From positions 1 through 32,296 of the forward strand of contig SHVR01000032.1 of NCBI GenBank assembly GCA_009694185.1: a stretch of 32,296 nucleotides of DNA. Direction: 5' to 3'. This document shows positions 1 to 32,296 of the stretch, in pieces (within the stretch, counting starts at the first letter, position 1; each line of letters starts with the position of its first letter). The stretch is from Alphaproteobacteria bacterium. Lineage in GTDB: Bacteria; Pseudomonadota; Alphaproteobacteria; SHVR01. The notes beneath the pieces are model-generated. The model made no database searches, had not been told where the DNA came from, and saw only the letters and a program-made list of their open reading frames with translations. The position numbers were made by a program, and so were the translations under genes.

Positions 1-6
1 TACCAG

Positions 7-36
7 GTCTCGATGATCGAAACCGATCATCGAGAC
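7..36. repeat. Perfect 13-bp inverted repeat, 4-nt loop
   Basis: Arm GTCTCGATGATCG at 7-19 is followed by the loop AAAC and its exact reverse complement at 24-36. It shares the CTCGATGA/TCATCGAG core with the hairpin at 112-142. There is no poly-T tail. Confidence 0.85.
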
Positions 37-111
37 GCCCTCAAACGCCGGGCGCGCGCTCCCAGCACTTGGCTTTCGCCGCATCGGCGGCGCGGCGCGG
101 TCGCGCCGGCC

Positions 112-142
112 AAGCCTCGATGAGTCAAGCTCATCGAGGCTT
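112..142. repeat. Perfect 13-bp inverted repeat, 5-nt loop
   Basis: Arm AAGCCTCGATGAG at 112-124 and its exact reverse complement at 130-142 flank the loop TCAAG. This is the second hairpin with the CTCGATGA/TCATCGAG core. Its left arm overlaps GCCAAG (109-114), which could instead pair with CTTGGC at 68-73, so two mutually exclusive folds are possible. Confidence 0.85.
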
Positions 143-180
143 AGTATTACCCCGCGTCAATTAGCAAGCCGCCCGGCAAC

Positions 181-210
181 TTGCTCGCCAGCCTGGCGAG
201 AGCCTAGCAA
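181..210. repeat. Bulged hairpin
   Basis: Outer arms TTGCT (181-185) and AGCAA (206-210) enclose the near-contiguous inverted repeat CTCGCCA-gcc-TGGCGAG (184-200), leaving a one-sided bulge. It lies about 130 nt before the diguanylate cyclase start. Function unknown. Confidence 0.6.
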
Positions 211-340
211 ATTTGCCGATTCTGGGCGAATTGCAGGTGTCCCGCCGAGCGTTTGCCGCCTGTTAACCTTTGCCGGGTTAGTACTGGCGCCACGAAACAT
301 GCCTCAGGTCGCTTGTAGCAAGAGTCTCAGTGAACCGATC

Positions 341-1075
341 ATGAAAATCGCTGGCAAGACACCGATCGTCCCGAGCGACGTCGTTCGTTCCCGAGCCCGC
401 GCGGGCGCCGCCGCCGCCGCCCGCGCTGACGGCCCGCGGTCGGTCAACGACCTCACGACCGTCATGGGAATTCCCACATCCGAACTCACGCCCAAGGTCT
501 GGGCCGCGATTGAGGAGTTGATGGCCGAAGTGGAGCGATTGCGCCAGGAGCTGGAAGTGGCGCAGCAGCGCAACGAACATCTGGGGCGCCTCGCCGACGA
601 AGACAGCCTGGTTCCGGTCATCAACCGCCGCGCCTTCGTGCGTGAATTGTCGCGGGTCATGTCGTTCTCCCAGCGCTACCAGTCGCCGAGCACACTGATC
701 TTTTTCGACATCAACGGCATGAAGGCCATCAACGACGCTCTGGGCCATCCCGCTGGCGACGCCGCGCTGAAGCATGTGGCCACGACACTCCTTGCCAATG
801 TCCGCAAGTCGGACATCGTGGGACGCCTGGGCGGTGACGAATTCGGGGTCATTCTCGCTCAGATGGACGGGATGAGCGCCGAACAAAAGGCGGAACAGCT
901 CAGAGCCGCGATCAATAACCCACCGCTCGACTGGGATGGTCGGGACGTGCCCATCCAGCTTGCCTACGGCACCTACCGGTTCTCCGGTTCCGAAGAACCC
1001 GGCGCCGCGCTGGCGGCGGCCGACCAAGCCATGTACGCCCACAAGCGAAGTCGGCCCGGCCCCCGCCAAGCTTAA
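341..1075 (+). CDS. GGDEF diguanylate cyclase
   Basis: Predicted to make cyclic di-GMP from two GTP. The C-terminal half is a GGDEF domain with an intact GGDEF signature at about residues 164-168, a substrate-site FFDINGMKAIND segment near 122-133, and an RKSD inhibitory I-site at about 155-158, five residues before the signature, so product inhibition is expected. Residues about 53-80 look like a coiled coil (ELMAEVERLRQELEVAQQ) that could dimerise the domain. There is no membrane segment, PAS or receiver domain, so the input is unknown. The start at 341 (MKIAGKTP) is preferred; an in-frame ATG at 299 would add 14 residues and neither has a strong ribosome site. The stop lies 1 nt from the convergent YdcH-like gene. 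Confidence 0.9.
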   Translation: MKIAGKTPIVPSDVVRSRARAGAAAAARADGPRSVNDLTTVMGIPTSELTPKVWAAIEELMAEVERLRQELEVAQQRNEHLGRLADEDSLVPVINRRAFVRELSRVMSFSQRYQSPSTLIFFDINGMKAINDALGHPAGDAALKHVATTLLANVRKSDIVGRLGGDEFGVILAQMDGMSAEQKAEQLRAAINNPPLDWDGRDVPIQLAYGTYRFSGSEEPGAALAAADQAMYAHKRSRPGPRQA

Positions 1076-1076
1076 C

Positions 1077-1268
1077 CTAGGCAATGATATCGGGGTGCAA
1101 TTCCGCTTCCAGTTTCGCGATCATGTCGCGTAGCCAAAGCTTCCGCTTCTTCAGACGCTGAACCTGTACTTGGTCGAAGGGACCTCGGTCCGTCAGTGTC
1201 GCGATCGCGTAGTCGAGGTCGCGATGTTCGATCTTCAGGGCTTCCAATTTCTGGTGCAGTTTACCCAT
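1077..1268 (-). CDS. YdcH-like DUF465 small protein
   Basis: A 63-residue, charged, helix-rich protein. The pattern HQKLEALKIEHRDLDYAI followed by LKKRKLWLRDMIAKLEAEL matches the YdcH/DUF465 family, small coiled-coil proteins that are common in proteobacteria and have no firmly established role. The frame stays open upstream to 1469, but family similarity begins at MGKLHQK, so the ATG at 1268 is chosen; the extra upstream residues look non-coding. It converges on the diguanylate cyclase gene with almost no spacer, so the two probably share a termination region. Confidence 0.8.
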   Translation of the reverse strand: MGKLHQKLEALKIEHRDLDYAIATLTDRGPFDQVQVQRLKKRKLWLRDMIAKLEAELHPDIIA

Positions 1269-1569
1269 CTCCCATGCCGTCGATGATTCGGGCTCCAGAT
1301 GCCCCGGGCCATCAAAGATAGGACGAATGGTGGCGTCGGGCAAATCGCATGCGGTCCCAGCCAGGTATCTGGAAGTGTGGCGGGATGCGGCAAAATTTGC
1401 GCTATCGACGTGAATTGTCAGTATCCTGTGGTAGCGAATCGCAAATATATCAATATCCGGGGTAAGCAAGGAGCCTGTGCATAACTTCGGCGCCCCCCGA
1501 CGCCGCCGCTACCGAAAAATAACCGCGCTATGCTGTGGGTTGGCCGGTGCAACATTGGGCAGAGGGTCC
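1269..1569. promoter_or_regulatory. Divergent intergenic region
   Basis: About 300 nt between the YdcH-like gene (minus) and the DUF2390 gene (plus), presumably holding both promoters. It is locally AT-richer around 1390-1460. I see no clear operator palindrome, RNA gene or convincing small gene. Confidence 0.4.
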
Positions 1570-2157
1570 ATGGACGAACTGCCGCCCTCGGTGTTCTGGG
1601 ATTTCTCGCGCGCCGTTTACAGCCGGGCGGGTGTGGCCGATGCGTGCATCGTCCTCCAGGACCGCCACGGCATCGACGTCAACCTGCTCCTGTTTTGTTG
1701 CTGGCAGGCAGCCTCCGGCCAAACACCCCTGTCGGCCGCGACTCTGGGCCGCGTCATCGGCACCATCGGTGACTGGCAGGTGGGCGTGGTGCGCCATCTA
1801 CGCGGCGTGCGGCGCCGGCTGAAGGCAGGTTTCACGCTGGCACCAAGCGAAGGCGTCGCGGCGCTCCGCCAGCGGGTCGCGGAGATCGAGCTCGCGAGCG
1901 AGCGGATCGAGCAGCAGATGCTGACAACGGCCATCGCGATGCAGCCGCCGGCCCACAGCGATCCGGCGCGGCATTGTGCGACGGCGGTCGCCAACCTGCG
2001 CGCCTATGGCGAGGCGGCTGGTATCGCCTGGCGCGCCGACGACTTGGTGCTGCTCGCCGCCTTGCTCAGCGGCGCGTTCCCGGGCGTCGCGGGAGAGGCA
2101 CCGCACCCGGCCTTGTCAGCTTTGGTCGGGGCCCCACCGCCTCTCCCCAGCGCTTGA
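1570..2157 (+). CDS. TIGR02444/DUF2390 family protein
   Basis: A 195-residue protein whose N-terminal half (FWDFSRAVYSRAGV, then DRHGIDVNLLLFCCW) matches the TIGR02444/DUF2390 family, alphaproteobacterial and gammaproteobacterial proteins of unknown function. The rest is helix- and alanine-rich with no catalytic motif I can identify. The ATG at 1570 starts directly at the conserved region; the upstream extension from 1477 is arginine-rich and unlike the family. The last 92 nt overlap the 3' end of ubiX on the other strand, so the two convergent genes share coding sequence. No function is claimed. Confidence 0.8.
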   Translation: MDELPPSVFWDFSRAVYSRAGVADACIVLQDRHGIDVNLLLFCCWQAASGQTPLSAATLGRVIGTIGDWQVGVVRHLRGVRRRLKAGFTLAPSEGVAALRQRVAEIELASERIEQQMLTTAIAMQPPAHSDPARHCATAVANLRAYGEAAGIAWRADDLVLLAALLSGAFPGVAGEAPHPALSALVGAPPPLPSA

Positions 2158-2725
2158 CGCGGCCCGTGTCGAGGCCAAAGAGGTCGAGCACGCGGCCGAT
2201 GGTGTGGTCGATGAGGTCGTCGATGCGCTTCGGCCGGTTGTAGAAGGCCGGCACCGGCGGCGCGATCACGGCACCCATCTCGGCAAGGCCGAGCATGGCG
2301 CGGAGGTGGCCCGCATGGAACGGGGTTTCGCGCACCATCAGCACGAGCGGGCGCCGTTCCTTGAGCGTCACGTCGGCGGCGCGGGTCAGAAGGCTCGACG
2401 TGACACCCGTCGCGATCTCCGCCATGGAGCGGATCGAACAAGGGGCGACGATCATGCCGAGGGTGGGAAACGAACCGCTCGCAATGGCGGCGGCCATGTC
2501 CCCAGGTGCATGCACCATATCGGCGAGGGCCTGCACGTCGGCGACTTTCAGATCGGTCTCATGCGCAAGCGTAACTTCGGCGGTCTTGCTCATCACAAGA
2601 TGGACCTCGACCGCGAGCGGGCGGAGCGCCTCCAAGAGGCGCACGCCATAAATCGCGCCCGAGGCACCGCTGATGCCGACAATGAGGCGCGGGCGGGCGG
2701 CGGATGGCGGCTTGCGTGCCGCCAC
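2066..2725 (-). CDS. ubiX: Flavin prenyltransferase UbiX
   Basis: UbiX joins dimethylallyl phosphate to reduced FMN, making the prenylated flavin used by UbiD-type decarboxylases in ubiquinone synthesis and aromatic acid metabolism. Visible are the flavin-binding GISGASGAIYG near residues 17-27, the PCSIRSMAEIATG segment, the ADVTLKERRPLVLMVRETP block and the PPVPAFYNRP segment, all in family order. Length (219 residues) is slightly above usual because of a proline/arginine-rich tail lying over the convergent DUF2390 gene. The GTG at 2725, just past the upstream gene's stop, has AAGG at reasonable spacing; another GTG at 2743 would overlap that gene by 17 nt. No UbiD partner is in the window. 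It is probably cotranscribed with the acyl-CoA synthetase. Confidence 0.92.
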   Translation of the reverse strand: MAARKPPSAARPRLIVGISGASGAIYGVRLLEALRPLAVEVHLVMSKTAEVTLAHETDLKVADVQALADMVHAPGDMAAAIASGSFPTLGMIVAPCSIRSMAEIATGVTSSLLTRAADVTLKERRPLVLMVRETPFHAGHLRAMLGLAEMGAVIAPPVPAFYNRPKRIDDLIDHTIGRVLDLFGLDTGRVKRWGEAVGPRPKLTRPGAVPLPRRPGTRR

Positions 2726-2726
2726 C

Positions 2727-4373
2727 TCACAGCGCCTTGGCACGGTCGCGTAGCACGAATTTCTGGATCTTGCCGGTCGAGGTCTTGGGCAGCGCCTCGA
2801 ACACCACGGTGCGCGGGCATTTGAAATGCGCCATATGCTCGCGGCAGAACTGGATGATCTCCCGCTCGCTCGCCGCCGTGCCCGGCTTCAGCTCGATGAA
2901 GGCGCAGGGTGTCTCGCCCCACTTCTCGTCCGGCCGCGCCACGACGGCCGCATCGAACACCGCCGGGTGGCGGTAGATCACCTGCTCCACCTCGAGGGAG
3001 GAGATGTTCTCGCCACCCGAAATGATGATGTCCTTGGAGCGGTCCTTGAGCGCGATATAGCCGTCGGGATGCATGACGCCGAGATCGCCGCTGTGGAACC
3101 AGCCGCCGGCGAAGGCCTCGTCGGTCGCGGACTTGTTCTTGAGATAGCCCTTCATGACGATGTTGCCGCGGAAAAACACCTCGCCCATGGTCACGCCATC
3201 GGCCGGCACCGGCCGCATGGTCGAGGGGTCCATCACGGTCACCCCCTCGAGCACCTGGTAGCGCACGCCCTGGCGCGCTTTCTGGGCCGCCTTGTCGCTC
3301 GCCGGCAGATCGTCCCACTCTTCCTTCCAGGCGCAGACCGTGGCCGGTCCATAAGTTTCGGTGAGGCCGTATAGATGTGTGACCTCGATGCCCAGCGCTT
3401 CCATCGCCTGGAGGACGCTCGGCGGCGGCGGTGCCGCGGCGGTGTTGAACGTGACCTTCTGTGGGAAGCCGCGGCGCTGGTTGGCGGGCGTGTTGATCAG
3501 CATGTTCATGACGATCGGGGCACCGCAGAGATAGGTCACGCCATGGTCGGCGATGGCATCGAAGATCGCCTTGGGCTCGACCCGTCTGAGGCACACATTC
3601 ACCCCGGCCATGGCGGTGTTGGTCCAGGTGAAGCACCAGCCATTGCAGTGGAACATGGGCAAGGTCCAGAGATAGACCGGGTGGTTCGGCATCTGACAGA
3701 CGAGGGCATTGCCAACCGCGTTCAGATAGGCGCCGCGATGGTGATAGACGACGCCCTTCGGGTTGCCCGTGGTGCCGGAGGTGTAGTTGAGCGAGATCGC
3801 CCGCCACTCGTCGGCGGGCAATGTCCAGCCATGGTCCGGCGCGCCCTCGCTCAGGAACGCCTCGTATTCCGTTAGGCCCAGCCGCTCGCCCGGTCCCGTA
3901 TAGAGCGGGTCGTCCACGTCGATAACGAGTGGCCGCTTGCGCTTCGGCATTTTTTGGAGCGCCGGTTTGACGATCGCCGAGAACTCCCGGTCGGTGATCA
4001 ATATTTTCGCCTCGCCATGGCCGAGGATGAAAGCGACCGTGTCGGGGTCGAGGCGGTAATTGATGGTATTCAGTACGGCGCCGATCATCGGCACGCCGTA
4101 ATGGGCTTCGAGCATGGGTGGAATGTTCGGCAGCAGGACGGCGACCGTGTCGCCCTGGCCGATGCCGCGCGCCGAAAGCGCCCCAGCGAGACGGTGGCAG
4201 CGCTCATTGAATTGGCGCCAGGTGTAACGGCGCTCGCCGTGGATCACCGCCGTCCGGTCGGGATAGACCGCCGCCGTCCGGGTGAGAAAGGTAAGCGGCG
4301 TCAGCGGCGTGTAATTGGCCGCGTTGGGGCCGAGATCCTGCTCGAAAGGGCTCTTGCGTCGCCTGGGCGCCAT
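2727..4373 (-). CDS. AMP-forming acyl-CoA synthetase
   Basis: A member of the ANL superfamily that activates a carboxylic acid to acyl-adenylate and then acyl-CoA. The ATP/AMP signature YTSGTTGNPKGVVYHHRG is at about residues 197-214, GLTETYGPATVC is the second adenylate motif, and the C-terminal hinge and catalytic lysine region reads HSGDLGVMHPDGYIALKDR, then TSTGKIQKFVLR. The family resembles medium-chain or methylmercaptopropionate-type ligases; the acid cannot be named from sequence. A TTG at 4394 would extend the frame, but the ATG at 4373 has GAGGAA just upstream and is chosen (548 residues). ubiX follows at once, suggesting an operon, and the DOPA dioxygenase gene diverges upstream. 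Confidence 0.9.
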   Translation of the reverse strand: MAPRRRKSPFEQDLGPNAANYTPLTPLTFLTRTAAVYPDRTAVIHGERRYTWRQFNERCHRLAGALSARGIGQGDTVAVLLPNIPPMLEAHYGVPMIGAVLNTINYRLDPDTVAFILGHGEAKILITDREFSAIVKPALQKMPKRKRPLVIDVDDPLYTGPGERLGLTEYEAFLSEGAPDHGWTLPADEWRAISLNYTSGTTGNPKGVVYHHRGAYLNAVGNALVCQMPNHPVYLWTLPMFHCNGWCFTWTNTAMAGVNVCLRRVEPKAIFDAIADHGVTYLCGAPIVMNMLINTPANQRRGFPQKVTFNTAAAPPPPSVLQAMEALGIEVTHLYGLTETYGPATVCAWKEEWDDLPASDKAAQKARQGVRYQVLEGVTVMDPSTMRPVPADGVTMGEVFFRGNIVMKGYLKNKSATDEAFAGGWFHSGDLGVMHPDGYIALKDRSKDIIISGGENISSLEVEQVIYRHPAVFDAAVVARPDEKWGETPCAFIELKPGTAASEREIIQFCREHMAHFKCPRTVVFEALPKTSTGKIQKFVLRDRAKAL

Positions 4374-4515
4374 TCTGGGTTCCTCATGGGTCAAGTGGGG
4401 CCTGACGCGACCCTCTGGGGCCGAGTTTAGGAGAGGGCGGGGCGCTTTGAAAAGCGCGGCACGGACGCGCGATCCGGCCTATGCTAAACGATGCGCGCGT
4501 CAAAAGGGTCTAGTC
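4374..4515. promoter_or_regulatory. Divergent promoter region
   Basis: A 142-nt spacer between the acyl-CoA synthetase (minus) and the DOPA dioxygenase-like gene (plus). By position it must hold both promoters. I could not identify reliable -35/-10 boxes or an operator. Confidence 0.35.
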
Positions 4516-4857
4516 ATGCTCGATAGCTCGGCGATCATCGATTGGCATGCTCATGTCTATTTCGATCCCGCGAGCCGGCCCGACGCCATCGCCTTGCGCA
4601 AGGCCATCGTCGCCGCATTTCCCGACGTGACCATGGGCCGCGTCCACGATGTACCGGTCGGCCCGCACCCCGTCCCCATGTATCAGGTGCTGTTTCCGCC
4701 GGCGCTCTTCGCGACCCTGGTGCCTTGGCTGACGCTCAACCGGGGCGAGCTCACGGTCTTCCTCCACCCCAATACGGGCGAGGCGCTCATTGACCATCGC
4801 GACCGGGCGCTTTGGCTCGGGGCCCAAGCTCCCCTCAAACTCGACGTGCTGAAGTGA
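4516..4857 (+). CDS. DOPA 4,5-dioxygenase-like protein
   Basis: A 113-residue protein of the DOPA 4,5-dioxygenase family (COG3805 type), small metal-dependent extradiol enzymes first known from fungal betalain-type pigment synthesis. The starting IDWHAHVYFDP gives the conserved histidines, followed by GPHPVPMYQVLF and VFLHPNTG with further histidine ligand candidates. The family length is about 110-120, so the gene looks complete. The start is the ATG at 4516, where similarity begins. Its stop overlaps the next start (GTGA at 4854-4857), implying coupled translation with the FAD/Fe-S oxidoreductase. The true substrate in bacteria is unclear; an aromatic diol is plausible but not shown. Confidence 0.85.
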   Translation: MLDSSAIIDWHAHVYFDPASRPDAIALRKAIVAAFPDVTMGRVHDVPVGPHPVPMYQVLFPPALFATLVPWLTLNRGELTVFLHPNTGEALIDHRDRALWLGAQAPLKLDVLK

Positions 4858-7760
4858 CGGTGGCCACTCGATCCGTTGGCGACAGCCGCCTCGCCGGGCG
4901 GCTTCGGGCCGCCATCGAGGGCGAGGTCATGTTCGACGCCTTCACCCGTGGCCGCTACAGCACCGATGCCTCGATCTACCAGGTGGAGCCCATTGGCGTG
5001 GTCAGGCCGCGCTCGATCGCCGACGTGGAGGCGGTGCTCGCCATCGCCCGCGAAGAGGGTGTGCCGGTGACCCCGCGCGGCGGCGGCACCTCGCAATGCG
5101 GCCAGACCGTGAATGAGGCGCTGGTCATCGATGTGAGCCGCCATCTCGACCGCGTGCTCGACCTTGATGTGACCGGCCGGCGGGTGCGGGTGGAGCCGGG
5201 CGTCGTGCTCGACCGGCTCAATGCCGATCTCCGCCGCCACAAGCTCAGTTTCCCGGTCGACATTTCGACCTCCAGCCGCGCCACCATCGGCGGCATGGCG
5301 GCCAACAATTCTTGCGGCTCGCGCTCGCTCCGCTACGGCAACATGGTGCATAATGTTCATGCCATCGACGCCATCTTGGCCGATGGCGGCAAGCATCATT
5401 TCGGGCCGGTGCCGGGCAATCTCCAGGCCGCCGCCGGCAGCCCTGGCTATATCGACCTGGTCCAGAAGCTAAGGGCCATCGCCCAGCGCGAGCAGGCCGA
5501 AATCGAGGCGCGCTTTCCCAAGGTGCTGCGCCGGGTGGGCGGCTACAATCTCGACAGCATTTCGCCCGCCGGTCACAACATGGCGCAGTTGCTGGTGGGC
5601 TCGGAAGGCACCCTCGGCTTCTTCACCTCGGTCGAGCTTGCTCTTTCGCCCTTGCCGGCGCACCGGGTCCTCGGCGTCTGCCATTTCCCACGCTTCTGGG
5701 ACGCCATGGATGCCGCCCAGCACATCGTCAAGCTCGACCCCGACGCCGTCGAGCTGGTCGACCGCTCGATCATCGAGCTGGCCCGCGACATCGCCATGTT
5801 CCGCGCCGCCATGACGACCTATGTAAGGGGCGAGCCCGACTCCCTGCTGCTGGTGGAATTCGCGGGCGAGGAATTGGCGCCCCTTACCCGCCGCCTCGAC
5901 GATCTCGAAGCGCTGATGGGCGATCTGGGCTTCGCCAATTCCGTCGTGCGCGTCGAGGCGCCCGCCGGCCAGCGCGCCCTTTGGGACGTGCGCCAGGCCG
6001 GCCTCAATATCGCCATGTCGATGAAGGGCGATGCCAAGCCCGTCTCCTTCATCGAGGATTGCGCGGTGCCGCTCGAGCATCTCGCCGAATATACCGACCG
6101 GCTGACCACCATCTTCCGGAAATACGGCACCACCGGCACCTGGTACGCCCACGCCTCGGTCGGCACGCTGCATGTCAGGCCGATCCTCAATCTCAAGGAC
6201 CCGGTGGGCGCCACCACCATGCGGGCCATCGCCGAGGAAGCCTTCGCCATGGTGCGCGAATATAAGGGCTCGCATTCGGGCGAGCATGGCGATGGCATCG
6301 TGCGTTCGGAATTCCACGCGCCGATGTTTGGCCCGCGCCTCGTCCATGCCTTCGAGGAAGTGAAGGACCTCTTCGATCCTAAGGCCCTCTTCAATCCGGG
6401 CCGCGTCACGCGGGCACCGGCCATGGACGACCGCCGCCTCTTCCGCTACCGACCCGGCTATGCGCCCTTGCCCATGGGCGAGGCGCTAGACTGGTCGGAG
6501 TGGGGCGGGTTCAGCCAGGCGATCGAGATGTGCAACAATAATGGCGCCTGCCGAAAATCAGACGTGGGCGTCATGTGCCCCTCGTTCCGCGCGACCGGCG
6601 ACGAGCAGCATCTGACCCGGGGCCGCGCCAACAGTTTGCGGTTGGCCGTGACCGGCCAGCTCGGCCCCGAGGCCTTCACGTCCGACGCCATGTACGAGAC
6701 CATGGATCTATGTGTCGGCTGCAAGGGCTGCAAGCGAGAATGCCCGACCGGCGTCGACATGGCGCGCATGAAGGTCGAGTTCCTCTATCACTACAATGCC
6801 CGCCATGGGCTCTCGCTCAAAGATCGGCTGATCGGCTACCTACCCCGCTATGCGCCGGTGGCGGCGCGCGTGGCACCGCTCTTGAATTTGCGCAATCGGC
6901 TGCCGGGCCTGGCGGCACTCGGCGAACGCTGGCTCGGCTTCAGTGCCCGGCGCTCGTTGCCGGCCTGGCGGCGGGACGCCATTCCGGCCAACCGCCCAGC
7001 CACGGTCCCGGTCGGCGACGGCCGCGACGTGGTCCTGCTGGTCGATACCTTCAACACTTGGTTCGAGCCGGAGAATGGCGACGCCGCCGCTCGGGTGCTG
7101 ACGGCCGCCGGCTATCATGTCCATCATGTGGGTGCGGTGGACGGCGGCCGGCCGCTCTGCTGCGGGCGTACCTTCCTGTCCGTTGGCCTGGTCGAGGAAG
7201 CGCGTGTGGAAGCGCGGCGCACGCTGGCGGCGCTGGCCCCCTGGGTCCAGGCGGGCGTGCCGATTGTGGGCTTGGAGCCCGCTTGCTTGCTAGCACTCCG
7301 GGACGAGTTCCATGCCTTGCTGCCGGGCGCCGAGACGACGGAGCTCGCCGCGCAAGCCATGCTGTTCGAGGAGTTTCTCATGCGCGAGAAGGCGGCCGGG
7401 CGCCTGACGCTCGCCCTCATGCCCTTGCCCCAGAAACGCGCCTTGCTGCACGGCCATTGCCACCAGAAGGCCTTTGGTGTCATGGGGCCGGTGGCGGAGG
7501 CACTCGCTCTCGTGCCCGATCTCGCCGTGGAGCAGATCGAGTCGAGTTGCTGCGGCATGGCCGGCGCCTTCGGCTATGAGGCGGGCCATTACGACATCTC
7601 GATGAAAATGGCGGAACTCAGCCTGTTGCCGGCGGTGCGCCAGGCGTCGGGCGACGTGCTCATCGTCGCCGATGGGACAAGCTGCCGCCATCAAGTGGCC
7701 GATGGCACCGGCCGCCAGGCTCTGCATGTGGCGCGGGTGCTGGAGCGCGCCCTCGCTTGA
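4854..7760 (+). CDS. FAD-linked, Fe-S oxidoreductase (GlcD/GlpC-type fusion)
   Basis: A 968-residue fusion of a flavin dehydrogenase with an iron-sulphur electron-transfer part, as in D-lactate or D-2-hydroxyacid dehydrogenases of the GlcD/Dld2 type. The N-terminal FAD_binding_4 domain includes PRGGGTSQCGQ near 74-84 and SRATIGGMAANNSCGSRS; the FAD-oxidase C domain ends near SGEHGDG and FDPKALFNPGR. Ferredoxin-like cysteine groups begin near residue 560 (CNNNGACRKSDVGVMCPS) and 620 (CVGCKGCKRECPTG). Two cysteine-rich CCG domains have CCG motifs near 769 and 899, and HGHCHQKAF lies before the second. The GTG at 4854 overlaps the preceding stop; a second GTG at 4860 is the alternative. Electrons probably pass to quinone or a carrier. 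The substrate is unknown. Confidence 0.88.
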   Translation: MTVATRSVGDSRLAGRLRAAIEGEVMFDAFTRGRYSTDASIYQVEPIGVVRPRSIADVEAVLAIAREEGVPVTPRGGGTSQCGQTVNEALVIDVSRHLDRVLDLDVTGRRVRVEPGVVLDRLNADLRRHKLSFPVDISTSSRATIGGMAANNSCGSRSLRYGNMVHNVHAIDAILADGGKHHFGPVPGNLQAAAGSPGYIDLVQKLRAIAQREQAEIEARFPKVLRRVGGYNLDSISPAGHNMAQLLVGSEGTLGFFTSVELALSPLPAHRVLGVCHFPRFWDAMDAAQHIVKLDPDAVELVDRSIIELARDIAMFRAAMTTYVRGEPDSLLLVEFAGEELAPLTRRLDDLEALMGDLGFANSVVRVEAPAGQRALWDVRQAGLNIAMSMKGDAKPVSFIEDCAVPLEHLAEYTDRLTTIFRKYGTTGTWYAHASVGTLHVRPILNLKDPVGATTMRAIAEEAFAMVREYKGSHSGEHGDGIVRSEFHAPMFGPRLVHAFEEVKDLFDPKALFNPGRVTRAPAMDDRRLFRYRPGYAPLPMGEALDWSEWGGFSQAIEMCNNNGACRKSDVGVMCPSFRATGDEQHLTRGRANSLRLAVTGQLGPEAFTSDAMYETMDLCVGCKGCKRECPTGVDMARMKVEFLYHYNARHGLSLKDRLIGYLPRYAPVAARVAPLLNLRNRLPGLAALGERWLGFSARRSLPAWRRDAIPANRPATVPVGDGRDVVLLVDTFNTWFEPENGDAAARVLTAAGYHVHHVGAVDGGRPLCCGRTFLSVGLVEEARVEARRTLAALAPWVQAGVPIVGLEPACLLALRDEFHALLPGAETTELAAQAMLFEEFLMREKAAGRLTLALMPLPQKRALLHGHCHQKAFGVMGPVAEALALVPDLAVEQIESSCCGMAGAFGYEAGHYDISMKMAELSLLPAVRQASGDVLIVADGTSCRHQVADGTGRQALHVARVLERALA

Positions 7761-7773
7761 TCGCCCGGCCGCC

Positions 7774-8760
7774 TCAGCCCATATAGCTCCGCGCACCCTC
7801 GTCGCGGAGGAAAATGCGCACCAGATGGCGCTTGGCGTCGGCGGCGTCATGGTCGACATAGTCGGTGCGCCGATGCGCGCAATCGAAATTGGCGAGATAT
7901 TGGATCTGGCCCGGCTCCATGTCGAAATCGACGCCGAGCGCCGGATCGTTCATCACCCCGACCAGCGCATCCAGGGCCGCGACGTCCATGTTCGTGAGCG
8001 GTGTTTCGGCGAGTCGGGCGCCCGCTTCGATCAGCCGGCGGTTATAGCGGCCATAAAGCCGGCGACCCGCATAGCGGAAGATGGGGAGCGAGTGGGTGAT
8101 CGGCTCGCCCTCGCCATGCTCGCCTTGGCGGTTCCAGTGGAACGGCTGGTAGAGGCGGGCCAACAGGTCCGGGTGGCGGGCCAGCATGGCGTTATGGGCG
8201 CTTGTCAGGCTGACGACCGAGCTGCGGCCGCCCGCCGTCGCGGTGCGCAACACGAGGAGGCCGATGTAGGGCGGCGGATGGTTGAAGCCATAGTCGGTAT
8301 GCCAGATGAGTTCCTGGTTCGTCTTGTCGCCGCGCACGCGGGTCGCGATCTTGGCGCCCGTGTCGATCACGTCATAGAGGAGCGTGCCGTCGAAGGATTG
8401 CGCGACCGGCCGGGCGATCAGGCTGCTCAGAAGCCAATAGATCCGGGTCAGCTCGTCCTTGCCGTAAGCCTCGACCGGCAGCCGGTCGAGCACGACGAGG
8501 CCCGGACCCTCGTCGAGCTGGGTCTTCACTTGGCCCATGAAGGTGCTTGTGGCCGTGAGCCCATAATCGCGCGGTGACAGCACCAAGGTCGGCAAGGGGT
8601 GGCGGCTGAGGGTTGCCACCGTGGCGGCGATCTCGGCGAGACATTTATCCGGGATGGGCACAAGCCAGTCGGCGGGTGCGAGATCGGCTCGGGTCCAGGC
8701 CTTGCGCCCGGTAATCGCCCGGTCAAGGATTGTTGGCGTGACGACGTCGACTGTATTCAT
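7774..8760 (-). CDS. TauD/TfdA-type Fe(II)/2-oxoglutarate dioxygenase
   Basis: A 328-residue protein with the 2-His-1-carboxylate iron site of TauD-type oxygenases: HTDYGF gives His154 and Asp156, and NFDCAHRR gives a likely distal His296. Arg315 in RHLVRIFLRD is a candidate for binding 2-oxoglutarate. Such enzymes hydroxylate or cleave small organic substrates while decarboxylating 2-oxoglutarate; nothing in the sequence names the substrate. The ATG at 8760 lies 9 nt after the stop of the ABC exporter gene, so it is probably the last gene of that transcript. It converges on the FAD/Fe-S oxidoreductase with a 13-nt gap. Confidence 0.85.
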   Translation of the reverse strand: MNTVDVVTPTILDRAITGRKAWTRADLAPADWLVPIPDKCLAEIAATVATLSRHPLPTLVLSPRDYGLTATSTFMGQVKTQLDEGPGLVVLDRLPVEAYGKDELTRIYWLLSSLIARPVAQSFDGTLLYDVIDTGAKIATRVRGDKTNQELIWHTDYGFNHPPPYIGLLVLRTATAGGRSSVVSLTSAHNAMLARHPDLLARLYQPFHWNRQGEHGEGEPITHSLPIFRYAGRRLYGRYNRRLIEAGARLAETPLTNMDVAALDALVGVMNDPALGVDFDMEPGQIQYLANFDCAHRRTDYVDHDAADAKRHLVRIFLRDEGARSYMG

Positions 8761-8769
8761 GAGTAAAGT

Positions 8770-11700
8770 CTACTCGGCGGCGGCGGCGCCGGCAAGCTGG
8801 CGCGCCACCAGATGGGCATAGAGGCCGTTCCGGGCGAGCAGCGCCTCATGGCTGCCGCTCTCGATCAGGCGGCCCTCGTCCAGCACCAGGATCAGGTCGG
8901 CGCCGCGCACAGTGGACAATCGATGGGCGATGACCAGCGTCGTGCGATGCGCCATGAGCCGGTCGAGCGCAGTGCGAATCGCCAGCTCGCTGACCGCATC
9001 CAGATGCGACGTGGCCTCGTCCAAAATCAGGATCGGGGCGTCCTTGAGGAAGGCGCGCGCAATGGCGACCCGCTGGCGCTGGCCACCCGACAGCTGGGCG
9101 CCGCGCTCGCCGACACGGGTCTGGAGACCCTCCGGCAGGCTCGCAACGAAATCGGTCAGCGCCGCCTGTTCGATCGCCGCCAACAGTTCCGCTTCGCTCG
9201 CATCGGGCTTGGCGATCAGAATGTTGGCCCGGAGCGTGTCGTTGAAGAGATAGGTGTCCTGGGCGACGAGTGCCACGCGGCGGCGTAGATCGTCGAGCGC
9301 ATAGTCGCGAAGATCATGGCCGTCGAGACGCACGCTGCCCGCTTGCGGGTCCCAGAACCGCAACAAGAGCTGGGCCACGCTGGTCTTGCCGGCGCCGGAG
9401 GGACCGACGAGGGCAACCGTGCCGCCGGCCGCGATGGCGAGTGTCACGTCGGCAAGGGCGGGGCGCGCGCGGCCAGGGTAGGTGAAGGTGACTTGGCTGA
9501 ACGCGAGTGCCGGGCTGTCGGCCTGCCTCGGCGCCTTTGGAACGCCGGGTCCGTCGGTCACCGGCACGGGCTCATGGCGAACCGCATGCAGGCGCCGGGT
9601 GGAGGCCAGGCTGTCGGCTAGGCGGCGGCCGACTTCGGCGATCTCGTAGACCGGCAGGAAGGCCGCCATGGCCAAGAGGGTCAACATCGGCAGCATCGCG
9701 CCCTCAAGCTGCCCGCCCGCGACCATGACCGCGCCGACGCCGATCACCGCGAGACCGCCAAGCCCAATGGCCGCGTCGAGCAGGACTTTCTGCACGGTGA
9801 TGTCGCGGAAGAAGCCCATGCGCGCCTTGCTGTAGTGGGTGCCGAGGCGGGCGGCGAGAGCCCCCCGGCGGTTTTCTTGTTGGAAAGCCACGATGTCGGC
9901 CAAGCCCTGCACATTGTCGACGGCAACCGCGTTCAATTCGCCGAGCGCCTCGCGCGAGCCGCCGGCGACGCGATCCAAATGGCGGCGGGCGAGAAACGGG
10001 CTCACACCCACCGCCAGCAGCAGCGGTGCCACGGCGAGCGCCAGCGGCCAGCCATAGGCGAGCAACGTCGCCAGCACGGCGCCCGGCACCAGCACGGCGA
10101 CAAAGGCAGGCGCGATGGTGTGGGCAAAGAAATACTCGACCAGCTCCACGTCCTGGGTCGCGAGGCCGACCAGATCACCTGTGCGCCGCCGGGTCAGATA
10201 GGCGGGCGCCAGGCGGTCGAGCTGGTCGAAGAGATCGACGCGCATCTCGGCCAGCAGGCGAAAAGCCACGTCATGGGAGACCCAGGATTCGAGCCAATGC
10301 AGCAATGCGGTCATGGGCGCCAGAATGGCGAGCAGGATGAGCCATTGGTCGAACGGCTGACCATTCTTGAGCGCGGCGACGGCAAGTGCGCCAGCGACCG
10401 CCACGCCGATCAAACTGACGACCCGGAGGATGCCAAGGATCAGGGTGAGCGTGATCTTCGCCCACCATGGCGCGACCAGCCGCAACAAGGCGCCCATGGT
10501 GGCAAGCCAGCCCATGGCCTCGGCGGCCCGGATCGCTTCGGTCGGTTGTAGCGCGGTGGTATGGTCCGGTGGCTCACCGCTCGCGGCCCGGCCCCGGTTT
10601 GCCGGGACCGGCGGTTGATGGAGGGCGTCCTGGGCCTGCTCGGCCATCAGGCGCCGATAGGGTCCGGGGCGCTGGATGAGCTCGCCATGGGTGCCGCTCT
10701 CGGCAATGCGGCCCGATTCCAGGACCAGAATGCGGTCGGCGCCGATGACGCTTGAGAGCCGGTGGGCGAAGATGAGGGTCGTGCGTCCCAGCATCAGATG
10801 GTCGAGGGCGTCCTGGATCAGCCACTCGCTCTCGGCGTCGACAGACGAGAGCGCTTCATCGAGGATCAGGATCGGCGCATCGCGAAGGAGGGCTCGGGCA
10901 ATGGCAATGCGCTGGCGCTGGCCGCCGGAAAGCAGCACCCCGCGATCGCCGATGACCGTTCCATAACCCTCTGGCAGGGCCGCGACAAAGTCATGGGCGT
11001 TGGCGGCTCGGGCGGCGGCGATCAGTTCCGTTTCGGTCGCGTCCGGCTTGCCGAAGCGCAGATTGTCCTCGACCGTGCCGTGGAAGAGGAACGTGTCTTG
11101 GCTAACGAGCGCGATCTGGCGGCGGATGTCGGCAAAGGAAAGACCGCGCAGATCATGCCCACCCAGCCGGACGACGCCCGCTTGCGGGTCGTAGAGGCGC
11201 AGCAGCAGCTTGACGATCGAGGATTTGCCGGCGCCGCTCGGACCCACGATGGCGACTCGCTCGCCGGCACCGACATGAAAATCCAAGGCCGCATGGGTCG
11301 CCCGCCGGCCGCCCGGATAGGCGAAGACGACGCCCTCGAACGTCACCGTCGGCCGGAATCCGGCACGGTCGAGCGGGCGCGCGGCCGGTACTTCGCCGAC
11401 CGTGGGCCGCGCCTCCAGAAGCGTGCCGATGCCCGCCGCGGCCGAGAGGCCCACCATGCCGTAATGTAGCAGATTGGAGAGCTCGCGAAGCGGCCGGAAC
11501 GCTTCGGTGCCGAGGAGGAGGACGACCAAGAGGACGCCAAGCTCCATCTCGCCCGCCTGGACGCGCCAGGCGCCGAGCGCCACGGCAAACCCGGCGCCAA
11601 TCGCGATGCCGGCGACCGTGATGCCGTGGGTGAGCGCGTTGGTCATCAGCACCCACATGGTGGTGCGGAAGACCTCGCGGGCCCGATGGGCCAGCAGGCG

Positions 11701-12354
11701 GGCGCGCGCCGCGCTCTGGCCGAAGGCTTTCAGGGTGGCGAGGCCTTGGATGGAGTCCAGGAACTCGGCGGCGAAGCCGCCATAGGCATCGCGGCGGCGC
11801 ACGGACTGGCGGCGGTTCCAGCGATGAAAGACGGTCGGTGCCGCCAGGGTGGCGAGCGCCGCCACCAGAAACACCGTCGCCACGGCGCTGTCGAGCCAGG
11901 CGAGTGCCGCAAAGAGGGCGATCGGGGTCAGGATGGCAATGGCGACCTGGGGCAGATATTGGCCGAAATAGACCTCGAGTTGGTCGACCCCTTCGACGAG
12001 GGACACGAGCACGTCGCCGGTCCGCTCCTGGTTCACGAAGGCCGGGCCGAGGCGGTTGATATGGTCGAAGAGCCGCCGGCGGATGGTCGCCTGCACCCGG
12101 GCGGCCGTCTCGTGGGCCACCATGTCCTTGGCATATTGCAGGATGGCGCGCAGCAGGATGGCGCCCAAGATGGCGCCACCAAGCAGGATCAGCTCCACAT
12201 TGGGTGCCCCCGCATAGAGGCGAGCGAGCAGCCAGCCGAGCAGCGCCAGGCGCGCGATCGCCGCCATGGACGCCAGAAAGCCGAGCGCCACGGCCAGAGC
12301 CACGCGGCCGCGCACGCCCACCGTGAATTGCCAAAGTCGAAAATCGAAATACAT
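8770..12354 (-). CDS. Double ABC exporter, CydDC-like one-chain fusion
   Basis: A 1194-residue polypeptide with two complete exporter halves in the order membrane domain, nucleotide-binding domain, membrane domain, nucleotide-binding domain. Half one has Walker A GPSGAGKSS near 369-377, signature LSGGQRQR near 475 and Walker B ILILDEALSSVD near 495. Half two has Walker A GPSGAGKTS near 983, LSGGQRQR near 1087 and ILILDEATSHLD near 1105. Both sites look catalytically competent. CydD and CydC, which export cysteine/glutathione and support cytochrome bd assembly, are usually separate genes; similarity of both halves suggests a fused relative, but no cydAB is in the window. The frame is open far upstream over the divergent Nudix gene; MYFDFRLWQFTVG at 12354 is preferred, with an in-frame ATG at 12405 as alternative. 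Confidence 0.85.
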   Translation of the reverse strand: MYFDFRLWQFTVGVRGRVALAVALGFLASMAAIARLALLGWLLARLYAGAPNVELILLGGAILGAILLRAILQYAKDMVAHETAARVQATIRRRLFDHINRLGPAFVNQERTGDVLVSLVEGVDQLEVYFGQYLPQVAIAILTPIALFAALAWLDSAVATVFLVAALATLAAPTVFHRWNRRQSVRRRDAYGGFAAEFLDSIQGLATLKAFGQSAARARLLAHRAREVFRTTMWVLMTNALTHGITVAGIAIGAGFAVALGAWRVQAGEMELGVLLVVLLLGTEAFRPLRELSNLLHYGMVGLSAAAGIGTLLEARPTVGEVPAARPLDRAGFRPTVTFEGVVFAYPGGRRATHAALDFHVGAGERVAIVGPSGAGKSSIVKLLLRLYDPQAGVVRLGGHDLRGLSFADIRRQIALVSQDTFLFHGTVEDNLRFGKPDATETELIAAARAANAHDFVAALPEGYGTVIGDRGVLLSGGQRQRIAIARALLRDAPILILDEALSSVDAESEWLIQDALDHLMLGRTTLIFAHRLSSVIGADRILVLESGRIAESGTHGELIQRPGPYRRLMAEQAQDALHQPPVPANRGRAASGEPPDHTTALQPTEAIRAAEAMGWLATMGALLRLVAPWWAKITLTLILGILRVVSLIGVAVAGALAVAALKNGQPFDQWLILLAILAPMTALLHWLESWVSHDVAFRLLAEMRVDLFDQLDRLAPAYLTRRRTGDLVGLATQDVELVEYFFAHTIAPAFVAVLVPGAVLATLLAYGWPLALAVAPLLLAVGVSPFLARRHLDRVAGGSREALGELNAVAVDNVQGLADIVAFQQENRRGALAARLGTHYSKARMGFFRDITVQKVLLDAAIGLGGLAVIGVGAVMVAGGQLEGAMLPMLTLLAMAAFLPVYEIAEVGRRLADSLASTRRLHAVRHEPVPVTDGPGVPKAPRQADSPALAFSQVTFTYPGRARPALADVTLAIAAGGTVALVGPSGAGKTSVAQLLLRFWDPQAGSVRLDGHDLRDYALDDLRRRVALVAQDTYLFNDTLRANILIAKPDASEAELLAAIEQAALTDFVASLPEGLQTRVGERGAQLSGGQRQRVAIARAFLKDAPILILDEATSHLDAVSELAIRTALDRLMAHRTTLVIAHRLSTVRGADLILVLDEGRLIESGSHEALLARNGLYAHLVARQLAGAAAAE

Positions 12355-12468
12355 GGCGGAACCATAGTCCGTGGCCGGCTCGCCGACAACGGACAGGTCG
12401 GCCATGCTTGGCAGCGCCAGCTTTGTGTCTATGATCCGCGAGCCAAGAACATAGCCGGTAGAAACCCC
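12355..12468. promoter_or_regulatory. Divergent promoter region
   Basis: A 114-nt spacer between the ABC exporter gene (minus) and the Nudix gene (plus); both promoters are expected here. No clear palindrome or box pair was recognised. It would shrink to 63 nt if the exporter starts at 12405. Confidence 0.35.
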
Positions 12469-13308
12469 GTGACCGAAACACCCGTCACTCCTCGCCTGGC
12501 CGCCACCGTCATGCTGTTGCGTGACGGGGCAACGGGGCTTGAGGTTTTCATGGTCGCCCGCCACCACCAGATCGATTTTGCGACAGGTGCCCTGGTGTTT
12601 CCGGGTGGCGCGGTGGACCAGGCCGACAGCGATCCCAGGCTCCGCCGCCTTGCCACCTTGGCCGATCGGCTCGATGACGCGGCGCTGGCGCTGCGCGTGG
12701 CCGGGATCCGCGAATCCTTCGAGGAATGTGGCGTGCTGCTGGCGCGACCCAGGGGCTCCAGCGAGCTCGTCTCGGGCAAGCGCCTCCTGGACCTGGCGCC
12801 CCGCTACCGCGAGCCCTTGGAACAGGGCCAAGTCACCATGGCCGACATGGCCGAGGCCGAAGGGCTCGAACTCGCCCTCGACCTGATGGTGCCCTTCGCC
12901 CATTGGATCACGCCGCCGCATATGCCGAAGCGCTTCGATACGTTCTTCCTGCTGGCGCCGGCGCCAGTCGACCAGGTGGCCGAGCATGACGGGCGGGAGT
13001 CGGTCGATTCGGTCTGGATCAGGCCCGAGGATGCCATCGCCGACGCCGAGGCCGAGCGGCGCACGGTGATCTTTCCGACCCGCATGAATTTGATGAAGCT
13101 GGCCCGGAGCGCCACGGTTGGCGAGGCACTGGCGAGGGCGCGGAGCCAGCCGGTTGTGCCCGTGCTGCCAACGGTCGAACGCGTCCCTGGCGGACGCATT
13201 ATGCGCATCCCAGCCGAGGCGGGCTATGGTGCCTCGGAGATCCACCTGACCGAAATCGCCGGCCCCGGCAACCGGGTCAAGATCGTGCGCATGGTCGGCC
13301 CCGGCTGA
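12469..13308 (+). CDS. NUDT19-like Nudix hydrolase
   Basis: A 279-residue protein of the Nudix superfamily, which hydrolyse nucleoside diphosphates linked to another group. The fold begins with ATVMLLRDG and EVFMVARHH; FPGGAVD at about 44-50 and REsfEEcG at 81-88 make up the Nudix box, with an insertion of about 20 residues between the GG and RE parts as in NUDT19/RP2p-like proteins. Animal NUDT19 acts on coenzyme A and acyl-CoA; that activity is only a suggestion here. The first plausible start is the GTG at 12469, as no in-frame ATG lies close upstream. It converges on the dipeptidase gene with a 4-nt gap. Confidence 0.85.
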   Translation: MTETPVTPRLAATVMLLRDGATGLEVFMVARHHQIDFATGALVFPGGAVDQADSDPRLRRLATLADRLDDAALALRVAGIRESFEECGVLLARPRGSSELVSGKRLLDLAPRYREPLEQGQVTMADMAEAEGLELALDLMVPFAHWITPPHMPKRFDTFFLLAPAPVDQVAEHDGRESVDSVWIRPEDAIADAEAERRTVIFPTRMNLMKLARSATVGEALARARSQPVVPVLPTVERVPGGRIMRIPAEAGYGASEIHLTEIAGPGNRVKIVRMVGPG

Positions 13309-13312
13309 CCTG

Positions 13313-13864
13313 TCACATCATGGCGGTGCCGGCTTCGATGTCGCTCAGCACCGGATATTTGGCGCGGGCATCGAAGAGCTGATAGTGCCACCACTCATTG
13401 CGATAGAAGTCCCAGCCCGCCGCCGTCATCAGGCCAAGCAGCAGCAGTCGGTTCCGCTGCGCCTCGGGCGCGAGGTCGGTCGTGCCATGGTGGGAAAGCG
13501 GCCGGAGATCGTCGAAGCCGGTGCCCATGTCGAGTGCCCGCCCGTTGCCGTCCAAGAGGGTGAGATCGACCGCCGCGCCACGCGAATGAGGTGAGCCGCG
13601 CCTTGGATCGGCGATGAAATTGGGGTCGGGGGTGTGATTCCAGAGCAGCCATTGCGCCTCGCTCGGCCGAAAGGCGTCGAGAACGCGAAGCCTGAGGCCG
13701 AGGGGTTCGGCAATCGCCACGGCGCGCCGCAGGCCCTCGGCCGCGTCCTCGTTAAGATAGCAGACAGGGCGACGATAGATGGGCCGACCGGTGAAGTTGC
13801 GATCGGTGGCGTAGACGAGATCGATCTCGACGCCATGGTCGGCCGGTGAAATCTCGATGAGCAT
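13313..13864 (-). CDS. VanX-like D-Ala-D-Ala dipeptidase (M15 family)
   Basis: A 183-residue zinc peptidase of the M15D/VanX type, which cleaves D-alanyl-D-alanine. Visible are DAFRP (Arg66, substrate/transition-state arginine), SPHSRGAAVD (zinc His93 and Asp100) and EWWHYQ (catalytic Glu157, zinc His160); all key residues are present. No signal peptide is visible, so a cytoplasmic location is expected, where the family recycles dipeptide or provides glycopeptide tolerance. The ATG at 13864 has GGGAGAAG upstream; a longer form from ATG 13891 would overlap the RND stop (TAATG). It is the last gene of the TetR-MFP-RND run, an uncommon partner for an efflux pump. Confidence 0.88.
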   Translation of the reverse strand: MLIEISPADHGVEIDLVYATDRNFTGRPIYRRPVCYLNEDAAEGLRRAVAIAEPLGLRLRVLDAFRPSEAQWLLWNHTPDPNFIADPRRGSPHSRGAAVDLTLLDGNGRALDMGTGFDDLRPLSHHGTTDLAPEAQRNRLLLLGLMTAAGWDFYRNEWWHYQLFDARAKYPVLSDIEAGTAMM

Positions 13865-13890
13865 GAAGCTTCTTCTCCCGTCCCCGCGCA

Positions 13891-16800
13891 TTATTCCGCC
13901 GGCTGCGCGGCCGCGACGCGGCGCCGGACGAAATTCGCCAGATCATCGAGGAATGTCAGCAGCACCGGCACGACCACCAGCGTCAGCAGGGTCGAGGAGA
14001 TGAGGCCGCCGATCACCGCATGGGCCATGGGCGCGCGCTGTTCGGCGCCCTCGGCGATGCCCAGCGCCAGCGGTGCCATGCCGGCAATCATCGCCGCCGT
14101 GGTCATCAGGATCGGCCGAAGGCGCACCCGCGCGGCGGCGACCAGGGCGGCATCGCGGGCGAGGCCGGCGGCACGCTGCTGGTTCGAATAGTCGACCAGC
14201 AGAATCGCGTTTTTGGTAACGAGGCCCATCAGCATGATGAAGCCAATGGCCGAGAAGATGTTGAGGGTGGTGCCACCCACCAGCAGCCCAAGGACGACGC
14301 CGATGAGCGCCATGGGCAGCGAGGCCATGATGGCGAGCGGCTGTAGGAAGCGGCCGAATTGCGACGCCAGAATCAGATAGATGAAGATCACCGCGAGCAG
14401 CAGGGCACTCACCGCATAGCCCGTCGATTCGGCAATGTCCTTGGTCGAGCCGCCGAAGACGAAACGATAGCCCGCCGGCAATTTCAGGCCATCGAGCGCC
14501 GCCTTCACATCGTTACCGACGTCGCCCGTCGCCCGGCCATTTGTGTTGGCGGAGATCAGCACTTCGCGTTGCAGGTCGCGGCGGTTGATCTGGGGGGCGC
14601 CGGTGCCGGGCACCAGTTCGGCGACTTGCGAGAGCGCAACCAGCCGGGGCGTGCCGCTGGTATCGAGCTTGCTCGACGTCAAATAGATGCGATCGAGGTC
14701 GGCCCGGGTTTGCCGGAGGTCGCGCGGCAGGCGCACCAGGACGGTGTAGCTCTCGCCGTCGGGCGCCTTCCAACTACTGGCTTCTTCGCCCGCCAGCAGG
14801 GGGCGCAGGGCGTCCACGACCTGGCTCTGGCCAACGCCAAGATCGCTCGCGAGTTCGCGGCGCAGGCGCACGGCGAGGGTGGGCTTTGCAGCCTTCAAGC
14901 TGGTGTCCAGATCGACGATACCGGCAATGGTCGCCATGCGCGCCATCGCCTGTTGGCTGATGCGGTCGAGCTCGGCGATATCGCGGCCTTGCAGGCTCAC
15001 TTGAATGAGCTTCTGCGGCCCGCCGGCGGTCGGCAGCATGATGCCGATGATGATGCCGGGGATCTGGGCCAGACGCCCACGGATCGGTTGCGCGAGTTGT
15101 AGCGGAGTCAGCCGGCGCCGGCTGCGATCGACGTAGCGGACATAGACCGCGGCGACGTTCCGGCCGGGGGCGACCACGCCGCTGTTGATGACCGCGTAGC
15201 TGTAGGCGACCTCGGGAAAGTCGCGGAGTGCTACCTGCACCTGGCGAACCTTGGCCGCGGTATAGTCGAGGGAAGAGCCCACCGGCGCCTGAACGTCGAT
15301 TTGGCTCTCGCCGAGATCGGCGGGCGGCACGAATTCGGTGCCGACCAGGCGCACCATGCCGAGGCTCGCGACGAAGATCAGGAATGCCGCGGCCACGGTG
15401 ACGAGGCGGTGATGGAGGCTCCAGGCGAGCAGCCGACCATAGAGGCTCGCCAGCACGCCAAGGGCGCGTTCGGGCAAGGCGACCAGTGCCGCGAGGGCAC
15501 GCGATCGTGGCGGCCCCTTGCGATCGTGCCAGACGCTGGAGAGCATTGGATCGAGAGTGAAGCTCACGAACAGCGAGATCAATACCGCGGCCGTGACGGT
15601 AATACCGAACTGAAGGAAGAACCGGCCGACAATGCCGCCCATGAAGGCGACCGGCAGGAACACCGCAACGATAGAGAAGGTGGTGGCAAGCACCGCGAGG
15701 CCGATCTCCTCGGTGCCGTCGAGCGCGGCCCGGCGGTGATCCTTGCCCATGGCCAAGTGGCGCACGATGTTCTCGCGCACCACGATGGCGTCGTCGATCA
15801 GAATGCCGATGGCGAGCGAGAGCGCCATCAGGGTCATCATGTTGAGGGTGAAGCCGAGGAAGTAGAGGGCGGCGAACGTGCCCAGGATCGCGATCGGCAA
15901 GGTGAGGCCGGTGATCGCCGTGCTGCGCCAGCTACCCAGGAACAAGAGGACGATGAGGACCGTCAACACGCCGCCCTCGATCATGGTGCGCTGCACGTTC
16001 TTGAGCGAGTTGCGGATGCTGCGCGAGCCGTCGCGCACCGGCTTCAGCTCGACGTCGGCTGGTAGCTGGCCGCGCAGCAACTCGATCTGGGAGCGCACCG
16101 CGTCGGCCACGTCCACGGTGTTGGCGTTCTGCACCTTGACGATGTCGATGGCAAGCGCGGCCTTGCCATCGAGGAGCGCCATGCTGTCCGGCTCCTCTTC
16201 GCCGTCGACCACCGTCGCGACCTGGCCGAGATAGACCGGGGCGTTGCCGCGTTGCGCCACCACCAAGCGTTCGAGCTGCCTGGGCTCGTCCACCATGCCC
16301 TCGATCTGCACCACGAGATCGCCGGTGCCGTGGGTCAAAATGCCGGCTGGCCGGTCTTGATGCTCGCGGCGAATGGCGCCCAACACCTGGTCGACGCCGA
16401 GGCCGAGGGCCAGCAGCTTCTCGGGCTGCAATTCGACGCGGATCTGGCGCTTCACGCCGCCGACGATGATCGCGCGTCCCACCCCGCGGGCGTTCTGAAG
16501 GCGCTTGACGATCACCTGATCGGCGAGCGTCGTGAGTGCCCGGGGCGAGCGGATGTCGGAGCTGACGACGAGCGAGACGATCGGCAGCTCGTCGGGATTG
16601 AAGCGCTGGATCTCCGGCTCCTTGACCGCGTCGCGCAACCGGCCGCGGATCGCCCCCACCCGATCGCGCACATCCTGGGCGGCGATGGTCGCCCGGACCG
16701 AGAGCTCGAACTCGATGATCACCACCGATCGACCCTCGAATGAGCGCGAGGTGAGGGTCTTGATGCCGGCGATGGCGTTGACAGCCTCCTCGATCGGCCG

Positions 16801-16992
16801 GGTCACGTCGGTCTCCACCGTCTCGGGCGAGGCGCCCGGATAGTTGGTGGTGACGACGATGATGGGGAAGTCGATCTCGGGCCATTGGTCGACCGAGAGA
16901 CGATGCGCGGCAAAGAGGCCGAGCACGAGGAGCGCCACCATCATCATGGTGGCAAACACCGGATTGTCGATGCTGACGCGGGTGAGCCACAT
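13891..16992 (-). CDS. RND (HAE1-type) efflux pump, inner-membrane subunit
   Basis: A 1033-residue proton-driven drug/hydrophobe exporter of the AcrB/MdtB type. The N-terminus has the first membrane helix (residues about 10-30) and the periplasmic [14 protein letters not shown] motif. [13 protein letters not shown] gives the paired aspartates Asp400 and Asp401 of the proton relay, and [16 protein letters not shown] in the later membrane block supplies the relay lysine, so transport looks intact. Length matches the family. The ATG at 16992 lies 16 nt after the membrane fusion protein gene. No outer-membrane channel (TolC/OprM) gene is nearby, so it likely shares one encoded elsewhere. Substrate unknown. 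Confidence 0.93.
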
Positions 16993-17008
16993 GGCCGGCG
17001 CCCTACCT

Positions 17009-18163
17009 TTATTGTCCGCCGACGCGCGCCGCCATGCCAGGTTCGAGTCGGAGCGGCGCGGTCACCACCACGTCGCCCGGCTGTATGCCGCGCTCGATCC
17101 GCACCCGCCCGTCCAAGGTGGTGAGCGTGCCGAGCGTGACGGGACGACGCCGGATGTGGCCGGCCTCGATCACCAGCACATGGCTCCCGTCCGCATCGCG
17201 GCGGATCGCGTCAATGGGCAGCGCCAGCGCGTCCGCCGCTTCGCTCGCGACGATATGGCCCGCGGCAAACATACCGGTCCGCAGCATGCCGTCCGGGTTG
17301 GGCAGCACGATATGGACGGCGATCGAGCGGGAGCCGGCCAGGGTCGCGGGATTGATGCGCTGGACGCGCCCCGTAAACAGCCGGTCGCCCAAACCCTCCA
17401 CGGTGAAATCGGCGGTCTGGCCGACGGCAACGCGCGGAATGTCGCTCGCCGGCACGGTCGCCATCACCTCGAGCAGCGACAGGTCGACGATCGTCAACAG
17501 CTTGGTGTCGTTCATCGCCATCTCGCCCGGATGGATCATGCGCTCGGCGATCCAGCCATCGATGGGGGCGACCAAGTCGGCCTCGCCCAGCGCCTTTTGC
17601 GCCATGTCGATTTGCGCCTTGATTTGGCCGGCGTTGGCGGCAAGTGCCCGCGACTCCGCGTCCGCCTTGTCCATGCTGGTACGCGCCGCATAGCCGCGCG
17701 CTTCCAGGGCGGTGGTATTGGCCCGTACGCGCTCGGCATGGGCGAGCTGGGCCTCCGCGGCGTCGAGGGCGCGTTGCCGCTCTTCGAGACGCGCCTTGAG
17801 ATCGCGCGTATCGAGCCTGACCAATACCTCGCCCCGCTTGACGGCCTCGCCTTCGCGCACGGTCACCTCGCGCACCCGGGCCGCCACCTCGGTGCGCAGC
17901 AGCGCCTCATTGACGGGGCGGATCGAACCCGCGAGCGGAATCAATTGACGCAGGGTCTCCCGTCGAACAGCGCTGACCTCGATCGCCGCGAGCTCGATCA
18001 CCCGCGGCGGTTCCGGCGCCGGCGCCGCCCCGGTGGCGGGTGCGAGTGACAGGCGCCAGGCCACGAAGGCGATACCCGTTACAAGGGCGAGGGCGATCAG
18101 GCCGGGCCAGAGCCAATGTCGGGCGGTCGCGCGCGCGCGGACGCCTATTGCGGTCATGGTCAT
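17009..18163 (-). CDS. RND efflux membrane fusion protein
   Basis: A 384-residue periplasmic adaptor linking the RND pump to an outer-membrane channel. An N-terminal hydrophobic helix (about residues 18-37) anchors it; no lipobox is evident. The barrel-sandwich half motifs VREVTVREGEAVKRGEVLVRL and, after the coiled-coil hairpin, ADLVAPIDGWIAER flank an alpha-helical hairpin rich in Ala/Glu/Gln. The beta-barrel and membrane-proximal domains follow, ending with IERGIQPGDVVVTAP. The start ATG at 18163 overlaps the TetR stop (ATGA, 18160-18163), so translation of regulator and adaptor is coupled; a second ATG lies at 18157. The RND pump gene follows after 16 nt. Confidence 0.92.
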   Translation of the reverse strand: MTMTAIGVRARATARHWLWPGLIALALVTGIAFVAWRLSLAPATGAAPAPEPPRVIELAAIEVSAVRRETLRQLIPLAGSIRPVNEALLRTEVAARVREVTVREGEAVKRGEVLVRLDTRDLKARLEERQRALDAAEAQLAHAERVRANTTALEARGYAARTSMDKADAESRALAANAGQIKAQIDMAQKALGEADLVAPIDGWIAERMIHPGEMAMNDTKLLTIVDLSLLEVMATVPASDIPRVAVGQTADFTVEGLGDRLFTGRVQRINPATLAGSRSIAVHIVLPNPDGMLRTGMFAAGHIVASEAADALALPIDAIRRDADGSHVLVIEAGHIRRRPVTLGTLTTLDGRVRIERGIQPGDVVVTAPLRLEPGMAARVGGQ

Positions 18164-18831
18164 GGCGTGTTCCCCGGGGTCCGAGACAAGCCGACCAGCA
18201 GCAATTCGAGATAGGTCCGGTAGAAACGCTCGTCCGACAAGGGATTGGGGTCGGCGGACTCCAGCGAATGCTGATAGATGGAACGCATGGTGAGGGGCGC
18301 GAGGACGACCCGCGCAACGGCCTCGACATCGTGCGGGTGGAACTCGCCCCGGGCGATACCGCGGGCGACGATTTGTTCCACGAGCCGCCGGCCGCGTAGC
18401 ACGACCTCCTCCATATAGAAGCGGGTGATGGCGGGGAAGGTCCCGGCCTCGGCCACCATCAGCTTCAGGATGCCGCCCGCCGGCCCGCTGTTCAGTTGCC
18501 GCCATTCGCGCACCAGGAAATGCAGCATCCCGACGGTCGCGCCGGAAAAACCGGCGAGCATGGCCTCGCCGCCCTCGATGTGGGTCAGGATGGCGGACCG
18601 CACCACTGCTTTGAACAACTCCTCCTTTGTGGCGAAGTAGAGATAAACGGTCCCCTTGGACACGCCCGCGCGGCCCGCCACGTCGTCGAGCCGGGTCTGG
18701 GCGAAGCCGCGCTCGACGAACAGCGTCAGCGCCGCGGCGATGATCTCTCCCGGCCGTGCCTCGCGGCGGCGGCGGACAGGGCTGGTCTCGGTCTTGCCAT
18801 CGACCGGGTCGATCACCGTTGGGGAGTCCAT
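18160..18831 (-). CDS. TetR-family repressor of the efflux operon
   Basis: A 223-residue regulator. The N-terminal DNA-binding domain includes IIAAALTLFVERGF and a helix-turn-helix at about residues 47-67 (LDDVAGRAGVSKGTVYLYF), followed by KEELFKAVV; the C-terminal part is the variable ligand domain. It is the first gene of the operon with the adaptor and RND pump, and a perfect 14-bp palindrome lies 17 nt upstream of its start. The likely logic is autorepression of the whole operon, relieved by a pump substrate. The ATG at 18831 (MDSPTV) is chosen; the frame is open further upstream, but that segment crosses the palindrome and an AT-rich region unlike the family. Confidence 0.9.
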   Translation of the reverse strand: MDSPTVIDPVDGKTETSPVRRRREARPGEIIAAALTLFVERGFAQTRLDDVAGRAGVSKGTVYLYFATKEELFKAVVRSAILTHIEGGEAMLAGFSGATVGMLHFLVREWRQLNSGPAGGILKLMVAEAGTFPAITRFYMEEVVLRGRRLVEQIVARGIARGEFHPHDVEAVARVVLAPLTMRSIYQHSLESADPNPLSDERFYRTYLELLLVGLSRTPGNTP

Positions 18832-18847
18832 CGAACAGTTCTTTATT

Positions 18848-18861
18848 ACTGACCGGTCAGT
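18848..18861. promoter_or_regulatory. TetR operator candidate
   Basis: ACTGACCGGTCAGT is a perfect 14-bp palindrome ending 17 nt before the tetR start codon. TGACCGGTCA-type palindromes are frequent operators of TetR regulators that control efflux pumps. Binding has not been shown; position and symmetry are the evidence. Confidence 0.75.
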
Positions 18862-18993
18862 CATTAACTTAATGTCTTTGCCACCGAACGGCAACCGAAT
18901 TCGCAGCCCCCAGAATTGATCGCCGCGACTCCACGAGTTTTCCTTTACCGCAATGCTCAGCCCCTCGAAAGCCAATAGATGAACCAAATAAGT

Positions 18994-19021
18994 ATATGAT
19001 AAATATATAATATGATAAATA
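18994..19021. repeat. 12-bp AT-rich direct repeat
   Basis: ATATGATAAATA occurs at 18994-19005 and again at 19010-19021, 16 bp apart, inside an island of nearly pure A/T in otherwise GC-rich DNA. It could be an UP-element/promoter zone or a binding site for a nucleoid protein. Confidence 0.6.
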
Positions 19022-19249
19022 ATATCAAAACTCATTGCACGTTAACGCGATGTTCGCTACATGCCCAGATTTGTCACGCGCTAACGCGAGAAGTTCCGCA
19101 TCGCGCCACCGCCATCGCCGTCGCGACCCATCCCTCCGGGCTCGGGCGAAACAGAGATCCCAGGCCATTTCCTTCTGTGATAGTCGGTCCCAGGTAGTGA
19201 TAATATTCGCTGATTTCTGTGCCCAGCGGGTGCCTGGCGAGGGGGTGTG

Positions 19250-20209
19250 ATGTCGTACAAACGGGTCGCGATCATCGGTGGGTCGGGGTTCATCGGACGG
19301 CACTTGGTTCGCCGTCTGGCCGCCGACGACTGCATCGTGCGGGTCTGTGTGCGCGACCCCGAGGCGGCTTTGTTCCTGAAGCCCATGGGCGCGGTCGGCC
19401 AGATCGTGCCCATACAGACCAACCTGCGCGACGACGCCTCGGTGCGCGCCGCCGTGGCGGGCGTCGACGCGGTGGTTAATCTGGTTGGCATTCTGCACGA
19501 GTTTGGCAAGCAGACCTTCGATGCGATCCACGCCGAAGGCGCCGGGCGGGTTGCCGCCGCCGCCGCCGAGGCCGGCGTTGGGCGGCTGGTGCATATGTCG
19601 GCGCTTGGCGCCGATGCCGGTTCGCCCGCCCAGTATGGCCGCTCCAAGGCGGCAGGCGAGGCAGCCGTCAAGGCCGCCTTTCCCGGCGCCACCATTGTCA
19701 GGCCCAGTATCGTGTTCGGACCCGAGGACAATTTCTTCAATCGGTTCGCCGCCATGGCGGTCTTGTCGCCGGCCTTGCCGCTGATCGGCGGCGGCGGTAC
19801 GCGCTTCCAGCCGGTCTATGTGGGTGACGTTGCCGAGGCGGTCCGGCGCGTCCTCGCCGACCCTTCCGCGGCCGGCCGCACCTATGAGCTGGGTGGCCCC
19901 GAGGTCTATAGCTTTCGCGAATTGCTAGCCCTGTTACTCGAGGCGATCGGCCGCCGGCGTATTCTGTTGCCGGTGCCCGCCTGGGCCGCGGCGATTCCGG
20001 CTTCGGTCCTGGAACGCTTGCCGGTGCCGCCCCTGACGCGCGACCAGATCAGGCTGCTCGAACGCGATAACGTCCCGACCGGAACGGCGCCTGGCCTTGC
20101 CGACCTCGCGATTCCGCCGACCGCCGTCATGGCCGTCTTGCCAACCTATCTCGACCGGTTTCGCGTGCGCGGGCGGTTCGCGGGCCGGCAACGGGACGGA
20201 GCGGCCTGA
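19250..20209 (+). CDS. NDUFA9-like NAD(P)-binding protein
   Basis: A 319-residue atypical short-chain dehydrogenase resembling the complex I NDUFA9 accessory subunit. RVAIIGGSGFIGRHLVRRL at the N-terminus is the Rossmann nucleotide-binding motif; VVNLVGILHE and the VHMSALGAD strand follow, then QYGRSKAAGE supplies the Tyr-x-x-x-Lys-like pair. FQPVYVGDVAEAV and YELGGPEVYSFRELL are typical of the NDUFA9/YbjT branch. In alphaproteobacteria such proteins have been linked to complex I, but no nuo genes are present, so that role is inference. GTG (19247) and ATG (19250) are adjacent; ATG with the purine-rich GAGGGGG upstream is preferred. It heads a gene run extending to tgt. Confidence 0.88.
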   Translation: MSYKRVAIIGGSGFIGRHLVRRLAADDCIVRVCVRDPEAALFLKPMGAVGQIVPIQTNLRDDASVRAAVAGVDAVVNLVGILHEFGKQTFDAIHAEGAGRVAAAAAEAGVGRLVHMSALGADAGSPAQYGRSKAAGEAAVKAAFPGATIVRPSIVFGPEDNFFNRFAAMAVLSPALPLIGGGGTRFQPVYVGDVAEAVRRVLADPSAAGRTYELGGPEVYSFRELLALLLEAIGRRRILLPVPAWAAAIPASVLERLPVPPLTRDQIRLLERDNVPTGTAPGLADLAIPPTAVMAVLPTYLDRFRVRGRFAGRQRDGAA

Positions 20210-20241
20210 AGGCGGATTGTCGGAGGCTGGCTCGAGCGCTC

Positions 20242-20910
20242 ATGCGTACCTTGCATCATTTCTGGCTATCGCCGTTTTGCCGCAAGATTCGCATTGCGCT
20301 TCGTGAAAAGAATCTCGATTTCCAATTGCAGCTGGAGCAGGTCTGGCAGCCATCGGCGGACTTCCTGCGCCTCAATCCGGCGGCGACCGTGCCCGTCCTG
20401 GTCGACGAAAATGGCACGGTGGTCGCCGATTCCTATGCCATCGCGGAGTATATCGAGGAGAGTTACGCGACACCGCCGCTGTTTGGCGGGGATCCCCAGC
20501 AACGCGCCGAGACCCGCCGCCTGGTCGCCTGGTTCGATACCAAGTTCCACCGCGAAGTGGGTGAGCCGTTGGTCCGCGAGAAGGCGATCAAGCGTTTCCT
20601 GCGCCAGGGCGAACCGAATTCCGCCCCGATTCGGGCCGGCCAGCAGAACATCCATTACCATCTCGACTATATCGCCTGGCTCGCCGACCGGCGGACTTGG
20701 CTCGCGGGCGATGATTTCTCGTTCGCCGACATTGCCGCGGGCGCCCATCTCTCGGTCGTGGATTATCTGGGCGACGTGCCCTGGGACCAGCATGAGGGTG
20801 CCCGGTTCTGGTACCAGCGCATCAAATCGCGCCCCAGCATGCGTCCTTTGCTGGCGGACCATATCCCGGGACTGCCACCGCCGGCCCACTATGCCGACCT
20901 CGATTTCTGA
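20242..20910 (+). CDS. Glutathione S-transferase family protein
   Basis: A 222-residue cytosolic GST-type protein. The N-terminal thioredoxin-like domain begins LHHFWLSPFCRKIRIAL, with the Ser-Pro-Phe-Cys segment in the catalytic position; NPAATVPVLVDENG carries the cis-proline, and ADSYAIAEYIEE is the glutathione gamma-glutamyl site. The C-terminal helical domain contains WLAGDDFSFADIAAGAHLSV, with the N-capping/hydrophobic-staple region of GSTs. The substrate is unknown. The ATG at 20242 follows the NDUFA9-like stop by 32 nt, and the epimerase gene begins 6 nt after its own stop, so it is probably in the same transcript. Confidence 0.9.
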   Translation: MRTLHHFWLSPFCRKIRIALREKNLDFQLQLEQVWQPSADFLRLNPAATVPVLVDENGTVVADSYAIAEYIEESYATPPLFGGDPQQRAETRRLVAWFDTKFHREVGEPLVREKAIKRFLRQGEPNSAPIRAGQQNIHYHLDYIAWLADRRTWLAGDDFSFADIAAGAHLSVVDYLGDVPWDQHEGARFWYQRIKSRPSMRPLLADHIPGLPPPAHYADLDF

Positions 20911-20916
20911 GCCGCC

Positions 20917-21771
20917 ATGCGCCTGTTCTGCTTTGGATTGGGTTACACGGGTCGGGCACTTTCCGATGCCCTCGCCGCCGAGGGTTGGCAGGTCACCGGC
21001 ACGACCCGAAAGGGTGGCCCCGCGAGCTTGGCCTTCGCGCGTGATGGCCCGCTCACCGATCCTAGGGCGGCGCTCGGCGGCGCCAGCCATATATTGAGCG
21101 GCGTGCCGCCCGACGCGGCCGGATGCCCGGTCCTCGACGCCCATGGTCCCGACCTGGCGCGCCAGGGTGGCGTTGCCTGGATCGGCTATCTCTCCACCAC
21201 CGGCGTCTATGGCGACCGGGGCGGCGACTGGGTTGATGAGGCGACCGAGCCCCGGCCATCGGGCGAGCGCCAGCGGCAGAGGCGGGCGGCGGAAGCTGGG
21301 TGGCTCGGGCTCTGGCGGCAATATGGGCTGCCGGTGCATGTGTTCCGCCTGGCCGGCATCTACGGTCCCGGCCGCTCGGCGCTCGATGCCGTGCGGGCCG
21401 GCGAGGCCAGGCGGATCGTCAAGCCGGGCCAGGTTTTTTCGCGCATCCATGTCGCCGACATCGTGGCCGTGCTGATGGCCTCGATGGCGAGGCCCGATCC
21501 CGGGGCCATCTATAATGTGGCCGACGACGAGCCCGCCGCCGCCCAGACCGTCGTCGAGCATGCCTGCCGGCTGCTTGGCGTGGAGCCGCCGCCGGTGGAG
21601 GCGTTGGAGACCGCGGCGCTTTCGCCCATGGCGCGGAGCTTCTATGCCGACAACCGGCGGGTACGGAACGACCGCATCAAGCGTGAACTTGGCGTGCATC
21701 TCGCTTATCCCACCTACCGCGAGGGGTTGGCGGCAATCCTGACCGGCGCCCCGATGGGGACCGCCCAGTGA
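20917..21771 (+). CDS. YeeZ-like NAD-dependent epimerase/dehydratase family protein
   Basis: A 284-residue extended-SDR relative. [14 protein letters not shown] is a Rossmann motif of the GxGxxG variant, [12 protein letters not shown] supplies the Ser/Thr and Tyr region, and [11 protein letters not shown] and [13 protein letters not shown] match the YeeZ/YbjT-like branch. The usual Tyr-x-x-x-Lys lysine is not apparent after VYGD, so catalysis may be altered or absent, as in other YeeZ proteins. Function is unknown. The stop TGA overlaps the GTG start of the following CorA remnant (GTGA, 21768-21771). Confidence 0.82.
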
Positions 21772-22277
21772 TCCACGCCTATGTGCAATCGAATGGCCGT
21801 TGCCGGCATATCGATATCGGCTCCGGCGACACATTGCCGGCCGACCCGCTCTGGCTCGACTCGCTCGATCCGAGTGATGCGGAACGAGCCATGGTTGAGA
21901 GCGCCCTGGCCGTTAGGCTGCCGTCCTATGCGGAGATGCGGGAGATCGAGCAATCGAGCCGCTTCTATGTCGAGGACGGGGCGCGCTACATGACCGCCAA
22001 TATCCTGGCCAAGGCGGACACGCCGCTGCCGGGCACCTTTCCCATCAGCTTCATCTTGGCGCGGCGCGCGCTGATTACGCTTAGGCAGGCGGATCCGAAG
22101 CCGTTTCGCGCATATGCCGTGTTCCTGCCGCCGACCCTGGTGGCCAGTATCTACGGTATGAATTTCGAGATCATGCCGGAACTCAAATGGGTCATGGGCT
22201 ATCCCTGGGCGCTGCTGCTCATGTTTCTCTCGGCCGTCTTGCCGATCGTCTATTTCCGGCGCAAAGGGTGGTTCTGA
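21768..22277 (+). pseudogene. CorA-type Mg2+ transporter with in-frame internal deletion
   Basis: An uninterrupted 169-codon frame holding only the two ends of a CorA protein. Residues 1 to about 114 match the start of the cytoplasmic domain ([13 protein letters not shown], then [14 protein letters not shown]). At about residue 115 the sequence jumps to the end of the first membrane helix, [15 protein letters not shown], with the signature GMN, followed by the second helix ([19 protein letters not shown]) and the basic tail. Normal CorA is about 310-330 residues, so roughly 150 residues, including the long stalk helix, are missing; the join lies near 22108-22121. A pore is unlikely to form. 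The GTG start overlaps the preceding stop and uppP follows 5 nt later, so it may be kept for operon spacing or translation. A shortened functional protein is the alternative. Confidence 0.8.
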
Positions 22278-22282
22278 GGCCC

Positions 22283-23086
22283 ATGTCCATCGAGTTGCTC
22301 CTGCAAGCGATCTTCCTCGGCATTGTCGAGGGGTTGACCGAATTCATTCCCGTCTCGTCGACCGGCCACTTGATCCTGTTCGTCGATCTGTTGGATTTCC
22401 AAGGACCGCCGGGGCGGGTCTTCGAGATTGCCATTCAGCTCGGCGCGATCCTGGCGGTCGTCCTGCTCTACTTCCAGCGCCTCTGGAAGGTCGCGCTGGC
22501 GTTGCCGACGGAGCCGGTGGCGCGGCTCTTTGTCTTCAACCTGTTCGTGGCCTTTCTGCCGGCGGCGCTCGTCGGCGTCATGGCCCATGGTTTCATCAAG
22601 AGCGTCCTCTTTTCGCCCTATGTGGTCTGCACCACCCTGATCTTGGGCGGCATCGTCATTCTGCTGGTGGAGCGCTTGCTGCCCGAGCCCCGGGTGCGGG
22701 AAGTGCTGGCCGTCTCACCCTGGCTCGCCCTGAAGATCGGGGCTATCCAGTGTCTCGCCATGGTGCCGGGCGTGTCGCGCGCCGGCGCCACGATCATCGG
22801 CGCCATGGCGCTCGGCGTGGAGCGGCGGGCGGCCACCGAATTTTCGTTCTTTCTGGCCATGCCAACCATGCTCGGAGCCGTCGTCTACGATGTTTACAAG
22901 AACTGGCGCCAGCTCGACTTCGACAATGGGCTGGTGATCGCCATCGGATTCCTGTTTGCCTTCCTGGCCGGTGGCCTGGTGGTGCGCTCGCTGGTGCGGT
23001 TCGTCGGTCGGCACGGGTTTCAGCCTTTCGGCTGGTACCGCATTGTCGTCGGATCGGTCATGCTCGCGCTGCTGCTCGTGAAGTGA
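22283..23086 (+). CDS. uppP: Undecaprenyl-diphosphate phosphatase
   Basis: A 267-residue integral membrane enzyme (BacA/UppP) that removes a phosphate from undecaprenyl diphosphate, recycling the lipid carrier for peptidoglycan and O-antigen synthesis; loss causes bacitracin sensitivity. [15 protein letters not shown] at residues 16-30 and [12 protein letters not shown] near residue 160 are the two catalytic motifs, with several hydrophobic helices around them. Length is normal. The ATG at 22283 lies 5 nt after the CorA remnant; an open extension upstream overlaps it and is ignored. The stop overlaps the queA start by one base (TGATG). Confidence 0.95.
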
Positions 23087-24120
23087 TGCGGCTCGCCGAT
23101 TTCGATTTCGATTTGCCGGCCGACCGCATCGCCGATCGACCCACGGTGCCGCGCGACATGGCCCGCCTTCTCGACCTCCGGGAGGGTGCCAGCGATTGTT
23201 TCGTCCGCGACCTGCCGGCACTCCTGGCGCCGGGCGATGTCCTGGTCTTGAACGACACCAGGGTCATCCCGGCGCGCCTCGCCGGCCGGCGGGGCGAGCT
23301 CGCTGTCGCGGTGACGTTGCACCGCCAGGTGGGTCCGGCCCGCTGGCGCGCCTTTGCGCGGCCGGCAAAGCGACTCCGGCCCGGCGACCGCATCGACTTT
23401 GGCCATGATTTCACCGCCACTCTGGTCGACCGCGACAGCGTGGAGGGCCTGCTGCTGCAATTCGATCGCGCCGACGCCGAGCTATTCCGGGCGCTCGACC
23501 GCCATGGGGCGATGCCCTTGCCGCCTTATATCAAGCGTGCGGTGGACGATCGCGACCGCGCGGACTATCAGACGGTCTATGCGAGTGCGCCGGGGGCCGT
23601 GGCGGCGCCGACCGCGGGCTTGCACTTCACGCCCGAGCTGCTTGCGGCGCTCGCTGCCGGCGGCATTGCCTGGACGACGGTCACGCTGCATGTGGGCGCC
23701 GGCACCTTCCTGCCGGTGCGAAACGACGACCCCCGCGAACACCATCTTCTGGCGGAATGGGGATCGGTCAGCCGGGCGACGGCGGACCGGGTGAATGGTG
23801 CCCGGGCCCGGGGCGGGCGCGTCGTCGCGGTGGGCACCACCAGCACGCGCTTGTTGGAATCGGCAGCGGCGGCCGATGGCCGGGTCCAACCCTTCTCGGG
23901 CGAGACCGATCTCTTCATCCTGCCTGGCTATCGCTTTCACGCGATCGACCTGTTGCTCACCAACTTTCACCTGCCGCGTTCGAGCCTGTTCATGCTGGTG
24001 GCGGCATTTGCCGGCCTCGATCGCATGCGCTGGGCCTATGGCGAAGCGATCCGACGCGGCTACCGCTTCTATTCCTATGGCGATTGCTGCCTTCTCGAGC
24101 GAGTCGAGGCCGGCCAGTGA
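23086..24120 (+). CDS. queA: S-adenosylmethionine:tRNA ribosyltransferase-isomerase
   Basis: A 344-residue enzyme that transfers and isomerises the ribosyl group of S-adenosylmethionine onto preQ1 in tRNA, forming epoxyqueuosine. Diagnostic stretches are [16 protein letters not shown] at the N-terminus, [20 protein letters not shown], then [21 protein letters not shown] and a C-terminal [21 protein letters not shown]. Length is typical. The ATG at 23086 shares a base with the uppP stop, and its own stop overlaps the tgt start (GTGA). queA with tgt is a standard queuosine gene pair. Confidence 0.96.
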
Positions 24121-25238
24121 CGGGCTTCGAACTGCTGGCAACCGATGGCGCCGCCCGGTATGGGCGGCTGCGGACCGCGCATGGCGGCGTCGAGACGCCG
24201 GCCTTCATGCCGGTCGCCACTGCCGGGACGGTCAAGGCGATGATGCCGGAGGCGGTGGTGGCGGCGGGCGCCCAGATGATATTGGCCAACACTTATCACC
24301 TGATGCTGCGGCCGGGAGCCGAGCGCGTCCGGCGCCAGGGCGGCCTGCACCGCTTCATGGGGTGGTCGCGGCCGATCTTGACCGATTCGGGTGGTTTCCA
24401 GGTCATGTCGCTGAAGGCATTGCGCGACATCGACGATGATGGCGTGACCTTCCGCTCGCATATCGATGGCAGCCGGCACCGGCTGACACCCGAACGCAGC
24501 ATCGAGATCCAGCGCGATTTGGGGGCTGACATAAGTATGGTACTCGACGAGTGCATCGCCTGGCCATGCAGCGTGGACGCGGCGGCGGCCGCCATGCGCC
24601 GTTCCACGGCATGGGCCGAGCGCTCGAAGGCGGCGTTTGAACACCGGGCTGGGCATGGCCTCTTCGCCATCGTGCAGGGGAGCGTGTTCGCCGATCTCCG
24701 CCAGGAGTCGGCCGCCGCGCTTGCCGATATCGGGTTCGATGGTTATGCCATCGGCGGCCTGGCGGTCGGCGAGGGTCAGGCCCGCATGTTCGCTGTTCTC
24801 GAAGCGACCGTGCCCGGTCTGCCGACCGACCGGCCCCGTTATCTCATGGGGGTTGGCAAGCCCGCCGACCTGGTGGGTGCCGTGCTGCGTGGCGTTGACA
24901 TGTTCGATTGCGTGATCCCGACGCGCTCCGGCCGCACGGCGCAGGCGTTCACGCGCCATGGCGCGCTCAACCTGCGCAATGCCCGCCACGCCGAGGACGG
25001 GCGGCCCCTCGACGGGCGCTGCCTGTGCCCGGCCTGCCGAACCTATAGCCGCGCTTATTTGCACCATTTGGCGAAGGCGGGGGAAATTCTCGGCGCCATG
25101 CTGCTGACAGCGCACAATGTCACTTATTATCAAGATCTGATGGCCGACCTTCGCGATGCCATCCAGACCGGCACACTCGGGGCGTTCGCCACCCAGTTCG
25201 CCGCCCGGGAAATGCGGGGCGATCTGGCGCCTCTCTAA
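24117..25238 (+). CDS. tgt: tRNA-guanine transglycosylase
   Basis: A 373-residue enzyme that swaps guanine 34 of GUN-anticodon tRNAs for preQ1. Asp90 in TDSGGFQ is the substrate-recognition/base residue, Asp264 in MFDCVIPTR is the nucleophile, and the zinc ligands Cys302, Cys304, Cys307 and His333 are present (CLCPAC and the TAHN histidine). These numbers coincide with those I recall for the E. coli enzyme. The GTG at 24117 overlaps the queA stop by four bases, so the two are translationally coupled. It ends the plus-strand gene run that begins at 19250. Confidence 0.96.
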
Positions 25239-25456
25239 CCTATTTGCCACGGTTTTTAGGTTCTAACCCCGCCGAGTACAACCACCTTGTGTGGACGATT
25301 GACGAGAAATCTGTTATCTAGAGCGTAATCATATAAGCCTAGCAGGCAAATCCAACCTCGACATTGGGGACCGAGTTCTGTAGTGAGATAGAAATAAGTT
25401 GGGTGCGCGAAGTTGTTGTACCGGGCATACTGTGGAATTTTCCCTGGAGTGATGTC
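25239..25456. promoter_or_regulatory. Intergenic region after tgt, AT-richer
   Basis: A 218-nt gap. A weak stem AACCTA (25237-25242) / TAGGTT (25257-25262) has a T5 run in its loop rather than behind it, so termination there is doubtful. The rest is AT-rich compared with its surroundings and probably contains the response-regulator promoter. GGAG at 25446-25449 is a good ribosome site for the GTG at 25457. Confidence 0.4.
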
Positions 25457-25864
25457 GTGGCAAATATTATACTGGTTGAAGACACGTCCGACCTCCGCGT
25501 TCTGCTGCGCTTCGTGCTCGAGCGCCTGGGCCATAAAGTGGTCGAAGCCGGTGATGCCCGGCGGGCCGCCGAGTACTTGGAGCGGCAGCGATTCGACCTG
25601 CTGATTACCGATATCGTGCTGCCGGAAGAGGACGGGCTCACCTTGGTTCGCGCCGCGAAGGCGCAGACGCCTTGTCCGCGCGTGATTGCCATGTCCGGCG
25701 CCGGCGCCCAGTTCCCGGCCGGCATATCCCTCAAAATCTCCGAGGCCCTCGGGGCCGACGCCATCCTCTACAAGCCGTTTCACAATGACGAGTTTGTCGA
25801 GATGGTGAAAACCGTGCTGGGACCGGCCGAGCCCGATCGACCGCGCGCCACCATACAGCCATAG
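25457..25864 (+). CDS. Single-domain response regulator (receiver only)
   Basis: A 135-residue CheY-like receiver. NIILVEDTSDLR gives acidic Glu8/Asp9, LLITDIVLPEEDG gives phospho-acceptor Asp52, VIAMSGAG gives Ser80 and ILYKPF gives Lys106, so the phosphorylation site is complete. A short insertion (AQFPAGISLKISEAL) lies between the Ser and Lys strands. There is no output domain, and no histidine kinase is in the window, so it is an orphan acting by protein contact or in a phosphorelay. The GTG at 25457 is chosen because GGAG lies 7 nt upstream and similarity starts there; the frame extends back to 25364. Its stop is 25 nt from the convergent MarR gene. Confidence 0.88.
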   Translation: MANIILVEDTSDLRVLLRFVLERLGHKVVEAGDARRAAEYLERQRFDLLITDIVLPEEDGLTLVRAAKAQTPCPRVIAMSGAGAQFPAGISLKISEALGADAILYKPFHNDEFVEMVKTVLGPAEPDRPRATIQP

Positions 25865-25889
25865 TCGGCGCCGGTAAGGCGGGTGAGCG

Positions 25890-26369
25890 CTAGCGGTGGA
25901 AGAGGTGGCGGATGATGTTCTCGAGGCAAGCGGTGAACACTTGTTGCTGCTCGAGCGCTAGCTGGGTGATCGCGTCGACAAGCGCGCCGATCGGATCTTG
26001 ATGCAGCAGCGCGTCTCCCGCCGGGGTCACTTCAAGTAGACGGCTGCGCCGGTCACCCGGCATCGGCAGGCGCCGCAGGAGGCCTTTTCGCTCCAGCGCC
26101 GTGATGGTCTGTGTCGCCGTGCCCTTGGTGGTCGCGTGGAAGCGGGCAAATGCGCTCGCGGTGCGGGCTTGGCGGTTTGCCCCGCTGAAATAACGCAGCG
26201 CCGACCATTGCGCGGGATTGAGGCCGCTCTTGAAGCTCGATGAATAGATCAGCCGGCCGACCTGCTCGACAAGTTCGGCGGCGGCGGTGGCGTGCCGCTG
26301 GTCCTTGTTCATTGGTGCGAGGCCCCTCATTGGGTGCGCCGAGTGACTGTCGCCGATGCTTTCGTTCAT
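25890..26369 (-). CDS. MarR-family transcriptional regulator
   Basis: A regulator of up to 159 residues with a winged helix-turn-helix: LNPAQWSALRYFSGA, then ATTKGTATQTITALERKGLLRR as the recognition region, and PGDRRSRLLEVTPAG as the wing. The flanking helices (AAELVEQVGRLIYSS and the C-terminal ALEQQQVFTACLENII) would form the dimer interface. Starts at 26369, 26330 and 26312 are all in frame and none has a clear ribosome site; the longest is given. It diverges from the SDR remnant and D-threonine aldolase-like gene, which it may once have controlled; that is inference from position. Confidence 0.85.
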   Translation of the reverse strand: MNESIGDSHSAHPMRGLAPMNKDQRHATAAAELVEQVGRLIYSSSFKSGLNPAQWSALRYFSGANRQARTASAFARFHATTKGTATQTITALERKGLLRRLPMPGDRRSRLLEVTPAGDALLHQDPIGALVDAITQLALEQQQVFTACLENIIRHLFHR

Positions 26370-26607
26370 GATGACCGACCAATTAATAGTCAGGATTTCC
26401 GATCAACTTCGATCCAAAATTGTCTATTGCGACTCAAAATACATGACGTGTCGTATTTCGGCAATAATCATATGGCCGGGTCCGCACGATATTGGTTGTT
26501 TGCCACGAATACGTTGTTTGGACGAATAATTTTCCAATCCGGTGCGGGCCAGGCCGGCTGTCGCCGGTGATCGAGGCGGGGCGGGGATGGTCGGGGCGAA
26601 TGGCCGC
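26370..26607. promoter_or_regulatory. Divergent promoter region with operator candidates
   Basis: An AT-richer spacer between the MarR gene and the SDR remnant. Two candidate regulator sites are seen: the imperfect palindrome GACCAATTAATAGTC at 26377-26391, just upstream of the longest MarR start, and AAATAC-N10-GTATTT at 26437-26458. Such sites suit MarR autoregulation, but this is positional inference only. Confidence 0.4.
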
Positions 26608-26760
26608 ATGGCTGGGAAAATCGCATTCGTAACGGGTGCTGGCTTCGGTTTTGGCCGGCCGATGGACGTCGCCCACGGCATTCTCTACCCCACCTGCGAC
26701 GCGGCAAGCGTTACCATGGGAAGCGAACCACTTATCGCCGGTAGCCAGACAAGGAACTGA
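26608..26760 (+). pseudogene. Short-chain dehydrogenase remnant, middle deleted
   Basis: A 50-codon open frame. It begins MAGKIAFVTGAGFGFGR, the nucleotide-binding start of a classical SDR with the VTGAGxGxGR pattern. It then passes directly into DVAHGILYPTCDAASVTMGSE, which resembles the SDR C-terminus (usually DVA..ILyLaSDeASfvTGsel, then vDGG). The catalytic Ser-Tyr-Lys core, around 190 residues, is absent; the join is near 26656-26664. No dehydrogenase activity is possible. The stop lies 5 nt before the D-threonine aldolase-like start, so the intact gene probably formed an operon with it. Confidence 0.72.
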
Positions 26761-26765
26761 TCGCC

Positions 26766-27914
26766 ATGGCCCTCGCGCCTCTCGACCTCGGCCCTAATGC
26801 CCATTTGATCGGCAAGCCCGGTTCGCGCGGGGCTCTTGACACGCCCGTGCTGGTCATCGATCTCGATGCCTTGGAGCGCAACATCGCGACCATGGCGGCG
26901 CATGTCCGCCAGGTCGGTCAGGTTCTCAGGCCGCATGCGAAGACCCACAAATCGCTCGAAATCGCGCGCCGGCAAGTGGCCGCCGGCGCCGTGGGGATCG
27001 CCTGCGCCACCCTCGGCGAGGCGGAGGTGATGGTGGGTGGCGGCATCGAGAATGTGCTGATCACGTCGCCCATGGTGCGGGCGTCCAAGGTTGAGCGGCT
27101 GATCGCCCTCAATCGCCGCGCCAATGGCCTATCGGTGGTCGTCGACCATCCGGGCAATATCGAGGCGCTGGCCGCCGCCGCCAACGCCAGTGGCCAAGTG
27201 CTGCGAGTTCTGATCGACCTCGATGTCGGCACCCACCGCACCGGTGTTGCCTCGGCCCAGAGCGCGGTGGCGCTCGCCCGCCAGATTGCCGGCCAGGCGA
27301 GCCTGGAGTTGGTGGGGCTGCAAGCCTATGCCGGCCATCTCCAGCATGTCGTGGACTATGACGCCCGCCTGGCCCAGGCCCGGCAGATGGCGGAGTGGCT
27401 CAGCCAAGTGCGCGGTCAGTTGAGCGCGGCCGGACTCTCGCCCGCCCTCCTCTCCGGTGGTGGTACCGGGACCCATGATTTGGACCATCGGGCAGGTGCG
27501 ATCAACGAGCTACAAGCCGGCTCCTACGTGTTCATGGATTCTGACTATGGCGTTGTCGCCCTGACCGAGGCCGGCCGTTCGCCCTTCGAGACGGCGTTGT
27601 TCGTGCAGACCAGCGTGGTGAGCGCCTGCCATGACGGGTTTGTCACGACCGATGCCGGCCTCAAGGCGTTCTCGACCGACAAGGGGCCGCCCGACATCCT
27701 CAGCGGCGCGCCCGCGGGCTCGACCTATAGCTGGTCGGGCGACGAGCATGGCCGGGTGCATTTGCCGCCGGGCGGCCGGCTCGATATCGATGCCGTGCTG
27801 GAATGCCGAGTGCCGCATTGCGACCCGACGGTCAATCTTCACGACCATTATCATGTGGTGCGGGGCGACACCCTGGTTGCCATCTGGCCGGTCGACGCGC
27901 GCGGCCGGCGCTAA
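26766..27914 (+). CDS. D-threonine aldolase / DSD1-type PLP enzyme
   Basis: A 382-residue fold-type III PLP enzyme (alanine racemase-like barrel plus C-terminal beta domain). RPHAKTHKS near residues 55-63 carries the PLP lysine, Lys59; GLQAYAGHLQH and SGGGTGTHDLDH line the cofactor site. The C-terminal VPHCDPTVNLHDHYHVV supplies metal ligands: His351 and Asp353 follow the His-x-Asp pattern I recall for D-threonine aldolase, whereas D-serine dehydratases have His-x-Cys. So cleavage of D-3-hydroxy amino acids to glycine and an aldehyde is favoured, though D-serine dehydratase cannot be excluded. The ATG at 26766 follows AAGGAA. It lies behind the SDR remnant and ends in a hairpin-repeat block. 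Confidence 0.87.
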   Translation: MALAPLDLGPNAHLIGKPGSRGALDTPVLVIDLDALERNIATMAAHVRQVGQVLRPHAKTHKSLEIARRQVAAGAVGIACATLGEAEVMVGGGIENVLITSPMVRASKVERLIALNRRANGLSVVVDHPGNIEALAAAANASGQVLRVLIDLDVGTHRTGVASAQSAVALARQIAGQASLELVGLQAYAGHLQHVVDYDARLAQARQMAEWLSQVRGQLSAAGLSPALLSGGGTGTHDLDHRAGAINELQAGSYVFMDSDYGVVALTEAGRSPFETALFVQTSVVSACHDGFVTTDAGLKAFSTDKGPPDILSGAPAGSTYSWSGDEHGRVHLPPGGRLDIDAVLECRVPHCDPTVNLHDHYHVVRGDTLVAIWPVDARGRR

Positions 27915-27924
27915 CCGGCGCGGC

Positions 27925-28028
27925 GCGGCGCCGAAGGGTCCGCCGCGCCCTAGGACGTGGCGGCGCCGAAGGGTCCGCCGCTTGGGTGGCAAGCGTCGGA
28001 GTGGGACCACTAGGGCGTGGCTGCGCCG
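27925..28028. repeat. GC-rich hairpin repeat block between convergent genes
   Basis: GCGGCGCCGAAGGGTCCGCCGC occurs identically at 27925-27946 and 27960-27981 (35-bp period). Each copy folds as GCGGCG...CGCCGC around a short loop. A 19-bp sequence at 27950-27968, beginning CTAGGACGTGGC, recurs with two mismatches at 28010-28028, where it encodes the last residues and stop of the GNAT gene. There is no T-run, but tandem GC stems between convergent genes could block read-through in both directions. Confidence 0.7.
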
Positions 28029-28789
28029 GGACTCCCCGCTTCCAGTATGGCGGCGGCGCCGCGATCGCAGTCTACCAGGGCCGCTATTGTCAGCTCGCCG
28101 AGCGCCATCTTCTGTTGGCCGTCGGGCGTGAAGTTGTCGGGTGCCAGCCAGCGCTCATAGGCGCGTTTCAGATACGGCCATTCACGGTCGAGCATGGCGA
28201 ACCAGATGGTGTCTCGGTTTCGCCCCTTGTAGATGGTCGCCTGGCGAAAGAGGCCCTCATAGCGGAAGCCATAGCGGAGGGCCGCGCGGCGCGAGGGCGC
28301 GTTGAGGGAGTCGCACTTCCACTCGTAGCGCCGATAGCCGAGCTCGTCGAAGACGCGGCGCATCATCAAGAACATGGCCTCGCTGGCGATGGGCGTGCGC
28401 TGCGCCAGGGGGGAATAGTTGATGTTGCCGACCTCGATCGAGCCGATGGCGGGGTCGATTCTGAGATAGCTCGCAACACCGACCGCGCGCTCGCCCGCCC
28501 TCGCGACGATGGCGAAGAACAGCGGGTCCTGGGACTTGGCGACGCTCGCGACCCAATCCCGGTAGGCGGCGAATTCGCCGAACGGCCCGACCGCGAGATA
28601 GGTCCAATTGCGGCCGTCCCGGTCGCGGCCGTTCGCCTCGAAGAGTGCCTCGGCATGGCGCGCCGCATCGAGCGGCTCAAGCCGGCAATGGACGCCGGTC
28701 ATGGCCGTTCCGGGGGGCCTGGGTCGCGCCGTCCAGCCCGGCAGCGGCAAGCCGATCGGCTGGCCAAGTGGGTTAAGATGCTCCGGCAT
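28010..28789 (-). CDS. GNAT-family N-acetyltransferase
   Basis: A 259-residue protein of the RimJ/RimL-like GNAT group, which transfers acetyl groups from acetyl-CoA to amines or protein N-termini. After a proline-rich start, CRLEPLDAARHAEALFEA opens the fold; VGVASYLRIDP and IEVGNINYSP are core strands, APIASEAMFLMMRRVFDEL is the region following the pyrophosphate loop, and YRRYEWKCDSLNAPSRRAA and YGFRYEGLFRQ are typical of the family. The substrate is unknown. The ATG at 28789 has GAGG five bases upstream and is preferred over the ATG at 28828, which lacks proper spacing. The 3' end lies in the hairpin repeat block. Confidence 0.86.
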   Translation of the reverse strand: MPEHLNPLGQPIGLPLPGWTARPRPPGTAMTGVHCRLEPLDAARHAEALFEANGRDRDGRNWTYLAVGPFGEFAAYRDWVASVAKSQDPLFFAIVARAGERAVGVASYLRIDPAIGSIEVGNINYSPLAQRTPIASEAMFLMMRRVFDELGYRRYEWKCDSLNAPSRRAALRYGFRYEGLFRQATIYKGRNRDTIWFAMLDREWPYLKRAYERWLAPDNFTPDGQQKMALGELTIAALVDCDRGAAAILEAGSPGAATP

Positions 28790-28881
28790 GCTGTCCTCGG
28801 TCCCCGGGGCGATGGGTGAGCCAACCATCCTTCGCCGGCGGAGGGAAGTGCCGACTTTTTGGAATATTTGGGGAGGGTGCG

Positions 28882-29586
28882 ATGATCGAGGTCCGTCCGT
28901 TTCAGAGCCTCGGGCGGTTCAGCAACGAATGGCTGACCGCCCGCTATCATTTCAGCTTCGCCCAATACCGCGACTCGGCGCGTATGGGCCTCGGGCCGCT
29001 CCGGGTCTGGAATGACGACCGGGTGCTGCCGGGCCGTGGCTTCGATCCGCACCCGCACCGCGACATGGAGATCGTCACCTATGTGCGCCAGGGTGCCATC
29101 ACCCACCGCGACCATCTGGGAAATGTGGGGCGGACGGCGGCGGGCGACGTTCAGGTCATGTCGGCCGGCACCGGCATCACCCATGGCGAACATAATCTCG
29201 AAGACCAGGACACGACACTCTTCCAGATCTGGATCGAACCGGCGCGGACTGGCGTGGCGCCCGCCTGGCAGATGCGCGCCTTTCCCAAGGCCGAGCGTGC
29301 CAGCCGGTTGGTGGCGCTGGCATCCGGCCGGGCGAGCGATCTGGCCGCGGGCGCTTTGCCGATCCACCAGGACGCGACCCTATATGGCGCGACGCTCGTG
29401 GCCGGCCAAGGGTTTAGCCATGAGCTGGGCGCCGGCAGGCGGGCCTATCTGGTGGCGGCCAGGGGTCGATTCCGGGTCAATGGCGCCGAAGTTGGCGAGC
29501 GCGACGGTGTCGCCCTTGAAGGTGAGCCCGAACTTCTGATCGAGGCACTGGCGGACGGCGAATTGCTGCTCGCCGATCTGCCGTGA
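28882..29586 (+). CDS. Pirin family protein (YhhW/quercetinase type)
   Basis: A 234-residue bicupin. The N-terminal cupin metal ligands His57 and His59 (FDPHPHRDME) and His101 and Glu103 (THGEHN) are all present and match the pattern of E. coli YhhW, which has quercetin 2,3-dioxygenase activity in vitro; the physiological role of bacterial pirins is unsettled. The C-terminal cupin (YLVAARGRFRVNG and beyond) is the non-metal half. The ATG at 28882 is set by a strong GGGGAGGG ribosome site; the longer open frame from 28816 is ignored. It diverges from the GNAT gene. Confidence 0.92.
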   Translation: MIEVRPFQSLGRFSNEWLTARYHFSFAQYRDSARMGLGPLRVWNDDRVLPGRGFDPHPHRDMEIVTYVRQGAITHRDHLGNVGRTAAGDVQVMSAGTGITHGEHNLEDQDTTLFQIWIEPARTGVAPAWQMRAFPKAERASRLVALASGRASDLAAGALPIHQDATLYGATLVAGQGFSHELGAGRRAYLVAARGRFRVNGAEVGERDGVALEGEPELLIEALADGELLLADLP

Positions 29587-29829
29587 CGCGCTTACGCCAA
29601 ACTAAAAGTGGCAACCTGCGGCGCGTGCAAGGATTCCGGCGAATGCCCGCCGGTCGCATAGCCGATCGCCTCCTGGCGACGTCCGCGTAAGGGGTGCCGG
29701 TCAAGAGTGTGTCGAGCGGAGCAGGCCGCCGCGCACATCCATGGCGAGCAACGGCATGGCGGTCATCACCAGGCGCCCATCGCAATCGAAGCGGATCGCC
29801 GGTCCGCATGGCGCGCCCGGTTCGTTCGC
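29587..29829. other. Intergenic region, no gene seen
   Basis: A 243-nt stretch between the convergent pirin and TauD-type genes. No convincing terminator, RNA or gene is visible. A short minus-strand frame continuing past the dioxygenase stop looks protein-like over about 35 codons but has no recognisable family. Confidence 0.4.
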
Positions 29830-30687
29830 TCAGCTCGGCCGGTCGCCCTTGGCCGTGGTGCGGTGCATGAGGCGCGGCATGGTCTCGTCGTAATCCAGCA
29901 CGGCATAATGCATGGCCGAGCGATTGTCCCACATCAGCACGTCGCCCGCCTGCCAGCGATGGCGGTAGATGTTCTCGGGCCGGGTCGCCTCGGCATAGAG
30001 ATGGTGCAAGAGGCCGGCGCTTTCGTCGGCCGTCCAGCCGTCGATCCGGGTCGTGAACCAGGGATTGACGAAAAGCGCCTTGCGGCCCGACTCTGGATTG
30101 GTGCGCACGACCGGATGGCGGGCGGGCGGCGGCACGGCGGTGATCGGCTGGCCGTCGCTCGGAGATTCCGCGTTTCGCCGCTGCAAGGCTTCGCCGCTGT
30201 GCAGCGCGAAGAGGCTGTCGAGCGTCGCTTTCAGGCCCGCCGAGAGGCCGTCATAGGCCGCGTACATGTTGGCGAACATGGTGTCGCCGTAACCTTCGGG
30301 CACGGTGAGCGCCTTGAGAATCGAGCCGAGCGGCGGCGTTTCGGCAAAGGAGATGTCGGAATGCCAGAAATCGTTGCGCGCCCCGGGCCGGCCCGGCTTG
30401 TTCTCGAGCACCAGGATGTCGGGATAATCGTCGAGACCCTTGCGCGACTTCAGCGGGTGTTCCATCACCGGGCCAAATCGCGCGGTGAAGGCCACATGCT
30501 GGGCGGGCGTGAGCGCGCCCTGGCCGCGCCAGAGGAGGATGCAATGATCGAGGAGGCACTGGCGGATTTCCGCGAAGCTCGCCTCATCAATGGGCCCTGC
30601 CAGGTCCACGCCCTGGACCTCGACCCCGATGGCGCCCGCGAGCGGCCGCGTCTCGATCATGCTGTTGCGAACCGCTCGACCCGCCAT
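29830..30687 (-). CDS. TauD/TfdA-family Fe(II)/2-oxoglutarate dioxygenase
   Basis: A 285-residue oxygenase with a clear TfdA-type active site: FWHSDISF gives His109 and Asp111, DNRSAMHYA gives distal His260, and LMHRTTAKGD gives Arg276 for the 2-oxoglutarate carboxylate. The family includes taurine, 2,4-D and alkylsulfatase-type dioxygenases; the N-terminal RPLAGAIGVEVQGVDLAGP is shared by all. The substrate cannot be told, as no sulfonate transport or other catabolic genes are adjacent. The ATG at 30687 is chosen because GGGAGAAGG lies just upstream; ATG 30660 has no such site. It is unrelated in detail to the other TauD-type gene in the window. Confidence 0.9.
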   Translation of the reverse strand: MAGRAVRNSMIETRPLAGAIGVEVQGVDLAGPIDEASFAEIRQCLLDHCILLWRGQGALTPAQHVAFTARFGPVMEHPLKSRKGLDDYPDILVLENKPGRPGARNDFWHSDISFAETPPLGSILKALTVPEGYGDTMFANMYAAYDGLSAGLKATLDSLFALHSGEALQRRNAESPSDGQPITAVPPPARHPVVRTNPESGRKALFVNPWFTTRIDGWTADESAGLLHHLYAEATRPENIYRHRWQAGDVLMWDNRSAMHYAVLDYDETMPRLMHRTTAKGDRPS

Positions 30688-30810
30688 GCGCCTTCTCCCG
30701 GCCTTATTGAGCGCCTTAATTATAGCCTACCTCGGACATCGTTGCTCTACAGTCGCCCACCCCGGCCGTAAGCTTCGGTTGGAAGCGCGTGGGGCGTTGG
30801 AGCGATCGCC

Positions 30811-32296
30811 ATGGCGGAAGAGCGCGTCGATCGCCGGCTGGCGGCGATATTCGCGGGCGACATCGCCGGCTATAGCCGGCTGATGGGCGCCGACGAGGAG
30901 GGCACGCTTCGCCAGCTCAAGGCCCATCGCCAGGAACTCGTCGACCCCAAGATTGCCGAGCACCGGGGCCGGATCGTCAAGACGACGGGCGACGGCATGC
31001 TGGTGGAATTCGTCAGCGTCGTGGACGCCGTTCGCTGCGCCGTCGACATCCAGCGCGGCATGGCGGAGCGCAACGCCGGCGTGGCCGCCGAGAAACGCAT
31101 CGAATTCCGTGTCGGAATCAATGTCGGCGACATCATCGGCGACGCCAACGATATCTATGGCGACGGCGTCAACGTGGCCGCCCGGCTGGAGGCGCTCGCC
31201 GACCCTGGCGGCATCATGGTTTCCAGCAATGTCTATGAGCAGGTGCGCGACAAGCTCGGCTTCGGCTTCGAGGACATGGGCGAGCAGACCGTCAAGAACA
31301 TCGCGCGGCCCGTTGGCGTCCACCGCGTTACCCTCGTGGAAAGCGCCACGCCGATCACGGCCACATCCGCCGCACCAGCCCCCGCCGAAGAAGCGCTGGC
31401 GCTGCCCGACAAGCCCTCGATCGCGGTCCTCGCCTTCAGCAATCTCTCGGGCGATCCGGAGCAGGAATATTTCTGCGACGGCGTGTCCGAGGACATCATC
31501 ACCGAACTGTCGCGCTTTCGTTCGCTGTTCGTGATCGCACGCAACAGCTCGTTTTCCTACAAGGGCAAGTCGCCCGACATTCGCCAAGTCGGCAAGGAAC
31601 TGGGAGTGCGCTATGTGCTGGAGGGCAGCATCCGGCGCGCCGGCCTGCGCATTCGGGTGACGGGCCAGCTCATCGACACGCTGACGGGGAACCACATCTG
31701 GGCCGACCGCTACGACCGGGTGCTGGAAGACATCTTTGCCGTGCAGGAGGAACTGACCCAGAGCATCGTTCGGGCGATCATGCCCGAGATCGAGGCGGCG
31801 GAACTGGAGAAGGTGCGTCGACGGCGTCCCGATAGCCTCGGCGCCCACGAGATCGCGGTGCGCGCCTGGGCCAAGGTGGGGGAGGCGTTCATCAAGAATG
31901 ATCGCGCGCTCCGCGACGCGGCGATCGGCGAGGCCAAGGCGGCGCTCGCCATCGACGCCCGAAGCACGCTCGCCCTGAACGCGCTCGCATTCGCGCAGTG
32001 GCAGCGTGTAAATCTCTACACTGCATCGGATCGTGAAACGGCATGGCAGGAGGGAATGGCCGCCGCGACCAGGGCGATCGAGGCCGATCGCTCGGATAGC
32101 ATCGGCTACGCGATCAAGGGGCTGCTGCTCGCTTATGCGTCCGATCGAGACCGGATAGACGAGGCGCTCGCCAATGCGCGGCAAGCCCATGCGCTCAATC
32201 CGCACAATATGCGATCGCTGAACGCCCTGGCGTTCGTTGAAAATATGGCGGGCAACCCGGAGAGCGCGATCGAGCATCTACACGAGGCGCTGCGCC
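30811..32296 (+). CDS. Class III adenylate/guanylate cyclase with TolB-like and TPR regions (partial)
   Basis: The first 495 codons of a gene running off the right edge. Residues about 8-170 are a class III cyclase domain: metal aspartates Asp17 (FAGDIAGYSRLMG) and Asp61 (KTTGDGMLVEF), purine-site Lys57, and transition-state Asn121 and Arg125 (VNVAARLE) are all present, so it should be active, most likely making cAMP. Residues about 203-300 (SIAVLAFSNLSGDPEQEYF, then LEGSIRRAG) form the TolB-like amino-terminal region of this family, and tetratricopeptide-like helices start near 370. Similar multidomain proteins are abundant in Rhizobiales and Rhodospirillales, with unknown input signals. The ATG at 30811 is chosen because the domain starts at once. 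Confidence 0.9.
   Translation, partial: MAEERVDRRLAAIFAGDIAGYSRLMGADEEGTLRQLKAHRQELVDPKIAEHRGRIVKTTGDGMLVEFVSVVDAVRCAVDIQRGMAERNAGVAAEKRIEFRVGINVGDIIGDANDIYGDGVNVAARLEALADPGGIMVSSNVYEQVRDKLGFGFEDMGEQTVKNIARPVGVHRVTLVESATPITATSAAPAPAEEALALPDKPSIAVLAFSNLSGDPEQEYFCDGVSEDIITELSRFRSLFVIARNSSFSYKGKSPDIRQVGKELGVRYVLEGSIRRAGLRIRVTGQLIDTLTGNHIWADRYDRVLEDIFAVQEELTQSIVRAIMPEIEAAELEKVRRRRPDSLGAHEIAVRAWAKVGEAFIKNDRALRDAAIGEAKAALAIDARSTLALNALAFAQWQRVNLYTASDRETAWQEGMAAATRAIEADRSDSIGYAIKGLLLAYASDRDRIDEALANARQAHALNPHNMRSLNALAFVENMAGNPESAIEHLHEALR

Follow-up and report, generated by a model that had tools for sequence, protein, structure and literature searches.

The first 146 bp of the window, by which we mean the whole 32,296-nucleotide stretch of alphaproteobacterial DNA under analysis, are very probably, judging from sequence comparison, a non-autonomous IS630-type mini-transposon (MITE) that has hairpins at both ends, targets 3 bp and contains a conserved, folded core. 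An earlier note had described a cluster of palindromes here, with two related 13-bp hairpins. These are present as perfect inverted repeats at 7-19/24-36 and 112-124/130-142, which have CTCGATGA/TCATCGAG in common and differ in their outer bases as claimed, and they are the two terminal inverted repeats of a single dispersed element. The window contains no other hairpin with arms of at least 12 (loop 3-10), and a 13-bp arm appeared in 0 of 3,000 dinucleotide shuffles of positions 1-210. Further inverted repeats lie within 76-120. Those at 163-185 (82%) and 184-200 (8-bp arms, 1-nt gap) fall outside the element, which ends at 146; the latter, CTCGCCAG-C-CTGGCGAG, stands upstream of a GGDEF gene and could be a regulator site. 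The features are as follows, pairs changed on both sides among 23 aligned copies being called double-changed.

1-146, + strand: whole putative mini-transposon, TACC...GTA (26 own-genome copies or fragments, boundaries, target duplications, covariance-model matches of sister copies)
1-30, + strand: left terminal repeat, like the IS630 end located 3' of the transposase gene (register match)
7-36, + strand: hairpin H1, 13-bp stem, loop AAAC (5 of 13 pairs double-changed)
37-46, + strand: conserved unpaired linker GCCCTCAAAC (in 23 sequences, most columns vary little or not at all)
47-73, + strand: hairpin HA, whose tandem G.U pairs are almost invariant; a variant 3' arm (CAGCA) weakens it in the window copy
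77-92, + strand: hairpin HB (3 of 6 pairs double-changed)
93-108, + strand: hairpin HC (2 of 6 pairs double-changed, 69.6% of cells paired)
109-145, + strand: hairpin H2 (perfect part 112-142), its base made by the right terminus (10 of 17 pairs double-changed)
117-146, - strand: right terminal repeat, like the IS630 end next to the transposase start (register match)
147-149, no strand: TTA, putative right half of the 3-bp target duplication (window sequence and the rule from sister copies)

Copies, termini and target duplications

The own genome contains the core palindrome 44 times. With positions 1-150 of the window as query, 26 distinct places were found there, 22 of which are 136-150 bp long and 90-100% identical, while the remaining four (on contigs C44, C46, C51 and C2) are fragments; four further rows of the search were self-complementary echoes and lie outside this count. 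The element is thus short, non-coding and multi-copy. For ten of the 26 copies, including that of the window, a contig end is no more than 8 bp away: the repeat interrupted the assembly, and the copy number is therefore a minimum. The window's contig starts at the first base of the element, and the left target duplication and left neighbour gene are therefore beyond it.

The terminal inverted repeats are TACCAGGTCTCGATGA and TACTAAGCCTCGATGA. Aligned copies have TACCAG...(A/G)GTA in common and no shared bases outside these termini, and identical triplets (TAA, TTA or TCA) flank 11 of 13 own copies. The comparison was extended over several genomes to 59 copies drawn from 102 covariance-model matches (full-length matches of higher score for which both flanks were available, together with G282, and without the weak or core-only matches). 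A direct 3-bp duplication was found in 32 of them, compared with 10.96 in shuffled pairing (p 5e-5), and in 22 of the 33 copies with intact termini, compared with 7.15; inverted equality of the triplets was rare (4 of 59). The flanking triplets are accordingly a 3-bp target duplication at T-N-A. In genome G042, where 43 long copies were scored, some copies stand head to tail with 3 bp between them.

Two kinds of variant were also observed. At L062 994-1141 and L101 1501-1648, both in G043, the left half is swapped for another long palindrome and the right half is retained, a mosaic end exchange. At L030 1501-1542 (G000:C2:2868-2909) there is a solo 42-bp palindrome in which H1 is closed directly by its own complement (TACCAG...CTGGTA); it has neither core nor H2, lies just past a stop codon and is flanked by TAA and TTA.

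IS630-type insertion sequences with related ends

At one locus of the own genome (L029 1501-1722, at the end of C51), 52 bp of the left end are fused with the 5' portion of a transposase gene of IS630 type. This fusion is a single copy, and the gene is truncated. Relatives of its transposase in other genomes belong to the IS630 family: NF033545 scores over the cut-off for the catalytic parts, and the Pfam domain DDE_3 marks the partner as carrying an IS630-type transposase, which in the copies read is encoded in two frames. Six IS630 elements with both ends were found, 1157-1179 bp long and with TACC...GGTA termini; a direct triplet flanks two of the six, and four are without a matching duplication. 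Genome G347 holds four IS630 copies of about 1200 bp, 99.8% identical and in four different surroundings, all four with target duplications (TCA, TTA, TAA and TCA), as well as a fifth copy, 87% identical.

The ends of these insertion sequences partially resemble those of the mini-transposon. Between the six IS elements and ten element ends, 10.39 of 24 positions match in register at nucleotides 7-30, compared with 6.12 (sd 0.75) after column permutation, and none of 2,000 permutations reached the observed match; swapped ends give 8.62, and in shifted registers the match drops from 0.43 to 0.21-0.32. The G347 copies alone, with borders set independently of the element, give 9.70 versus 5.84 permuted (3 of 5,000), but these ends discriminate poorly, with 9.20 when swapped. 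Autonomous relatives with the same ends, at this partial similarity, thus occur in other genomes; searches of the own genome (77% complete) and of the copy-rich G042, G043 and G080 turned up no intact autonomous IS630 element. Among 385 genomes, element and IS630-type transposase co-occur modestly, in 10 genomes versus 2.8 expected (p 1e-4), or in 5 (p 0.045) after removal of the five seed genomes of the search.

Compared with the mini-transposon, IS630-family insertion sequences (NF033545, DDE_3) agree in terminal TACC...GGTA, a 3-bp duplication and subterminal bases in register; they differ in being 1157-1200 bp long, in having a transposase gene and in ends that, as read, are not perfect palindromes. 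The IS630 family duplicates a TA dinucleotide, whereas both the element and the G347 insertion sequence have 3-bp T-N-A. Since IS1031 makes T-N-A duplications, IS5-type transposases (DUF4096) were tried as well, and an inverted-repeat script and the covariance model detected no MITE-like ends at 18 loci. Weak matches at two IS5-type loci were a core-like stretch (L211) and an H2-like hairpin (L220). The RUP elements of Streptococcus pneumoniae and the Correia elements of Neisseria are linked to IS630-type transposases and duplicate TA. The present element is like these MITEs in being small and gene-free, with terminal inverted repeats, many intergenic copies and a presumed IS630-type transposase, and it differs in its 3-bp T-N-A target, perfect hairpin ends, long multi-hairpin interior and alphaproteobacterial hosts.

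We infer mobilisation in trans. An IS630-family DDE transposase would bind the two ends (left about TACCA-N7-TGATCGnnACC, right about TACCAA-N14-GACTCAT), excise or copy the element and insert it at T-N-A triplets with a 3-bp duplication. The ends that the transposase binds would both have turned into palindromes (H1 and H2), so that a hairpin could form at each end, with the conserved folded core between them. Copies would survive mainly in intergenic positions just past stop codons, where they may do least harm.

The folded interior

Besides H1 and H2, the interior folds into three more hairpins (HA, HB and HC), with compensatory changes. The earlier note had held that both 13-bp stems are maintained and had proposed a covariance check in relatives; the check bears this out, since both hairpins contain double-changed pairs. 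The alignment comprised 23 copies picked for diversity, and L085, L086, L087 and the variant copies L062, L101 and L070, which are truncated or have a different left half, were left out. In the five-hairpin structure 23 of 54 pairs were changed on both sides; double-changed cells numbered 105, compared with 43.4 in shuffles, and covariation scored 0.266, compared with 0.127 shuffled; the aligned copies are kin, and the shuffle figures are not probabilities. Structures slid by 1-3 columns scored at most 0.076, in a control biased in favour of the true register because the structure was derived from one aligned sequence.

A conserved folded interior exceeds the needs of a passive MITE. It is possible, if rather doubtful, that the core is a selected module of RNA or single-stranded DNA, such as a 3' stabiliser of mRNA or a processing site, captured and spread by IS630 ends; this would be compatible with the IS630 mini-transposon reading. 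The compensatory changes argue for it, and the core CCCTCA...CTTGGCT with its hairpins is also present without transposon ends: among 84 distinct cores in the fetched loci, a TACCA-like left end is missing from 35 and both ends are missing from 16, but such core-only copies could be decayed MITEs. A stem of at least 8 pairs within 45 nt upstream of the core was found in 44 of 83 cases, versus 4-10 of 80-82 at control distances, and many of these stems are H1. On the + strand, G.U outnumbers A.C among the non-Watson-Crick cells by 397 to 98, with 170 of these cells coming from the almost invariant tandem G.U in HA. This excess hints at selection on + strand RNA, but is in part explained by the fixed termini and by one related group (G042). 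Gene context points the same way, many own copies starting within 20 bp of a stop codon: of 15 own copies for which both neighbour genes were found, 10 have convergent and 5 co-directional neighbours, and none lies between divergent genes or inside a gene, as called by a rough gene finder of our own and against chance levels (1/4 convergent, 1/2 facing) that are nominal and unmeasured. Against the module stands the weakened HA of the window copy, whose minimum-energy fold omits this hairpin because of the variant 3' arm. We therefore suggest only tentatively, from these comparative data, that the interior (the CCCTCA linker with HA, HB and HC) may be a hitherto undescribed module of structured RNA in Alphaproteobacteria, with the + strand as the one that is read and with selection acting on its fold. 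Such a module would stand alone and also be carried repeatedly between IS630-type ends turned hairpins.

Two loci contain more than one core. In the 16S-23S spacer of G342, between a tRNA and the 23S gene (L145 1548-1650), two core motifs stand 57 bp apart. At L163 1001-1253 (G305:C5) cores form a tandem array that repeats about every 115 bp, and hairpins are common to neighbouring units.

Other palindromic repeats, gene context and distribution

The earlier note had also raised a REP-like family. Its genome-wide motif count does reveal a dispersed repeat, of MITE type rather than REP. A REP/REPIN-type pair of palindromes moved by a Y1 (RAYT/IS200-like) transposase would account for dispersed intergenic palindromes in inverted pairs with hairpins at both ends, yet it is very unlikely. 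HUH transposition is not expected to leave 3-bp target duplications such as those found here, and termini and duplication are common to the element and IS630 elements. According to the available part of PMC3733652, CGTC-type repeats have 8-9 bp stems and an unpaired tag and are common in Alphaproteobacteria, often as inverted dimers. The CGTC and GTAG families described there resemble the element as intergenic palindromes; the element differs from the CGTC type in its 13-bp stems, TACC termini and target duplication (PMC3733652, as far as its available part goes). It contains no 8-9 bp stem of CGTC type carrying an unpaired tag. The RIMEs of rhizobia, reportedly described by Osteras in 1995, are said to be intergenic, dispersed, palindromic and about 110 bp long. 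The element is like them in the first three respects, in a comparison by description only, to which is added that the covariance model had no match on Sinorhizobium meliloti pSymB. RIMEs are mentioned in the available part of PMC2573895.

Pfam confirmed the GGDEF motif of the window's neighbour, the sole one among 42 flanking proteins, and nine other neighbours that were scanned have unrelated functions. The earlier note had proposed that CTTGGC (68-73) pairs with GCCAAG (109-114) in a switch-like leader of this cyclic di-GMP gene. The two segments are indeed present and complementary, but the helix they would form shows no covariation (0 of 6 pairs double-changed). Seven of the 23 sequences, all G042 rows, cannot form its pair 102-140; in these the HA pair 48-102 switches from C-G to G-C, so that the competing HA compensates. 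In Rfam scans, neither the element nor any of 30 related loci reached the threshold of a family; for the element, searched up to E 10, the best hit (E 2.8) was below all gathering scores, and no described riboswitch or cis-regulatory RNA family matched. A leader or switch RNA of the GGDEF gene, in which this helix and H2 would be alternative expression-controlling folds, is hardly credible: the complementarity, a strand that folds far better than shuffles (z -6.7) and a GGDEF start 194 bp downstream of the window copy speak for it, but the same 146 bp adjoin unrelated genes elsewhere, a GGDEF gene neighbours only 1 of 26 copies, and no promoter- or terminator-like site was found in 1-400. These results do not support the proposed leader, and the mini-transposon probably has no specific role for the GGDEF gene.

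A twister-sister ribozyme (RF02681) scored 29.4 bits, versus a gathering score of 34, at one of 30 loci, by chance or as a very distant relative. This near-match lies on the reverse strand of a core-only copy beside a tRNA gene (L156 1013-1099, G243), and the C-A cleavage step of this ribozyme is absent from its alignment; the candidate was dropped because it occurred at a single locus and without the cleavage dinucleotide.

Relatives at Blast level were found in 10 of 58 genomes (the own genome and 57 others, all of the same class), G042 among them, and in two metagenome-assembled genomes, one from Lake Baikal and the other labelled Rhizobium sp. Q54. Among 385 alphaproteobacterial genomes sampled, the covariance model detected the element in 33, own included, and in many of these all 8 candidates scored per genome matched. 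Plasmid matches came from Methylobacterium bullatum (4) and Niveispirillum cyanobacteriorum (16). The window's own copy was unmatched in plasmid, phage and viral collections, the viral scan being for one exact pattern only. In a sample of the phylum 14 of 398 genomes matched, all of the same class; the share of other classes among the 398 is not given, and a restriction to Alphaproteobacteria is not proven. Neither the core sequence nor IS630 MITEs in Alphaproteobacteria were found described in the open-licence literature, as far as the available parts of the sources go. The element is ordinary in kind, and its details are new as far as that search reaches.

What appeared to be a regulatory leader thus becomes a copy of a mobile element, which accounts for many contigs of its genome ending there. 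The mini-transposon reading would tie widespread palindromic repeats of Alphaproteobacteria to a concrete group of transposases with an atypical 3-bp target, and would make their mobility testable. It also raises the question of what keeps the interior fold conserved from genus to genus, whether or not transposon ends are present.
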